From Coleofasciculus sp. FACHB-1120 (GTDB taxonomy: Bacteria > Cyanobacteriota > Cyanobacteriia > Cyanobacteriales > FACHB-T130): a stretch of DNA of 64,000 nt. Under the pieces are notes generated by a model. The model worked only from the letters and a program-made list of their open reading frames with translations. It ran no database searches and was not told the origin of the DNA. The stretch lies in contig NZ_JACJTV010000012.1 in the NCBI RefSeq assembly GCF_014698845.1, positions 62,001-126,000 of the forward strand, in the 5' to 3' direction. This document shows, piece after piece, positions 1 through 64,000 of the stretch; the first letter of the stretch is position 1, and the number at the start of each line of letters is the position of its first letter. The translations under genes were made by a program, and so were the position numbers.

Positions 1-3000
1 AACCCTTAGCAGCAGCAGGTAGTCAACTGAATGACTGGACGCTGCCAATTCCTTCCTTACCTCAGCTGTTGACAGGTGCTGGGGAAGTCGGAAACGCCAC
101 TAAAATGACCGTTGCGGCTGACGGCACAGTTCATTTAACAGGTTCCGGTACTGCAATACCCACAGATACAGGTACTGTAATTGCTTCTGGTTCCCTGAAT
201 ACCTCAAATACTGCCTCAGGACAAACCGGAGGCACTGTCCAAATTGTCGGCAATAAAGTGGGATTGGCGGGTGCCAATATTAACGCTTCCGGCACCCTCG
301 GCGGCGGCACAGTGAGAATTGGCGGCGATTATCAAGGGAAGGGAACGCTACCAAATGCATCTCGCACCTACGTCAGTAGCGACTCTCTGATTGCCGCAGA
401 TGCTCTCCTCAACGGCAACGGCGGTAAGGTAATTGTCTGGGCAGATGAGACAACCCGCTTCTACGGCAATATTACAGCTCGTGGCGGCACTCAAGGTGGA
501 AACGGTGGATTTGTCGAAGTTTCGGGTAAGGAGAATTTGCAATTTGCTGGAGTAGTGGATACTATGGCTCCTTTTGGTCAGGTGGGCACTCTCCTGCTTG
601 ACCCCAAAAATATTACTATCACCTCAACCGGAACCATTACTAAAACTACGGACATACTCAATAACAATGACTTCGATGAATCTCCAGCCGCTAATGTAAC
701 AATCACCGGAAGTGCCCTTTCATCGGCGATTAACTCAGCTAGCGTGATTTTGCAGGCAAATAATGACATTACGGTTGATGATAATGTCACGGGTACCAAG
801 GCTGGAAATGCACTGACCTTGCAGGCGGGTCGTTCTATTGGCATCAACGCTGGGAAGAAAATTACTTTAAATGGAGGCAACTTTAAGGCCACCATTAATG
901 ACCAACAAGCTATCCTCGCTAATCGAGATGCGGGTGCCGCTCAATTTAGTATGGGTACTGGCTCCCAAATCATCACCAAGGGCGGTTCTATAACTATTGA
1001 AAGTGGAACCGCAGCCGCCAGTGACAGTATTATTTCCCTGTCTGGTAGCCTTGACTCTTCTTCTATTACTAGCGACGGGGGAGCGATCGCGCTGACTGCC
1101 AGTGGCGACATAACTACCAATAGCTTAAACTCCAGTGCTTCTGTTACGGGTAATGGGGGTGAGATCACCCTCAAGAGTACGGGGGGAGCAATTAAGACAA
1201 ATGGAAGTTTGGATTCTAGCTCTACAATTGGCGGCGGAGGAGCGATCGCGCTGACTGCCAGTGGCAACATTGCGGTTAATAACATCAATTCCTCTGCTAT
1301 CACTGGTGCCGGGAAAGATATCATCCTCACTGGCAACGTGTTGCTGAATGACAATGTCACCTTCAAAACCACAGGGACTACTGGCAACGGTAACATCAAA
1401 ATCGCTGGCACACTGAATGGCATAGGTACAGCAGGCGGTCAAATGCTGAATCTGGAAGCTGGAACTGGTGGCAGCATTGAGTTCGGTGGTGCTGTGGGTA
1501 ACAGCAAGCCAATCGGCAACCTCACTGTCGTTAGTGCTAACAAGGTCACGCTCAACGGTAATGTCACCACAACCAGTAGCAGCAACATCAGCTTCTCCAG
1601 TCAGGTCAATATAAAAGGGGATGTGGCACTGACAGCCGATGAGATTAACTTTAACGGCGGCAATAATTCAGTTAGCGGAGTCGGCCAACTAACTCTCCAA
1701 CCGAAAACAACCACTCAAGCGATCGCCATCGGTGGTACTGGTACGGCAAATGTTTTGGATCTAACAGCGGCAGACTTGGCGGCATTGAAAGATGGCTTTA
1801 GTAAAATTACGATTGGGCGAAACGACGGGAGTGGAGCGATCGCAATTGATTCTGCTGGCGTCACCTTCCAAGACCCCGTGACTATCAAAGCTCCTTCAGG
1901 CTCAATTGCAGTGAATGGGAAGATTACAGGGTTAGATAACGCTTCAATCACGCTCGACGCTGCAACAACTACGCTGAAGCAAGACATCACCACTGCAAGC
2001 GGGGACATCACCTTTAATAAAGATGTCGTGCTTGGTGCAGATGTCTCGCTTTCTTCCAATGGGGGCAATATCACCTTTAAGAAGACCGTTAATGGGGACC
2101 AAAAGTTAACACTTGATGCTAGCAGTGCGGGTGCGATTCAGTTTAACGGAGTTGGCAACGAATCAAACCCGCTCAACAGCTTGATCGTTAGCGCCGCAGA
2201 TGTTGTCAACGTAACTGGTAACATCTACACTGTCAACGCTCTGACTTTTAACAGCAATGTAAACCTTAGTGGTAATACAGAGTTTAATGTCAAAACTGGT
2301 TCCCTGACCTTCTCTAAACTCCTGACCGCAGGCAGCCACGCACTGACTCTAACAGCGGATGAGATTAACTTAACCGGGGGAGCCGATTCAATAACTGGCA
2401 CCAATACCGTTGTACTTCAGCCAAAGACACCTAGCAAACAGATTGCGATTGGCGGGATGTCTGATAGCGAGACAGGATTGACACCCGTAACGGATATTTT
2501 GGATCTGACAGCGACAGACCTTAGTGTATTAAAAGATGGCTTTAGCTCCATCACTATCGGACGGAATAATGGCAAAGGCTCCATTAACGTCAATGCGATC
2601 GCCTTAAAAGACTCGCTCTCCGTCCGGTCTCCTGAAGGTGGCAACATTAACTTCCTTGGCACTGTCGATGGGGCGAATAATCTAACCATCAATGCTGGTA
2701 CTGGGACAACAACCTTCCAGGAAGGCGTCGGGTTAACAACCCCCCTGGGAAATGGAACTGGGTCTGCCATCACCCTCCTCTCTACCGGATCAACCACTTT
2801 TTCCAACCAGCTATTAACTAACTCCGGAATCAGTGCCACTGGCTCTGTGGAGTTCTCTGGCAATGTCAAGATTGCAGCCGGAGATACAGAGACTACCCTC
2901 AACGGCGACGTCACTCTGGATGGAGTAAGTTTTGAGGCCGGTCGTAACGTCACTTTTGGCAATCAGACGACCCATAAAATTACCCTAAAAAAAGGCCCAG

Positions 3001-6000
3001 TTTCCATTAGCACCACAGCCAACAACGGCAATCTGGAATTCAATGGGTTAGTTGATGGAGCGCAAAACCTGAGCTTAGCAACCAACGGTGCTGGAAGCAT
3101 CGCCTTCAAAACCGATGTGGGTAAGACTGCTGCAATTGGCATAGGCACCGGAGCCGCTATTGCTATTACCAGTAGTAAAACTACCTTTAACAGCACCCTC
3201 ACCGCTAACTCCGGTATTACGGCTACTGGCGATGTCATTTTCAAAAGCAATGTCAACCTAAACGATGGTGACACAGCCACCACCCTGAATGGCAACGTCA
3301 CCTTAGATGGTCTCACCTTTAGTGCCGAGGATGGCGTTGCCTTTGGAGATACCGCAACCGACAAAGTGACGCTTTCAGGTGGAGATGTCACTGTTGAGTC
3401 TATTAACAGCGCGATCGCTTTCAATAGCAAAATTGATGGAACGCAAGACCTGAAAGTAAATGCTGGGAGTGGCAACATTACCTTTAATAACGCTGTGGGC
3501 AGTAACACAGCACTGGGAAACCTAACTATTAACAGTGGCAATCTGTTGACAATTACCGCCGCCGCAGACATAAACTTGGCGGGAAAGTTTGTGCAGAATG
3601 GCGCGGGTAATGTTGTCACAGGTGGGGATATTACCGCTAGCAGCATTCAGTTTGACGGGGGCGTTGGCTTAACTGATAGCGTCTCTTTTAATACCAGTAG
3701 CAGTAATGGCGCGATCGCCTTCAACAGCACAATTGATGGCAAGCACAATCTCACCCTGAACGCAGGTAACGGCAGTCTTACCTTCAAGAATAACCTTGGC
3801 ACCGTTACCCCTTTAGGCAACCTGACGATTGACAGCGGCAATGTCAACGCCAGTGCTGCCATCAATGCCGCTAACCTCTCTCAAAAGGCTGGCAGCGGTA
3901 CTTACAGTGCGATAACTGCCAGCGATATTCAGCTAACTGGTAATATTTTTAACCTTAACGGTGCCATCGATACTACGGGTGGCGGTGCCACGATTACCAA
4001 CAGTGGTTTGTTGACAATTGCCCCTGCCGCAGGCATGACTCTAGCGGGAGCCTTCTTACAAAACGGTTCGGGTAAAGTTTCTACAGGTGGAAATATCACC
4101 GCTAGCGGCATTAAGTTTAACCAAGGCGTTAGCTTAAGTGAGGATGTCAATTTTGATACTAGCGCTAGTAATGGCGCGATCGCTTTCAACAGTACAGTTG
4201 ATGGTCAGAAAAATCTAACTGTGAACGCCGGTAGCGGTGACATCACCTTCAACAGCACTGTCAATACTGCTAGCCTAGCTACTCTTGGAGTTGGTGGGAC
4301 AACCAAGCTCAACGGCAACATGACCACTGCTAATAATCAAAGCTATGGGAATAATGTCCTGCTGACCGGCGATATCATCCTAAAAGGGGATGCAATAGAT
4401 TTTTTGGGCGGAACTGATTCGGTTGCTGGCACGGGAAATCTGACACTTCAGACAGCAACGGCGGGGAAAGCGATCGCAATTGGTTTCGATCAAGATGCTT
4501 CCCATCTAAATATCAACGATACTGACCTGGCTGCTTTACAAGACGGATTTAGCAGCATCACCATCGGGAATGCCAGCGGAAGCCAAAACATCATTGTAGA
4601 TTCTGCAACCTTCAAAGATGCTGTAACCATTCAAGCTGGCACAGGGACGCTGACGGTGCAGGGAACATCGCCGGGAATTACAAGTAATGCATCGATTAAT
4701 CTCATCGGCGGTGCAACGACTCTTAATTCAGGCATCAATACCACAGACGCAGGCAATCTCACCATTACCAACAGTGGTTTGCTGACAGTTGCTTCGGGTG
4801 CAGATATGACCTTAACCGGAGCCTTTGTGCAAAATGGTACGGGTAGCGTTTCCACCGCCGGGAATATCACCGCTAGCAGCATTCAATTTACCCAAGGCGT
4901 AAATCTTACAGGTTCTATCTCCCTAGAAACGGGTGCTGGAAATATTAGCTTTGGCAACACCTTGAATGGCAGTCACGGCTTAAGTTTGACTGCCGGTACT
5001 GGCAACATCAAATTTACAGATGCGGTCGGGGGTAGCAACAAACTCGGTTCTATAACCATTAACAGTGCCCAAAACGTGGAAGCAGCAGCAATCACAGCCA
5101 CCAGCATTACCCAAAGTGCAGGGAGTGGCACCACCACATTCAACAGCGCACTCCATACGAATAGCGCCAGCGGCATCAACTTAAACGGCAACAACTTTGT
5201 TTTCAAAAACCCAGTTACCACGACAAATAGTGGTGGCGTCAGTATCAACAATACTGGAACGCTGACAATTGAAGCTGCCGCAGATATGAACCTGGATGGA
5301 GCCTTCAGTCAAGGTGGGACGGGAGGAGTGATTACCGCTGGAGATATTACTACCACCAACGACACTATTAGCTTCAGCGGTGCAGTGAACCTAACCGGCG
5401 CAGTCTCTCTGAACACGGGTGCGGGAGTAGGTGATATCAGCTTCAGCAATACTGTCAATGGAACTCAGAACCTGAATCTAGCAGCAGGTACTGGCAACGT
5501 TATCTTTAATAATCCGGTGGGAAATAGCGCTGCACTCAGCAATTTGACCGTGAGTAATGCAGCATTGGTCGAATTTAAAAGCACTGCCAATCTGACAGGA
5601 AACCTCAATTTGACGGCTGCTGAAATTAACTTTGACGGGGGAGACAATACAATCATTGGCGGCGGTACCGTTCAGCTTCAGCCTGCAACACCCGATCAAG
5701 CGATCGCAATTGGCGGAGATGAAGGAACACCGGCGCTGGATATCACCCAAAAAGATATTAATGCCTTGGGTGGCTTTAAGCCGATCGTCATTGGTAGTGA
5801 CAGCGGAACTGGGACGATTGATGTCAATGCCGTCACCTTCGACGATCCAGTGAAAATTCAGTCTCCGAATGGCACGATTAACGTCAACGGGACAATTCAG
5901 GGAGTGGATGATGCGGCGATCGCTCTCAACGGTGCAACAACCAAATTGTGGGCAAACATTTCCACCCAGGGGCAAGACATTACCCTCGGTCAACTCGGCA

Positions 6001-9000
6001 AAACTGTGGAGCTTCAGACCGATATTGCCCTTACAAGCCTCGGTGGTAACATCATCTTTGAAGGCAATGTTAGCGCTCAATCTAATAGCCAGCAGGGACT
6101 GACGCTCAATCCGGGTGCGGGTCAAGCGATTTTTAAAGGGAACGTCGGTAGTCCGAATCTCCTGGAGTATTTGACTATCAATAATGACTTGGGTGTGGTA
6201 ATTATCGGTGGCGAAAATGCAACCTTAAAAGGCAACAGCGCCGATATATACCAGGAACTGACTGTCAACGCCAAGCAGACACTCTTATCAGGCATCATCA
6301 CGACTTTGGATGGCAACATCACTTTTAATGGTGATGTCACTCTGACGGATGATACTTTCCTGAATACAGGTTCCTTGGGTGCGGGTAACATTTCTTTCAA
6401 TGGTACTCTGGATAGCGAAAACGGCGAATATAACGACCTAAAGATGATCGCAGGTACCGGCAACATCTTCTTTGGGAAAACGGTGGGTGCGGGAGATGGT
6501 AAAGGCTTGGGCGCAATCTTAATCGAGAATGCTACCGATGTGACCGCCCTTTCGACAATTGTTGCAGACAGTCTGATGCAGTTATCTGGTAGCACTACGA
6601 CGCTGGCGGGTGACATGACGACAACTAAGCTCGCTGGTGTAAATATTACCGCTAATAATATTCAGGCGGGAGGCAGCCTCAACACCAATGGTGGCAAGGT
6701 TAATCTAAATGGGAACGGCGGAGTCAGCGCCAACAATATCACTTCCAAAGGTGGGGAAATTAGCCTCAATAGCACTCAAGGTGCGATCGCGAGTAATGGC
6801 ACTTTAGATTCATCCGGTGGCAAGGTTAATCTAACTGGCAATCAAGGTGTCACCGCTAGCAATATCACTTCCAAAGGTGGGGAAATTGCCCTCAATAGCA
6901 CTCAAGGTGCGATCGCTAGCAATGGCACTTTAGATTCATCCGGTGGCAAGGTTAATCTAACTGGCAATCAAGGTGTCACCGCTAGCAATATCACTTCCAA
7001 AGGTGGGGAAATTGCCCTCAATAGCGCTCAAGGTGCGATCGCTAGCAATGGCACTTTAGATTCATCCGGTGGCAAGGTTAATCTAACTGGCAATCAAGCT
7101 GTCACCGCTAGCAATATCACTTCCAAAGGTGGGGAAATTAGCCTCAATAGCACTCAAGGTGCGATCGCGAGTAATGGCACTTTAGATTCATCTGGTGGCA
7201 AGGTTAATCTAAATGGGAATGGCGGAGTCACCGCAGCCAATATTACTTCCAAAGGTGGGGAAATTGCCCTCAATAGCACTCAAGGTGCGATACAAACGGG
7301 AAGTTTGATATCCAAAGGCGATACAGATGCTGGGGTAATTACAGTTATCGCCAATGGCAGCATCACGACGCTGGATCTTGACGCAACAGCGACTAACGGT
7401 GCTGGAAATGCGATCGCGCTTACCAGCCAAAACGGAACCGTACAGACGGGAAATGTGAAAACTTCCGGTTCTCCCATCACCGTCTCTGCTCAAGACAACA
7501 TCACTGCTGCCAATATTGATTCTGCTTCCGAAAAAGGCAACGGCGGCGCGATCGCACTTACCAGCAAAAACGGAGCCATTACCGCTGCAAATGTGACCTC
7601 CAAAGGTACAACCGGCGGGGGTGCAGTCACCGTTGCGGCTCCTGATAGCATCACCACAGCAAATATTGACACCGCTTCTACCAATGGCACCGGCGGCGCG
7701 ATCGCACTTACCAGCAAAAACGGAGCCATTACCGCTGCAAATGTGACCGCCAAAGGTACAACCGGCGGGGGTGCAGTCACCGTTGCGGCTCCTGGTAGCA
7801 TCACCACAGCAAATATTGACACCTCTTCTACCAATGGCAACGGCGGCGCGATCGCTCTCCTAAGCGATGCAGCAGCCATTCAAAGCGGCAATTTGTTCTC
7901 CCAAGGAGCAACAGGCGGTGGAGACATTGAAGTTTCCGCTCAAGGCATTATCACTGCTGGAGTAATTGACTCTAGTTCCAGCTTCGGGAAAGGTGGTAAC
8001 GTCACCCTGGCGAATCCACTAATCGAACTCAACAAAACTCCGACAGATGACATTCAAGTAGTCTCCATCAATGCTCAAAGTGGAGGGAGCGCATTCGGAG
8101 GCATTGTTAAAATTACAACCGATCGGTTCTTCCGCGCTACAGGTACCTTCACCGATTCCAAAAATCCATTTGCAACCAGCATTTCTACAATGGGAGGCTC
8201 TGGAGACGGCGCGATTCTGATTTCTCACGGAGGCGGTTCCTCCTTTACTCCCTTTGTTGTAGGAGATGCTACCAAAAACGGTACGGCTGGCGCTCTCACC
8301 ACCGGAACTGGGTTCCTGAGTACGATTTTGCCATCAAAAGAATTTCCTGGTCCTTACCGCCAAGGCAATATTCAAATTATTCCCCGCCGTCCCGGAGACA
8401 ACCTGCTTCCCTACTTCGGCGCGATGCCCCTGACTACGCCTACTAGCGTATCTGACGTGACCATTGATACTACCAGCGACCTGGATAACACAATTACTTC
8501 CAAATTTGACCAACATCTGGGGCAAATGGGGAATATCACCAATCCGAAAGAAGCCGCCAACCTATTGAGCAAAATTGAGAAGCTGACGAGCATCAAATCA
8601 GCGTTTGTTTATGCAGTCTTTGCGCCCGATCAAGTTTCTAGTAGCCAGACTCAACTGAAGAAAGACGATGAGCGATTAGAGCTAATTCTGGTCACAGCAG
8701 AGGGAAAAAGCAAACGGGTGCGTGTAGCAGGGAGCAAGCGATCGCAAATCCTAAAAGTCGCTGGAAGCTTGCGGAACGCCATTACCAATAAAAATAAACT
8801 GAATGACGACTATCGTGCCCCCTCCGGACAACTCTATCAGTGGCTAATTGCACCCATCAAGGACGAGTTAGAAGCCCAAGGTATCGAGAATCTAGTCTTC
8901 ATTATGGATGCAGGCTTGCGATCGCTTCCTATCGCCGCCCTCCACGACGGTCAACAGTTTTTAGTGGAGAAATATAGCATCGGTCTCATGCCCAGCCTCA

Positions 9001-9707
9001 GCCTCACTGATACCCGTTACGCTAATATTAAAAACGCCAAAGTCCTGGCAATGGGTGCCGACCGCTTTACCAACAAAACGCAAACTCCATTGCCTGCTGT
9101 GCCGGTAGAATTGTCAATGATTACTTCTAAACTATGGCAAGGTAAATCCTTCCTCAACGAAGCTTTCACCTTGAAGAATTTAAAAGCACAACGCACTTCT
9201 ACACCCTACGAAATTATCCACCTCGCAACCCATGCAGAATTTAAGTCAGGGGCACTCGGCAACTCCTATATTCAGCTGTGGGACACCCAATTGAAATTGG
9301 ATCAAGTCCGTCAGTTGGGCTGGAATAAACCAGCAGTGGAATTATTAGTGCTGAGTGCCTGTCGTTCAGCACTAGGAAATGAAGAAGCGGAGTTGGGTTT
9401 TGCAGGGTTTGCCGTGCAAGCAGGTGTGAAGTCAGCACTGGCAAGTCTTTGGTACGTTAGCGATGAAGGCACCTTGGGGCTGATGACAGATTTCTACAAA
9501 GAATTGAAAAAAGCCCCTATTAAGGCGGAAGCTTTGCGACAGGCACAGCTAGCAATGTTGAAAGGAGAGGTACGACTAGAAGGGGGAAAACTGCATACTC
9601 CCGATGGCAATATGCCTCTACCTTCCTCTCTGGCATCAGTCGGAGATAAAGACCTCAAACATCCTTATTTCTGGTCAGCTTTCACAATGATTGGTAGTCC
9701 TTGGTAG
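1..9707 (+). CDS. Giant repetitive surface/secreted-type protein with C-terminal CHAT protease domain (5' end outside window)
   Basis: The frame is open from the first base, so the gene begins upstream; more than 3,200 residues are visible. Most of the protein is Gly/Asn/Thr/Ser-rich repeats of the type FNSTVDG-NLTVNAG-GDITF, expected to form a long beta-helix as in filamentous haemagglutinins. The last 350 or so residues form a CHAT domain: IIHLATHAEF holds the candidate catalytic His (codon at 9231) and VLSACRSALG the candidate Cys (codon at 9360), and the end HPYFWSAFTMIGSPW is typical of cyanobacterial CHAT proteins. CHAT domains are caspase-like cysteine proteases. In cyanobacteria such proteins usually start with a two-partner-secretion domain, which would lie upstream here; secretion is therefore inferred. 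The frame is intact to the stop. Two blocks of nearly identical tandem repeats (126 and 150 bp) lie within it. The substrate is unknown. Confidence 0.9.
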   Translation, partial: PLAAAGSQLNDWTLPIPSLPQLLTGAGEVGNATKMTVAADGTVHLTGSGTAIPTDTGTVIASGSLNTSNTASGQTGGTVQIVGNKVGLAGANINASGTLGGGTVRIGGDYQGKGTLPNASRTYVSSDSLIAADALLNGNGGKVIVWADETTRFYGNITARGGTQGGNGGFVEVSGKENLQFAGVVDTMAPFGQVGTLLLDPKNITITSTGTITKTTDILNNNDFDESPAANVTITGSALSSAINSASVILQANNDITVDDNVTGTKAGNALTLQAGRSIGINAGKKITLNGGNFKATINDQQAILANRDAGAAQFSMGTGSQIITKGGSITIESGTAAASDSIISLSGSLDSSSITSDGGAIALTASGDITTNSLNSSASVTGNGGEITLKSTGGAIKTNGSLDSSSTIGGGGAIALTASGNIAVNNINSSAITGAGKDIILTGNVLLNDNVTFKTTGTTGNGNIKIAGTLNGIGTAGGQMLNLEAGTGGSIEFGGAVGNSKPIGNLTVVSANKVTLNGNVTTTSSSNISFSSQVNIKGDVALTADEINFNGGNNSVSGVGQLTLQPKTTTQAIAIGGTGTANVLDLTAADLAALKDGFSKITIGRNDGSGAIAIDSAGVTFQDPVTIKAPSGSIAVNGKITGLDNASITLDAATTTLKQDITTASGDITFNKDVVLGADVSLSSNGGNITFKKTVNGDQKLTLDASSAGAIQFNGVGNESNPLNSLIVSAADVVNVTGNIYTVNALTFNSNVNLSGNTEFNVKTGSLTFSKLLTAGSHALTLTADEINLTGGADSITGTNTVVLQPKTPSKQIAIGGMSDSETGLTPVTDILDLTATDLSVLKDGFSSITIGRNNGKGSINVNAIALKDSLSVRSPEGGNINFLGTVDGANNLTINAGTGTTTFQEGVGLTTPLGNGTGSAITLLSTGSTTFSNQLLTNSGISATGSVEFSGNVKIAAGDTETTLNGDVTLDGVSFEAGRNVTFGNQTTHKITLKKGPVSISTTANNGNLEFNGLVDGAQNLSLATNGAGSIAFKTDVGKTAAIGIGTGAAIAITSSKTTFNSTLTANSGITATGDVIFKSNVNLNDGDTATTLNGNVTLDGLTFSAEDGVAFGDTATDKVTLSGGDVTVESINSAIAFNSKIDGTQDLKVNAGSGNITFNNAVGSNTALGNLTINSGNLLTITAAADINLAGKFVQNGAGNVVTGGDITASSIQFDGGVGLTDSVSFNTSSSNGAIAFNSTIDGKHNLTLNAGNGSLTFKNNLGTVTPLGNLTIDSGNVNASAAINAANLSQKAGSGTYSAITASDIQLTGNIFNLNGAIDTTGGGATITNSGLLTIAPAAGMTLAGAFLQNGSGKVSTGGNITASGIKFNQGVSLSEDVNFDTSASNGAIAFNSTVDGQKNLTVNAGSGDITFNSTVNTASLATLGVGGTTKLNGNMTTANNQSYGNNVLLTGDIILKGDAIDFLGGTDSVAGTGNLTLQTATAGKAIAIGFDQDASHLNINDTDLAALQDGFSSITIGNASGSQNIIVDSATFKDAVTIQAGTGTLTVQGTSPGITSNASINLIGGATTLNSGINTTDAGNLTITNSGLLTVASGADMTLTGAFVQNGTGSVSTAGNITASSIQFTQGVNLTGSISLETGAGNISFGNTLNGSHGLSLTAGTGNIKFTDAVGGSNKLGSITINSAQNVEAAAITATSITQSAGSGTTTFNSALHTNSASGINLNGNNFVFKNPVTTTNSGGVSINNTGTLTIEAAADMNLDGAFSQGGTGGVITAGDITTTNDTISFSGAVNLTGAVSLNTGAGVGDISFSNTVNGTQNLNLAAGTGNVIFNNPVGNSAALSNLTVSNAALVEFKSTANLTGNLNLTAAEINFDGGDNTIIGGGTVQLQPATPDQAIAIGGDEGTPALDITQKDINALGGFKPIVIGSDSGTGTIDVNAVTFDDPVKIQSPNGTINVNGTIQGVDDAAIALNGATTKLWANISTQGQDITLGQLGKTVELQTDIALTSLGGNIIFEGNVSAQSNSQQGLTLNPGAGQAIFKGNVGSPNLLEYLTINNDLGVVIIGGENATLKGNSADIYQELTVNAKQTLLSGIITTLDGNITFNGDVTLTDDTFLNTGSLGAGNISFNGTLDSENGEYNDLKMIAGTGNIFFGKTVGAGDGKGLGAILIENATDVTALSTIVADSLMQLSGSTTTLAGDMTTTKLAGVNITANNIQAGGSLNTNGGKVNLNGNGGVSANNITSKGGEISLNSTQGAIASNGTLDSSGGKVNLTGNQGVTASNITSKGGEIALNSTQGAIASNGTLDSSGGKVNLTGNQGVTASNITSKGGEIALNSAQGAIASNGTLDSSGGKVNLTGNQAVTASNITSKGGEISLNSTQGAIASNGTLDSSGGKVNLNGNGGVTAANITSKGGEIALNSTQGAIQTGSLISKGDTDAGVITVIANGSITTLDLDATATNGAGNAIALTSQNGTVQTGNVKTSGSPITVSAQDNITAANIDSASEKGNGGAIALTSKNGAITAANVTSKGTTGGGAVTVAAPDSITTANIDTASTNGTGGAIALTSKNGAITAANVTAKGTTGGGAVTVAAPGSITTANIDTSSTNGNGGAIALLSDAAAIQSGNLFSQGATGGGDIEVSAQGIITAGVIDSSSSFGKGGNVTLANPLIELNKTPTDDIQVVSINAQSGGSAFGGIVKITTDRFFRATGTFTDSKNPFATSISTMGGSGDGAILISHGGGSSFTPFVVGDATKNGTAGALTTGTGFLSTILPSKEFPGPYRQGNIQIIPRRPGDNLLPYFGAMPLTTPTSVSDVTIDTTSDLDNTITSKFDQHLGQMGNITNPKEAANLLSKIEKLTSIKSAFVYAVFAPDQVSSSQTQLKKDDERLELILVTAEGKSKRVRVAGSKRSQILKVAGSLRNAITNKNKLNDDYRAPSGQLYQWLIAPIKDELEAQGIENLVFIMDAGLRSLPIAALHDGQQFLVEKYSIGLMPSLSLTDTRYANIKNAKVLAMGADRFTNKTQTPLPAVPVELSMITSKLWQGKSFLNEAFTLKNLKAQRTSTPYEIIHLATHAEFKSGALGNSYIQLWDTQLKLDQVRQLGWNKPAVELLVLSACRSALGNEEAELGFAGFAVQAGVKSALASLWYVSDEGTLGLMTDFYKELKKAPIKAEALRQAQLAMLKGEVRLEGGKLHTPDGNMPLPSSLASVGDKDLKHPYFWSAFTMIGSPW
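6691..7290 (+). repeat. 126-bp in-frame tandem repeat, about 4.8 copies
   Basis: Copies begin at 6691, 6817, 6943, 7069 and 7195, exactly 126 bp (42 codons) apart. The 6817 and 6943 copies are almost identical at the base level. Each unit encodes GGKVNLTGNQGVTASNIT followed by SKGGEIALNSTQGAIASNG and TLDSS. The period is a multiple of three, so gain or loss of a unit keeps the frame. Near-identity implies recent expansion or gene conversion. Confidence 0.95.
7541..7860 (+). repeat. 150-bp in-frame tandem repeat, two full copies and part of a third
   Basis: The string CGGCGGCGCGATCGC, which contains a HIP1 site, recurs at 7541, 7691 and 7841, a period of 150 bp (50 codons). Each unit encodes GGAIALTSKNGAITAANVT, then KGTTGGGAVTVAAP and SITTANIDTAST. 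Copies differ at only a few bases. Confidence 0.9.
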
Positions 9708-9734
9708 AAAGTTAATGCCTGAATAACCCTTTGA

Positions 9735-10607
9735 CTACAAATACTTCTTCAACAGCAACTCCATTTTCTCCTTTGTTGCTGCCGGAATGTTCTCCAGCCG
9801 CGTGAGAATTGCATATTTTAAGGCAGAGTGGGCATCAGAAACTGGCGGATTTTCATTCAGACGCCGGACAGTTTCTTGAATCACCTTTTGAGCGTTGGTT
9901 GCATTGCGTTGCAGATTGGCAATGACCATTTCTACCGTTACGCTGTCGTGATCGGGGTGCCAACAATCGTAATCGGTCACTAATGCTAAGGTTGCATAAG
10001 CAATTTCTGCTTCTCTGGCTAACTTCGCCTCTGGTAAATTAGTCATGCCAATGATTGTGGCACCCCAACTGCGATAAAGATGCGATTCAGCTTTTGTAGA
10101 AAATGCGGGTCCTTCCATACAAACATAAGTACCACCGCGATGGAGCGTGACATCGGGTAAATCTAAAGATGCGATCGCATCTGCCACAACTCCAGCCAAT
10201 TGATTGCATACGGGATCGGCAAATGCAATATGAGCCACAACCCCTTCCCCAAAAAAGGTAGAAACTCGATGCTTGGTACGGTCAATAAATTGATCCGGCA
10301 CTACCATATCTAAAGGTTTCGCTTCTTCTTTGAGAGAACCCACCGCAGACGCAGAGATTAGATACTCGACGCCTAGCTGCTTCATGGCATAGATATTCGC
10401 TCGAAACGGCAACTCCGAAGGCAACAGCGTGTGATTGCGACCGTGACGTGCCAGGAAAGCTACCCGCGTTCCTTCCAAAGTTCCCAATATCACAGCATCA
10501 GAGGGTAAGCCAAAAGGCGTGGAGATTTGCATCTCTTCCACATCTTTGAGTGCCTCCATTTTGTAGAGACCACTGCCACCGATAATCCCAATCCGAGCCT
10601 GAGTCAT
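9735..10607 (-). CDS. mtnP: S-methyl-5'-thioadenosine phosphorylase
   Basis: Cleaves 5'-methylthioadenosine with phosphate to adenine and methylthioribose-1-phosphate, the first step of methionine salvage from polyamine or ethylene-type metabolism; cytosolic. The protein is 290 residues, normal for the family. It begins with the phosphate-binding GIIGGSGLY (residues 7-15), has the RHGRNH segment near residue 54 and the substrate-binding [12 protein letters not shown] near residue 165. It starts with ATG and is convergent with the CHAT gene, only 27 bp away. It stands alone here; no other salvage gene is adjacent. Assignment as MTA rather than inosine/guanosine phosphorylase rests on the overall MtnP-like sequence. 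Confidence 0.95.
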
Positions 10608-10851
10608 TTTTTTGCCTTCTTGTTACAATGCCACGCTATTTTACGGGATATTCGGGAGTGTTTGGATAGACAATCTGATTTGGAGCTGATTTGTCAATGA
10701 TGAGAATCACCAAATTATGAAGGAATTGTTACATTCTCTTGAAGAAGGCGATCGCGCACGCTTGTAAAGAAATATTACAATATCTTTATATGTCCCTAGA
10801 ATCTCTTTCAGCGAGATTCGCAGCATTATTACATAAAGTTGCTAGAAAACT

Positions 10852-11055
10852 ATGTCAGCTTCAGCGAGTCTACCCACAGTCTCAGTCAAACAAATCGTTG
10901 AGCGAATCTTTGTTTTTCGCCAAATTTCTCGTACCGATCAACGTCTATTGATGTCAACATTCCAATCGCAGGAAGCGCTGAGTGAAGCAGAACACCAGCT
11001 CATTAATCGGGTGTTTGATGCACTGAAACAGGGATTACTGAAGGTAGTGGATTAA
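10852..11055 (+). CDS. Conserved small protein, 67 aa (paralogue of 42754-42957)
   Basis: I do not recognise a functional family. The 67-residue product shares its whole architecture with the 67-residue product at 42754-42957: a V-x-(Q/D)-(I/L)-V-x-(R/Q)-I-F core, then RI(S/T)-x-x-(D/N)-Q, and a C-terminal (L/M)-x-x-R-(V/L)-F-x-x-(L/V)-x-x-GLLKV. Both are predicted all-helical with no membrane segment. Two full-length paralogues 32 kb apart with matching length and ends argue that both are real genes. An overlapping 70-codon frame starting at 10739 is treated as spurious. Confidence 0.75.
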   Translation: MSASASLPTVSVKQIVERIFVFRQISRTDQRLLMSTFQSQEALSEAEHQLINRVFDALKQGLLKVVD

Positions 11056-11254
11056 TTAAGAATGGTTTACTTATAACTTTCTTTATCTCAAATAAACTCG
11101 CTCGAAATAGCAATTTTGAGTGATTAGTAGCACTTCAGTATTTTCAAAGTTTAAATTCAAAGTCTAAATAAATATCAAAAAATCCCTAATTTAAAATCTA
11201 GTCAGTTAAGGTGGGACTACATTTACATCAGTGCAGACGCACTTATTAATAAAT

Positions 11255-11650
11255 ATGAGGAATTCGAGAAACTCTCTCACAGCGATCGCACTGCTATGTT
11301 TCTATACCACTGGCTTGCAGCTAATCGCCCAAACAAAGGCAAATGCAGCTACACCAATTTTACAGGCTCAATCGAGACCTGCACAAAACCAAGGCGTATG
11401 TTCATTTATTAATGGAAATAACGTCAATATCCGTAGTCTACCCAATACTCAATCCAATATAGTCGCCAAACTCAATAGAGGCGATACGGTTCGGGCAGTG
11501 CGAAAACAGGGTAGCTGGGTTCAAATCTCTGGAAGAGTAACCTCACAACCCGGAGTGACTCCGGAGGTGGTTAAACCTCTGAAGGGTTGGGTACTCAATA
11601 CTTACATCAATGGATGCTCTGAAGATCAATTCGATCGGTGGCGGACATAA
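11255..11650 (+). CDS. Exported SH3-domain protein
   Basis: About 131 residues from the ATG at 11255; an in-frame GTG at 11231 is an alternative. The N-terminus MRNSRNSLTAIALLCFY... looks like a signal peptide, ending near TKANA-AT. The mature part carries a bacterial SH3-type fold: CSFINGNNVNIRSLPNTQSN, then IVAKLNRGDTVRAV and GSWVQISG, with a short tail containing a second Cys (INGCSED). Such domains commonly bind peptidoglycan or surface ligands in the periplasm. Convergent with the P450 gene across a terminator-like palindrome. A decayed copy lies at 15613-15868. Confidence 0.8.
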   Translation: MRNSRNSLTAIALLCFYTTGLQLIAQTKANAATPILQAQSRPAQNQGVCSFINGNNVNIRSLPNTQSNIVAKLNRGDTVRAVRKQGSWVQISGRVTSQPGVTPEVVKPLKGWVLNTYINGCSEDQFDRWRT

Positions 11651-11698
11651 AAAATACCACTTAATTCTCCGTTCCATTGAATTAAGCCAATATTGGGT

Positions 11699-11737
11699 AG
11701 TGCTAAAAAAGTAATGATGCATTAATTTTTTAGCACT
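11699..11737. terminator. Bidirectional terminator-like palindrome
   Basis: Arms AGTGCTAAAAAA and TTTTTTAGCACT are perfect over 12 bp, with partly pairing bases between them (TAAT/ATTA). It lies between convergent genes, and the A-tract/T-tract arms give a U run in either direction. Confidence 0.7.
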
Positions 11738-11795
11738 ACTCCATACACTACTATTCTTTAGCGTTGGCAAAACTTTTCGATCTACTGTAAATAGT

Positions 11796-13391
11796 TTAAT
11801 TTAAACCTTGGAGATAGGTTTTTTCTTGTGGAAGCGAATTTCTCAATTTAAAGCGCACTGGCATTTTATCAGACGGATAAATTAACAGGTTTTGCTGTAA
11901 TTGTTCTAGAGAAGAACGACCCTTGACTAACTCCCAGTCGAAGTTGCGGAGCAATAATGCTAGCATCATCGTTCCTTCCAGCATTGATAAATGCTCCCCC
12001 AAGCAACGATGAGGTCCTGAGCCAAAGTCTATCATTGGCAGCGAACTATTTTCCTTAGTTTTATCTAACCAACGTTCCGGCAGAAATTCCTCTGGATTAG
12101 CATAGACTTCTGGATCTCTTCCCGCAGCAAGCATTGACCAGGATATTCTTGTACCGCGAGGAATCACTTTACCCTCAATGAGGGTGTCGCGTTGAGCCTC
12201 CAATGAAGTCGAGCCTGAGGCTACTGAATAAAGGCGCAAGGTCTCCTTAATAATTGCGCTAATATAAGCCAATTCCTTGAGGCTTTCGGTATTTATCAAG
12301 CCTTTGCTTTGCCAAACTTGGTCAACGATGTCTCGTGCTTGCTGAAAAACCCTTTGATTGAAGCTCAACTCTCCTACTGCAAAGGATAAAGTATGGGCTG
12401 TTGTATCAGTACCAGCGATTAAGAGTTCAACACATTCTGCTATTAATGTGTCGCGATTGTATTTTGGTTCTTTGGCAGCGATTTTGACTAACATTGATTC
12501 GGAGAACCAAGAACTTACCTGTGGTAAATCGGTCTTGTTTTGTTCTCTGAATCGTAAAGCTAAGTCTACACGGGGCGTTAAAAATTCCTCAAAATATCGC
12601 TTTGCTGCCCAATAATCTTGTGAATTTTTAGAGGGCAAATATTTCATCCATATCTTCTCGCCAGTAGCTTGTCGTAGAAACCGATAGCCTACAACAGACA
12701 TTGCTTCGTACAGCTTGGGAACTTCTAGGGGTGGCCCTTCAGGACTCGCGATCTTTCTATCCACAGGAATGCCCAGCACGAGGCAAGAAATCACTCTCAT
12801 TGTTAGTTCTACAAATAGAGGATCTACCTGAACTTCTTTTGGTGGCGGTGCTTCCTTTAATGTCGCAATTACTTGCTCGCAAGCTTCGCTAATAATTTCC
12901 GCATATTTCGTGAGGCTGCTAGAACTAAATGCGGGATTCCAAGCTTTGCGTCGCCACTGCCACTCAGCCCCAGTTTCTCCTATTAGAATCGGACCACCGA
13001 TATCGTTCCAAGCTTTGCGTAATTGCTCCGACCTGATGAAGCTACCATCTTTCATCCCATTGACAATGGTATCTTCGATAACTTTTGCTTTATTTAAGAT
13101 AACACCAGGCTGGTTGCCATTCCAGATAACATACATTGGGCCTAGCTCTTGACTCCAATCAAACATTTGCTGGAATAATTTCTTCTGTTTCACTGCTGCT
13201 AATAGTTGAGGAATATTTCCTAACAGCCAGTGTTTAGGAGGCGAAGGGAGCGATCGCAGCGATTTGTATGTATTATTTTGTTTCCACCAGCGCCACCCAA
13301 TTATTCCCGCTATGCTAGTAACGCCTAAGACTGTGGCTAAATATGGAAGTGAGTCGAAATAAGCAATCTCAGTAGTAATGTCTTGAAGCAT
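11796..13391 (-). CDS. Cytochrome P450, N-terminally membrane-anchored
   Basis: Haem-thiolate mono-oxygenase of unknown substrate. From the chosen ATG at 13391 it is 531 residues, somewhat long for a bacterial P450. In order: a hydrophobic anchor near residues 14-34, the proline-rich hinge SLPSPPKHWLLGN, the I-helix oxygen-activation motif AGTDTTAH near residue 325, the ExxR motif in KETLRLY near 385, and the haem loop FGSGPHRCLG near 470 with its Cys ligand. The GTG at 13409 is an alternative start, but the ATG is preceded by AAAGGCGG at good distance. No redox partner gene is adjacent. An anchored P450 in a cyanobacterium may act on lipids, terpenoids or carotenoids; that is inference only. 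Confidence 0.92.
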   Translation of the reverse strand: MLQDITTEIAYFDSLPYLATVLGVTSIAGIIGWRWWKQNNTYKSLRSLPSPPKHWLLGNIPQLLAAVKQKKLFQQMFDWSQELGPMYVIWNGNQPGVILNKAKVIEDTIVNGMKDGSFIRSEQLRKAWNDIGGPILIGETGAEWQWRRKAWNPAFSSSSLTKYAEIISEACEQVIATLKEAPPPKEVQVDPLFVELTMRVISCLVLGIPVDRKIASPEGPPLEVPKLYEAMSVVGYRFLRQATGEKIWMKYLPSKNSQDYWAAKRYFEEFLTPRVDLALRFREQNKTDLPQVSSWFSESMLVKIAAKEPKYNRDTLIAECVELLIAGTDTTAHTLSFAVGELSFNQRVFQQARDIVDQVWQSKGLINTESLKELAYISAIIKETLRLYSVASGSTSLEAQRDTLIEGKVIPRGTRISWSMLAAGRDPEVYANPEEFLPERWLDKTKENSSLPMIDFGSGPHRCLGEHLSMLEGTMMLALLLRNFDWELVKGRSSLEQLQQNLLIYPSDKMPVRFKLRNSLPQEKTYLQGLN

Positions 13392-13686
13392 GAATCCGCC
13401 TTTATCCACAAAAAACTACAGATTACCCAGATACTAACTTAACGTGAGTTCGATGGCTAGATAAAGGCAAAAAGCTTGCCAGATTTGAAGCGTGAGAAAC
13501 TGGGCAGATATCAGCGATCGCGCTCGATTGATTGGGCACTCCCAAACAATCAATTAATCAACAAAAACCAAGAATCCATGCTTAAACAATAGCGATCGCT
13601 CAAAGCAGAGAGTGGTAAAGGACAAATAAGCAATGTATCCCGATTAAAATCAAAAATGTTACAAGACAGGCGTGGCATGGAGTGAA

Positions 13687-14172
13687 TTATATTGGGCTAA
13701 CAAAGTAACTTTGCCAGGTTTGCACCAGTGTCTGAGCCGCTATCGTTCCTTCCAGAGGGAAAAATGAAAGAAATTCTTTATCAGTAGTGGAATCGTAAGG
13801 CCCTTCTTTAACTTCAAAAATTACAGTATTTGGTACTAAAGCGATTAGTGTATGATAAGTTCCTTCGAGTAATTCAATACCAGAGGGCGTTCCAGCAGCA
13901 CTAATCTGTTCCTGGTGAATGATTGCGCCTTGATGGTTAAACAAAAGCATTCCTACGGCTCCCTGCAAAATCAGGCACAGCTCGAATCCATTGTGACCGA
14001 TTGCCCGTTGATGGCGATGGGGACGCACATAAGTCCCTGGTTGCAGACAAATAAGCGATCGCTGAACTTTTTCTTCTAAGGTGTGGAAGTTGTAGCTTTG
14101 TCGTAAGCGATCGCTACTTGATGCCTGTTGGGCAACTGTATCTATTAAATTTTGGTTGAGACGTTTAAACAT
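13687..14172 (-). CDS. WbuC-type cupin protein
   Basis: 161 residues from the ATG at 14172, chosen because TTTGGAGAAAA precedes it; an upstream in-frame ATG at 14229 lacks such support. The cupin-fold signature is visible as CLQPGTYVRPHRHQ (metal-type histidines), then GFELCLILQGAVGMLLF and EGTYHTLIALVPNTVIFEVKEGP. WbuC-like proteins occur in polysaccharide (O-antigen/capsule) clusters and their enzymatic role is unclear. It follows the sugar-nucleotide dehydratase gene on the same strand by 72 bp, so the two are probably one transcription unit. Confidence 0.8.
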   Translation of the reverse strand: MFKRLNQNLIDTVAQQASSSDRLRQSYNFHTLEEKVQRSLICLQPGTYVRPHRHQRAIGHNGFELCLILQGAVGMLLFNHQGAIIHQEQISAAGTPSGIELLEGTYHTLIALVPNTVIFEVKEGPYDSTTDKEFLSFFPLEGTIAAQTLVQTWQSYFVSPI

Positions 14173-14244
14173 TTTTCTCCAAAGAAGTTTTTGACCAGGC
14201 TGGCAAGTCTGGTCAGAAGGTAGGGTCAAAATACTTCCGAGAAA

Positions 14245-15270
14245 CTAAACACTTAATATTACTGAAGATGGAATATTGCCCACCATTGAAGGTGATAAAT
14301 ACTCCAAATACCACTTAATTGTTTCAGCTAGCCCTTCATCAAAAGAATATCGGGAACTCCACCCAAGCATTTTTTGGGCCTTTTCTGCCGATACCTGCTG
14401 GTGCCAAATTTCCCCGTGGCTTTGATTCATAATTACAGGCTCTATGTGTTCGCAATTCATCAATTGCTGGAGCTTTTGCACTATTTCTAGCACCGTCCAA
14501 CTACCACCCATTGCGAAGTTGAAAGCCTCTCCATGAACTTCTGGACGAGCTAGCCCTTCAAACATTGCAATATAGGCATGGGCTGCATCTTTGACATATA
14601 AAAAGTCCCGCATAAAATTACCTTTATCGGGCATACGAACCAGAGGACTTTCATTGCTCAGTAGCCGTCGAATCGTATTCGGGATCAGTCGGCTCCAGTT
14701 TAAATCTCCACCACCGTAGATATTACCAAACCGCCCTATAGCCACAGGCAATCCGTAGCTGTGATAGTAGCTTCGAGCAATTAGGTCAGCGCAGCTTTTA
14801 GAGACATCGTAAGGATGTCTTCCCAGCGTTGGCATATCTTCTGTATAGGGTAAGACGGGACTATCACCGTAGGCTTTGTCACTCGATGCCACTATCACCC
14901 GCCGTACCAAATCTGAACGGACGCGACAGGCTTCCAATATGTTGTATGTGCCACGAATGTTTATCTCAAATGCCAATCGAGGTTTCTCAAACGCCAAACC
15001 TTCTACCGACACTGCTGCTAAGTGAAACACCGTATCAATGCCGCGATCGCCAATCACCTTTTCAAGTAAATCGTAATCCTCGATTGACCCAACAACATTG
15101 TTGACACGATGAACGATTCCACTACGCACAAAATGACTGTCTGGGTTCCAGTCAGCCAGTATCGTCGTCACCGTCGCGCCCTGCTCTAATAAGCACTCAG
15201 TCAACCAAGAACCCATAAAACCGGAAGCTCCGGTTACTAACACTCGATGATCGCGCAGAATATCACTCAC
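14245..15270 (-). CDS. NAD-dependent epimerase/dehydratase, CDP-glucose 4,6-dehydratase-like
   Basis: 341-residue extended short-chain dehydrogenase. The Rossmann motif is GASGFMGSWL (residues 14-23), close to the G-x-TGF-x-GSWL of CDP-glucose 4,6-dehydratases. The catalytic YxxxK appears as PYDVSKSCAD, and the substrate region has GRFGNIYGGGDLNWSRLIP and RDFLYVKDAAHAY. The family converts nucleotide-activated hexoses to 4-keto-6-deoxy sugars. The start is GTG at 15270. With the WbuC-like cupin it suggests a small surface-polysaccharide modification unit. Exact substrate is not provable here; GDP-mannose or UDP-sugar use is possible. Confidence 0.85.
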   Translation of the reverse strand: MSDILRDHRVLVTGASGFMGSWLTECLLEQGATVTTILADWNPDSHFVRSGIVHRVNNVVGSIEDYDLLEKVIGDRGIDTVFHLAAVSVEGLAFEKPRLAFEINIRGTYNILEACRVRSDLVRRVIVASSDKAYGDSPVLPYTEDMPTLGRHPYDVSKSCADLIARSYYHSYGLPVAIGRFGNIYGGGDLNWSRLIPNTIRRLLSNESPLVRMPDKGNFMRDFLYVKDAAHAYIAMFEGLARPEVHGEAFNFAMGGSWTVLEIVQKLQQLMNCEHIEPVIMNQSHGEIWHQQVSAEKAQKMLGWSSRYSFDEGLAETIKWYLEYLSPSMVGNIPSSVILSV

Positions 15271-15489
15271 TGATGCACCTAAATAAAAACTAACTCTGCA
15301 CTAATATACAGTTTGTACATCTATCCAAAGTGTGATGCATACTACTTTTCTCCGAGAGAATTAGTTTTTTATGGATTTTGCGATCGCACTGATGAGATGA
15401 GCCATCGGCGAACCAAAACTCTAACCAGAGATTGCAGAATCTCTTTAAAGTTGTTTGAAATCTTAGTCTTGGAAGGCTTCGGAGTTTCC

Positions 15490-15606
15490 ATCTTCCCCTC
15501 AAAACAGCCAAAAGCCGCTCTAAGTCATCCCACCATCAATCAGGTTACACAAGTAAAAAATGCAATCCTGACCCTGCTGCTGGCGCTGTTCATATAAGCT
15601 TGAGCC
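15490..15606 (-). pseudogene. Decayed duplicate of the 3' end of tab2
   Basis: On the minus strand this stretch aligns with the last 40 or so codons of the intact tab2 at 16693: the common parts include GCTCAAGCTTAT (AQAY), the run of CAG-type codons, CATTTTTT, ACTTA(T/G)AGCGGCTTTTGGCTGTT and GGGGAAGAT. In the duplicate the tab2 frame is broken by an early TGA and substitutions. Directly abutting on its 5' side is a decayed copy of the SH3 gene in the opposite orientation. Confidence 0.75.
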
Positions 15607-15612
15607 TTTGCA

Positions 15613-15868
15613 TACAAAAGGCGTCTGTTCATTGATTAACGCTAATAATCTCAATATCCAAAAAAGTTCCAGCACTAAATCACAAGCGATCGCTAAACTC
15701 AATAGAAGCGATCGTGTCCAGGCGGTGCGAAGACAAGGTAACTGGGTTTAAATCTCTCAAAGAGTAACATCACAACCTGGAGCGACACCGGAGGTGGTTA
15801 AACCTCTCAAGGGTTGGGTACTCAAATACTGATATTAATAGATACTCAGAAGATAAATTTAATTGATG
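15613..15868 (+). pseudogene. Decayed 5'-truncated copy of the SH3-domain gene
   Basis: Aligns base for base with 11395-11650, from GGCGT(A/C)TGTTCATT onward. It would read as SLINANNLNIQ...AIAKLNRSD-VQAVRRQGNWV, followed by an in-frame TAA where the intact gene has CAA (GTT-TAA against GTT-CAA). It continues as VTSQPGATPEVVKPLKGWV and then has a one-base insertion near 15825. The signal-peptide part is missing and is replaced by the tab2 fragment. Confidence 0.85.
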
Positions 15869-15950
15869 GCGAAAATAGGGAAGCCGCTCGTTTTAAATCT
15901 ATTGGACTTCCCCAATTCTCCGTAAAATCCTAAGCGCTAATCAGCACCAT

Positions 15951-16406
15951 CTAGTCCCAACGAGGAATATCGGCATCTTCCCCACCAATACCGATTCCGG
16001 TGTTAAATATTTCAGCATCCGTGAGAATTAGGTTATCCATTGATGCCCCATACACATTAGCGTCATAAATTTTAGCGTTCGTAAAATTCACGGCGTTAAG
16101 ATTAGCTTGCTGAAAATTGGCATTCGTTACAAAAGCTGAGGTTAAATTAGCGGCTGTCAAGTTTGCCTTCGTCAGATCAGCACCTTCCAGGTTCGCATTC
16201 GTCAGGTTAGCGCCTTGCAAATTAGCTTCTCTCAAGTCAGCGCCAATCAAATGTGCGCCGCTGAGATTGGCTCCTGATAAATCGCACCGAACACATTCCC
16301 TCGTTGACAATAGCTGTTTTACGTGTAGCGGATTCTCCGCTTTCACTGGCATAGTTAAAAATAGTGGAGCGAGTAATGTTAGTGTCGCGAATAGCTTGAG
16401 TTTCAT
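15951..16406 (-). CDS. Exported pentapeptide-repeat protein
   Basis: 151 residues. The start MKLKLFATLTLLAPLFLTMPVKA is a clear signal peptide. After a CVRCDLSG segment there are about 13 A(D/N)LXX pentapeptides (ANLSG AHLIG ADLRE ANLQG ANLTN and so on) that should fold as a right-handed quadrilateral beta-helix, and an acidic tail GGEDADIPRWD. Predicted to act in the periplasm or thylakoid lumen, where small pentapeptide proteins are common in cyanobacteria; function unknown. It lies between the pseudogene remnants and tab2. Confidence 0.88.
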   Translation of the reverse strand: MKLKLFATLTLLAPLFLTMPVKAENPLHVKQLLSTRECVRCDLSGANLSGAHLIGADLREANLQGANLTNANLEGADLTKANLTAANLTSAFVTNANFQQANLNAVNFTNAKIYDANVYGASMDNLILTDAEIFNTGIGIGGEDADIPRWD

Positions 16407-16692
16407 AATACTCCCCCTTTATCAAAAAGGTTGTTCCGTTTTCTTCCTCACACCTTTATTATCTCACTAAGATTCTGTGGTAGACATTGATTGATGCCAC
16501 ATATAACTTGTGATAGAGAACATAGGATTTAATCACTCGTTAGCAGGGTTACAATAGTGCTTCATTGGGATAAAGTACGATGAATTCCTAGCGCTCTTGC
16601 ATCTTCAACGTGGGTTGAGCGTAGCGGATGGAGTGCGATCGCATCAAATCGCATCAATCTGCCTTTAATCTATTTTTGGTAGAGGGACAACC

Positions 16693-17529
16693 TCAATCTT
16701 CTCCTCGCAACAGCCAAAAGCCGCTATAAGTCATTCCCGACTCATCCGGTTGCACCAACAAAAAATGTAATCCCCGGCTCTGCTGCTGACGCTGTTGATA
16801 AGCTTGAGCTGCTGCCGTAACTTCTTTATCCTCAAAAGTGGCAACAATCCAGCGGTCAACCAACCCAGCCTCTAATACCAACCCATCCGGCGCACCCGCA
16901 ATGTAATTGAGAGAAACGGGATGCGCCTCTTGTAGCCAACGCGCCAAACGCATCGATTGCCGCCCACCGTAAATTACCACACCGGGAACGGGCACCGTAG
17001 ACGCCAAACCCAGATTGATCGGCAAAAGAAATTCTGGCATCTCCAGAATCGGAATTGGGCGTTCTGCAAAAGCTTCTACCACAGCAACCGCAGGAAGCGT
17101 GGCAAATCGCCATTGTTCTCCCCAGAGGTTCTCTGGCAATGGGACTGGTGGCGGTTTGTCAAGAGATGAGAGTTCGCCAGTGTAGGTATAGTTATCGAGA
17201 TTGGGGTATTGTCGCGCCTTTTCTTGCAAATATTCCTTCAGCGCCCTAGTTCGTCGAGTTGCTTCCACCTGAATACCCAGTTGTTGCGCCCCTGCCTGAA
17301 TCAAACTCAACGACTGGGGACGAAACACTTGGATGAGATTCGGCAGATTTCCACCTGCTGCCTTCTGTAACTGAGAAACCAACCAACTAGCATTCGCTTC
17401 AGATTGAGGACAAAAGGCGTCATAACGAAAGCTGCGTGTAGCGTCGCAAAGCAACAACTCCCACAACACCTGCCCTTTTTCATCTTTGAGAGGACGCCGA
17501 TAAAAATCAGCTTGCCAAACCCGATTCAT
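16693..17529 (-). CDS. Tab2/Atab2 family RNA-binding protein
   Basis: Family known from chloroplasts, where Tab2/ATAB2 is needed for translation of photosystem subunits (psaB mRNA). The cyanobacterial homologue is thought to aid photosystem expression. About 278 residues from the ATG at 17529, which gives MNRVWQADFYRRPL; a longer frame to 17619 adds repeat-derived codons (GRSPGRKGRQ) and is rejected as start. Family features seen: VWQADFYRRP at the N-terminus, WELLLCD, the central RPIPILEMPEFLLPINLGLAS and the C-terminal GLHFLLVQPDESG and YSGFWLL. It precedes nothing cotranscribed with certainty. Its 3' end has a decayed partial duplicate at 15490-15606. Confidence 0.9.
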   Translation of the reverse strand: MNRVWQADFYRRPLKDEKGQVLWELLLCDATRSFRYDAFCPQSEANASWLVSQLQKAAGGNLPNLIQVFRPQSLSLIQAGAQQLGIQVEATRRTRALKEYLQEKARQYPNLDNYTYTGELSSLDKPPPVPLPENLWGEQWRFATLPAVAVVEAFAERPIPILEMPEFLLPINLGLASTVPVPGVVIYGGRQSMRLARWLQEAHPVSLNYIAGAPDGLVLEAGLVDRWIVATFEDKEVTAAAQAYQQRQQQSRGLHFLLVQPDESGMTYSGFWLLRGED

Positions 17530-17602
17530 CTTGCACTGTCTTCCTTTGCGTCCTGGACTTCGCCCCGCTTCGCTAGAGCATCTTTGCTGTTCAAAAAAAA
17601 GC

Positions 17603-17682
17603 AGGTGGGCAACGCCCACCCTACTTTTAGCTCAAAATTGAGTAAATTCATACCTATGTAGGGGCAAACGACGCGCCCCTAC
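17603..17682. repeat. Two adjacent REP-like palindromes
   Basis: GGTGGGCAACGCCCACC near 17604-17620 and GTAGGGGC-n9-GCCCCTAC at 17658-17682 are short GC-rich palindromes of kinds widely scattered in cyanobacterial intergenic DNA. The second has a relative at 47650-47676. They sit between the start of tab2 and the stop of the phosphorylase gene and may terminate the latter on the minus strand. Confidence 0.7.
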
Positions 17683-17689
17683 AAATTTG

Positions 17690-19885
17690 CTACGCTAGAG
17701 CGCTTGCCAGAATCGGTTCAGTACCCACTGAAGTTCCCGGCGCGTACACCTGAGTCACGTAGTCCGCAATCATCCGGTCGGTGTTGAATAGCGGCGAATT
17801 TGTCTTAATCGACGCCTTCATCATCTGAATCCAGCGATGAGGAATTCCATTCTCATCTTGGTCATAGTAGAGAGGAACGATTTCCTCTTCGAGTAGCTGG
17901 TAGAGAGATTCCGAATCAATCCGGTCTTGCAACTCCTGGTCGCTGGTGTGGGCATCTTCACCAATTGCCCAGCCATTGCTTCCCTTGCCATCTTGCCCTT
18001 CTTGATAGCCTTCGCACCACCAGCCATCGAGGACACTGCAATTAATACCGCCGTTGAAGCAGACCTTTTGCCCACTCGTCCCGGAGGCTTCTAAAGGACG
18101 ACGCGGGTTGTTCAGCCAAACATCAACACCTTGCACCAAATGTTGCCCCGTGTAGATGTCGTAATCTTCAACTAAGGCAACTCGGTTGAGAATGTCTGGG
18201 TGCTTGCACCACTCCATCAACCGCTGGATAATCCGCTTGCCTTCTTCGTCATGAGGGTGCGCTTTACCGGCAAAGACAATCTGCACGGGTCGTTGGGAAT
18301 TCCCAAATATCCTCAAGGCGCGTTCGGCTTCCCGCAGCAGCAAATCACCCCGCTTGTAAGGGCTGAAGCGTCGTGCAAATCCGATCGTCAGCACGTTGGG
18401 GTCTAGCAGCTTGTCGGAGGCATCAATGCGGAATTGCTCTTCACCGCGACCAATTCGTGCCAATTTCACCTTAGAACGGGTATGAGCAATCAGGCACTCT
18501 TTGAGAACTTGGTGCCGCCACCAGATTTCCTCATCAGGAATTCCGTCCACCTTTGCCCACATCTGTTTGTCAGCCATGCGGGTTGACCAATCTTCACCCA
18601 GGTACTGGGAATAGAGGTCGCCCATTAAGGGTGCTGTCCAGGTACGCGCATGGACACCATTGGTAATGTGACCAATGGGCACTTTCTCTTCGCTACGGTC
18701 GGGATAGAGAATGTTCCACATCTTGCGGGAAACCTGACCGTGCAGTTCGCTGACGCCGTTGGCAGTGCGACACATCCGCAAAGCCAAAACAGTCATGCCG
18801 AAGGGTTCCCAAGGGTCGCCCAGTCGGCGTGCCCCCAAGGAGAGGAACTGTTCGCGCGACAAGCCCAATGTCGGCCAGTAGTGGGCGAAGTAGGAATCCA
18901 TCAGGTCTGAGGAGAAGACATCGTGACCTGCGGGAACGGGAGTGTGGGTGGTGAACACGCAGCGATCGCGCACCAATCCCTCGATATCATAGAAAGACTT
19001 GCTGGTACGCTGAATTTCTTGTCGCGCAATCTCTAGGGTGCAGAATGCCGCGTGACCTTCGTTCAGATGACACACCGACGGAGTAATCCCCAGTGCTGCC
19101 AGCGCCCGAACGCCGCCAATCCCCAGCACAACTTCCTGAGCGATGCGGGTTTCTTGGTTGCCGCCGTACAGGTGCCCTGTCAGCCAGCGGTCAATGGGAT
19201 CGTTGTCGTGTCGGTCGGTATCCAGTAGGTAAAGATTGACGCGACCGACTCGCGCCAGCCAAATTTGGGCTTTGACCAGCCGTTGCCGGATTTCCATCTC
19301 AATGGTGATGGGTTCCCCAAGAGTATTCTTCATCAACTCCAGAGGCATCTGGTCAAAGGGATTGTTAACATAGTTTTCTTCTTGCCAACCGCCACTATTC
19401 AACCGTTGACGGAAATAACCTTGGCGATAACAAAGCCCTACAGCGACCATCGGCACGCCTAAATCAGAGGCGGACTTGAGGTGATCTCCGGCTAAAATTC
19501 CCAAGCCGCCAGAGTAGATAGGTAGGGATTCGTGGATGCCAAATTCCGCACAAAAATAGGCGACTGGTCGCTGTGGGGAAATTTGCGGCGCGACGCGAGA
19601 TGCCCAAGAATTTTTTTCGCTCATGTACTTGTCGAATTGCTCGACAAGTGCATTCACCCGTTTGATATAAGCTGGGTCTTGAGCGAGCTGAGTGAGTCGC
19701 ACAAAAGAAGCTGATTCCAGGATGGCGACAGCGTTGTGTCCGCAGCGGTGCCATTCATCGGGATTAATGTTCTGAAATAGAGAAGTGCGATCGCTCGTCC
19801 AACTCCACCAATAGTTATATGCCAGGTCTGCCAATCGCTTGAGAGGAAACGGTAGCTTCGCACGCAGCGTTTCAATTGTTGTCAT
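17690..19885 (-). CDS. glgP: Alpha-glucan phosphorylase (GT35)
   Basis: Releases glucose-1-phosphate from glycogen or maltodextrin. 731 residues, shorter than the roughly 850 of the best known cyanobacterial GlgP. The start (residues 1-115) matches the DUF3417-type N-terminus, LADLAYNYWWSWTSD. Then come AYFCAEFGIHESLPIYSGGLGILAGDH, HLNEGHAAF, the nucleotide-sugar region GFARRFSPYKRGDLLL and the PLP-lysine motif EASGTSGQK followed by NGG. Start ATG at 19885 has GGAATTT upstream. It stands alone on the minus strand, followed by palindromic repeats. Direct regulation is not visible. Confidence 0.95.
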   Translation of the reverse strand: MTTIETLRAKLPFPLKRLADLAYNYWWSWTSDRTSLFQNINPDEWHRCGHNAVAILESASFVRLTQLAQDPAYIKRVNALVEQFDKYMSEKNSWASRVAPQISPQRPVAYFCAEFGIHESLPIYSGGLGILAGDHLKSASDLGVPMVAVGLCYRQGYFRQRLNSGGWQEENYVNNPFDQMPLELMKNTLGEPITIEMEIRQRLVKAQIWLARVGRVNLYLLDTDRHDNDPIDRWLTGHLYGGNQETRIAQEVVLGIGGVRALAALGITPSVCHLNEGHAAFCTLEIARQEIQRTSKSFYDIEGLVRDRCVFTTHTPVPAGHDVFSSDLMDSYFAHYWPTLGLSREQFLSLGARRLGDPWEPFGMTVLALRMCRTANGVSELHGQVSRKMWNILYPDRSEEKVPIGHITNGVHARTWTAPLMGDLYSQYLGEDWSTRMADKQMWAKVDGIPDEEIWWRHQVLKECLIAHTRSKVKLARIGRGEEQFRIDASDKLLDPNVLTIGFARRFSPYKRGDLLLREAERALRIFGNSQRPVQIVFAGKAHPHDEEGKRIIQRLMEWCKHPDILNRVALVEDYDIYTGQHLVQGVDVWLNNPRRPLEASGTSGQKVCFNGGINCSVLDGWWCEGYQEGQDGKGSNGWAIGEDAHTSDQELQDRIDSESLYQLLEEEIVPLYYDQDENGIPHRWIQMMKASIKTNSPLFNTDRMIADYVTQVYAPGTSVGTEPILASALA

Positions 19886-20366
19886 AAATTCCGTTGCACT
19901 ACACTTGACAGGCTTGCTCTTCAGATTCGTCTGGATAGGGCGTCTGGATAGGGAGCATCTTATCTTCTACGGGTTGTTTGGCTTTTAGCTCACGAAAGCA
20001 GAGTCGCTAAGAGCCAGAAAACCTCCGGCTATCCAGCCCGATTTATAGCTTTACAGGATTTTCTAGATAAACTGTGTTTTTTTACACTCTTTACATTTTT
20101 TCCCCAAAAATTTGTCAAGTAATTTGAGGAAGATTATGGTTTTGTTAAGTTTGAGCAGACAACGCCCAAACCATGCGTAATCTAAACAGCCGGTTCTGCG
20201 ACTTTCTCAACCCTAGACTGGCTCTACTGGTGCCAATTAGTCACGAAAATTACAGTTAAATTGGTTAGAGTACCAACGATTCACTAAATTAACTAAAGGG
20301 GAAAAAGCTTCCACTAACTTGGCACCCCGGTTGTTAATCTCTCAATTTTCAAAGTCGCTTTAGCTT
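19886..20366. other. 481-bp divergent intergenic region
   Basis: Lies between the divergent starts of glgP (minus) and the aminotransferase (plus), so it should hold both promoters. I see no coding frame, tRNA or strong hairpin. The part from 20075 to 20160 is AT-rich. No promoter can be placed with confidence. Confidence 0.5.
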
Positions 20367-21644
20367 ATGAATCCTGCCCTGACTCAATTTGGCGATTGTA
20401 TGTCCCACCTAACTGGGGTGCGGGCAATTATGAAGGATATTAAGGAAACCCTGCAAGCAGGTATTGGACAGGAATATATTAATTTAAGTCCTGGAAATCC
20501 AGTGATTTTGCCAGAAGTAGAGCAGTTATGGCGGGATTACACCGAAGAATTGCTAGCTAGCTCAAATTACGGTAACGTGGTTTGTCGCTATGGCGATTCT
20601 CAAGGCTATGAGCCGTTAATTGAAGCGGTAGAAAAGGATTTCAATCGCCGCTACGGACTAAATCTGACTCATCGCAATATTTTGATTACCCCTGGCAGTC
20701 AAACGCTTTATTTCTTTGCCGCGAATGCCTTTGGGGGGTACACCACAAGCAGTAAATTAAAGCAAATTATCCTGCCCCTGAGTCCAGATTACACGGGTTA
20801 TGGGGGTCTGACCTTAACCCCAGAAGCATTATTTGCCTATAAACCCGCCTTAGACATTGATGCTGCTGCTCATCGGTTCAAATATCGCCCGGACTTCAGC
20901 AAACTGAAGATTACAGAAGATACAGGTTGCGTATTGTTCTCGCGTCCTTGTAACCCAACCGGCAACGTCCTCACGGATGAAGAGGTCAAAAAAATTGCCG
21001 ATTTGGCTGCGCCTTATGATGTGCCAGTCTTGATCGATTCTGCGTATGCACCTCCGTTCCCGGCGTTAAATTTTACCGAGATGACGCCAGTGTTTGGAGA
21101 GAACATCCTGCACTGCATGAGCTTATCGAAAGCGGGGCTACCTGGAGAACGGATTGGGATTGCGATTGGGGATGAAAAGTGGATTCACGCGCTGGAGTGT
21201 TTCCAGACGAATATGTGTATTCATTCATCTCGGTATGGACAAGCGATCGCTGCCCGTGCGATTGAAACGGGAACGCTGGCAGAAATCGCTACCACGGTGA
21301 TTCGCCCCTACTACCAGAAAAAATTTGATGTTGTAGAAAGCAGCATCGAACAGGCAATGCCCAAAGATTTGTCTTGGTTCCTGCATCGCGGCGAAGGAGC
21401 AATCTTTGCGTGGCTGTGGTTCCAAGATTTACCCATTACAGATTGGGAATTGTACCAGCAGTTAAAGCAAGTGGGTGTCATTGTTGTACCAGGTAGCTCT
21501 TTCTTCCCCGGATTGCACGAAGAATGGGCGCACAAGCAACAATGTATCCGTATTAGCCTGACTGCCACAGACCAGGAAATTGAAATCGGGATACAGCGCT
21601 TAGCAAAGGTGGTAGAGCAAGTATATTCAGTTGTTAAATGTTAG
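20367..21644 (+). CDS. avtA: Valine--pyruvate aminotransferase-like PLP enzyme
   Basis: Fold-type I aminotransferase of 425 residues resembling AvtA, which interconverts valine/alanine with 2-oxoisovalerate/pyruvate. Features in order: INLSPGNPVILPEVE near residue 38, a YGDSQGYEPLIEAV substrate loop, ITPGSQTLYF near 110, FSRPCNPTGNVLT (the NPTG motif), DSAYAPPFP (PLP-ring Asp) and the Schiff-base lysine in SLSKAGLPGERIG at residue 255. Start ATG at 20367 gives MNPALTQFGDCM. Single gene on its strand, with rimM 312 bp downstream. Substrate preference is inferred from family only. Confidence 0.88.
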   Translation: MNPALTQFGDCMSHLTGVRAIMKDIKETLQAGIGQEYINLSPGNPVILPEVEQLWRDYTEELLASSNYGNVVCRYGDSQGYEPLIEAVEKDFNRRYGLNLTHRNILITPGSQTLYFFAANAFGGYTTSSKLKQIILPLSPDYTGYGGLTLTPEALFAYKPALDIDAAAHRFKYRPDFSKLKITEDTGCVLFSRPCNPTGNVLTDEEVKKIADLAAPYDVPVLIDSAYAPPFPALNFTEMTPVFGENILHCMSLSKAGLPGERIGIAIGDEKWIHALECFQTNMCIHSSRYGQAIAARAIETGTLAEIATTVIRPYYQKKFDVVESSIEQAMPKDLSWFLHRGEGAIFAWLWFQDLPITDWELYQQLKQVGVIVVPGSSFFPGLHEEWAHKQQCIRISLTATDQEIEIGIQRLAKVVEQVYSVVKC

Positions 21645-21809
21645 AAAGCCCTGCCGGACAGAATTCGCGGCGATGCAAACTAACTCAGAAAAGCGCGGAC
21701 TTTTAGCAGCCTCTGTGTCGCTGCCCCTTCCAGTTATCAAAGCATTCACTCCCGTGTACACACATCTTTGGTTGAGTGGCAAAACGTTGATTGATTTCCC
21801 TTGCATCCC

Positions 21810-21856
21810 CCGATAAATTGGGGAACTTTGACTGGATTATCACCCCAATTTATCGG
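21810..21856. repeat. 14-bp perfect inverted repeat upstream of rimM
   Basis: Arms CCGATAAATTGGGG (21810-21823) and CCCCAATTTATCGG (21843-21856) with a 19-base loop. It could terminate the aminotransferase transcript or be a dispersed palindromic element; no T-run follows. The rest of the 21645-21956 gap contains only short degenerate repeats (GAATACAGAATAC). Confidence 0.75.
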
Positions 21857-21956
21857 CGGGTTGGGGGAATCAAAACGGGACTGGCAAGTTCAAGAAGATT
21901 TGTGCGTACACGGTAGGGCATTAAAGAGAATACAGAATACGGAATACAGAAAGCTG

Positions 21957-22601
21957 ATGACCAATGACCAGTGGTTAGAAATTGGCACAATTGTTGCCGC
22001 TCAAGGGATGAAAGGGGAGTTGCGGGTGTATCCGGAGTCCCAATTCCCAGAACGCTTTGAGGAACCGGGAGAGCGTTGGATGTTGCGACCGGGCGAGACA
22101 GAACCGCAGCCAGTAAAATTGGTCAAAGGGCGATATATAGATGGTAAAAATCTATACGTTGTCCAGCTGGCTGAGGTAGAAAATCGGGATCGAGCGGAGG
22201 CACTCACTGGAACCAAGTTAATGGTGAAAGCTTCCGATCGCCCTATCTTGGCAGAAGATGAATACCACGTTCTAGACTTAATTGGCTTGGAGGTTTTCCT
22301 TCAAGAATCGGGAGAAAACTTGGGCGTGGTGGTGAATGTATTTCCGGCTGGCAATGATTTACTGGAAGTGCAGTTGCACCAGCAACCTGTAGCTGTTGCG
22401 CCAGAGGATGAGCCGGAACTACCCCAGAAAGGGGAAGTCAATCGAACCAGTAAAAAACGGAAACTTCGACCGAAGGAGCCGAAGCCGGTTACAATTTTGA
22501 TTCCTTTTGTGAAAGCGATCGCGCCCGTGGTAGACCTGGAGAATCGGCGAATTGAAATTACGCCACCACCTGGATTGCTCGAAATGAATCAGGACGTTTG
22601 A
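21957..22601 (+). CDS. rimM: Ribosome maturation factor RimM
   Basis: Assists 30S maturation by binding S19 and the 16S 3' domain. From the ATG at 21957 it is 214 residues, longer than the usual 170-180. The N-terminal RimM fold is seen as [19 protein letters not shown] and the PRC-barrel part as [20 protein letters not shown]. Between LLEVQLHQ and ILIPFVKAI lies a charged linker of about 35 residues ([12 protein letters not shown]), probably flexible. The C-terminus [20 protein letters not shown] is typical. An upstream extension of the frame to 21801 runs through a palindrome and is not accepted. The usual neighbours trmD and rplS are absent. Confidence 0.93.
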
Positions 22602-22682
22602 ATTTTTTCAGAATCCTCGCGCGATCGCAACCAAGCCTCTATTTCACAAGATAACTTTCACAAAAAAACTTCGCAAAAGAAT

Positions 22683-22708
22683 CATGCCGTCCTTTAGGGG
22701 ACGGCATG
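22683..22708. terminator. Hairpin between convergent genes
   Basis: CATGCCGTCC and GGACGGCATG form a perfect 10-bp stem with a 6-base loop between rimM and the convergent gene at 22755. It has no T-run, so it may be a weak bidirectional terminator or a repeat. Confidence 0.5.
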
Positions 22709-22754
22709 GCGACGCTAACGATTCTTTATTACTTGCTCAATGCGGGGAAAGTAA

Positions 22755-23303
22755 TTACCAAAGCGCTGGCACAGGCGCTGCCTGAGTCGTCTCAGGTTCG
22801 GTTTGAGTCGTTGTTGTTTCTGGAGCCGTTGTTGTCTCTCCAGTGATTGTTGTCGGCGCAGGAGACGGTGTTGTCTGCACTGTTCTTTGCTGAGTTGTCG
22901 TCTCTTCCACCCGACGGGTTCTGTTGAGGCGAGTGGTATCTGTCGTATCGGCTGTAACCATACTCACATTGCTAGCCATATTCTGGTCATCCAATGTGGC
23001 GCTAATCTCCATTCCTGGCATCAGGTTCAACCGGGTTAGATCCTCTGGTGTAAGCATCATATCTCTGGTTGTACCGTCTGGTAGTGTCAGCGTGACTACA
23101 TTGCCCTTAATGCTTCGGACGGTTCCTCTAACTAATTGACTGGCGTCAGTTGGGCTAGGAGTGGTTGTGTCGGTGTTGGTTTGGCTGAGGAGCTGCCTGG
23201 ATTCACCTTCTGCTGGGCGAGCGATCGCTGGAAACACCGATACTGCGGAGAGTAACAGTGTTAGCATCGTACCTGTCAATACTTTGGTTTTTGGCAAACG
23301 CAT
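22755..23303 (-). CDS. Exported protein with Thr-rich tail, unknown function
   Basis: 182 residues. The signal peptide is MRLPKTKVLTGTMLTLLLS...PAIA. Residues 55-110 (VRGTVRSIKGNVVTLTLPDG-TRDMMLTPEDLTRL and MEISATLDD) look like a small beta-barrel/OB-like domain, as in many cyanobacterial exported proteins. The last 65 residues are almost entirely Thr, Pro, Gln and Glu (TTTAPETTTTQTEPETT), likely disordered and spanning the cell wall or exposed. Divergent from the L,D-transpeptidase gene, which fits a cell-envelope role, but no function is assigned. Confidence 0.8.
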   Translation of the reverse strand: MRLPKTKVLTGTMLTLLLSAVSVFPAIARPAEGESRQLLSQTNTDTTTPSPTDASQLVRGTVRSIKGNVVTLTLPDGTTRDMMLTPEDLTRLNLMPGMEISATLDDQNMASNVSMVTADTTDTTRLNRTRRVEETTTQQRTVQTTPSPAPTTITGETTTAPETTTTQTEPETTQAAPVPALW

Positions 23304-23605
23304 TACACCCTCACTTTAAAATATTTGGGTAATAAACTTGACTATTGGCAACAGTTGTAGTTAGCAACGGATGAAAACACCCAGATTGTTTTCCAAATCC
23401 TATCTATACTCGGCTAAAGATTTACTCTACCGGAATATATAGGTCATCACGAGTAGGTCTGGGAATAAAATCTAACTTTGTGAACCTTGACACTACTGAG
23501 AAAATCCAATTTCAAATTAAGTCAGCTAGTTCAGTGTGATTTACAGTTTTGATCTCAGATAATAATTCGATAAGAGTCGTTGACCAGGGAAAAGAGAGGA
23601 CAGGA

Positions 23606-24223
23606 ATGCTCGGAGGTAAATTACCATCTGGAAGCTTCAAGCTGCTGTGCTTCAGTGCAGCCATTCTATTGCTGGGCGTTCGGCAGCAGACGGCTGCCTC
23701 AGTTCCAATACAAGCTTTGGCAAGTACCAGAGAGGCAATGATTGAATTGCCTGTTTCGGAACCAAAATTGCCTCCACTGGGGGCACCCTCTCTCTATCTG
23801 CCTTTAGAGGAACTCTCCCCAGCGAGTACCACGCCTGATACTCATTTAGTGATTAAATTAAGCGATCGCCGCGTCTATGTCTACCGCGACAATCAAGTGA
23901 AAGCAAGTTATCCCATCGCCGTCGGGAAAAAAGGTTGGGAGACGCCTACAGGCACATTCAAGGTGACGCAAATGCTACGCAATCCAGCTTGGCAGCATCC
24001 TTGGAATGGAAAAGTCGTTCCTCCAGGCGCAGATAATCCTTTAGGAGCCAGGTGGATCGCTTTTTGGACGGATGGACGCAATTTTATCGGGTTTCATGGC
24101 ACCCCCCAGGAGAAACTCGTGGGACAGGCCGTCTCCCACGGCTGCGTCCGGATGCGGAATCAGGATATCTTGGCTTTGTACGCACAGGTAGACATCGGAA
24201 CACCTGTAAAAGTAGAGCCTTAA
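23606..24223 (+). CDS. L,D-transpeptidase (YkuD family)
   Basis: Cross-links peptidoglycan 3-3 or attaches proteins to it, in the periplasm. About 205 residues from the ATG at 23606, which has AGAGAGGACAGG upstream; a TTG at 23549 would be the only longer start. A hydrophobic N-terminal segment (KLLCFSAAILLLGV) serves as signal or anchor. The YkuD domain starts at HLVIKLSDRRVYVY, has GKKGWETPTGTF, and ends with the catalytic signature HGT-x11-SHGCVRM containing the nucleophilic Cys. It is flanked by the divergent exported protein and the convergent histidine kinase. Confidence 0.92.
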   Translation: MLGGKLPSGSFKLLCFSAAILLLGVRQQTAASVPIQALASTREAMIELPVSEPKLPPLGAPSLYLPLEELSPASTTPDTHLVIKLSDRRVYVYRDNQVKASYPIAVGKKGWETPTGTFKVTQMLRNPAWQHPWNGKVVPPGADNPLGARWIAFWTDGRNFIGFHGTPQEKLVGQAVSHGCVRMRNQDILALYAQVDIGTPVKVEP

Positions 24224-24250
24224 AGCCTTAAAATTGCCTTTAATTTTTCA

Positions 24251-25717
24251 TTAAACTAAGGGCAACAAAATCTCAAATTCAGTGCCTATAGCTGGTTTGG
24301 CTTCTGTGCTGGAATTGTTAGAAGCAGAGTACCCCTGGGGAGAGCCATCCTCAGGGCATACGCTGTGCGAGTCGCCCTGAGGGGAGGCACTACGCGATCG
24401 CATTCTTAATTTTCCACCGTGCTTCGCCGTCACAATCTGATAACTCACCGATAAACTCGTTTCTTTCGCAGAGCGTTTCTCCACAGAAAAAGACTCAAGA
24501 ATTTGCTGGTGTACTTCTGGAGACATTCCAGGGCCATTATCGGCAATGCGAATGGAAACCCAGCGCGAATCAGAAAATCCACTTTGGCTTGCCTTAGACG
24601 AACAAACTTCTGTCGTGATTTCGATTCGAGGCTTCTGGTGGGTATTGGATGGCAATGTTCCTCGGAAATCCTCAGTAAACTGCTGAACTACTGCTTGATT
24701 AATCAATGCATCAATCGCATTCGTGAGGATATTCATGAAAACCTGGTTCAATTGACCCGCATAACATTGTACCGGCGGCAAATGACCATAATTTCTGATA
24801 ATTTCAATTTCGCTGCTTACCCGACTTTTTAAAAGTAAAAGAATACTATCTAAACAAGCGTGCAAATCAGCAGGCTTGGGATAAACATCATCAATATGGC
24901 AAAAGTTTTGCAGACTCATCACTAGCTTTTTCAATCGTTCAGCTCCGGAGCGGATGCTGGCAATCGAGCGGGGCAAGTCTTGTTGGACAAACTCAAATTC
25001 TATCTCTTCTTTGAGAGCCGCAATTTCTTCAGGAATCTCCGGCAAATGTGTCTCATAAGCAGACAGCAATTCGGTTAAGTTCTCAGTATAAGCGGAGACA
25101 TAGGTTAAGTTCCCCCAAATAAAGCCAACCGGGTCTAAAATTTCGTGGGCAACTCCATCCACTAAGCGGCCTAAGCTTGCCATTTTCTCACTTTGAATCA
25201 TCTGAGCTTGGGTGCGTTCATATCGCACCTGAGCTTCGATTCCCCGGATTTGCCAGGAAACAACATTCAAGTCCTGAACATCTAACAGCCAATAGTCAGA
25301 TTCTCCAACTTGCACCACGACGGGTTCTCCCAGAAATTCAGGCGATCGCCGCAGCGCCTGCTGGGTTGCCGTCAAAATCGGCGTACTATCGGGAAGGATT
25401 AAAACCTCAGATTGGACGTACTTGTAGAGGATGTGCAGCGGTTTGTGCAGAAACAGCTCTAGTCGATGAGGACGGATCAGATATTCCAAAAGCCGTCGCC
25501 GCGAAATCATCCCGGCAAACTGACCTTGTTCGAGCAAGATAGCTCCTGGCAGCAGGGGATGCTTCTCAAAAATTCGGGCAACCTCCACACCCACGCAGCT
25601 AGGTTTCACCTGAAAGGTATACAGCGGAAGTTCCCCAAGAGTTGACTCTATGGAGAGATCGCGATCGCTCCCTTGGGACAAGGACGGAAGTGATATAAAT
25701 CCGTTTGGTACCGACAC
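24251..25717 (-). CDS. Sensor histidine kinase paralogue with degenerate ATP lid
   Basis: 488 residues, start GTG at 25717. Residues 1-160 form the input module shared with the next two genes (LPGAILLEQGQFAGMISRRR, LFLHKPLHILY, GEPVVVQV-x6-LLDVQDLN), which looks like a tandem CBS-like fold. A coiled coil leads to the dimerisation/H-box MASLGRLVDGVAHEILDPV, where the usual N-P after HExx is D-P. The N box (NILTNAIDAL) and G1 box (DNGPGM) are intact. The F/G2 region reads FSVEKRSAKETSLSVSY, two residues shorter than in the neighbour and without the GTGLGL glycines. A low-complexity insertion (CPEDGSP...) precedes the last strand. Probably weak or inactive as a kinase. No response regulator is adjacent. 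Confidence 0.88.
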   Translation of the reverse strand: MSVPNGFISLPSLSQGSDRDLSIESTLGELPLYTFQVKPSCVGVEVARIFEKHPLLPGAILLEQGQFAGMISRRRLLEYLIRPHRLELFLHKPLHILYKYVQSEVLILPDSTPILTATQQALRRSPEFLGEPVVVQVGESDYWLLDVQDLNVVSWQIRGIEAQVRYERTQAQMIQSEKMASLGRLVDGVAHEILDPVGFIWGNLTYVSAYTENLTELLSAYETHLPEIPEEIAALKEEIEFEFVQQDLPRSIASIRSGAERLKKLVMSLQNFCHIDDVYPKPADLHACLDSILLLLKSRVSSEIEIIRNYGHLPPVQCYAGQLNQVFMNILTNAIDALINQAVVQQFTEDFRGTLPSNTHQKPRIEITTEVCSSKASQSGFSDSRWVSIRIADNGPGMSPEVHQQILESFSVEKRSAKETSLSVSYQIVTAKHGGKLRMRSRSASPQGDSHSVCPEDGSPQGYSASNNSSTEAKPAIGTEFEILLPLV

Positions 25718-25847
25718 ACAACGCCCACAAATGCAGCAGTGAGGCTGGAATCAGCCATGACCATAGACTACCATTTTCAGCAGTTGCTCCACCCGTCCTT
25801 GAGGTTAATTTCTGCTACTTTTTTCAGAAAAATTATTACCCAGCTTC

Positions 25848-27371
25848 TTAAACGAGTGGCAATCGGATCTCGAATTCTGTACCCATCCTTGGTTGTGAAT
25901 CTTCTCTTCCTCTTGGATTGCCTAGCAACTCGCGTCCGCTAGCCCCAACAGATAGCCTTTCTGATGGCGGATACGAATCTGCTATTTCTACTCCTACTGA
26001 GGAAGCTAGGGGCACCGGCAACGCATTAGGCAATGCTTTAATTACGGGGGAGGTGCTAGAAGCAACATACGTTAAAGGCGAGCAGTCTTCTGGGCATACA
26101 CGCGATCGCACCGATAAATGACCCCCGTGTTTCTCGGTAACAATTTGATAACTAATTGCCAACCCCAATCCCGTTCCCTTACCCACCGGCTTTGTGGTGA
26201 AAAACGTCTCAAAAATCCGCTCCTGAATTTCTGGTGGAATTCCCGGTCCATTATCTGCAATCCGAATCGCTACCCATTCAGAATCTTCGATTTCTAAAAC
26301 TTCCGTCGTAATCTCTATTTGGGGTTGCCAATCCGACCCATCAGTGACTTGCTCTTTGAGCGCATCAATCGCATTACTAATAATATTCATAAATACCTGA
26401 CTCAGTTGCCCTGAGTAGCAATTCACTAGGGGCAAATCGCCATAATTTTTAATTAATTCAATTCCCTGTTTAAGGGAATTATTTAAAATCAATAAAGTAC
26501 TTTCAATACACTCGTGCAAGTCAATGGGCTGCCTTCGGTTCTCATCCATATGAGAAAAATTTTGCAAGCTCTTAACAATTTTTGTTAGTCGCTCTGCACT
26601 CAGCTTCATACTCTTTATTAATTTAGGCAAATCCTCTAAAAGAAACTCAATCTCCATTTCTTCTTTCAGTTCCTCGATTTTACTTGAAGGTTTGATTTCT
26701 TTTTCATAAGCTGCCAATAAACCTATTAAGTTTTGGTAATACTTTTCCACAAAACCGAAATTCCCATTAATGCAGTTAATCGGATTTCTAATCTCATGGG
26801 CAACCTCAGCAACTGTCCGCCCCAAACTTGCCATTTTTTCAGTTTGCAACATCTGAGCTTTGGTTTGCTCATTCAGCAACTCAGTTGTCAACTCATGAAT
26901 TTTGGACTGCGCTACCAGTAATTGATGTACATCCAGTAATCGGTAAATTCCCGGCGCTAACTCTACCACAATCGGTTCATAGAGTAACTCAGGAGGTCTT
27001 TGCAAAGACTGCTTTGCCGCCGCTACAATTAACGTGTCGCCAGAAAGTTTCAAAACATGGGTGCTGGCAAATTGATATAAAGCCAGTAAGGGTCGCCTTA
27101 AAAATAATTCCAGTCCATAAGGACGGCTCATTTGTTCTAAAAATCGCCGCCGCGAAATCATTCCGGCAAACTGACGGTCTATCGTTAAGATGACGCCTGG
27201 TAACAGCGCATTTGTTTGAAATTCTTTGTTGACTTCCTGCCCCAAACTAGAAACTTCTATCTGAAAATCGTATAGGGGCAGTTCTTGAAGGGTTGACTCT
27301 AAATTGAGGTTTTTTATCTGAGACAGCGGGAGAACTGATAATTCCGACGGGGATTCTTGGCAAGCCATCAT
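25848..27371 (-). CDS. Sensor histidine kinase
   Basis: 507 residues. The N-terminal module (about 165 residues: LPGVILTIDRQFAGMISRRR, SRPYGLELFLRRPLLALY, YEPIVVELAPGIYRLLDV) is shared with both flanking genes. Then a coiled coil and the H box MASLGRTVAEVAHEIRNPIN with the phospho-acceptor His. N box NIISNAIDAL, G1 box DNGPGI, F box FFTTKP and G2 box GKGTGLGLAISY are all canonical, so it should be an active soluble kinase. Before the terminal GTEFEIRLPLV strand sits a 60-residue low-complexity insertion (CPEDCSPLTYVASS... ERLSVGASGRELL) that looks repeat-derived. No transmembrane segment; input is presumably cytosolic. It likely shares ancestry with 24251-25717 by tandem duplication. Confidence 0.93.
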   Translation of the reverse strand: MMACQESPSELSVLPLSQIKNLNLESTLQELPLYDFQIEVSSLGQEVNKEFQTNALLPGVILTIDRQFAGMISRRRFLEQMSRPYGLELFLRRPLLALYQFASTHVLKLSGDTLIVAAAKQSLQRPPELLYEPIVVELAPGIYRLLDVHQLLVAQSKIHELTTELLNEQTKAQMLQTEKMASLGRTVAEVAHEIRNPINCINGNFGFVEKYYQNLIGLLAAYEKEIKPSSKIEELKEEMEIEFLLEDLPKLIKSMKLSAERLTKIVKSLQNFSHMDENRRQPIDLHECIESTLLILNNSLKQGIELIKNYGDLPLVNCYSGQLSQVFMNIISNAIDALKEQVTDGSDWQPQIEITTEVLEIEDSEWVAIRIADNGPGIPPEIQERIFETFFTTKPVGKGTGLGLAISYQIVTEKHGGHLSVRSRVCPEDCSPLTYVASSTSPVIKALPNALPVPLASSVGVEIADSYPPSERLSVGASGRELLGNPRGREDSQPRMGTEFEIRLPLV

Positions 27372-27628
27372 AAATTACCTCAATTAGTTCTTTGCTGTAT
27401 AAGAAAATGCAAAATCTACTTGATTCCCACATTCTACTGAATTTAATTTATAAATTTTACAGGTAGAACCTTTGTTTATTTTTAAATTCAATTTAAAGTT
27501 TAGATTAAGTTTTGGTTAAAAATGACTATTTTAGGCTTTTTTGAATTGTGATAGAGCTGAAATACTTTACACTTTTACTGAACTAAAACAACTCTATATA
27601 TTTATTTAAAAATAGAATAATTCTTTAT

Positions 27629-28723
27629 TCAAGAACTTGCAGATGGCTCAGAAATGGATGAGCGATCGCGCGGAATACGAAGCAGATGACCTTGAGACCG
27701 ATCTCGCCCAGTCTGTTTTGCTTGATAAAGCTTTTCGTCCGCCGCTGCAACCAGCATTGCAGGTAAAAAAGTTGAGCTAGGAAAGATTGTGGCAACGCCT
27801 AAACTCAGGGTGATGTACTCGCTTACATCTGAGCAAACATGAGCAATCTTCAAGGCTTTCACAGCCAGTCTGATGCATTCTGCGATCTGAAGGGCACCCT
27901 CAAGTGAGGTGTGCGGCAAAATCACGGCAAATTCTTCGCCCCCATAGCGTGCCACTAAATCTTCTGGCCCCTGCACCGCTTGCTGGATGGCACCTGCAAC
28001 CTGTCGCAAACTGTCATCACCCGCTTGATGACCGTAGGTATCGTTGTACTTTTTGAAGAAATCAACATCGCACAGGATCAGCGATAATTCTGAATGATTC
28101 GCTTGGATCTGTTGCCAACAAGATTCGAGATAGCCATCAAAACGGTGTCGGTTAGCAACCCCAGTCAAACCATCAGAAGTGGCAAGGTGCAGCAATTGTT
28201 GGTTGGCTGCTTCCACATGAGTATAAAGTTGAGTGAGCAATTCAGTTGCCAATTCGTGAATTTGCGACTGAGCGATCAGTAATTGATGTACGTCTAATAA
28301 TCGATAAACGTGCGGCGCGACTTCCACCACAATCGGTTCATAAAGTAACTCAGCCGCTCGTTGCAAAGATCGACGCGCCGCCGCCACAATTAATGTATCG
28401 CCGGTCAGAATCAAAGTTTCCGTTTCGGCGGAGCGATATAAACACTCAATGGGACGTTTGGAAAATAGTTCTAATCCGTAAGGACGGCTCATGTATTCCA
28501 AAAATCGCCGCCGTGAAATCATCCCAGCTAATTGACCCTGCTTCATCAAGATAACGCCTGGAAGTAACGGATTAGCTTTAAAAATCTGAGTAACTTCCCA
28601 GCCAACTTGATGATATTCAATCTGACAATCGTGAAGCGATAGCGATCGCAGCGTGGACTCCAAACACAAGTCTTGCTGGCTTCGATTGGATGACAAAGGA
28701 AGTGATAAAAATGCGTTCAGCAC
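27629..28723 (-). CDS. Diguanylate cyclase with the shared N-terminal input module
   Basis: Makes c-di-GMP from two GTP. Residues 10-165 repeat the input module of the two kinases downstream (LPGVILMKQGQLAGMISRRR, SRPYGLELFSKRPIECLY, YEPIVVEVAPHVYRLLDV), then a short coiled coil and a GGDEF domain beginning TSDGLTGVANRHRFD. The active-site motif is GGEEF in ARYGGEEFAVILP. The inhibitory RxxD site is missing: the equivalent position is GPED. The GTG at 28723 is chosen because it aligns with the start of the first kinase paralogue; a TTG at 28753 would add 10 residues. No membrane segment. Likely regulates a surface/biofilm behaviour, by family analogy. Confidence 0.92.
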   Translation of the reverse strand: MLNAFLSLPLSSNRSQQDLCLESTLRSLSLHDCQIEYHQVGWEVTQIFKANPLLPGVILMKQGQLAGMISRRRFLEYMSRPYGLELFSKRPIECLYRSAETETLILTGDTLIVAAARRSLQRAAELLYEPIVVEVAPHVYRLLDVHQLLIAQSQIHELATELLTQLYTHVEAANQQLLHLATSDGLTGVANRHRFDGYLESCWQQIQANHSELSLILCDVDFFKKYNDTYGHQAGDDSLRQVAGAIQQAVQGPEDLVARYGGEEFAVILPHTSLEGALQIAECIRLAVKALKIAHVCSDVSEYITLSLGVATIFPSSTFLPAMLVAAADEKLYQAKQTGRDRSQGHLLRIPRDRSSISEPSASS

Positions 28724-29005
28724 AGGGTACCCCGCTGCATGAAAACGCAGCAATGGAAGCTTGCGTATACTTCATGCATAGGATAGCATTTTCACCAGCA
28801 ATCGTCCGTGTTACAAACGACAAAGGTTCTGTAAACTCCGTAAATTTACGGTAAAGCTACAGGCGGATTCGGCAGAACGCGAGCAACTTTTGGTAACAGG
28901 GTTCGTCCACTAGCACATTCAGAGAACCTAGTGATGAGTAGTAATAACCGCTAAAATGTCTTGGCAACCTCATAAAGCTAAAAAAGGCTTCTCACGATCC
29001 AAAGC

Positions 29006-30013
29006 ATGAATCAACTGCACAACGCTTTCACCTTATTTTTGAGTTTGCTGGTAGAGGCAATGCCTTTCTTACTGCTGGGGGTTTTGCTCTCCGGTTTGCT
29101 CATGTTGTGGATCGATGAGGGCAAGCTGATTTCTGTCATGCCGAAAAACCCTATTTTGGGGGCATTTGTAGGTAGTTGTGCGGGCTTTTTGTTCCCGGTG
29201 TGTGAGTGCGGCAACGTTCCGGTGGCGCGGCGGTTGCTGATGCAGGGAGTGCCTGCGCCCGTGGCAGTTGGATTTTTGCTAGCGGCACCGACCATTAATC
29301 CGATCGTGATCTGGTCAACCTGGGTAGCGTTTCGAGATCAGCCAGAAATTGTCGTGTTGCGGGTGGTATTTTCTCTATCAATCGCGACGATTATTGCCTC
29401 GGTTTTCAGCGTTCAGTCCAATCTGAAGCCGATACTACAACCCGCGATCGCTTGCGCCATACCTCAGATGCAAACTCAAGGGGCACGGGAAGACGACACT
29501 CCCACCTTGTTAAAATCCGGCACGTTTTGGCTGGGACAACCGCAACCAGCAATGAGCGCTGTTGGCATCTCCGGCGGGATGGGTCAATCGATTACGTCAA
29601 AACCCTTGCCTTTCAAGCTGCGGATGTTCCTTGATAATACAGTCCAAGAGCTGCGGGAATTGGGAGGCGTGTTAATTTTGGGAAGCGCGATCGCAGCGGC
29701 GATTCAGGTACTCGCTCCCCGCGAACTAATCCTCAGCTTGGGTCAGGGGCCAATCACCTCCATCCTTGCCATGATGGGATTAGCGGCTCTGGTGTCAATT
29801 TGTTCAACGGTCGATTCCTTTTTTGCCCTTTCCTTTGCCACAACATTTACCAGCGGCTCCTTGTTAGCCTTTCTGGTATTTGGCCCCATGATTGACCTCA
29901 AAGGCATCGGTTTGATGTTATCCATTTTCAAACCCAGAGCTGTGTTTTACCTGTTTGGTCTTGCAGCTCAGCTGACTTTTATAATGACTCTCTTGTATAC
30001 GTACTTTTTCTAA
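29006..30013 (+). CDS. Permease of the UPF0718/DUF318 (YraQ-like) family
   Basis: 335 residues with about eight hydrophobic helices, including FLSLLVEAMPFLLLGVLLSG at the start and AVFYLFGLAAQLTFIMTLLY at the end. The conserved FPVCECGNVPVARRL and AAPTINPIV segments and the second-half FLVFGPMIDLKG are family hallmarks; the Cys-x-Cys and the polar residues suggest metal or small-molecule handling, but the substrate is not known to me. It is followed 94 bp downstream by the TIGR03943 partner, the usual pairing of this family (as in Bacillus YcgR/YcgQ), so both probably form one membrane complex. Confidence 0.88.
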   Translation: MNQLHNAFTLFLSLLVEAMPFLLLGVLLSGLLMLWIDEGKLISVMPKNPILGAFVGSCAGFLFPVCECGNVPVARRLLMQGVPAPVAVGFLLAAPTINPIVIWSTWVAFRDQPEIVVLRVVFSLSIATIIASVFSVQSNLKPILQPAIACAIPQMQTQGAREDDTPTLLKSGTFWLGQPQPAMSAVGISGGMGQSITSKPLPFKLRMFLDNTVQELRELGGVLILGSAIAAAIQVLAPRELILSLGQGPITSILAMMGLAALVSICSTVDSFFALSFATTFTSGSLLAFLVFGPMIDLKGIGLMLSIFKPRAVFYLFGLAAQLTFIMTLLYTYFF

Positions 30014-30107
30014 GATTCGTGGTTAGTTGCTAATGGCGAATGGAACAAAGGTTTCCGAACAATTAGCAATTAATCCAGTCTTGAATTAGCAATTCGCACC
30101 CTTACCA

Positions 30108-30890
30108 ATGACCAATCAACCAAAAATTATTTCTCAAAAATTTATAATTCCTGCTTTGGATGTCTTAGCACTAACCGCTTGGGGAGCCTTGCTCCTGAAA
30201 TATTGGTTCACGGGTCAGTTATACCTGCTGATTCACCGAGATTACTTTAAATTTGTCGTTGTCACTGCCATCTGCTTGTTAATTATGGCGGCGTTGAGCG
30301 CTATGCAACTGATGGGGAAAGTGTTGAATAACCGGAAGGAAAGTCGGTCGGTGGCAGTTCTTCAGCACATCACCCTATTTCCTCCCGGTTGGAGCAGTGT
30401 ATTGTTGCTGTTGACGGCAATCGCCGGTTTATTGGTTGCCCCCCGCGCATTTACCTCAAACACAGCGCTCGATCGGGGGATTACGGACTCTTTGACCTTG
30501 ACACGAGCGCAACCCCAATCATTTCGCTCTTCAACAAGACCGGAAGAGCGATCGCTCATCGACTGGGTACGGACACTCAACTTCAACCCAGAACCCGATA
30601 CCTACACGGGTCAGAAAGTTAAAGTGAAGGGATTTGTCGTTCATCCCCCAAAACTCTCCGAGCAATATCTGTTAATTTCGCAATTTGTGATTACCTGCTG
30701 TGCCGCAGATGCTTATCCCGTGGGACTTCCGGTAAAACTCACTCAAAACCGGGCAGCTTATGCGCCTGATACTTGGTTAGAAGTTGAAGGTGAGATGATG
30801 ACCGAAACTCTAGAAGGCAAACGCCAACTCACCATCAAGCCAAATTCCCTTAAAAAAGTAGAAGCACCGAAGAACCCGTATGATTATTAG
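30108..30890 (+). CDS. TIGR03943 family permease-associated protein
   Basis: 260 residues. Three or so N-terminal membrane helices (FIIPALDVLALTAWGALLLKYW, FVVVTAICLLIMAALSAM, WSSVLLLLTAIAGLLVAP) are followed by a soluble domain of OB-like character: DTYTGQKVKVKGFVVHPPK, QFVITCCAADAYPVGLPV and DTWLEVEGEM. The conserved CC-A-D segment is typical of the family. It pairs with the upstream UPF0718 permease and is followed 39 bp later by an Ig-like membrane protein, suggesting a three-gene unit. Transported substrate unknown. Confidence 0.88.
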   Translation: MTNQPKIISQKFIIPALDVLALTAWGALLLKYWFTGQLYLLIHRDYFKFVVVTAICLLIMAALSAMQLMGKVLNNRKESRSVAVLQHITLFPPGWSSVLLLLTAIAGLLVAPRAFTSNTALDRGITDSLTLTRAQPQSFRSSTRPEERSLIDWVRTLNFNPEPDTYTGQKVKVKGFVVHPPKLSEQYLLISQFVITCCAADAYPVGLPVKLTQNRAAYAPDTWLEVEGEMMTETLEGKRQLTIKPNSLKKVEAPKNPYDY

Positions 30891-30929
30891 ACGATTTTAG
30901 ATTTTAGATTGGCGAGGGCGAAGGCAGTG

Positions 30930-32474
30930 ATGAATCGAAAATCAAAAATCGAAAATCGAAAATGGGTGCAACCTGTTGACCGTCTGGCGCTAGCGCTGAT
31001 GCTAGTGCTAAGCGTAGTGATTGGGCTAGTGGTATGGGGTGGCGATGCCTGCGGCACGAACTGTTTGTTCGTTACCGGGCCTCGCGTGCGGGATTTCAAC
31101 TGGCAGGGTGAAAAAGTAGGTGTCGAGGATACTTCCTTTATCCTCACCTTTAGCCGCCCGATGGAACACAGCAGCGTGGAAGCAAATCTGCGAATCGCTC
31201 CACCCCTGCCGGGTAAATTCAGTTGGGCGGGGCGGAAGATGTCTTATACCCTTACTTCCCCAGTATCCTATGACACCGACTATAAAGTGGAATTACAGGG
31301 GGCGCGAGAGCGCTTAGGCACTCAAGGGAAAACGGGGAAGGCAATTCAACCGTTTACGAGTCAGTTTCGCACCCGCGATCGCGCTTTTATCTACCTGGGC
31401 GTTGAGAAAGAAGAACAGGGACAGTTAATCCTCTACAACCTCACCCAAAACAAAAAAACTGTGCTGACGCCTAAAGACCTAGTGGTGATGGACTTTAAGG
31501 TGTATCCAGATGGTGACAAGGTTTTGTTTTCTGCCGCCGACGCGACGAATAACCAACCCGGTGTATCAGCACAACAACTGTATACCGTCAGCACCGGACT
31601 CCATTACAAAACCAAAGGAAAATCTGAAAAGGATCTCGATCCCCCAGGCAGAATGAATCTGGTTTTAAATAATGAAAACTACCAGAATCTCAAATTTGAC
31701 TTAGCGGCGGATGGACAAACAATTGTTGTTCAGCGGGTGAACAGCCAAAATCCAGCCGAATTTGGCTTGTGGATAGTCCGACCGAATGCACCGCCGCAAC
31801 CGTTGAATAACCAACCGGGCGGAGATTTTTTGATTGCGCCGGATAGTGCCTCGGTGGCAAGCGCTCAGGGAGAGGGAATCGCGATTCTGCCGCTGACACC
31901 GGGAGCCAAACCGCTAGATTTTCTGCCTAAGTTTGGGATGGCGCTGGATTTTGCCAGAGATGGCTCAGCCGCCGCGATGGTGAAATTTAACACAGATTAC
32001 ACGCGATCGCTCTTTTTAGTCACCAACCAAGGCGCACAGAAAGAACTGCTGCGGACAAATGGCTCAATACTCAACTGTCAGTTTGCTCCCTATAAGGAAA
32101 CGCTCTACTGCCTGCTGACTCAGTTACTCCCAGGAGAAGAGTACCAAGAACAGCCTTACATTGCGGAAATTGACCTCCAAACAGAGAAAGGGACTCTGGA
32201 TGCAAAGGCGATCGAGCCGCTGTTGCTCCTGCCAATCCAGCGGGATATTCGGATGAGTCTGGCACCGGATGGGTTAGCGCTGCTGTTCGACCAAGTTGTG
32301 ACCAACGAGACAGCAGCCACGGCAGACGGTTTGAGAACCAGTGAAGGACAAGCGATCGCCACCAGTCGCCTTTGGCTGCTTCCCCTGAGCGAACCAGACG
32401 CTGCACAACCCAAAGCCCAGCTCCAACCAGAGCCGCTGCCTTTCCCTGGGTTTCATCCGCACTGGATACCATAA
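30930..32474 (+). CDS. Membrane-anchored Ig-like/beta-propeller-like protein
   Basis: 514 residues from the ATG at 30930; a TTG at 30909 is less likely. The first codons (MNRKSKIENRKW) derive from a short tandem TCGAAAA repeat. A single membrane segment (LALALMLVLSVVIGLVVWGG) is followed by a Big_5/SbsA Ig-like domain (FILTFSRPMEHSSVEANLRI, LPGKFSWAGRKMSYTL, YDTDYKVEL). The remaining 370 residues hold repeated beta-strand modules resembling a WD40/TolB-like propeller (MDFKVYPDGDKVLFSAAD, FDLAADGQTIVV, DFLIAPDSASVASA). Probably a periplasmic or extracytoplasmic sensor/assembly protein; function unknown. Likely cotranscribed with the two genes upstream and ended by the terminator at 32494. Confidence 0.8.
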   Translation: MNRKSKIENRKWVQPVDRLALALMLVLSVVIGLVVWGGDACGTNCLFVTGPRVRDFNWQGEKVGVEDTSFILTFSRPMEHSSVEANLRIAPPLPGKFSWAGRKMSYTLTSPVSYDTDYKVELQGARERLGTQGKTGKAIQPFTSQFRTRDRAFIYLGVEKEEQGQLILYNLTQNKKTVLTPKDLVVMDFKVYPDGDKVLFSAADATNNQPGVSAQQLYTVSTGLHYKTKGKSEKDLDPPGRMNLVLNNENYQNLKFDLAADGQTIVVQRVNSQNPAEFGLWIVRPNAPPQPLNNQPGGDFLIAPDSASVASAQGEGIAILPLTPGAKPLDFLPKFGMALDFARDGSAAAMVKFNTDYTRSLFLVTNQGAQKELLRTNGSILNCQFAPYKETLYCLLTQLLPGEEYQEQPYIAEIDLQTEKGTLDAKAIEPLLLLPIQRDIRMSLAPDGLALLFDQVVTNETAATADGLRTSEGQAIATSRLWLLPLSEPDAAQPKAQLQPEPLPFPGFHPHWIP

Positions 32475-32493
32475 AAGAGCCAATTTTTACTCA

Positions 32494-32550
32494 TTTAAAA
32501 GGCAAAATAAAGAAGGAAATCCCTGAAAATTTTGCCTTTTAAATTTTTTA
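32494..32550 (+). terminator. Rho-independent terminator
   Basis: TTTAAAAGGCAAAAT (32494-32508) and ATTTTGCCTTTTAAA (32529-32543) form a perfect 15-bp stem followed by a T-run (TTTTTTATTTTT). It ends the three-gene unit upstream. It has a sequence relative at 53173-53216. Confidence 0.8.
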
Positions 32551-32585
32551 TTTTTAAAATTTAATAATTTTTATCCTGCAAGGGT

Positions 32586-34355
32586 GTGCAAATACATAAT
32601 TTCCTCGATCGGTACCGACAAGGAGAACGCGATTTCTCCTATGTAGACCTCAGTGGAGCCAGCCTCGGTGGGGTCAATCTCCGCGATATAAACTTAACCG
32701 GAGCTAACTTGAGCGGTGCCAACCTCAGCTGGGCTTCTCTGAACCAATCCAAGCTCATCGGTGCTTGCCTGCGCCAAGCCGATATGCGGAGCGTCACCCT
32801 CACAGGTGCCAATCTTAACCAGGCAATTTTGAGTCGCGCTCGGATGGTGAAAGTGGACTTGCGTTTAGCCACTCTCCAAGAAGCCGACCTCAACTGGGCG
32901 GTGCTTCAAGAAGCCGACTTGAGCGGTGCTGACTTATGTAGAGCGAAGCTGGATCAAATCAATCTCGAAAATGCCAAACTTAACGGCACTCAGTTAATCG
33001 AAGCCGAGTTAATGGAGGCAAATCTCCGTCGCGCTAGCTTGATTGGTGCAAACCTCAGCGGTGCAAATCTCCGGGAAGCGCATTTAGAAGCTGCGAATTT
33101 ACGAGATGCGGTTTTAGTCGGCACTAACTTGACGGAAGCCGACCTCAGCGCTGCCTACCTACGGGGGGCAAATTTGACTGAGGCAGACTTGCATCGGTCA
33201 ATTCTCATCGGTGCCGATTTGAGCGAAGCGATTCTTAATAGTGCTGACTTGAGTCGGGTGAATTTGACGGGAGCTTATTTACTCAAAGCCAGCTTGCGAA
33301 AAGCTTATTTACTCCGAGCGATCTTGCAGGATGTGTATTTGTTGCGTGCCGACCTGAGCGAGGCAAATTTACGTGGAGCGGATCTGCGGAAAGCTGATTT
33401 GAGCGGGGCATACCTGGGCGACTGCACGATGTCTGAGGCAAATTTGGGCGACGCCTATCTGCTAGAAAGTCATCTGATTCGCACTAATCTCGACCAGGCG
33501 CAATTGACCGGCTGTTGCATCAGTAACTGGCATCTTGAGGATGTCGATCTTTCTAAGGTGGAGTGCCGTTATGTTTTTACCCGGTTTAATTACGCGACTA
33601 AAAAACCGACTGAGCGCTTTCCAATCGGTCGGGATTTTGAGCCGGGGGAATTTGGCAAGGACGATAGCACCGGGGACGCGGAGGGTGCGGAGGGTGCCAC
33701 TACCATAGAAGTTTTTTTGAAAGAAGCTCCGAATTGGGAAGCGCTGGTGTTTACTTTGGCTCAGGTGCAACTCGATTCTCCTGACTTGCAACTCAGTATT
33801 AAGTCTTACCAACCCCAGGAGGAGCAGTATCTGCTAAAACTGGCGTCGAGTCATTTTGTGAATGCGAAAACTCTGTCTCAACGAGTTTTGCAGATCTACC
33901 CGGAGATGCTCCAGTTGGTGGAGTCTAAGCGACAAGCGATCTTGGATCTGCTGGAAATCAAGGTTCGCCCAGAAAATCCACCTGTAACGCTGAAGGTACC
34001 GCCACCGCCACCGCCACCGTTACTACCGTCGCCTCCACCCGATTATCGGCTGCGGATTTATCAAGAGGTGGTGAAACAGATCCAACTGATTATCCTCTCC
34101 CAAGCGCCAGAGCAGTTGGTCGAAAGCGTGCAGCGGTTGTTGAATTTCCTGAAGAACGAGGGGATCTCGACCGAAGAAATCCAAAAGACAATGATTAGTC
34201 AGGCGCTGGTAAAGCGAGCAAAGCAAGACCAGACGTTCCAAAAGCAGTTGTTGCAGTGGGAGAAGACGGCGGATGAAACGGTGCGTTTTTCAATGGTGGG
34301 GGAGTCACTCCGGTTAGCGATCGCGCTCATTTGGCCCCACCTTCCGCAAAAATAG
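32586..34355 (+). CDS. Long pentapeptide-repeat protein with C-terminal helical domain
   Basis: 589 residues, start GTG at 32586. Residues 20-320 are some 55 consecutive A(D/N)LXX pentapeptides (GANLS GANLS WASLN and so on), giving a long right-handed beta-helix. After a short acidic linker the C-terminal 230 residues carry a separate helical domain (LVFTLAQVQLDSPDLQLSIKS, a proline run PPPPPPLLPSPPP, then YQEVVKQIQLIILSQAPEQLVESVQRLL). No signal peptide or membrane segment. The helix may act as a scaffold or mimic; the C-terminal part resembles nothing I can name. Confidence 0.85.
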   Translation: MQIHNFLDRYRQGERDFSYVDLSGASLGGVNLRDINLTGANLSGANLSWASLNQSKLIGACLRQADMRSVTLTGANLNQAILSRARMVKVDLRLATLQEADLNWAVLQEADLSGADLCRAKLDQINLENAKLNGTQLIEAELMEANLRRASLIGANLSGANLREAHLEAANLRDAVLVGTNLTEADLSAAYLRGANLTEADLHRSILIGADLSEAILNSADLSRVNLTGAYLLKASLRKAYLLRAILQDVYLLRADLSEANLRGADLRKADLSGAYLGDCTMSEANLGDAYLLESHLIRTNLDQAQLTGCCISNWHLEDVDLSKVECRYVFTRFNYATKKPTERFPIGRDFEPGEFGKDDSTGDAEGAEGATTIEVFLKEAPNWEALVFTLAQVQLDSPDLQLSIKSYQPQEEQYLLKLASSHFVNAKTLSQRVLQIYPEMLQLVESKRQAILDLLEIKVRPENPPVTLKVPPPPPPPLLPSPPPDYRLRIYQEVVKQIQLIILSQAPEQLVESVQRLLNFLKNEGISTEEIQKTMISQALVKRAKQDQTFQKQLLQWEKTADETVRFSMVGESLRLAIALIWPHLPQK

Positions 34356-34382
34356 AGTTGTCTATGTAGATGAGACAGCTCT
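34354..34382 (+). terminator. Hairpin after the pentapeptide gene
   Basis: AGAGTTGTCT (34354-34363) pairs with AGACAGCTCT (34373-34382) over 10 bp with one G-T pair, overlapping the stop codon region. It is followed by only a weak T stretch, so termination is probable rather than certain. Confidence 0.4.
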
Positions 34383-34428
34383 AGCTTTCCCACCCGCGTT
34401 CAACCTGGTACGCTCAAGGGAGGCGCTG

Positions 34429-35451
34429 GTGATACCGTGTATGCGATCGCTGAATAAAAATTCCCACAACCATCTCTTCATCAAGCTAATTCCCTATTTA
34501 TTATTCTTGGGGATTTTGGGGATAACGCTGCTTTCTTTGCTTAGCTTAGTTGGCTGGAATATCTTTTTAGAACAGCTTTCTCACTTTAAACTGCAATATC
34601 TCATTGTAGGGTTAGTGTTATTTGCCTTACTCTTACTGACTCGCAAAAAACTCTTAATCTTGATTAGCCTATTTTGTATTTCTCTACTTTTGGCCGAGAT
34701 ACTCCCTTGGTATATTTCTCTATCGCCAAAACCGGGGAATAATATTGAATCTATCCGAATTTTAAGCTCTAATCTGAATACGCAAAATAAAAGCTATTCA
34801 AAAATATTGTCTGTCGTTAGAAAAGAAAAACCAGAAATTGCTGTCTTTTTAGAAGTTAACGACGCTTGGATAAAACAATTAGATTCTCTTCTTGATATTC
34901 TTCCCTACTCTATTAAAAAACCTAATCCTTATAATCTAGGTATCGCCGTTTATAGTAAGCAGCCTCTCACCAACGCTTCTATCAATCTTTTTGGGACAGA
35001 TAAAAATAATAGTATTGTTGGCAACTTTACGATGAACGGACAATTGATTTCCCTGATTGCCACTCATCCGCTACCGCCCGTCAAACCTACCTTCTTTCAT
35101 TCTCGGAATCAACAGCTAGACAAAATCAGCCAATATATACAAAAATTGAAAACCCCAGTTGTAATGGTTGGGGATTTAAATATAACTATGTGGTCTCCTT
35201 ATTACAAAAGATTTATCAATAAAACTGGGCTGCATAATGCCCAGAAAGGATTTGGGATTCTACCGAGTTGGCCGACAAAAGCTTCCTATTCCCAAACTCT
35301 CCCACCTTTCTCTTTTGTATTAGCCATTCCTATCGATCATTGTTTAATCAGTCCGGAAATTAAAGTTAAGAATATTCGCACTGGGTCAAATGTTGGTTCA
35401 GACCACCGACCTTTAATTGCAGACTTGGTAATTTCACAGGAAAAGAAATGA
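34429..35451 (+). CDS. Membrane-anchored endonuclease/exonuclease/phosphatase family protein
   Basis: 340 residues. GTG at 34429 is chosen because AAGGGAGG lies 5 bases upstream; an ATG at 34441 is possible. Three hydrophobic helices occupy residues 20-95 (LIPYLLFLGILGITLLSLLS, LIVGLVLFALLLL, LLILISLFCISLLLAEIL). The EEP domain follows: RILSSNLNTQ, PEIAVFLEVND (metal-binding Glu), VMVGDLNITMWS, and the catalytic SDHRPLIADL at the end. EEP enzymes cleave phosphodiesters of nucleic acids or lipids; an anchored form most often acts on lipid or periplasmic substrates. Low-GC codon use sets it slightly apart from neighbours. Confidence 0.85.
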   Translation: MIPCMRSLNKNSHNHLFIKLIPYLLFLGILGITLLSLLSLVGWNIFLEQLSHFKLQYLIVGLVLFALLLLTRKKLLILISLFCISLLLAEILPWYISLSPKPGNNIESIRILSSNLNTQNKSYSKILSVVRKEKPEIAVFLEVNDAWIKQLDSLLDILPYSIKKPNPYNLGIAVYSKQPLTNASINLFGTDKNNSIVGNFTMNGQLISLIATHPLPPVKPTFFHSRNQQLDKISQYIQKLKTPVVMVGDLNITMWSPYYKRFINKTGLHNAQKGFGILPSWPTKASYSQTLPPFSFVLAIPIDHCLISPEIKVKNIRTGSNVGSDHRPLIADLVISQEKK

Positions 35452-35746
35452 ACCATTTTAGGCGCAAAGAACACAAAATATATAAGTGAGGGCAATGGTA
35501 GGCAAATCGAGAGTGGAAGCGATCCAATACGTCTCCCTTAGCGGTGTTCGCTCCTTCGAGATCCCTCCCCTAGCCCCTGAAAAGAGAGAAAATTTGCCCC
35601 TTTTGTTAATCAAAGTTGGGGGATCGAGCCTTAACCCAAAAAGATTGGGAAACGATCCCTAGAAAAAGGATAAATGTTTGCCAATAGACTCGACAGCAGA
35701 TTATCCTAAAGAACGCAATTTATGAGTTTTGGGCGGTTAAAAACCA

Positions 35747-36643
35747 TTGTTTGAAAATATTAATGTTTCTATGGGTAGCAGAGGCAGTGACGACAAAACG
35801 GCCGGTCATCAGTTTGATGGTTGGTCGCTAGAAGAGCGAAATCCCGATGTGATTAAAGCTTGGATGCCGGTATGGGAATGGTTCTACCGCCACTATTTTC
35901 GGGTTCAAACGGATGGCTGGCATCATATGCCCCCCGAAGGGAAGGCACTAATTGTCGGTTCCCATAACGGAGGCTTGGCTTCGCCGGATACCTCGATGTT
36001 TTTGTATGACTGGTTCCGTCGGTTTGGCTACGAACGATTAGCTTATGGACTCATGCATCCGTCTGCTTGGAAAACTCCCATCTTCGCAGTGCCCGCTGCC
36101 CAGGTAGGGGCGCTGATCGCGCATCCGAAAGTAGCGATGGCTGCCCTTCAGAAGGGTGCATCTGTACTCGTCTATCCTGGCGGGGCGGAGGATATGTTCC
36201 GTCCTTACAACCAGCGTTATCAAATTCATCTTGCAGGGCGAAAGGGGTTTATCAAACTGGCACTGCGGGAAGAAGCGCCAATTGTGCCGATTATTTCTCA
36301 TGGTGCCCACGAGACGCTGATTGTTCTAGCAGATTTCTACCAGCAGGTGCGACAACTGCATGAATGGGGCTTTCCCTGGAAGTTAGATGCTGACACAGGT
36401 GTCTTTCCACTTTATTTAGGGTTGCCTTGGGGGGTGGCAATTGGCCCGATCCCGAATTTTCCGCTGCCCGTGCAAATTCATACCCGTGTCCTCGCCCCGA
36501 TTGTGTTTGAACGCTATGGTCGTGCAGCAGCGAGCGATCGCGCTTATGTGAATGCTTGCTATGAAAAAGTTTGTACCCAGATGCAACTTGCACTAGACCG
36601 TTTGGTTCTAGAAGTTAGCGCGGGGCAATCATCGGCACCCTAA
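35747..36643 (+). CDS. Lysophospholipid acyltransferase-family protein
   Basis: 298 residues if started at the TTG at 35747; the ATG at 35771 is equally possible and neither has a clear ribosome site. The acyltransferase signature is SHNGGLASPDTSMF, in which His and Asp are further apart than in the standard HxxxxD of PlsC, followed by VLVYPGGAEDMFRP in the place of the FPEGTR motif and by GFIKLALREEAPIVPIISHGAHE. These variants occur in the DGAT2/phytyl-ester-synthase-like branch, so it may make neutral lipids or esters. Stand-alone gene on the plus strand. Confidence 0.82.
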   Translation: MFENINVSMGSRGSDDKTAGHQFDGWSLEERNPDVIKAWMPVWEWFYRHYFRVQTDGWHHMPPEGKALIVGSHNGGLASPDTSMFLYDWFRRFGYERLAYGLMHPSAWKTPIFAVPAAQVGALIAHPKVAMAALQKGASVLVYPGGAEDMFRPYNQRYQIHLAGRKGFIKLALREEAPIVPIISHGAHETLIVLADFYQQVRQLHEWGFPWKLDADTGVFPLYLGLPWGVAIGPIPNFPLPVQIHTRVLAPIVFERYGRAAASDRAYVNACYEKVCTQMQLALDRLVLEVSAGQSSAP

Positions 36644-36918
36644 AAACGCACCGGAAGAAACAAACGACAAAGAACCCAGAGAAAAGAATACAAGAGGGCG
36701 ATCGCACTGGGGATCTTCCCCTCCCAACTCACTTTTTCACCCAGTAGCGGCAAATTGATGAGGGCGAAGCACGCTTGAGAGTAGCGCTGCTTCGCGACCC
36801 CGCGACGAATCATCTATATTGATTCATCCTCGGTATCGTGATAGAGATGAGGACGTGAGGGTGCCAAAGCTCAAGTGAATCTAACAGAAGCAATCGAGAT
36901 GGAAACAAGGGGGTTGAG
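36644..36918. other. 275-bp intergenic region with short repeats
   Basis: Contains an 8-bp inverted repeat GCGAAGCA/TGCTTCGC near 36768-36800 and GAATCATCTATATTGATTC near 36807. No coding frame or RNA gene recognised. Confidence 0.5.
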
Positions 36919-37767
36919 ATGAGCATAGAGAGTTATGCACCACCAGTGAACCAGCTGCTCACCTATGGCAATTGTGCCGAGATGGACTTCGACAATTGGC
37001 CTGATTATCTAGAACTCGGTATTGCCCCTAAGGACATTCCTGACTTGATCCGCATGGCAACAGACAACGAGTTATATCGGGATGATGAAGATACTCTCGA
37101 ATCCTGGGCACCTATTCATGCGTGGAGAGCGTTGGGACAACTCCGCGCTGAGGCTGCCATTGAGCCGCTCATGGGCTTGTTTGAGAAAGAGGAAAGCAAC
37201 TATTGGGAATGGATTGCCGAAGAACTGCCATTAGTCTATAGCATGATCGGGCAAGTGGCGATTCCGTCTCTGGCGGCTTATCTAGCGGATACCTCTCAGG
37301 CGATATTCCCCCGCACAACTGCTCTTAACTGTCTGGAAGACATTGCAATCGATCATCCTGAGGCTCGTCCTGAGTGTGTTGCGATTTTCACCAATCAACT
37401 GGAATCGTTTGCAGAAAACGGCCCAGAATTTAATAGCTTTCTCATCGGTTCCCTGGTCGATCTGAAGGCGGTAGAGTCCGCGCCACTGATGGAACGAGTC
37501 TTTGCTGCCGATACCGTGGATCGTTTCTTGGTAGGAGACTGGGATGATGTGCAGGTGGATTTGGGCTTGAAGTCGCCTGAAGAATTACCGAAGAAAAAAT
37601 TTAACCGGAGCTTTCAAGGAATGGGGATCGGCGCTTCTGGCTTCACGGGTTCATCAATTTCTCAGGAAGAGAAAGGCTTTCGCCCTGGAAAGAGCGATCC
37701 CAAAGCCAAATCTAAAAAAAAGATGTCCAAGGAGTCACGCAAGAAAAACCAGAAAAAACGGAAGTAA
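36919..37767 (+). CDS. DUF1186/HEAT-like protein with Lys-rich tail
   Basis: 282 residues. ATG at 36919 follows GGGGGTTGAG. Residues 45-200 are helical repeats of HEAT character (IHAWRALGQLRAEAAIEPLMGLF, ELPLVYSMIGQVAIPSLAAYLAD, TTALNCLEDIA), matching the DUF1186 type found in many bacteria. The last 40 residues (KAKSKKKMSKESRKKNQKKRK) are strongly basic, suggesting nucleic-acid or ribosome binding. Function unknown. Confidence 0.8.
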   Translation: MSIESYAPPVNQLLTYGNCAEMDFDNWPDYLELGIAPKDIPDLIRMATDNELYRDDEDTLESWAPIHAWRALGQLRAEAAIEPLMGLFEKEESNYWEWIAEELPLVYSMIGQVAIPSLAAYLADTSQAIFPRTTALNCLEDIAIDHPEARPECVAIFTNQLESFAENGPEFNSFLIGSLVDLKAVESAPLMERVFAADTVDRFLVGDWDDVQVDLGLKSPEELPKKKFNRSFQGMGIGASGFTGSSISQEEKGFRPGKSDPKAKSKKKMSKESRKKNQKKRK

Positions 37768-37800
37768 TGCGATCGGGGCGCTAACGCGATCGCGTCTGAC

Positions 37801-38109
37801 TCAGCTGGGGTCAACGATATATTTTTGCTCCAGTGGTACGTTGTGCGATCGCTCATCAGTTGCCTCTGCCTCTGATTCGGTATTCGCGATCGCCTGCACA
37901 GATTCTATAAACTGGTTATCCAGCAGAAAAACTCCTCTGGCAAAACGGACGCTCCAATATCCCCCTGGACGCCGATCAACAACGACACCCTCTTCCCCAA
38001 GCTGAATCACATCAGGAGGACGCAGCATTGGCATCGGTTCCGCTGTTTTAACGTAAGGCGGCAACGTTACTACACGGACTCGCTCACCAATTACAAATTC
38101 TTTAGACAT
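37801..38109 (-). CDS. sipA: SipA (DUF3148) regulatory protein
   Basis: 102 residues from the ATG at 38109; a frame to 38187 runs into repeat DNA and is rejected. SipA binds the sensor kinase NblS (Hik33) in Synechococcus and modulates light/nutrient stress signalling; that is known of the family. Diagnostic sequence: RVRVVTLPPYVKTAEPMPML, RPPDVIQLGEEGVVVDRRPG and YWSVRFARGVFLLDNQFIE, an SH3-like fold. The C-terminal 35 residues (ANTESEAEATDERSHNVP) are acidic and likely flexible, longer than in the shortest homologues. Convergent with the HEAT-like gene at 33 bp. Confidence 0.9.
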   Translation of the reverse strand: MSKEFVIGERVRVVTLPPYVKTAEPMPMLRPPDVIQLGEEGVVVDRRPGGYWSVRFARGVFLLDNQFIESVQAIANTESEAEATDERSHNVPLEQKYIVDPS

Positions 38110-38146
38110 CGGTTTTTCGGTAATGAGTAGTTGAGAATTATCAGTA

Positions 38147-38185
38147 GTCATTAGTTCTAAGTTCCTTGGTAGTGAAACTAATGAC
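38147..38185. repeat. GTCATTAGTT inverted repeat
   Basis: GTCATTAGTT (38147-38156) and AACTAATGAC (38176-38185) pair perfectly across a 19-base loop, with a further CTAATGAC copy just beyond. Members of the same GTCATTAG family occur at 51846-51886 and 59341-59377. Confidence 0.65.
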
Positions 38186-38213
38186 AACTAACTAATGACT
38201 ACCTATCAAATAT

Positions 38214-39236
38214 TCAAGGCGCTTGCCAAATCTTTTGATGATATTGCTCTACATTTCTGTAGGGATCTTCAGCAGGGTGAGCATGATCGTGACTATGCCC
38301 ATGCCCATGCCCATGCCCATGATGAGAATGATCGTGGGCGGGAGTGTGCCCGTTACTATTGCTATTGGCTGCTATCCTGAATTTGCACATTTCGCAATTC
38401 ATTTGCACTTGCCCCAACTGCGTCTCAATTTCTCGTTCTCTTAATACAGACAACAACTGAGGGTGAATGCCCATTTCGGGCAGGCAAGTCATGGAAATAT
38501 CCGGGTATTGCTCCTGCTGTTGCGCGGTGATGTCGAAAATCTTTTTAACTAAGACTCCGGTAAATAGGAAGTACGGCAAGACGATAATGCGTTTAGGCTC
38601 GTAGAGTCTAGCACGGCGAAACCCTTCTTCCAGACGGGGATGGGTAATGCCGATAAAGCAAGTTTCAACGGTGGCGTAGCCGCTACCTTCCCACAAAATC
38701 CGGGCAAGCTTATAAACATCGCTGTTAGCGTCAGGATCGCTAGAACCGCGACCGACAAAGAGCAGTACCGTTTCTGAGCGATTGTACTGGGGTTGGTCTA
38801 ATTCCGAAAGACGCGATCGCCACAAATCCAAAATCCCTGGCGTAATCCCAAAATGACGCCCATAGTAAAACTTCACCTGGGGATGTCTAACCCTTGCTCG
38901 GTCTAACTCATTCGTAACATCAAACTTATTGTGTCGAGCTGCAAATAGCAAAATCGGCAACACCGAGAGTTCCGTATAACCCTCTTCTACACAGCGATCC
39001 ACCCCCTCCTGTATCGTGGGGGTAGTGAGTTCTAGAAAACAAGGTAAAACAGGACGCGACGTGTCTAAACCTTGATACGCGGCAGCAAAATCTAGAAGAC
39101 TCTGCCGTCCATCCTCATCTTTGGTGCCATGACCAACCATCAACAACGGACGGCGCAAAGGTAGCGGCGGCAATTGAATCGACTGGGGAGTAGGGGATTT
39201 CAGTCCCATGAGGTCGGTTGAATTTATACTAGGCAT
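38214..39236 (-). CDS. cbiX: Sirohydrochlorin cobaltochelatase CbiX with histidine-rich C-terminus
   Basis: Inserts Co2+ into sirohydrochlorin for cobalamin synthesis. 340 residues, the long two-domain form: [20 protein letters not shown] with the N-terminal catalytic His, [20 protein letters not shown], the second half [21 protein letters not shown] and [13 protein letters not shown]. The last 45 residues hold 12 His in 24 ([19 protein letters not shown]), a metal-storage or delivery tail. The ATG at 39236 is preceded by GGAAAGGAG at about 11 bases; a TTG at 39263 is less likely. A cobalamin riboswitch lies in the leader, so cobalt rather than iron (SirB) use is supported. Confidence 0.95.
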
Positions 39237-39284
39237 CAATTTGATTGCTCCTTTCCCGTGCAAGGCAGGAAGTTAGACTGTATG

Positions 39285-39470
39285 AAGGTACTAAGTAGGC
39301 ATTCTGGCTTCCGAGAGTCACCTCGTTTACAGCTGCCGCACAGCCCCGGATTTGCACCGGCGTTTCCCCACGTTGTTACCCTTTACGTGTGCCTTGATAT
39401 CTTAGCCGATCCGGTCACAGCTCAAAATCCAGGGGGAGGGGGTATTCCCAAGACTCTCCAGATGCCGGTT
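39285..39470 (-). promoter_or_regulatory. Cobalamin (B12) riboswitch
   Basis: On the minus strand the leader reads GGGGAAACGCCGGTGCAAATC then CGGGGCTGTGCGGCAGCTG, the conserved core of the AdoCbl aptamer, and further on GACTCTCGGAAGCCAGAATGCC, which pairs with the GGCATCTGGAGAGTC near 39455-39467 to close P1. About 50 bases separate it from the cbiX start, leaving room for an expression platform. Represses cbiX when coenzyme B12 is abundant, by family knowledge. Confidence 0.95.
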
Positions 39471-39698
39471 TTTGATGCCCCATCAAAACTGAAGGAAAAT
39501 TTTTGCAACTTTATCGACTATCTTTCGCAAGTTGGGCGATCGAAGCAACTCTAGAATTGATTGACCGTTTGTTGCTTTTTTACAAAAGTGGGATGCTCCC
39601 ATATTTTGTAGCTTATACAACCTTATCAATCTAAACAATTGCTGACTGCATGAAGCTAACCTCATACATAGAAGTCTGAAAAAAACACAAATTATCCA
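39471..39698. other. Intergenic, nothing recognised
   Basis: The rest of the gap between the riboswitch and the PEP-CTERM gene contains the putative promoter of the riboswitch transcript and no supported gene. Confidence 0.4.
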
Positions 39699-40415
39699 TT
39701 ACAAAATACCGCCCTGAACGCGACGACGTACAGCCAGTGCTAAGCCGGCAAAAACTAAGGAAGTCATGCTTGAAGGCTCCGGTGTAGATACAGGCGTAGC
39801 CTTTAATTTTACTCGACGCCCTGTTTGCATCGAGAGGGAAATCTTTGACGAGGTTGATGAAGAATATACTTGCCAACTGTTCAATTCTTTAGGTGGTGCA
39901 GTGAATTGCACCGACATTTCCCAATTATTGTCGAGCGAACCAATGGCTAAACCATCAGTGCAACAAGATCCCCAACCCTGATTTGAAGTAAAGACGGTGC
40001 CAGTGGAATTTGCAGTTGCCTCACCTAAATCATCTACAATTTTTAATTCCGCCGTATCTCCCAACAAGTTAAAGCTCATTTTAGCCGCTCCACCTGTTAG
40101 ATTACCCGGCTTAGAATGAACGATAAACAGTGACAGCCCATCAATAGCATCTACAAAAAAAAGGTGAGATTGCTTAACCGTTAAACTCAGAGCTGGGTTA
40201 TTAAAAGATGCAATATAACCTTTGCTGTAATGGTAGTAATTGGCTGCTGTTTTGATTGTACCAAAAGCTTCAATAAATCCTAAAATATTACTGTCAAAGT
40301 CTCCCAAGCCTGGTTTAGATTCTTGCGCGACCTTAAGCATCGTGGCTGCTTCGGCTTGTGGGGCAAAGAATGGCACAAACAGAGCGATCGCTACCAACCT
40401 CAAAAGATTTTTCAC
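39699..40415 (-). CDS. PEP-CTERM sorting-domain protein
   Basis: 238 residues. Signal peptide MKNLLRLVAIALFVPFFAPQAEA, about 180 residues of beta-rich mature sequence (with adjacent Cys residues in GWGSCCTDG), and the C-terminal sorting signal STPEPSSMTSLVFAGLALAVRRR: the PEP motif, a hydrophobic helix and a basic end. These proteins are sorted by exosortase EpsH-type systems to the cell surface or extracellular matrix. No exosortase is in the window. Confidence 0.92.
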   Translation of the reverse strand: MKNLLRLVAIALFVPFFAPQAEAATMLKVAQESKPGLGDFDSNILGFIEAFGTIKTAANYYHYSKGYIASFNNPALSLTVKQSHLFFVDAIDGLSLFIVHSKPGNLTGGAAKMSFNLLGDTAELKIVDDLGEATANSTGTVFTSNQGWGSCCTDGLAIGSLDNNWEMSVQFTAPPKELNSWQVYSSSTSSKISLSMQTGRRVKLKATPVSTPEPSSMTSLVFAGLALAVRRRVQGGIL

Positions 40416-40586
40416 TACTTTTTCTTGTAAATTACCCTCTCAATAAGACAGCATACAATTATTTAAATGAAGTTAAAGTAAAGTCAATTTAATAAAATTG
40501 TAAACTTAGCAAGTGTTACATCTTCATCTCAGGAAAAATACGGATTTTTTTAAAGATAAAGATACAAGATACAGTCTAGAAAACTT

Positions 40587-40778
40587 GTGATCGCTCAGGG
40601 GCAACTGCGACAATATGCCTTACCCCTTGAAAACCAAGCGATGTTGCAAGAACGCGCTCGCATTGTTCCCCCTATTCACCACTCGTTTACATACATTCCA
40701 AGCGACCTGAATATCCCCTTAGAAGGAGCGCAAAAACATTTTCCAAGTGAATCTGTAAATTTATCCCTAGCAGATTAA
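40587..40778 (+). CDS. Possible small protein or gene remnant
   Basis: 63 codons from a GTG. No family recognised. The frame overlaps the end of the convergent deaminase gene by 4 bp. The stretch LQERARIVPPIHHSFTYIPSD looks protein-like, but there is no supporting homologue or ribosome site. Confidence 0.25.
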   Translation: MIAQGQLRQYALPLENQAMLQERARIVPPIHHSFTYIPSDLNIPLEGAQKHFPSESVNLSLAD

Positions 40779-41203
40779 GGATTGAATAATTGCAGAGATT
40801 CTTCTTTTAAAAGTCCTTTGGTTACTTTTATTTCCTTAAATCCTTTTGCAATAATTTCTTCACTAGGTAGATTGATTTGGGAAACGCCAGCCTCAATTAA
40901 GTCTTGAATTGAAGCTCCAAAAAATATTTCAGATATTCCTGCCCACACACAAACTGTTGTACACATTGGACACGGTTCGCAATTTGTATACAAGGTATAA
41001 CCTTCTAAAGAAGAATTTTTGATTCTTGTGGTTAAACGGCGAATCGCGTTAAGTTCTGCATGGGCAGTGGGGTCATTATCTGTCTTAACAGTATTGTGGG
41101 CTTTGATAATTACTTGATTATCTTTAACAATCACTGCACCGTAAGGAGCATCTCCAATCCTTGCTTCTTCCAGTGCTAGTTTCATAAAATATTCTGGTTT
41201 CAT
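40775..41203 (-). CDS. Nucleoside deaminase (guanine/CMP-dCMP deaminase family)
   Basis: 142 residues. Zn-binding catalytic motifs: HAELNAIRR (H-A-E, near residue 52) and CEPCPMCTTVCVWAGI (P-C-P-M-C). N-terminal MKLALEEARIGDAPYGAVIVKD is typical of the family, which includes guanine deaminase and tRNA adenosine deaminase. TadA normally is longer with an extended helix; the TAHAEL and YTLYTNCEPCPMC pattern fits a guanine-deaminase-like enzyme better. Start ATG at 41203. Single gene. Confidence 0.85.
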   Translation of the reverse strand: MKPEYFMKLALEEARIGDAPYGAVIVKDNQVIIKAHNTVKTDNDPTAHAELNAIRRLTTRIKNSSLEGYTLYTNCEPCPMCTTVCVWAGISEIFFGASIQDLIEAGVSQINLPSEEIIAKGFKEIKVTKGLLKEESLQLFNP

Positions 41204-41502
41204 CTTACTCCTGTAGTTAAAAATAATTCACTTTATCTTTGTATTTTTTTTATCTTTTTTTTAGTCAATGCAAGCAATTTTGCTCGATACCAAAATCCGA
41301 GCCAGCAGTGACGCGGCAATCATATAGGCTTGAACGGCTAGAGCTAGCATCGCAATTCTAAAACTCTTTAATTTATAAGGAATTATGCTTTATTTCCTTC
41401 CCTGTGATGTTACCTTAAACGACAAGGTGAACGTCTTCTTCCTATAGAGTGATGCTTGTCACTCCGTTATTTATTAATGTCTTCGCTTCTGGAAACTCTA
41501 CT
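41204..41502. other. Divergent intergenic region, about 300 bp
   Basis: AT-rich and without a recognisable gene. It should hold the promoters of the deaminase and of the membrane protein downstream. A T-rich stretch (near 41245) is present. Confidence 0.4.
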
Positions 41503-42615
41503 ATGCGCTTGACTTCGCTCGATGTATTTCGAGGTATTGCCATTGCGGGAATGATTTTAGTTAATCAGGCAGGAGTTGCCGACCAAGTATATCCTTTCCT
41601 GAAACACGCAGAATGGCACGGCTGCACCCTCGCAGATTTGGTATTTCCCTTCTTTCTATTTATTGTCGGTGGGGCAATGACCTTTTCCCTTTCAAAATAC
41701 GCGGAAGGGAACCGCCCTACAGCCGCTGTTTATAGACGAATTTTACGCCGAGCGGCGATTCTTTTTGCTCTCGGTTTGCTGCTGAACGGCTTCTGGAATT
41801 ATGACGTCAGCACCATCCGCATCATGGGCGTCTTGCAGCGGATTAGCCTTGCCTACCTGCTGGCTGCTCTAATCGTTCTTAAGGTGCCACGTAAAGGACA
41901 GTGGGTACTCGCAGCACTGGTACTCATTGGGTATTGGGTGGCGATGTCTTTTATCCCAGTTCCCGATTTTGGCGCTGGTGTCTTAACGCGGGAAGGTAAT
42001 TTTGGGGCTTATATTGACCGCTTAATAATTGGCACAGCGCATCTATATAAGGGAGATAATTTCAACTCAATGGGAGATCCTGAAGGTCTTTTCAGCACTC
42101 TTCCAGCGGTTGTCACTGTCCTCACCGGCTACTTTACGGTTGACTGGATACGCACCCAAGCAGTACACTCGCGCACCAGTATCGGTTTGGTCTTGTTTGG
42201 CATTGCTTGCCTAGCCGCTGGATGGGCGTGGGGGTTAGCGTTCCCGATCAACAAGAAACTGTGGACAAGTTCTTTCGTTCTTTTCACTACTGGTGGGGCA
42301 TTGCTGTTGCTGGCAGCTTGTTATGAAGTGATGGAAGTGCGGAAGTTCCGCCGCTGGGGGAAGCCGTTTGAGGTTATGGGGTTAAACGCTATCTTCGCGT
42401 TCGTCGCCTCAGTTCTGCTGATTAAAATCCTGGCTAAAACCCACGTCGGAACCGGCGAAACTGCCCCAACTACCTACAACTGGATATATGAGAATGTCTT
42501 TCTGTCTTGGGCGGGAGCAATGAACGCCTCTTTATTGTTTGCCATCGTGACATTGTTGTTCTGGTGGGCGGTTCTGTACGCAATGTATCGCCAAAAGTGG
42601 TTTTTGAAAATTTGA
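41503..42615 (+). CDS. NagX-like membrane acyltransferase (heparan-alpha-glucosaminide acetyltransferase family)
   Basis: 370 residues from the ATG at 41503, which has GGAAACTCTACT before it; a GTG at 41449 adds 18 residues. About 10 membrane helices. Family signature at the start: MRLTSLDVFRGIAIAGMILV, a WHGCTLADLVFPFFLFIVGG segment carrying the conserved His, and RRAAILFALGLLLNGF. Human HGSNAT, a member, acetylates terminal glucosamine; in bacteria the substrate is unknown but cell-wall sugars are a candidate. Confidence 0.88.
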   Translation: MRLTSLDVFRGIAIAGMILVNQAGVADQVYPFLKHAEWHGCTLADLVFPFFLFIVGGAMTFSLSKYAEGNRPTAAVYRRILRRAAILFALGLLLNGFWNYDVSTIRIMGVLQRISLAYLLAALIVLKVPRKGQWVLAALVLIGYWVAMSFIPVPDFGAGVLTREGNFGAYIDRLIIGTAHLYKGDNFNSMGDPEGLFSTLPAVVTVLTGYFTVDWIRTQAVHSRTSIGLVLFGIACLAAGWAWGLAFPINKKLWTSSFVLFTTGGALLLLAACYEVMEVRKFRRWGKPFEVMGLNAIFAFVASVLLIKILAKTHVGTGETAPTTYNWIYENVFLSWAGAMNASLLFAIVTLLFWWAVLYAMYRQKWFLKI

Positions 42616-42753
42616 GATAGCACTTCCTCATGACTCTATGAATGACCGGGATCACTTAGTTCTTAAGATGTTGTCACAATTTTTTCTAGCTTGCATCACT
42701 GGGGATCGTTCGGAAAAAGCTGAGAGTAGAGATATCAAATTCTTGATTTGACA

Positions 42754-42957
42754 ATGACAGCTGAGTTTTTTCCGACCCAAGTGACTGTCGAGGATCTAGT
42801 TGCTCAGATATTCGTCTCCCGCCGGATTACTCCTGTGAACCAGTACCAGCTGAAAACTGTCCTGCTCACTAAAGATTGGCTAGACGAAGAAGAACAAACC
42901 ATGCTCAACCGGCTATTTTATGGCGTCCGGCATGGTTTGCTGAAAGTAGGGGAATGA
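42754..42957 (+). CDS. Conserved small protein, 67 aa (paralogue of 10852-11055)
   Basis: Starts with the ATG at 42754 (a TTG two codons upstream is rejected) so that its length, 67 residues, equals that of the paralogue. Shared positions include V-x-x-(L/I)-V-x-(Q/R)-I-F, the (I/P)-x-x-x-(D/N)-Q core and the end GLLKV. No signal peptide, no membrane segment, no recognised family. It is followed 11 bp later by the convergent ADP-ribosylglycohydrolase gene. Confidence 0.8.
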   Translation: MTAEFFPTQVTVEDLVAQIFVSRRITPVNQYQLKTVLLTKDWLDEEEQTMLNRLFYGVRHGLLKVGE

Positions 42958-42968
42958 GTGAATCCTAT

Positions 42969-44033
42969 TCAATAGGGTGGCAATAACCTACGGAATCCAT
43001 GCAAGATGACCACAAGCATGAAAAACAGATTCCTCAGGAAAAGATTAGGTACGGGCAGAAACAATGCTCGTTGTTCTACACCCCGCTCAGAAACCTCAGT
43101 TAATCTCCTTCCCAATATTTCCATCCAATTAATATTTCTCGGCATTTCCCAAAGACCATCAAGCCACAGGGAGGGAATGCCAGCTTTGCCGACAGATGCC
43201 CCGATAATTCCGCCTAAAATTGCCGCTGTGGTATCTGTATCCCCGCCGCAACGAACAATTTCTAGGATGGCGGTTTGATAATCTTGCTGATATCTCAACC
43301 AGGCATAAATTACCACTGGCACAGTGTGATAAATATAGCCAGTAACGCCTGTGCCCAACCCCATGTGAGCAGCAAAGGATTCTGTACTTTCTTGGGCATC
43401 GGCGCTGTCGCAAGCTTTTTTAATTAGCTGCAAGAATTCACCAGCCTCTGTTCCTAGGATATTTTCAAGAGTGCGATAGTATTTTTGGGGAGAAACAGAG
43501 GATTGGTGGCTAGATAGATAGGATGCGATCGCTACTGCCAAAGCCCCATATTCTGCTTTTGGATCGGTATGGGTGATGCGGGTGGATACTCTGACAAATT
43601 CCCGTAATTTTTGGATGTCATCCCCATAACAGACGCCAATGATTGCGCTTCTCATTGCGGGACCATTTCCGGCGGAGAAGATACCAGCGCGATCGTAGGG
43701 AAATCCTAGCCAAAGCCTCAAAATAGCTTTTAAGGTAGCGTATCCGATACCTGCTGGTAGACCCAGTAACCAGAAGCGTAATTTCCAAGACAGTTGTTTC
43801 GCAAATATCTGGACATCCCCAGCCGCAACGATTAAAGCTTGAGCAACCATGCAGGTGTGTTCCGTATCATCGGAGACCATGCCTTTACCAAAGAAGAAAT
43901 GGTGGCTGTTTATTTGAGGATAAAGGCGATGTTGTCGTTGTTTGGATAAGCCTTCGTAAGGGAGTCCGATAGCATCACCTACAGCAGTTCCGAGTATACA
44001 GCCAATGATTGAGCCTGCTTTTTGAAGGGGCAT
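42969..44033 (-). CDS. ADP-ribosylglycohydrolase family protein
   Basis: 354 residues. Family hallmarks: GCILGTAVGDAIGLPYEG near residue 10, MVSDDTEHTCM with the metal-binding D-D-T, the ARGFKSTYP-like TRITHTDPKAEYGALAVA, and GGDTDTTAAILGGIIGA at the C-terminal metal site. Removes ADP-ribose from proteins or cleaves related compounds (DraG/ARH). In nitrogen-fixing bacteria DraG activates nitrogenase, but no nif genes are here. Immediately downstream on the minus strand of the GxxExxY unit. Confidence 0.9.
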   Translation of the reverse strand: MPLQKAGSIIGCILGTAVGDAIGLPYEGLSKQRQHRLYPQINSHHFFFGKGMVSDDTEHTCMVAQALIVAAGDVQIFAKQLSWKLRFWLLGLPAGIGYATLKAILRLWLGFPYDRAGIFSAGNGPAMRSAIIGVCYGDDIQKLREFVRVSTRITHTDPKAEYGALAVAIASYLSSHQSSVSPQKYYRTLENILGTEAGEFLQLIKKACDSADAQESTESFAAHMGLGTGVTGYIYHTVPVVIYAWLRYQQDYQTAILEIVRCGGDTDTTAAILGGIIGASVGKAGIPSLWLDGLWEMPRNINWMEILGRRLTEVSERGVEQRALFLPVPNLFLRNLFFMLVVILHGFRRLLPPY

Positions 44034-44043
44034 GGGATTAACA

Positions 44044-44075
44044 AACCGCGAAGACGCAAAGAGCGCGAAGGAAGA
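44044..44075. repeat. Left terminal inverted repeat of the GxxExxY unit
   Basis: 32 bp, beginning AACCGCGAAGACGC. It is a perfect inverted match to 44496-44527. It abuts the stop codon of the GxxExxY gene without a spacer. Confidence 0.9.
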
Positions 44076-44489
44076 TTAAGAAGAGAGAATGATGCGTTTA
44101 ATGCCTTCTTTGAGGATGTGAACGTTGAAGTTAATTAGTAAGCCGAGTTGACAACCAGTTACTTTCATGTAGGAAATAACTTGGGCAGAATGAAGAGAAG
44201 TTAAGGACTCAACTGCTTTTAATTCCACAACTAGAACATCGCCAACCAGAAAATCTAAGACATTCTCGCCAACCGTACAACCCTTATATTTCACTGGGAC
44301 TGGCTTCTGAGGTTGACAAGGTATCCCCCGCAACCGAAACTCCACCTCTAAAGATCCCTGATAAACCTTCTCCAAAAACCCTGGTCCCAACAACCGATGC
44401 ACCTCAATCGCCGCACCAATCGCATCATAAGCCAACCGCTCCACCTCTCCATCTAACTGCCTCATCATTCTTCTTTCTTCCTCGTTCAT
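44076..44489 (-). CDS. GxxExxY protein (PD-(D/E)XK-like)
   Basis: 137 residues. The name-giving motif is GFLEKVY (residues 36-42), and a nuclease-like core follows: [16 protein letters not shown], in which an Asp and E-x-K are arranged as in PD-(D/E)XK enzymes. C-terminal [21 protein letters not shown] is conserved in the family (TIGR04256/PF13366). Function is not established. The gene fills the space between two 32-bp inverted repeats exactly: its stop codon touches the left repeat and its ATG lies 6 bp from the right one, whose GAAGGAAG provides the ribosome-binding purines. The whole unit is 484 bp. Confidence 0.9.
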
Positions 44490-44495
44490 CTTCCT

Positions 44496-44527
44496 TCTTC
44501 CTTCGCGCTCTTTGCGTCTTCGCGGTT
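44496..44527. repeat. Right terminal inverted repeat of the GxxExxY unit
   Basis: 32 bp, ending GCGTCTTCGCGGTT; perfect inverted match to 44044-44075. An 11-mer next to it on the outside (CATTCTCTCTT) is the inverse of a string just inside the left repeat. No target-site duplication was identified. Confidence 0.9.
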
Positions 44528-44597
44528 CATTCTCTCTTCCCCTCCCCTACCGTATGGCAAAATTTATGTAAAGCCGTCTTCATTTAGTCTTCCCAGC

Positions 44598-47500
44598 ATG
44601 ACCGCACCAATCCCCGCCCTCGCCAGCCAATACGACCCCACGACGACAGAAACCAAGTGGCAGAAGTTCTGGGAAGAAAACCAAGTCTTCAAAGCCGACC
44701 CCAGTCATCCAGGTGAACCTTACTGCATCGTGATTCCGCCGCCCAACGTCACGGGTAGCTTGCACATGGGACACGCCTTCGAGAGTTCCCTGATTGACAC
44801 CCTCGTGCGCTACCACCGGATGAAGGGACGCAACACTCTGTGGGTACCAGGAACCGACCACGCCAGCATCGCGGTGAACGCCGTACTAGAAAAACAACTG
44901 AAGGCAGAAGGAAAAACTCGCCAGGAGGTGGGACGTGAGAAGTTTTTAGAACGGGCTTGGCAGTGGAAAACCGAATCTGAGGGAACCATTGTTAATCAGC
45001 TGCGGCGTTTGGGCGTCTCGGTGGATTGGACGCGGGAACGCTTCACGATGGATGAAGGCTTATCCAAAGCAGTGTTGGAAGCTTTTATCCAAATGTATGA
45101 GGAAGGACTCATTTATCGCGGCAATTACCTTGTGAACTGGTGTCCCGCGAGTCAATCTGCCGTGTCTGACTTGGAGGTGGATAATCAAGAAGTCAACGGG
45201 CATCTGTGGCACTTCCGCTATCCCCTCACGGATGGCAGCGGCTATGTGGAAGTAGCAACGACTCGACCGGAGACGATGCTAGGCGATACCGCTGTGGCGG
45301 TGAATCCCAAGGATGATCGCTACAAGCATTTGATTGGGAAGACGCTGACGCTGCCAATTATGGGGCGAGAAATTCCAATTATTGGCGATGAATTGGTCGA
45401 TCCGACTTTCGGGACGGGTTGCGTGAAGGTGACACCCGCCCATGACCCCAATGACTTTGAAATGGGTCAGCGTCACTCTTTGCCGTTTATCAACATCATG
45501 AATAAGGACGGCTCTTTAAACGAAAATGCCGGAGAATTTCAGGGACAAGACCGCTTTGTTGCCCGGAAAAATGTGGTGCAGCGACTGGAAGCAGACGGCG
45601 TTCTGGTGAAGGTGGAGGAGTATAAGCATACGGTTCCTTATAGCGATCGCGGCAAAGTCCCCGTTGAACCCCTCCTCTCTACTCAGTGGTTTGTCAAAAT
45701 TCGCCCTCTCGCTGACCGGGCGCTAGGGTTTCTAGACGATCGGAATTCACCGGAGTTTGTCCCAGAACGATGGACGAAGGTTTATCGCGACTGGTTAGTA
45801 AAGTTAAAAGATTGGTGCATTTCTCGCCAACTGTGGTGGGGACATCAAATCCCGGCTTGGTATGCGGTGAGTGAAACAGGCGACGCAATTACTGACGAAA
45901 CGCCGTTTGTTGTCGCACGTACCGAGGCAGAGGCACGAGAAAAAGCGGTCTCACGATTTGGGGAAAATGTCAAGCTGGAACAAGATCCAGATGTTCTCGA
46001 TACCTGGTTCTCTTCTGGTCTGTGGCCTTTTTCTACTTTGGGTTGGCCCGAACAGACGTCGGATCTCACAACCTACTACCCCACCACAACCCTCGTGACA
46101 GGCTTTGACATCATCTTCTTCTGGGTTGCCAGAATGACGATGATGGCGGGACATTTTACGGGACAAATGCCTTTCCAGGATGTTTACATCCACGGCTTAG
46201 TGCTAGATGAGAACGGCAAGAAAATGTCTAAATCTGCCAACAATGGCATCGATCCGCTGTTGCTGATTGACAAATACGGCACCGATGCCCTGCGCTACAC
46301 CTTAATTAAAGAAGTGGCTGGGGCGGGTCAAGATATCCGGATGGAGTACAACCGCAAGACTGATGAATCGGCTTCGGTTGAAGCTAGCCGCAATTTCACG
46401 AACAAATTGTGGAATGCTGCCCGGTTTGTGATGATGAATCTGGATGGCAAGACGCCGCAACAATTGGGGAACCCCACCCCAATCCTTCCCGTTGATGGGG
46501 AGGGCGAAACAAAAACTAACGGCGGGGATCTCGAACTCTGCGATCGCTGGATTCTCTCCCGCTACCATCAAGTAGTGCAGCAAACCGGCGACTACATCAA
46601 CAACTATGGTCTTGGTGAAGCTGCTAAGGGACTGTATGAATTCTTTTGGGGCGATTTCTGCGACTGGTACATTGAACTGGTCAAACCTCGCCTGCGCCCA
46701 GACGCCCCCGCTTCCTTGCGGTTGGTTGCTCAGCAAACTCTCGCTTATGTGCTGGAAGGAATTCTAAAATTACTCCATCCTTTCATGCCGCACATTACCG
46801 AGGAAATTTGGCATACGCTGACTCAAGCGAATGAAGGCAAAAGCTTAGCGTTGGAATCTTATCCCAAATCCGATCCAGCACTCATTAACCCGGATTTAGA
46901 GCAACAATTTGAGCTGCTGATTGGCACAATTCGGACGATTCGCAACTTACGGGCAGAAGCAGATATTAAGCCTGGGGTGAAGGTGTCAGCAATCTTGCAA
47001 ACTGAAAGCGATCGCGAACGGCATATCCTCTTGGCTGGGCAGTCTTATATTCAAGACTTGGCGAAGGTGGAAGAATTAACCATCCCCGGAACAGCCGAAA
47101 CCCATCCGCTAACTTCATCTGCTGAAACACCCAATCAGGTGGCGTCTGCCAAGGAAAAAGGCAACTTTCAAATCAGCCCAATTTTCTTGCCATTTTTACT
47201 GTTGCTGCCCTTGCTCTTTTTGGTGGGCATTGGTGTAATTGCGGTGGCAACAGTGGTCAAACAAATTCTCGGAAGCCGTGTCTCAGAAGCCAAACAAGTT
47301 GGTGCTACCAATCCTCCATCCACTGTCCCTCCCTCAGAATCGGCGAGTAATGTACAAGCAGAGACGCCACAAGCGATCGCAGGTGTTGTGGGTACGGTGC
47401 AAGTTTCGATTCCCCTCGCCGGTGTTGTCGATGTGGATGCTCTGCGTGGCAAGCTAGAGAAAAATTTGAACAAAGTTGAAGCAGAAGCAAAAGCCCTTTC

Positions 47501-47627
47501 GGGGCGTTTGAGCAATGCCAAATTTGTGGATAAAGCCCCCGCTGATGTCGTTAAGGGAGCGCGGGACACCCTTGCCGAAGCCGAGAAACAAGCAGAAATT
47601 CTGCGCGAACGACTGGCGCGGCTGTAG
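44598..47627 (+). CDS. valS: Valyl-tRNA synthetase with a hydrophobic insertion
   Basis: Charges tRNA-Val. 1009 residues, about 60-130 longer than usual. Class I motifs: HMGH in [13 protein letters not shown] near residue 56 and KMSKS near 542. Editing and anticodon-binding domains follow. Between residues about 840 and 930, before the C-terminal coiled coil ([18 protein letters not shown]), lies an extra segment with a hydrophobic run of about 30 residues (859-887, [20 protein letters not shown]) flanked by low-complexity sequence. Cyanobacterial ValRS can carry a CAAD domain with two membrane helices that tethers it to thylakoids; here only one long hydrophobic run is visible. The frame is continuous through it. 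Confidence 0.95.
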
Positions 47628-47649
47628 AAGAGACTGTAGAAGCGATCGC

Positions 47650-47676
47650 GTAGGGGCAAAGATATCTCGCCCCTAT
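47650..47676. repeat. GTAGGGGC...GCCCCTA palindrome after valS
   Basis: TAGGGGC and GCCCCTA (47651-47657, 47669-47675) flank an 11-base loop, 23 bp after the valS stop. Relative of the palindrome at 17658-17682. May terminate valS. Confidence 0.65.
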
Positions 47677-47795
47677 CAATCCTACTCTGGGTTACACTCT
47701 CCTTCTTACGAGGGAAGAAGAAAAGGGTTGTTTAAAGTAGAATACGCCCGTAAAGTTAGGGTGCCCAGTTTTATTAATTTAAAGACAAAATACCA

Positions 47796-48254
47796 ATGCG
47801 ATATTTTGCCGAAGTGCAAAAAAATGAATCATCGGGCAGTCTGGAATTGCGAATCCTAGCTGAGCAAACCTCTGACAATATCTGGGCAGTGGTGGAGAAG
47901 GAATCTGTCGTTCCTGCCGCTGAGATTCCATCCTTAAGTGAAGGTTTGTTGGTTCTGGCAGACCTTGGTGAGAATCAGCAGATTCTAAGTATCCACGAAG
48001 CCAAAAACTGGGTTCTGGATTTAGTGCAGCAGTACCTGACCAGTAGCATTACTCCCGCTTTTTTGCAGCAGGAAGCAGAACGCGCTGAACACTGGCGGCA
48101 AGACCTTACATTACAAAGCCAGGAATTGGCTCGCAAAAATTTGGAAATGGAAGCGCGTCGCGAACAAATCCAAACTTTAGAACAAGAACTCGAACAGAAA
48201 AAAAAGCAACTAGAAACCTTAGAAGCAGACCTAAAAAAGAGAGGCAGCAACTAG
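47796..48254 (+). CDS. Conserved coiled-coil protein, unknown function
   Basis: 152 residues, ATG at 47796. The first 70 residues (MRYFAEVQKNESSGSLELRIL, LLVLADLGENQQILSIHEA) seem globular, followed by a strong coiled coil of about 55 residues (ARREQIQTLEQELEQKKKQL). No motif of known function. It follows valS by 168 bp and is convergent with the antiporter gene. Confidence 0.75.
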   Translation: MRYFAEVQKNESSGSLELRILAEQTSDNIWAVVEKESVVPAAEIPSLSEGLLVLADLGENQQILSIHEAKNWVLDLVQQYLTSSITPAFLQQEAERAEHWRQDLTLQSQELARKNLEMEARREQIQTLEQELEQKKKQLETLEADLKKRGSN

Positions 48255-48372
48255 AGGGAACGCCGCATCAGGGGACATTTACAATCAACACAACACTTCC
48301 GGGATAAAGAACCCGAACCCCCAACCCCACCCCTGACAGGGCATGGGTAGGGCAGAATTGAAAAACCAAAAA

Positions 48373-50490
48373 CTAACTTAAAACATTATCGTTAGCAACC
48401 CTTGACGATGGCTTGGGGAGAAGGACGCCCGTGGTGGTTCGTTGCGGCTCCCCTAACAGCACTACAGAGCAAGCGAGATGCTGAACCAGTTGGGTCGTGA
48501 CATCGCTAACTTCCAGACCGCCCGCAGTGCGGTATCGTAGCGATCGCAAGACAATTAAATCAAAAGAGCGAGCTGCATTAAGAATCGCTTGCGCCACATT
48601 CTCATGCTTAATCACTTCAATCTCAAAGTTCGTGTTCGGTGCCCACTTCGAGGCGACAAGAGACAGTTGCGATCGCGTCCACGCTACCTTAGCATCCGAA
48701 GTTCTAGTATTGCAGACGTGTAACAACGTTACCTGAGCTTGATTGGAATCGGCTAGAATTTTCGCAAACCGTAACGGTTGTGTCCCTTGCCCCGTCAAGT
48801 TTTCCACCGGCACCAAAATGCGGTGAAAATTCAGAGGCGAATCCAAAAGGCGTGTCACCACAACTGGACAATGGGACGCCCACAGCACGCTATCAATCAC
48901 ATTGCCAAACAAACGCGCCCTGAAGCCCGTCCGTTTGCCCCAGCCCATCACAATTAAACTCGCTTTTTGTTCGCGGCTGGCGCGGCTAATTCCGCGAGCA
49001 ATGTCGTCATCAAGCCGCAGTAACGGCTCAGTTCTCACACCCAGTTCGCCAGCGAGTTCCGTGGCTCGATCCAGAAGCATCTCACTCCGTTGGAACGCGG
49101 CTTCCATCTGCGGTGCGTCCATCTGAGCATTTGTTGTCGTAATGGCTAAAGGCACAATTCGTCCAGCTTCATGCCGCGCCAATAGCGCCGCCATTTCCAT
49201 CAAATACTTCTCAGTCTGCGGATTGTATACAGGTACAACCACTGTAAAGGGACGGTCTGCTAATGCTTTTTCTCCCTCCAGGTGGGTTGTCTCGCTTCCA
49301 ATTGGCTCAGCTTCCGTTACGGTTAATCCAGGTGCGAACCGACTGGTAATCACAGGTCCTAGCGTTGCCGTCACCAGCATTAAGACAATAACACTGTTTA
49401 AAACCTCTTCTGTTAGTAGTCCAACCCGGTAGCCAACGAGAGTAGCAGCCAGCGTTGCCGCCACCTGCGGTAGCGACAGCGACCACATCACGAGCATCTC
49501 GCGCCAGTTGTAGCGGTAGACGAATTTAGCCAACAGAGCCGCTAAAAACTTACTACTAATCAAACCCACCACAATCGCTAGCGTTAGCCAGATAGAGCTG
49601 AGCGTTTTAATAAAAGCTGGGATATCAATTAGTAGCCCCATATCCACAAAGAAAATCGGGATAAACAGGACGCTTCCGACAAAAACTACCTTTTCCTTTA
49701 CTTGCCCTTCTCCCACGACATCATTCACCGCCAGACCGGCAAGGAAAGCTCCGACAATTTTTTCCACCCCAATTAGCTGGGCACCCAACGCCGCAAGAAA
49801 TAGTGCCAGAAGTACAAACAAAAATTGATTGCCTTCTTCTTGCCCAGTGCGTCGGAAAAACTCTCGACCCGCCCAATCAAAGCCAAACAAAATGACGGCC
49901 GAGTAGACAATCAACGACCCAAAAAGGGTGAACAGCTTCACAATCGTGAAGTCACCCCCATGAATTCCCACACAAACAGCCAATACCAGTAGAGCGCCAA
50001 CATCAGTGAAGATGGTTGCTCCAATTGTCACCGTGACGGCTTCGTTCCCCACAACGCCGAGACGACTCACAATCGGGTAAGCCAAGAGGGTATGGGAGGC
50101 AAACAGAGAGCCGATCAAAATTGAAGCGTTCCAGTCAAAGTTGAATACACGCCCCACAATTGTTCCCATAATTAGGGGCACTAAAAAGGTAAACGTGCCA
50201 AAACCGGCAGAGCGATGCTTCGTTTTGCGGAACTGTTCAATGTCAACTTCTAGCCCTGCCACAAACATCAGGTAAACTAACCCGATATCTGATAGCAGCT
50301 TCATCGTCTCTGATTCTTTCTGAAGCAGCTGCAACCCATTAGGCCCAAGAACCACTCCCGCTACCAGCAAACCAACCAGTCCTGGCAGTCGCAGCCGCTC
50401 AAAAAAGATGGGCACGGTCAAGATGACTACTAGCAAAAGAGCGAAGGGAACGATTGGTTCCTTTCGGAACACTTCCAAAATTGGTTCCAT
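48373..50490 (-). CDS. Cation:proton antiporter (CPA2/Kef-like) with two USP-like domains
   Basis: 705 residues from the ATG at 50490; a frame to 50562 reaches into a palindrome and is less likely. The membrane part has about 12 helices and the family patterns FFERLRLPGLVGLLVAGVVL, LVYLMFVAGLEVDIEQF, FASHTLLAYPIVSRLG and the ion-site region GATIFTDVGALLVLAV. The last 280 residues form two tandem universal-stress-like domains (FTVVVPVYNPQTEKYLMEMA; ILVPVENLTGQGTQPLRFAK), with nucleotide-binding-like loops such as VMGWGKRTGFRARLFGNVID. Expected at the plasma or thylakoid membrane, exchanging Na+/K+ for H+. No KTN/TrkA domain; USP domains may sense adenine nucleotides. Confidence 0.9.
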   Translation of the reverse strand: MEPILEVFRKEPIVPFALLLVVILTVPIFFERLRLPGLVGLLVAGVVLGPNGLQLLQKESETMKLLSDIGLVYLMFVAGLEVDIEQFRKTKHRSAGFGTFTFLVPLIMGTIVGRVFNFDWNASILIGSLFASHTLLAYPIVSRLGVVGNEAVTVTIGATIFTDVGALLVLAVCVGIHGGDFTIVKLFTLFGSLIVYSAVILFGFDWAGREFFRRTGQEEGNQFLFVLLALFLAALGAQLIGVEKIVGAFLAGLAVNDVVGEGQVKEKVVFVGSVLFIPIFFVDMGLLIDIPAFIKTLSSIWLTLAIVVGLISSKFLAALLAKFVYRYNWREMLVMWSLSLPQVAATLAATLVGYRVGLLTEEVLNSVIVLMLVTATLGPVITSRFAPGLTVTEAEPIGSETTHLEGEKALADRPFTVVVPVYNPQTEKYLMEMAALLARHEAGRIVPLAITTTNAQMDAPQMEAAFQRSEMLLDRATELAGELGVRTEPLLRLDDDIARGISRASREQKASLIVMGWGKRTGFRARLFGNVIDSVLWASHCPVVVTRLLDSPLNFHRILVPVENLTGQGTQPLRFAKILADSNQAQVTLLHVCNTRTSDAKVAWTRSQLSLVASKWAPNTNFEIEVIKHENVAQAILNAARSFDLIVLRSLRYRTAGGLEVSDVTTQLVQHLACSVVLLGEPQRTTTGVLLPKPSSRVANDNVLS

Positions 50491-50520
50491 AAATAGCGGC
50501 TTGGAGATGAGTTTGAAGCA

Positions 50521-50562
50521 ATGCTTCCAAAACTCAGCATCGATGCTGAGTTTTGGAAGCAT
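50521..50562. repeat. Perfect 42-bp palindrome in the antiporter leader
   Basis: The 42 bases read identically on both strands, ATGCTTCCAAAACTCAGCAT + CG + ATGCTGAGTTTTGGAAGCAT, with no interrupting bases. It ends 30 bp upstream of the antiporter ATG. There is no adjoining T-run, so it is not a typical terminator. The remaining gap to 50812 has no supported gene. Confidence 0.95.
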
Positions 50563-50812
50563 GGTGGTATCACTGGAGACATCCTACAGAAAAACCGTTT
50601 TTTGCGCCCTACCCTAAAGAAATAGGGGTACAGGGTGCAGTAGATTCAGTATATTTTGGATCTTATTTTGGATCTATGAAGGCACCCAACGGAAAGGTGC
50701 TTGACGGAAGTAGAGTTGCAGAAGCTTTTATGCCCTTAAGCGCCAAGGACGGATATTTCGAGGACAAGACACCTTTAATTCTGAGGCGTTAAGCTTCTAA
50801 GGTATCTGCTAC

Positions 50813-51481
50813 CTATAAACGGATTTGGCTCAAGATATACCTCAAACGGTCGTAGTCGTCCTTGAGAAGGACGCTGAGGGTTCGTCCTGCCTTTACTAAC
50901 CAGTCACGGTCAGCCTTGCGTAGTTGATAAATTTCTCGAATCGCTGCTGCAATCAGCGCCTCCACGGGCGCACCCATAACCTGCAATAAGGTTCTTAAGA
51001 AATCCATCTGTTCGCTGAAGTGAACAATTTCGTCCGGTTCGCATTGATAAACCGCTTGATGAATTTGCGGCGGACGAGGCGGCAGGTACTGATAAATCGT
51101 TCCACCGAGTCGCTTAGAACCATTGACCCCTTGATGGGTGGCTTCAAACCCAACAATTGCAGCGCGGAACTCAGTTTTCAGCATGGCAAATATTTGGGGT
51201 TGCTGCTCTCGCAGTTCCTGCAATGATAACCCCAAAGCTCTTGCCCGGTGAATGGAATCAATTGGGCTGGTCGCCGCATGATAAACAACAGCAAAGACGA
51301 GGTTTCCCGACTCTTCATCTGTAGCCTTAACCCAGCTGCCAAAGGCTGGCATGACGGGGAAGCTCAAGTCTTCCGGATCGAGACACTGTGCCAGGAATTC
51401 AGTCGTTGCCGTCTCAATCACCTCAGCAATATGGTTGGCGGGGCGATCGCCTGTGGCAAACTGTGGCAGGGGAAGTCGCAT
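50813..51481 (-). CDS. HAS-barrel-like conserved cyanobacterial protein
   Basis: 222 residues. The N-terminal half (HIAEVIETATTEFLAQCLDP, PAFGSWVKATDEESGNLVFAV, DSIHRARALGLSLQELREQQPQIF) resembles the HAS-barrel domain that in other bacteria is fused to or next to HerA-type helicases; here no HerA domain is present. The C-terminal half is helical. Function unknown; family assignment from memory and moderate only. It lies 118 bp upstream on the coding strand from ndhS but with independent repeats between. Confidence 0.65.
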   Translation of the reverse strand: MRLPLPQFATGDRPANHIAEVIETATTEFLAQCLDPEDLSFPVMPAFGSWVKATDEESGNLVFAVVYHAATSPIDSIHRARALGLSLQELREQQPQIFAMLKTEFRAAIVGFEATHQGVNGSKRLGGTIYQYLPPRPPQIHQAVYQCEPDEIVHFSEQMDFLRTLLQVMGAPVEALIAAAIREIYQLRKADRDWLVKAGRTLSVLLKDDYDRLRYILSQIRL

Positions 51482-51531
51482 ATTTTTAGTAATGGATAAT
51501 TGGCAATGGGTAATCTAATCAGTAATTCATG

Positions 51532-51567
51532 ATTCAGGGTTCATTGCGGAAGGATGATGAACCTTGA
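51532..51567. repeat. Hairpin between ndhS and the HAS-barrel-like gene
   Basis: TTCAGGGTTCAT and ATGAACCTTGAA pair over 12 positions with a single mismatch and a 12-base loop. It may end the transcript from ndhS on the minus strand. Confidence 0.5.
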
Positions 51568-51599
51568 ACCATGACGAATCAATTACTCTTTTCCCAATC

Positions 51600-51797
51600 T
51601 TATTTGGCTTTTTTGCGACCCGCTGTTGTCTGGGCAAGTTCTAATTCTGATAGTTGGAAGGTGACTAGTTTATCCCAATTTCCTCCTTCAAATAGAACTG
51701 CTGCCTTGCCCTCGCTAACCCTTTGGACTAGCCCTTTATAGCCGTAGTAGATATCGTTAGTATTCTTTACTTGAACAGCGGCTCCAGGCAGAATCAT
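51600..51797 (-). CDS. ndhS: NAD(P)H-quinone oxidoreductase subunit S
   Basis: 65 residues, normal for cyanobacterial NdhS. Binds ferredoxin at the peripheral arm of the photosynthetic NDH-1 complex on the thylakoid membrane. The SH3-like signature is [38 protein letters not shown] and [13 protein letters not shown]. Single gene. It lies 95 bp from the end of rodA, separated by a repeat hairpin. Confidence 0.92.
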
Positions 51798-51845
51798 GAT
51801 TTTTTCTCGGTTAAGTTTTCTTTTATTAGCTTAATAGCAGTTAGC

Positions 51846-51886
51846 TGTCATTCGTCATATCAAATGAGTGATGTATGATGAATGAC
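51846..51886. repeat. GTCATTCGTCATA inverted repeat
   Basis: GTCATTCGTCATA and TATGATGAATGAC pair over 13 positions (one G-T) with a 15-base loop. Related in sequence to the GTCATTAG elements at 38147 and 59341. Sits just after the rodA stop and may act as its terminator. Confidence 0.6.
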
Positions 51887-51892
51887 CAAAAG

Positions 51893-53146
51893 CTAGAACT
51901 TCAATCGGTGCCGATAATTTGCTACAGACTCTACAATCCCCAGCGCCAAAAAATTCTTTAACATCGCCGAACGACCATAACTAATCCAGGGAAGGGGAAT
52001 GCCAGTTACGGGTGCAAGTCCCATCGTCATGCCGAGGTTAACGACCACCTGAAACACAATCATCGATAAGACGCCGATGGCTAATAGAGAACCGAAGTTG
52101 TCTTTGGCGTTTTGGGCAATAATCACCAAGCGCAGGCAGATCACCCAAAAGATAAATAGCATAAACAAACTGCCTGCAAGACCAAGTTCTTCCCCAATTG
52201 CAGAGAAAATGAAGTCAGTGTGCTGTTCCGGAATAAAGTTAAGTTGGGTTTGGGTTCCCTTGTGAAGTCCTCGTCCCCAGAATTCGCCTGCGCCAATGGC
52301 AATTCGAGATTGGATGAGGTGGTATCCGCCACCGAGAGGGTCTAGATCCGGATTAAGGAACAAAATCAATCTGTCTTTTTGATAGTCTTTCAACACTCCC
52401 CAGAAGATTTGTCCTAACTCGCCTCCCACCAAGTTGACGACAATCGCTCCGATGGCACCTGACAAGGGCCACGGTAAGGTTCGCCAACCAATAATGCCCA
52501 TGATTGCCGTCCAGATGAACCATCCGGGCATAAAGATGTTAAATAAGATAGCCGAAATCACCGGAGAAGCTAGCAGGATTAGCCAACCAGGATTGGCATT
52601 CCCCCAGTAGAGCATACCTAACACGATCGCTCCAAACACCAAGGAGGTTCCTAGGTCGGGCTGCACAAATACTAAAATCCAGGGAACCGCAGTCACGCCC
52701 AAAGCTCTCAAAACAGCGGGAATCGTGGAGGCTGGTCGAGCATGGAGAATAGCAGCTAGGGTGATAATTACGCCTAATTTGGCAAATTCAGAGGGTTGAA
52801 TGTTAAAGCTGCCGATAGTAATCCATCGTTGGGCACCTTTGGCGGAGGTACCAATAATCATCACCCCGATCAGGGACAAATTGGTGATGGCATAAAGAAC
52901 CCAGTGCCACTGGAGCAGGTTTTCATAACGCGATCGCGCGATAAACATCGCCACTGCCAAACCAATACCGCCCATCAGCCAGTGCCACCACCAGTCGGTC
53001 AATCCCTGGTTAAGTTCGGCACTGCGGATCATTACCCCGCCAAAAATGGTGAGACCAACAGTCAGTATCAGTAGCAGCCAATCTACCTCCTGCCAAGGCG
53101 AGAGCAGTGATCGCCAGCGAAAACCAGTTAGTGACTTATGCAACAT
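51893..53146 (-). CDS. rodA: Rod shape-determining protein RodA
   Basis: SEDS-family peptidoglycan glycosyltransferase of the elongasome. 417 residues, about 10 membrane helices. Conserved features: GGIGLAVAMFIARSRYENLL, a QPSEFAKLGVIITLAAIL segment, VQPDLGTSLVFGAIVLGML, QSRIAIGAGEFWGRGLHKGTQ and the C-terminal TGIPLPWISYGRSAML. ATG at 53146. Followed downstream by its partner in gene order only in the sense that a terminator separates it from mrp. Confidence 0.95.
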   Translation of the reverse strand: MLHKSLTGFRWRSLLSPWQEVDWLLLILTVGLTIFGGVMIRSAELNQGLTDWWWHWLMGGIGLAVAMFIARSRYENLLQWHWVLYAITNLSLIGVMIIGTSAKGAQRWITIGSFNIQPSEFAKLGVIITLAAILHARPASTIPAVLRALGVTAVPWILVFVQPDLGTSLVFGAIVLGMLYWGNANPGWLILLASPVISAILFNIFMPGWFIWTAIMGIIGWRTLPWPLSGAIGAIVVNLVGGELGQIFWGVLKDYQKDRLILFLNPDLDPLGGGYHLIQSRIAIGAGEFWGRGLHKGTQTQLNFIPEQHTDFIFSAIGEELGLAGSLFMLFIFWVICLRLVIIAQNAKDNFGSLLAIGVLSMIVFQVVVNLGMTMGLAPVTGIPLPWISYGRSAMLKNFLALGIVESVANYRHRLKF

Positions 53147-53172
53147 TGCTAAACAATTAAAAATTAAAAGTT

Positions 53173-53216
53173 AAAAATTAAAAAGGCAAATTTTTTACTT
53201 TACCTTTTTAATTTTT
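53173..53216 (-). terminator. Terminator-like AT-rich hairpin after mrp
   Basis: AAAAATTAAAAAGG (53173-53186) and CCTTTTTAATTTTT (53203-53216) form a perfect 14-bp stem with a 16-base loop just past the mrp stop on the minus strand. Similar in sequence to 32494-32543. Confidence 0.7.
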
Positions 53217-53217
53217 C

Positions 53218-54282
53218 TTAAGTTAAGGCAGCGACAGAAACTTTGCCCGCGATCGCTTGAGCGATCGCCATCAGCGCTTTGGCAGAAGCCGACTCTGGAT
53301 CGGCAACCACAATGGGCACTCCTGCATCGCCCCCCTCTCGCACGGGCATTTCTAGCGGTACGCATCCCAGCAACGGCACGCCGAGTTCTTGCGCCATCTT
53401 TTCACCGCCTCCAGAGCCAAAAATGTCATACTGCTTATCGGGCATATCCGGCGGAATAAAATAACTCATATTTTCCACCATTCCCAACACGGATACTCCC
53501 AACTGCTGGAACATCTTCAAGCCCTTGCGCGAATCCAACAAAGCCACCGTCTGCGGCGTCGTCACAATGACTACTCCAGCCATTGGCACCGCCTGCGCTA
53601 GCGTTAACTGGGCATCTCCAGTGCCGGGGGGCATATCCACAATCAAATAATCTAGTTCGCCCCACTGTACTTGGTAGAGAAACTGGCGAATAATTCCATT
53701 CAGCATGGGTCCCCGCCAGATCACCGGCTGATCCTTGTCAATCAAAAACCCCATCGAAACTAATTTGACGCCATAGTTAAAAGCGGGTTCCAACTCTTCA
53801 CCATTGGCACCTTGCCGCACGCTTATCTTGGCGTCTGACAATCCCAGCATTGTCGGGTCATTAGGCCCATAAATATCCGCATCAATCAGACCGACTTTAG
53901 CTCCTAAATGTGCTAAAGCCACTGCCACATTCACCGCTACAGTACTTTTTCCCACACCGCCCTTGCCACTAGAAATCGCGATGATATTCTTTACACCAGA
54001 AATTCCAGCGCGATCCGGAAGCGATTTTTGTTGGGGTGTCTCAGCGGTGACATCCACCACGACATCTGTCACTTCTGGTAAATTTTTCTTGAGCGCCTGT
54101 TCGCACTCTTCCACAATGAACTGGCGCAACGGACAGGCGGGTGTTGTCAGCACCAGAGTGAAGCTGACTTTTCCGGAGTCAATTTGCACATTGCGAATCA
54201 TGTTCAACTCGACCAAACTCTTACGGAGTTCGGGATCTTGCACGGGTCGCAATACTTCTAAAACTGAGCTGGCATCAAGCAT
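53218..54282 (-). CDS. mrp: Mrp/ApbC-type iron-sulfur carrier ATPase
   Basis: Scaffold/carrier for Fe-S clusters. 354 residues from the ATG at 54282, giving MLDASSVLEVLRPVQDPELR; the frame to 54354 is not needed. The N-terminal 90 residues are a DUF59/MIP18 domain (LRKSLVELNMIRNVQID). The ATPase has the deviant Walker A SGKGGVGKST, Walker switch DADIYGPNDPTML and MPPGTGDAQLTL. The usual CxxC of the family is not obvious in the C-terminal region (YFIPPDMPDKQYDIFGSGGG stands where a CxxC motif often occurs), so cluster ligation may differ. Confidence 0.93.
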   Translation of the reverse strand: MLDASSVLEVLRPVQDPELRKSLVELNMIRNVQIDSGKVSFTLVLTTPACPLRQFIVEECEQALKKNLPEVTDVVVDVTAETPQQKSLPDRAGISGVKNIIAISSGKGGVGKSTVAVNVAVALAHLGAKVGLIDADIYGPNDPTMLGLSDAKISVRQGANGEELEPAFNYGVKLVSMGFLIDKDQPVIWRGPMLNGIIRQFLYQVQWGELDYLIVDMPPGTGDAQLTLAQAVPMAGVVIVTTPQTVALLDSRKGLKMFQQLGVSVLGMVENMSYFIPPDMPDKQYDIFGSGGGEKMAQELGVPLLGCVPLEMPVREGGDAGVPIVVADPESASAKALMAIAQAIAGKVSVAALT

Positions 54283-54516
54283 AACTAGGTTACTTGCATT
54301 CCTTATCCCAGATATTGCAACTGGGACAAAACGATCGGGGTTCTCTCTCTTCAAGTATCTTAACGGTTTGCTTGCAGCGATCGCGCTATCCAGTTCAGGT
54401 TCTAATTTTGGATTGCTAATTACGAATTAGGAATTGATAACTCCCTCTGTTTGCCTCTCCCTCTCTCCTGAAACCTATAGTCTCAGTTCTCAGTCCTAAC
54501 TCCTCAATCCTCTTGC

Positions 54517-55008
54517 CTAGCCTTGAGCTTGTAAACCGACTTCTTCGGCAGCTTGGGCTAATTCACTGGCAACACGGGCCGAATAAGAGCCAATCATCCA
54601 CCAAATTAAAGGTGACAACCAACCGCGCAACGTCACTGAATAAGATACATACGTGCCGCAGACAGTGGATTCTACCTGGTAAGTCACCCGTTTCTCAACT
54701 CCTGGGATTGCCAGCATTCTCACACTGAGTAACTCACAGGGACGGACGCGCTCAACAAAAACCCGAATAGGAATTGGTAGCCAGCGCGTGACTACCTTGT
54801 AAATCAGTCCCGGTTTGGCAATCAACCCGCTGGGGACATTGGTGCTGGCAAGTAGAGGATGCCATGATACATCGCCCAGATTGATTAATTTTTGCCACAG
54901 GACATCCACCGAAGCAGAGCTTACGGCGCGGTAAGTCCGAACCAGGGAAAACTTAAAGAAAAAACCCTCTCGCCTAGCGATAAACTTTAAGGAAAAATTG
55001 AGAATCAC
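54517..55008 (-). CDS. SRPBCC-fold protein
   Basis: 163 residues. Predicted START/Bet v1-type fold with a hydrophobic cavity (VDVLWQKLINLGDVSWHPLL, VFVERVRPCELLSVRM, VTYQVESTVCGTYVSYSV) of the SRPBCC/polyketide-cyclase type. Ligand unknown. ATG at 55008 overlaps by 4 bp a weak 110-codon frame that is not accepted. Confidence 0.7.
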   Translation of the reverse strand: MILNFSLKFIARREGFFFKFSLVRTYRAVSSASVDVLWQKLINLGDVSWHPLLASTNVPSGLIAKPGLIYKVVTRWLPIPIRVFVERVRPCELLSVRMLAIPGVEKRVTYQVESTVCGTYVSYSVTLRGWLSPLIWWMIGSYSARVASELAQAAEEVGLQAQG

Positions 55009-55132
55009 AACACTCCTCCTCGCAGCGAGTTTTCAAGGGAACTTATTACTTTAAGCCAAGGGATCAACAGGTAGCATCCCCCTGTAGGATATTTCGAGAG
55101 TAGCCTGTAGACGCTTTCTTCAAGTATGTTGC

Positions 55133-55183
55133 TTGGGTTCAGACAGACCCGATTATGCTGTTTGGGTTCAGGCAGACCCGATT
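55133..55183. repeat. 22-bp direct repeat, two copies
   Basis: TTGGGTTCAG(A/G)CAGACCCGATT occurs at 55133-55154 and 55162-55183, 29 bp apart with one mismatch. Each copy contains a GGGT/ACCC mini-hairpin. It lies upstream of hemF on the plus strand. Confidence 0.75.
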
Positions 55184-55406
55184 TAAGATAGGCTGTAAGT
55201 TCCCCGGCGATCGCATAGAGTTGAGTGCTTTGACCCGATAAAAGCGGCTCACCCTCACCCCGAAAAGCAAGCTGACGTGGTACAAGCGATCGCCTGCGTA
55301 CAAGCTGATATCTGGGTAAACTCAGGCGAACTCCCATCCCGATTTATTCAATTCAATACCTTTTGCCTTTCCCAATCGCTTTTGTGAACAATATTGACTT
55401 GAGATT

Positions 55407-56453
55407 ATGACAGCTTTTCAGACGGACGTAACTACTTCTGCTAAGGTTTTGCCCCCAGATGACTCGAAAGCTAGGGTCAGCCAGTTTATGCAGCAGCTGC
55501 AAGACCAAATCTGCGAAGGTTTGGAACAACTGGATGGAGTTGGGAAATTTCAACAAGATGCCTGGGAACGAGAAGAAGGCGGCGGCGGTCGTTCCCGCGT
55601 CCTCCGCGAGGGCGCAGTTTTTGAACAGGGTGGGGTTAATTTTTCTGAAGTCTGGGGTCAACAGTTACCTCCGTCGATTCTGGCACAACGCCCAGAGGCG
55701 GCTGGGCACGGCTTTTATGCGACTGGCACCTCAATGGTGTTGCATCCGCGAAATCCCTACGTCCCCACCGTTCACCTCAATTATCGCTACTTTGAGGCAG
55801 GGCCAGTTTGGTGGTTTGGCGGCGGGATCGATTTAACCCCTTACTACCCATTTGCAGAAGATGTCGCCCAATTTCACCGCACTTTAAAGCAAGCCTGCGA
55901 TGCCCACCACCCAGAGTACTACCCCACGTTTAAACTCTGGTGCGATGAATATTTTTATCTTAAGCATCGGCAAGAAACGCGGGGCGTTGGAGGACTCTTT
56001 TTTGACTATCAAGATGGTCAGGGAGCCTTGTATCGCGGTCCGCACGCCGATGGTCCAGCCGCTGTTTACAGCAACCAAGTGGGTACGCCAGAGCCTCGCA
56101 ACTGGGAAGATTTGTTCGCTTTTGTGCAGAATTGCGGTCAGACATTTTTACCAGCTTACGTTCCCATTGCCGAGCGGCGGCAAAAGATGGAATATAGCGA
56201 TCGCCAGCGGAATTTTCAGCTATATCGTCGCGGTCGCTATGTGGAATTTAACCTCGTCTACGACCGAGGCACCATTTTTGGTCTTCAGACGAACGGGCGC
56301 ACGGAGTCAATTCTGATGTCTTTACCGCCTCTGGTTCGCTGGGAATATGGCTATCAACCCGAACCGAACACCCCAGAAGCCGAGCTTTATGAAACTTTCT
56401 TAAAGCCGCAAGATTGGGCAAACTGGACCCGTCCTTCGGAATCGCCGGTCTGA
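55407..56453 (+). CDS. hemF: Aerobic coproporphyrinogen III oxidase
   Basis: Oxidative decarboxylation of coproporphyrinogen III to protoporphyrinogen IX in haem/chlorophyll synthesis, using O2. 348 residues. Signature sequences: [68 protein letters not shown] and the C-terminal [23 protein letters not shown] at 55407. Single gene followed 73 bp later by a STAS gene. Confidence 0.97.
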
Positions 56454-56526
56454 GTTAGACTACGGGAAAAATCCCGCTTTTGTCCCACCCGGTTGATATA
56501 CTTGCCCATCTCTGAGGTGAGTGTCC

Positions 56527-56949
56527 GTGCTTCACATCGACCAGAAAACCTACACGACCCAAAACGGCACGACGATTATCGTTTTGACACCAACAGGACG
56601 GCTGGATATTACCACAGCTTGGCAGTTTCGCGAGAAGTTACAGGAGTGTCTTTATACACTTAGTCGTCATGTGGTTGTGAATCTTGGGAGAGTGAATTTC
56701 ATTGATAGTTCTGGACTCACCTCATTGGTGGCAGGGATGCGAGATGCGGACAAAGTAAACGGGAGTTTCCGGCTTTGTAATTTGCTTCCAGCCGCCAAGG
56801 TAGTGCTGGAAGTCACCATGATGGATTCAGTATTGGAAATCTACGAGAACTGTAACGACTGCTTCAACTACCCAGATGCCCGTGGAAGAATCTCCTCCCC
56901 TAGAAAAGGAAGCGACCCCTTTTTCCCGGATACTGAAGCAGATTTGTGA
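56527..56949 (+). CDS. STAS-domain protein (anti-sigma factor antagonist-like), copy 1
   Basis: GTG at 56527 is preferred because it aligns with the start of the downstream copy and lies 6 bases after GAGGTGA; the GTG at 56521 is an alternative. The STAS core is GRLDITTAWQFREKLQEC, VVVNLGRVNFIDSSGLTSLV (with the phosphorylatable serine in DSSG) and DADKVNGSFRLC. In this copy the C-terminal end diverges after MMDSVLEIYEN to a Cys-containing tail (CNDCFNYPDARGRISS). Acts in partner-switching with Ser/Thr kinase and PP2C phosphatase in other bacteria; none is adjacent. Confidence 0.9.
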   Translation: MLHIDQKTYTTQNGTTIIVLTPTGRLDITTAWQFREKLQECLYTLSRHVVVNLGRVNFIDSSGLTSLVAGMRDADKVNGSFRLCNLLPAAKVVLEVTMMDSVLEIYENCNDCFNYPDARGRISSPRKGSDPFFPDTEADL

Positions 56950-57236
56950 CTGAGATGGGCATCTTCTCCCTGTAGGACTCTGAGTGCTATCTTCGTGGGT
57001 GTAGCAGCGGGCGATCGCGCAAATCCAGTCTTCGAGAAGCCGAATTTAATGTAATTTTTCTAAAGCTTTGCTTTAAGATTAGGCGAGCTGAAAGATTGGT
57101 AGCTCTAATCTCTGAGTTAGAGTTAGACTACTGAAAGCTCAAATCATGGGAGCAATCGTAGTAAAATGCGGCTCCTTTCTAGATATTAAATCTAGATATT
57201 AATTATAGACGGAGCTTCTGGAGCAAGGAGGTTTTG
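56950..57236. other. Gap between the two STAS genes
   Basis: Holds a tandem TCTAGATATTAA(A/T) repeat near 57177-57203 and a HIP1-like GGGCGATCGCGC. No coding frame. The promoter of the second STAS gene is probably here. Confidence 0.4.
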
Positions 57237-57605
57237 GTGATTCATATCGATCAGAGAACACATACGACTCAAGACGGGACGACAGTCATCGTCTTAGCCC
57301 CCACTGGACGCCTGGATATTACAACAGCATGGCAGTTTCGCCTGAAGTTGCAGGAATGTATTTCAAAACTCAGTCGCCACGTAGTTGTGAATCTCGGTCA
57401 AGTTAATTTTATTGACAGCTCTGGTCTAACATCCTTGGTGGCAGGAATGCGAGATGCTGACAAAGTAAAAGGCAGTTTCCGTATTTGTAACGTCCATCCA
57501 GAGGCAAAACTCGTCTTTGAAGTCACCATGATGGATTCGGTGTTTGAAATTTTTGAAACCGAGGAAGAGGCTCTTGAAGGAGTGCCCCGCAGCATGGTTA
57601 GCTAA
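57237..57605 (+). CDS. STAS-domain protein (anti-sigma factor antagonist-like), copy 2
   Basis: GTG at 57237 has a near-perfect AAGGAGG 5 bases upstream. About 122 residues. Core matches copy 1 nearly throughout (GRLDITTAWQFRLKLQEC, VVVNLGQVNFIDSSGLTSLV, SVFEIFETEEEALEGV). Product of a tandem duplication with divergence in the C-terminal tail. Confidence 0.9.
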   Translation: MIHIDQRTHTTQDGTTVIVLAPTGRLDITTAWQFRLKLQECISKLSRHVVVNLGQVNFIDSSGLTSLVAGMRDADKVKGSFRICNVHPEAKLVFEVTMMDSVFEIFETEEEALEGVPRSMVS

Positions 57606-57660
57606 ATCATTCGTGAGTGATTCAGTTAGTTAATCGTCCTTAACCGAGGGAAAACAGACT

Positions 57661-58275
57661 TCAAATCGCTAGCTCAGCGGAAAAATCTTCCCGCTTAGTG
57701 AAAATATAGGGGCCAAGCAGTGCCCCCCAGATGGCTCTTCCTGTTTGGGGGTCAATTCCCTTGTCATAGCTTTTAAATTCTAAATACCGAGCCTCAAACC
57801 CCAGAGAAACTTGGTAAGTTTCTCCTTGATAGGTAAAGCAGCAGGGGGCATCAGTCGCGGGTGCAGTAGAAAATTGATAGGTATTTTGGGCTAAGAGTTG
57901 CTGAGTGACGGCGAGGGTACAGCCGGGGAGAAGTTCCATCTGTTCCGGTGTAAGCGTCTTTAGCAACGCTGGATTTTGACCGGCACCCCTGACCCGATCG
58001 GGTTCTTTGAGCATATAGTATTGCACCATCAGCGCATCATCGCGGGTGTCGCTTTGGCGCAGGCGTAGAATCCGAGGACGATAGGGGCGATCCAGTTGCA
58101 GGACGTTCGCTTGCTCTGCAAACAGGGTGAGGCTATCTTCTGCAAACAGCGGGATAGGTCGCAGCCAAAGGCGGAGATTGACGTACCAAGCGGGTTCTCT
58201 TGTCGCTTGTTCTGGATTCTCAAATTCCCCAGCCATATATTGAGCTAGGAGCATTAGTTCAGGAGAAAAAGTCAT
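57661..58275 (-). CDS. Chromophore lyase CpcT/CpeT family
   Basis: 204 residues. Attaches phycocyanobilin or phycoerythrobilin to phycobiliproteins via a beta-barrel lyase, in the cytosol. The family pattern is MAGEFENPEQATREPAWYVN at the N-terminus, RPYRPRILRLRQSD, CTLAVTQQLLA and GFEARYLEFKSYDKGIDP at the C-terminus. Specific bilin and attachment site cannot be told from sequence alone. Convergent with copy 2 of the STAS gene. Confidence 0.92.
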   Translation of the reverse strand: MTFSPELMLLAQYMAGEFENPEQATREPAWYVNLRLWLRPIPLFAEDSLTLFAEQANVLQLDRPYRPRILRLRQSDTRDDALMVQYYMLKEPDRVRGAGQNPALLKTLTPEQMELLPGCTLAVTQQLLAQNTYQFSTAPATDAPCCFTYQGETYQVSLGFEARYLEFKSYDKGIDPQTGRAIWGALLGPYIFTKREDFSAELAI

Positions 58276-58493
58276 CGGGAATGGCTCATCGATAATGGGT
58301 AATCAGTCATCGGAATTTAGGAGAAGGAAGACGTTTCTCTAATTGCTAAATCCCCTTTTCCCAGTTCCAAAAGACTAATTTCTACGATCCCCGGCAATAC
58401 AATGCCGGGAGTCTCTACAAGACATTGCCTTGGCAAAGGTGTCCAAAAGCTGTGACAATGAGTTTACATCGCCCTCAAACTTAAAATTTTCCG

Positions 58494-59231
58494 GTGAATA
58501 ACGTCCGCACTGTATCAGACACCAAAAGAACTTTCTATACCCTACACACCCGCCCCATTAACTCCATCTACCGGCGGGTGGTAGAAGAGTTGATGGTGGA
58601 AATGCACTTGCTTTCGGTCAATGTGGACTTTCGCTACGACCCCATTTATGCATTGGGCGTGGTGACATCCTTTAACCGCTTCATGCAAGGCTATCGACCA
58701 GAACGAGATAAAGAACCGATTTTTGAAGCCCTCTGTCGAGCAGTCGAGAACGAGCCGCAACAGTACAAGCAGGATGCCCAGCGGCTGGAAGAATTAGCTA
58801 TGCGTCTGGGTGGGAAGGATATCGTTGCCTGGTTAAACCCAACGGCTCCTAGTCACGGCGCTGATGACTTGCACGCTGCTGTGCAGGCGATCGCTAACAA
58901 TTCTCCGTTTAAGTACAGCCGTTTGTTTGCGATTGGTTTATTTACGCTGCTGGAAGTAGCAGATTCCGATTTGGTAAAAGACGAAAAGCAGCGGATTGAG
59001 GCGCTCAAGCAAATCTGTAATGCCTTAAACCTGCCAGAAGATAAATTGCTCAAAGACCTAGAGCTGTATCGCAGCAATTTGGAGAAAATGGCTCAAATGC
59101 AGCTGGCTATGGAAGATATGCTAAAAGCAGATCGAAAAAAACGCGAGCAACGTGGGGATAAAGGGGTTGTGGTGGCTCCTCCCAATAGTTCTCCAGAATC
59201 AAGCGTTGCTCCAGGCACTTCTCAAGACTAG
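58494..59231 (+). CDS. psb29: Psb29/Thf1 photosystem II biogenesis protein
   Basis: Assists FtsH-dependent repair and photosystem II assembly; cyanobacterial and plastid. 245 residues, GTG at 58494. Hallmark: TLHTRPINSIYRRVVEELMV, DFRYDPIYALGVVTSFNRFM, MQGYRPERDKEPIFEALCRA and a C-terminal helix LEKMAQMQLAMEDMLKADRK with a Ser/Pro tail. Divergent from the CpcT gene (start at 58275). Confidence 0.95.
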   Translation: MNNVRTVSDTKRTFYTLHTRPINSIYRRVVEELMVEMHLLSVNVDFRYDPIYALGVVTSFNRFMQGYRPERDKEPIFEALCRAVENEPQQYKQDAQRLEELAMRLGGKDIVAWLNPTAPSHGADDLHAAVQAIANNSPFKYSRLFAIGLFTLLEVADSDLVKDEKQRIEALKQICNALNLPEDKLLKDLELYRSNLEKMAQMQLAMEDMLKADRKKREQRGDKGVVVAPPNSSPESSVAPGTSQD

Positions 59232-59340
59232 GCAACTTGTGTTGAAGCTGAGAAAGCCTTCCGTATGATAGCGATCGCTCATCCGATTCCCTTTTGATGG
59301 GCTAAACATCCGTAAGTGGTAATGGGTCTTTAGTCATTTG

Positions 59341-59377
59341 CCAAGAGTCATTAGCAACAAACTAATGACTCTTGGCA
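59341..59377. repeat. 15-bp perfect inverted repeat after psb29
   Basis: GCCAAGAGTCATTAG (59341-59355) and CTAATGACTCTTGGC (59363-59377) with a 7-base loop. Contains the GTCATTAG string of the elements at 38147 and 51846. No T-run follows. Confidence 0.75.
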
Positions 59378-59439
59378 GATGATTTAAGGGTTCGCTTTCT
59401 TTAGCGTTGTTGATTACCAACTGCTCTCCAGAAATGAAG

Positions 59440-59600
59440 TTCGGTTTGGCATCTCGGTGGTGAAATGCAGCCTCCCCTCGCAGCACTTATCCCAGCTTTC
59501 CGAGATCCGCACTAAGTTGAGAGATTAGCCCGGAAGTCAAGTTCCGGGCTGGCTTGGCACCTGACTCAGAAGCCGGCAAGATAGGAGTTCCCGTACATAT
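59440..59600 (+). ncRNA. Structured intergenic stretch, possible non-coding RNA
   Basis: A 450-bp gap between convergent psb29 and trxY is unlikely to be promoter DNA. It contains two consecutive strong hairpins: AGCCCGGAA (59527-59535)/TTCCGGGCT (59542-59550) with a 6-base loop, and GCTGGCTT (59548-59555)/AAGCCGGC (59570-59577). An outer pairing ATCTCGG (59451-59457)/CCGAGAT (59500-59506) is also possible. Strand and ends are uncertain. No match to tmRNA, RNase P or SRP RNA could be recognised; 6S RNA is neither shown nor excluded. Confidence 0.35.
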
Positions 59601-59681
59601 CCGCGTCTGCGATCGTCAGCAGCTCCGGATGCTTTCACCAAAGAGAGCTATTGGTTACACCCAGATACTGCCGATGTAGCC

Positions 59682-59999
59682 TTAAACCAACGCTTCTAGG
59701 CGCTGGATGAGTTGTGGAGCTGTCAGCACACCCTCAATGCGCTCAACTACCTGACTATTTTTAAATAAAACCAACGTTGGTAGGGCGTGAATTTGATATT
59801 GGCTCGCCAAGTTTGGATATTTATCCGTATCAATTTTTACAACCTGTAACCGTTCGTTCATCTGGGCGCTTACCTGCTCCAGAATCGGGACCATCATCTG
59901 ACAAGGACCGCACCAAGTCGCGTAAAAATCCACCAACACTGGCTTTTCAGACCCAGACAGTAACTCTTGGAAATTGTTGAACTGCTTTTTAGTTGCCAT
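59682..59999 (-). CDS. trxY: Thioredoxin, y-type
   Basis: 105 residues. Redox-active WCGPC near residues 30-34 (VDFYATWCGPCQMMVPILEQ), cis-Pro in ALPTLVLF. The flanking sequence (VVKIDTDKYPNLASQYQIHALP and ending IQRLEALV) matches plastid/cyanobacterial y-type thioredoxins, which reduce peroxiredoxins and methionine sulfoxide reductases, more than m-type. Divergent from fabG at 141 bp. Confidence 0.9.
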   Translation of the reverse strand: MATKKQFNNFQELLSGSEKPVLVDFYATWCGPCQMMVPILEQVSAQMNERLQVVKIDTDKYPNLASQYQIHALPTLVLFKNSQVVERIEGVLTAPQLIQRLEALV

Positions 60000-60119
60000 G
60001 CGATCAAAGTGTTTTCTGCTCTTTCACGACAATCGTAATCTTTTGGCGTATTGATTCGTTCAGTCCGAGGTACGAATCGACCTAAGATCGTTAGCGCAGT
60101 TAAATAACCGCGTTCATAA

Positions 60120-60905
<786 letters not shown>

Positions 60906-61039
60906 CGACCATAGCGGCAGAGGACTGTGAGCGTAGTGACGCTCTCCTCGCGGTCGGAGTGGGAAAGAGAGAGGCAGACAAAGAACAACATCCATCACTG
61001 CTTACTATGGAGTTAGTCTTGCTCCCCGTGAGGGAAACT

Positions 61040-61339
61040 ATGCGAATTTCTTTTGAACGGACAGGCGGCTTTGCTGGGATGCGCTTGACAAAAGTCTTTG
61101 ACACTACCACTCTGCCTGCAAATGAAGCAAATCAGCTGTGCCTCCTCGTTGACGCAGCTGATTTCTTTGATTTGCCTGCCACCATCACTTCCAACAGTCC
61201 CCAACCCGACCGTTTTCAGTACAAGCTAACGGTGGAAGAAAACACTCAGCAACATACGGTCTTGGTAGGTGAAGCTGCCATACCTGGAACCTTAAGACCG
61301 CTGATGGACTGGTTGATGGCAGCCGCACGCAGAAATTAA
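61040..61339 (+). CDS. Emfourin-like protealysin inhibitor
   Basis: 99 residues from the ATG at 61040, which has GAGGGAAACT before it; a GTG at 60959 would extend the frame through non-homologous sequence. The N-terminus MRISFERTGGFAGMRL closely matches the emfourin family, proteinaceous inhibitors of protealysin-like M4 peptidases, with VDAADFFDLPATI and ENTQQHTVLVGEAAIPGTLRPL as further shared parts. The next gene, convergent 45 bp away, is an M4 peptidase of protealysin type. Function as its specific inhibitor is inferred from the pairing and homology. Confidence 0.85.
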   Translation: MRISFERTGGFAGMRLTKVFDTTTLPANEANQLCLLVDAADFFDLPATITSNSPQPDRFQYKLTVEENTQQHTVLVGEAAIPGTLRPLMDWLMAAARRN

Positions 61340-61355
61340 AAATGAAGAATTGCCT

Positions 61356-61385
61356 CTTCCATTAAAAATGGAAGCCTTTTTAATT
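61356..61385. terminator. Bidirectional terminator
   Basis: CTTCCATT (61356-61363), three A, AATGGAAG (61367-61374) and then CCTTTTTAATTT. Lies between the convergent inhibitor and protease genes. Confidence 0.7.
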
Positions 61386-62455
61386 TAAATCACTCCCACT
61401 TCTTTCCAACCTGTGCGGACTGCATTTTGCTCCTGAGAGCCTTCCCCGTAAAGTTCTCCAGCGACTTTAACGAGAGTATTCGCAGCCCGTTTAAAATTCG
61501 CTCTAGAACGAAGGCGATCGCGTAAAGCGATATACCAGATTTTCCCTGCCTTTTCCCAAGCGTAGCCACCAATTTCCACCGCTGCTAAATAAAAGGCACG
61601 ATTGGCAATTCCTGAATTGATATGCACGCCCCCGTTATCTTCCAGCCCTTTATAGCGGTCTTTATAAGTCGCAGGCTGGGGGTCTTTGCCTAGCACTGGG
61701 TCGTCGTAAGCTGTCCCCGGTGCCTTCATTGAGCGAATCCCAACGCCCTTAACATTGGCGGTAAACAAACCTTCCCCGATAATCCAGTCAGCTTCCTCGG
61801 CGGTCTGATTGAGAACCCGCTGTTTTACCAGAGAACCAAAGACATCGGAAAAAGATTCGTTCAGTGCGCCGGATTCGCCGTAATAGATTAAATTGGCTTC
61901 ATATTGGGTAACGCCGTGGGTTAGCTCATGCCCAATCACATCAATCGCCTTAGTAAAGCGTTCAAAAATCTCTCCATCCCCATCACCGTAGACCATTTGG
62001 TCGCCGTTCCAAAAAGCGTTGTCATACTTCACGTCAAAATGAACCGTCGAGTCCAAACGCAGCCCTCGATCGTCGATGGAGTTCCGCTCGAACAACTCTT
62101 CGTACAAGTCATAAGTCGCACCCGATCCGTCGTAGGCTTCGTTGATCGCAGGATCGTCGCTGGGCGGATCGCCTTCACTACGCGCCAAGGTGCCTGGTAG
62201 GTCGCTGCCATTTTTGGCATCAAAGATGGTACGACGCTTCTCACCTGCTGATACTGCAAACGAGATATTACCGACTGTCAAGCGTCGTCCCCGAAACTGT
62301 TCTGACGTAGTTAAGGTTTGAAAAGCCCATGCCCGCTGCTCAGGGTTGCCATTTTGGAGAACCTCCCTCAGCATATGAGGAGGAACGATACAACAAATAG
62401 GATGAAGTCTACCGCAGCAAGGTTGCACTGCCGCTCTTTTTTTTCTTGACTGCAT
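61385..62455 (-). CDS. Protealysin-like M4 metallopeptidase
   Basis: Thermolysin-family Zn endopeptidase, 356 residues. The short N-terminal propeptide with CCIVPPHMLREVL (residues 22-34) carries the PPxML motif of the protealysin type. Zn ligands and catalytic Glu are in HELTHGVTQYEA near residues 176-187, third ligand in GALNESFSDVFG near 199. The catalytic His region GGVHINSGIANRAFYLA is intact. No signal peptide is visible, as in protealysin, which is not exported by the Sec route. Protealysin in Serratia is made as a cytosolic precursor and affects invasion; here its role is unknown. Convergent with the emfourin-like gene. Confidence 0.93.
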   Translation of the reverse strand: MQSRKKRAAVQPCCGRLHPICCIVPPHMLREVLQNGNPEQRAWAFQTLTTSEQFRGRRLTVGNISFAVSAGEKRRTIFDAKNGSDLPGTLARSEGDPPSDDPAINEAYDGSGATYDLYEELFERNSIDDRGLRLDSTVHFDVKYDNAFWNGDQMVYGDGDGEIFERFTKAIDVIGHELTHGVTQYEANLIYYGESGALNESFSDVFGSLVKQRVLNQTAEEADWIIGEGLFTANVKGVGIRSMKAPGTAYDDPVLGKDPQPATYKDRYKGLEDNGGVHINSGIANRAFYLAAVEIGGYAWEKAGKIWYIALRDRLRSRANFKRAANTLVKVAGELYGEGSQEQNAVRTGWKEVGVI

Positions 62456-62643
62456 AAATGATTTCCTTTGTCAACTAGATTTCAGAAGGTGGATGATCAA
62501 CCCATTCAATCCAATCCGTTCTAGTTATCAAGAATTGGGCAATTTCGTTACAAAAAGTAACTCAAACGTCTGATTGATCGCTCTAGCTGTTTATTATGTA
62601 CCTCCTCCATATCAGTTGAGGTGAGGAGTCTTATCCTTTGGGA

Positions 62644-62670
62644 TTAGCACTCGGTGCCAGTGAGTGCTAA
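62644..62670 (+). promoter_or_regulatory. CIRCE operator (HrcA-binding)
   Basis: TTAGCACTC-n9-GAGTGCTAA is a perfect CIRCE inverted repeat, 33 bp upstream of the groEL start. HrcA binds it and represses at normal temperature. Flanking -35/-10 boxes could not be set with confidence. Confidence 0.95.

Positions 62671-64000
<1,330 letters not shown>

Follow-up and report, generated by a model that had tools for sequence, protein, structure and literature searches.

Inverted arrays of short tandem units frame GxxExxY genes in many prokaryotic phyla and recur as dispersed repeats in most gene-bearing genomes

RESULTS

A GxxExxY gene lies between perfect inverted arrays upstream of valS

The window analysed is a 64-kb stretch (C12:62001-126000) of a 6.2 Mb host genome, hereafter G000, which its named relatives identify as cyanobacterial. 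Upstream of valS it contains a short unit, or cassette, in which a gene of the GxxExxY family is enclosed by two inverted arms. The features of the locus are:

42969-44033 (-), ADP-ribosylglycohydrolase gene, neighbour of the cassette
44044-44527 (-), whole cassette (arm-gene-arm), 484 bp
44044-44075 (+), left arm: three-unit array with AACC at its outer end and the purine-rich tail GGAAGA at its inner end
44047-44053, 44055-44061 and 44064-44070 (+), left-arm units CGCGAAG, CGCAAAG and CGCGAAG, respectively
44076-44489 (-), GxxExxY gene (TIGR04256 / PF13366 PDDEXK_3), 137 aa, ATG start
44496-44527 (-), right arm: identical to the left arm, in inverted orientation
44518-44524, 44510-44516 and 44501-44507, right-arm units, the mirror of the left-arm units
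44598-47627 (+), valS, neighbour of the cassette

Each arm is 32 nt long and consists of an array of three ~9-bp units, spaced by 8 and 9 bp; the two arms are 100% complementary and lie 420 nt apart. A first-pass annotation of this DNA, made from the letters alone, had described perfect 32-bp inverted repeats around a 137-codon GxxExxY gene, and this description was exact. Its placement of the gene also agreed with the coordinates: the stop codon abuts the left arm and the start codon is 6 bp from the right arm, whose purine-rich end falls in the ribosome-site region of the gene. As it had further claimed, nothing else is encoded in the unit; no other ORF of at least 60 aa was found inside the arms, nor any known transposase, the PDDEXK_3 gene being the only one present. 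The proposed family identity held as well. The window protein scored 135.2 bits with the TIGR04256 profile (cut-off 35) and 135.6 bits with the PF13366 profile (cut-off 22), and PF13366 was the only domain detected in it. The window gene is the sole TIGR04256 match in G000.

Within the 64-kb window, a 28-nt arm core with up to three mismatches matched only the two arms, and no match was obtained in 100 dinucleotide shuffles of the window. In 64 kb, a perfect 32-bp inverted pair within 600 bp would be expected about 2e-12 times, by simple arithmetic. No target-site duplication was visible by eye at the cassette, which is flanked by ...GGGATTAACA and CATTCTCTCT... At gathering scores, no Rfam family matched the arms at the window locus, and their identity with a known RNA family was discarded.

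Other features were seen nearby. Another inverted pair, 13 nt long and free of mismatches (GAAGAGAGAATGA), has one copy inside the unit (44080-44092) and the other just beyond the right arm (44527-44539). A cobalamin riboswitch was detected at 39277-39412 (-), with 34.7 bits against a gathering score of 31.5. The ValS protein encoded at 44598-47627 has a strongly hydrophobic stretch ahead of its C-terminal arm, a feature known from the CAAD insertion found in certain tRNA synthetases of cyanobacteria.

Copies of the arm are scattered over the host genome

The annotation had suggested searching the complete genome and related genomes for the repeat. In G000, the 28-mer arm core gave 13 matches at up to three mismatches, six of them exact (two of these six are the arms); the reversed pattern gave none under the same conditions. 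Most copies other than the arms were single, with the same AACCGC start and the same purine tail. Such arrays lacking a gene will be referred to as solo arrays.

In the stretches of G000 examined, 8 of 20 array sites fell in stop-free frames of at least 130 aa. Three of the eight sat right at the beginning of the frame, while five lay deep within genes of known domain composition, corresponding to MutS, the MetH activation domain, CobN, a hydantoinase and a Mur-ligase-type protein. Relative to solved MutS, the repeat adds ~20 residues just before the P-loop region; for MetH, the alignment across the repeat was poor and gave no clean insert. These five in-frame solo repeats are the loci L271, L207, L269, L212 and L206, respectively, and the peptide NRKDAKxAKEE was read in four of them.

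Genome G194 belongs to the same genus as G000. Of eight array sites taken from G194, six were followed in G000, and all six were occupied there. A solo-array site that was cleanly empty in either genome was looked for in these comparisons, but none was found. The site L264 of G194 is occupied in G000 too, where the array is split by a 24-bp insert, and at the site L267 of G000, G194 has another array type plus ~2 kb more. Judged from these sites, solo arrays look steadier than cassettes between the two genomes. The 24-bp insert that splits the G000 array (L277, on C1 near 279470) relative to L264 is GC-rich, and similar inserts were seen in the arrays of L204 and L287.

At least 7 of 20 arrays taken from genome G149 (L305, L306, L308, L309, L310, L312 and L314) were embedded in longer shared sequences of about 115-130 bp, which are dispersed repeats in their own right. 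Such arrays seem to be carried along by another element, and part of the dispersal therefore probably has a different cause. At an orthologous site, G149 (L303) has six copies, spaced by 81 bp, of an array that G155 (L317) has once. Dispersed arrays also occurred as hairpin pairs, with the terminal ends pointing inward in G241 (an acidobacterium; L325-L331) and outward in G234 (an archaeon; L333-L335).

Arrays frame GxxExxY genes across prokaryotes

A motif-free search, judged by eye, was applied to 31 cyanobacterial loci. In 28 of them the best inverted pair was an array of such units; the exceptions were L020, L041 and L044, of which the L020 row is unreliable because it lies at a short contig end, and this locus was left out of the oriented-motif count given below. 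At 80 further loci (the named loci), de novo inverted pairs scoring at least 13 within 200 bp were found across the gene in 46 cases, compared with 2 of 529 shifted windows; this threshold was picked after the scores were known, and a threshold of 12 gives 48/80 versus 10/529. The named loci are the best 80 of 573 or more and, having been selected by likeness to the clade with class-a units, they favour that clade; many of them come from metagenome-assembled genomes. Those with arrays on both sides belong to 14 phyla, including Methanobacteriota.

The class-a motif, CRCNRAG, was written after the arms of the cyanobacterial and named loci had been seen. With this proviso, tandem CRCNRAG in inverted orientation was present in both flanks of 75 of the 110 loci counted, in one flank of 21 and in neither of 14, while in the 322 shifted windows that served as a control these numbers were 0, 9 and 313. 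The expected orientation was observed 86 times upstream and 85 times downstream of the gene, and the opposite one 15 and 17 times, respectively.

A non-redundant set of 136 genes was then considered. Nine of the 179 loci that entered it held no full gene, and gene fragments together with the full matches G048 C487, G048 C111 and G030 C109 are excluded from the set, its flank count, the protein tree and the arm comparison. Ignoring orientation, arrays of one class occupied both flanks of 97 of the 136 genes, as against 1 of 348 shifted windows; arrays in at least one flank were found for 120 genes and 26 shifted windows. The first-pass annotation had held that protein and repeats form a pair, and that absence of the repeat around other GxxExxY genes would speak against this. 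Repeats of this type were in fact the rule around these genes, and the flanking sequences strongly support the pairing. That the arms are tandem three-unit arrays, that they belong to a dispersed genomic repeat and that framing is general for the family goes beyond what had been noticed at the start.

Carriage on plasmids appears to be rare, as far as the GxxExxY query used can tell (7 matching records of 72,556, five of which were retrieved). On the Sphingomonas plasmid NZ_CP155749.1 (L257), the gene lies between fabD and fabG of a fab gene cluster, and its start is immediately preceded by an array. Neither the phage collection nor PHROG gave a match, which leaves a phage origin unsupported. 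Membership of a known defence system was likewise unsupported, PADLOC giving only Cas4b at E 0.016.

Unit classes follow protein clades, and the two arms of a locus match

Several GxxExxY genes lacking CRCNRAG arrays had other units. Units of the type CGCAGATGAA surround L026 and L032; TGATT units with terminus GTCTAAACTATGATTT surround L187 and L041; AGGAT units with terminus TTGTCTGAATCAGGAT surround L179, L189 and L351; and CGGATTA units surround L192 and L348. The link of classes b-e to clades is descriptive, since it rests on two to four rows each and on motifs written after examples of those clades had been seen. When the class labels were placed on the protein tree, whose bootstrap had not settled, 13 changes were required, compared with 25.4 for shuffled labels, and none of 200 shuffles gave a number as low. 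Classes b, d and e took one change each, class c three and class a seven. Much of the remainder is accounted for by 16 rows without any class, in some of which (L259, L044) units are visible by eye.

Arms resembled each other much more within a locus than between loci (mean similarity 19.45 versus 10.27; the highest value in 2000 permutations was 11.76), and in 41 of 84 loci the own right arm was the best or tied match. Arm similarity tracked protein identity over all pairs and over pairs below 60% identity (0 of 500 permutations as high in each case). For pairs below 50% identity no tracking was detected, 80 of 500 permutations being as high.

Array-rich genomes tend to carry the gene

The gene was found in 40 of 194 cyanobacterial genomes, in 38 of them above the family cut-off. 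Arrays were counted with the pattern CRCNRAGRCRCNRAGR, its reversed form serving as control, and a genome was considered rich when its hits exceeded those of the reversed pattern by 10 or more and amounted to twice that number or more. By this measure, 31 of the 40 gene-bearing genomes were array-rich, compared with 9 of the 154 others, shared descent being included in these counts. Nine genomes were thus array-poor despite having the gene, and nine were array-rich without it. Within the order of G000, the proportions were 30/34 for gene-bearing and 6/29 for gene-less genomes or, counted by genus, 19/23 and 2/15. Among 40 further genomes, all gene-bearing since they were reached through 40 of the 80 named loci, 33 were rich and 37 exceeded their own control.

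The repeat of the TGATT clade, AATCATAGTTYAGAC, was present in 11 of the 194 cyanobacterial genomes. In genus g10, six genomes with a gene of this clade or a fragment of it had 223, 66, 16, 16, 16 and 10 copies, and two genomes without it had 1 and 0. Of other carriers of a TGATT-clade gene, G131 and G187 had no exact copy and G133 had one.

Cassettes turn over at fixed sites

At a site of genus g10 designated site I, the flanks of G149 and G155 are 95-98% identical, while the genes between them are only 77-78% identical and have opposite orientation. Each gene brings its own matching arms, TCACGCAAAGG... in one case and GTTTCGCGCAAAG... in the other. G153 and G072 have the arrangement of G149, and G103 that of G155. 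The two flanks of the site are separated in G064, G048 and G127, with the breaks at the arms, which may reflect rearrangement; these were not counted as empty sites. The two flanks of G064, at C1:3195906 and 3211018, are 14 kb apart and inverted with the break at the arms, and an array-mediated inversion is possible there. At site III of the same genus, G155 lacks a cassette and has its flanks nearly touching, while G149 retains end remnants without the gene. The state of G155 could result from deletion. No target duplication was seen at this cassette-less site which, together with the window unit, agrees by eye with the earlier remark that target-site duplications are missing.

Among the genomes examined, a GxxExxY cassette upstream of valS is present in six, of six families (G000, G211, G062, G215, G207 and G099). 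It is missing in three members of the family of the window, namely G194, G195 and G198, where its place is taken by a short palindrome, made of the outer arm ends in G194 and similar in the other two. Conservation of this locus without presence/absence variation, which the first-pass annotation had named as evidence against its reading, was therefore not what was observed. On the protein tree, the valS cassettes are spread over more than one branch. Those of G000, G211 and G215 (the window, L156 and L161) fall in a starred set of 13 that also includes cassettes from other sites (L203 of G099 and L169 of G039), while those of G099 (L039), G062 and G207 (L042 and L162) lie outside it. These positions fit repeated arrival, or exchange, of cassettes at the window's own site.

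The protein is a predicted nuclease of the RecB/Cas4 type

In an alignment of 20 members, the residues GxxE40xxY43, D79, E89-x-K91, H100 and Q103-x3-Y107 were invariant, and all are present in the window protein. The set D, ExK and QxxxY is that of RecB/Cas4-type PD-(D/E)XK nucleases. No invariant or nearly invariant column contained cysteine, and hence an iron-sulphur site of the Cas4 type is not apparent. The AlphaFold2 model of the window protein had a pLDDT of 94.1. In VIA-align, its best match was Cas4 SSO0001 (4ic1; Z 9.5, 101 residues, rmsd 4.3), followed by matches at Z 7.3 and below, a range that the tool calls common. Foldseek against the PDB placed LHK-Exo and lambda exonuclease first, and its top 15 went on to include Cas4 SSO0001, MGME1 and ACE1 of the Cas4 family; nothing reached E <= 0.001, the best value being 2.3e-3. 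Other Cas4 proteins, AddAB, MGME1 and exonucleases were among the lower matches. A sequence search for solved relatives returned none at E <= 1. The predicted fold thus resembles those of solved RecB/Cas4-type members, and the PD-(D/E)XK-like core that had been assigned to the protein earlier is borne out by its invariant motif residues and the likeness of the model to Cas4 SSO0001. No CRISPR protein was found among the three proteins tested at the window locus.

Among the open-access papers searched, GxxExxY is mentioned in passing in two and PF13366 occurs in one; TIGR04256, PDDEXK_3 and the six unit strings were found in none. A passage of PMC8934634 places a GxxExxY gene beside an RT and has it called cas4 by another tool.

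DISCUSSION

Comparison of the sequences establishes that GxxExxY proteins are paired with arrays, that protein clades correspond to unit classes, that the arms of a locus match each other, that arrays are dispersed in most gene-bearing genomes, that cassettes turn over and that the nuclease motifs are conserved; from this we infer that the nuclease cuts the arrays and mobilises them. The consistent framing by matching, clade-specific arrays suggests that protein and arrays act together. On balance, the 484-bp unit is probably an autonomous copy of a widespread element with two parts, a small nuclease and inverted arrays, of which the gene-less arrays would be non-autonomous copies. The nuclease would bind the successive units of its own array, about one helical turn each; units of 8-10 bp would place successive sites roughly on one face of the helix. 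It would then cut at or near this array, and repair of the break by homology would copy an array or a cassette into another array in a homing-like manner. Since the arms are inverted, copying could work in either orientation. Subsequent loss of the gene would leave solo arrays or palindromic stubs. With recognition of the own array, breakage and copying by repair, the missing target duplications, the swap in two orientations and the existence of gene-less arrays would all be accounted for. The small selfish element envisaged in the first-pass annotation fits the cassette swap at site I and the in-frame solo repeats; its movement by the nuclease is the part that we infer.

A broader proposal is put forward tentatively, as one that we hold to be somewhat short of probable. 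GxxExxY proteins may be the engines of pan-prokaryotic mobile repeats, that is, stand-alone Cas4-like nucleases that spread their own arrays, and sometimes their own gene, in a homing-like way. On this view, several abundant intergenic repeats, built from CRCNRAG, CRCAGAT, TGATTnn, AGGATnn or CGGATnn units, might be remnants left by different GxxExxY clades.

Among the alternatives, the one that fares best is that a resident nuclease recognises the arrays for the use of the host (for instance at hairpins, at stalled forks or in recombination at such palindromes), the arrays at the gene ends serving autoregulation and spreading by other means. The position of one arm in the ribosome-site region and of the other against the stop codon would suit such a role, as would the occurrence of the valS-upstream cassette in six families and the sharing of solo arrays by close genomes. 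However, a host function does not sit easily with the sporadic presence of the gene (40 of 194 cyanobacterial genomes) or with the exchange of whole cassettes, inverted and with their own arms, and unit classes that differ from one protein clade to the next are better accommodated by an element that recognises itself. We therefore regard host use as rather unlikely.

It is less likely still that an unrelated transposase of the MITE or REP type mobilises the arrays and that GxxExxY is a captured passenger gene. The G149 copies inside dispersed longer repeats are in line with this idea, and a small nuclease without a transposase partner would be unusual. A random passenger would vary, though. 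Here 97 of 136 genes of one family are framed, the framing extends over 14 named phyla, the arms match and their units are specific to clades, and the window arms enclose no second ORF of at least 60 aa. An action of the arms in RNA, as terminators, stability hairpins or a regulatory stem in the mRNA of the gene, is very improbable: a transcript running through both arms could fold back on itself, given their perfect inversion, but the arms are dispersed, also within coding sequences, they coincide with no Rfam family at gathering scores, and a hairpin requires neither a unit structure nor a clade-specific sequence. Chance or an assembly artefact can be set aside, given the absence of matches in shuffles and for the reversed pattern, the 2 of 529 shifted windows and the recurrence of the same architecture in independent genomes.

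The two-part element that we favour has its closest working parallel in the REP/RAYT system, although both enzyme and repeat are different here. Passages of PMC3116915 describe REP/REPIN repeats dispersed as singlets and inverted doublets, with the cognate repeat flanking the RAYT gene and with distinct repeat groups accompanying distinct enzymes within a genome; the GxxExxY cassette shares with that account a gene that has a dispersed repeat on its two sides. The REP/RAYT enzyme is of the Y1 (HUH) type and GxxExxY is a PD-(D/E)XK protein with Cas4/RecB motifs. REP repeats carry a GTAG-type tag, while the GxxExxY repeat consists of tandem 8-10 bp units without it: no GTAG was seen by eye on either strand of the window arm, and a single arm is not palindromic.

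The D, ExK and QxxxY motifs and the similarity of the model relate the protein to Cas4/RecB QxxxY nucleases and to lambda-type exonucleases. Unlike Cas4, it has only 137 aa, stands alone and shows no apparent iron-sulphur site. In the mode proposed here, copying of a gene into cognate sites without target duplication would be shared with free-standing homing endonucleases, and the cassette replacement at site I is compatible with such behaviour; the proposed site differs in being the terminal array of the element itself, with many copies per genome. Small size, inverted ends and gene-less derivatives recall MITEs and insertion sequences, but no target-site duplication was seen, there is no known transposase and the ends are tandem unit arrays.

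A common protein family for which no assigned function came to light is thus tied to short dispersed repeats in 14 named phyla. The GxxExxY family gains a testable substrate, and the repeats, for which no named partner came to light either, gain a candidate origin. If the nuclease does move the arrays, these would represent a type of mobile element whose enzyme class is unlike that of known repeat-associated systems, and arrays lying in frame in genes such as mutS would be a source of protein insertions.
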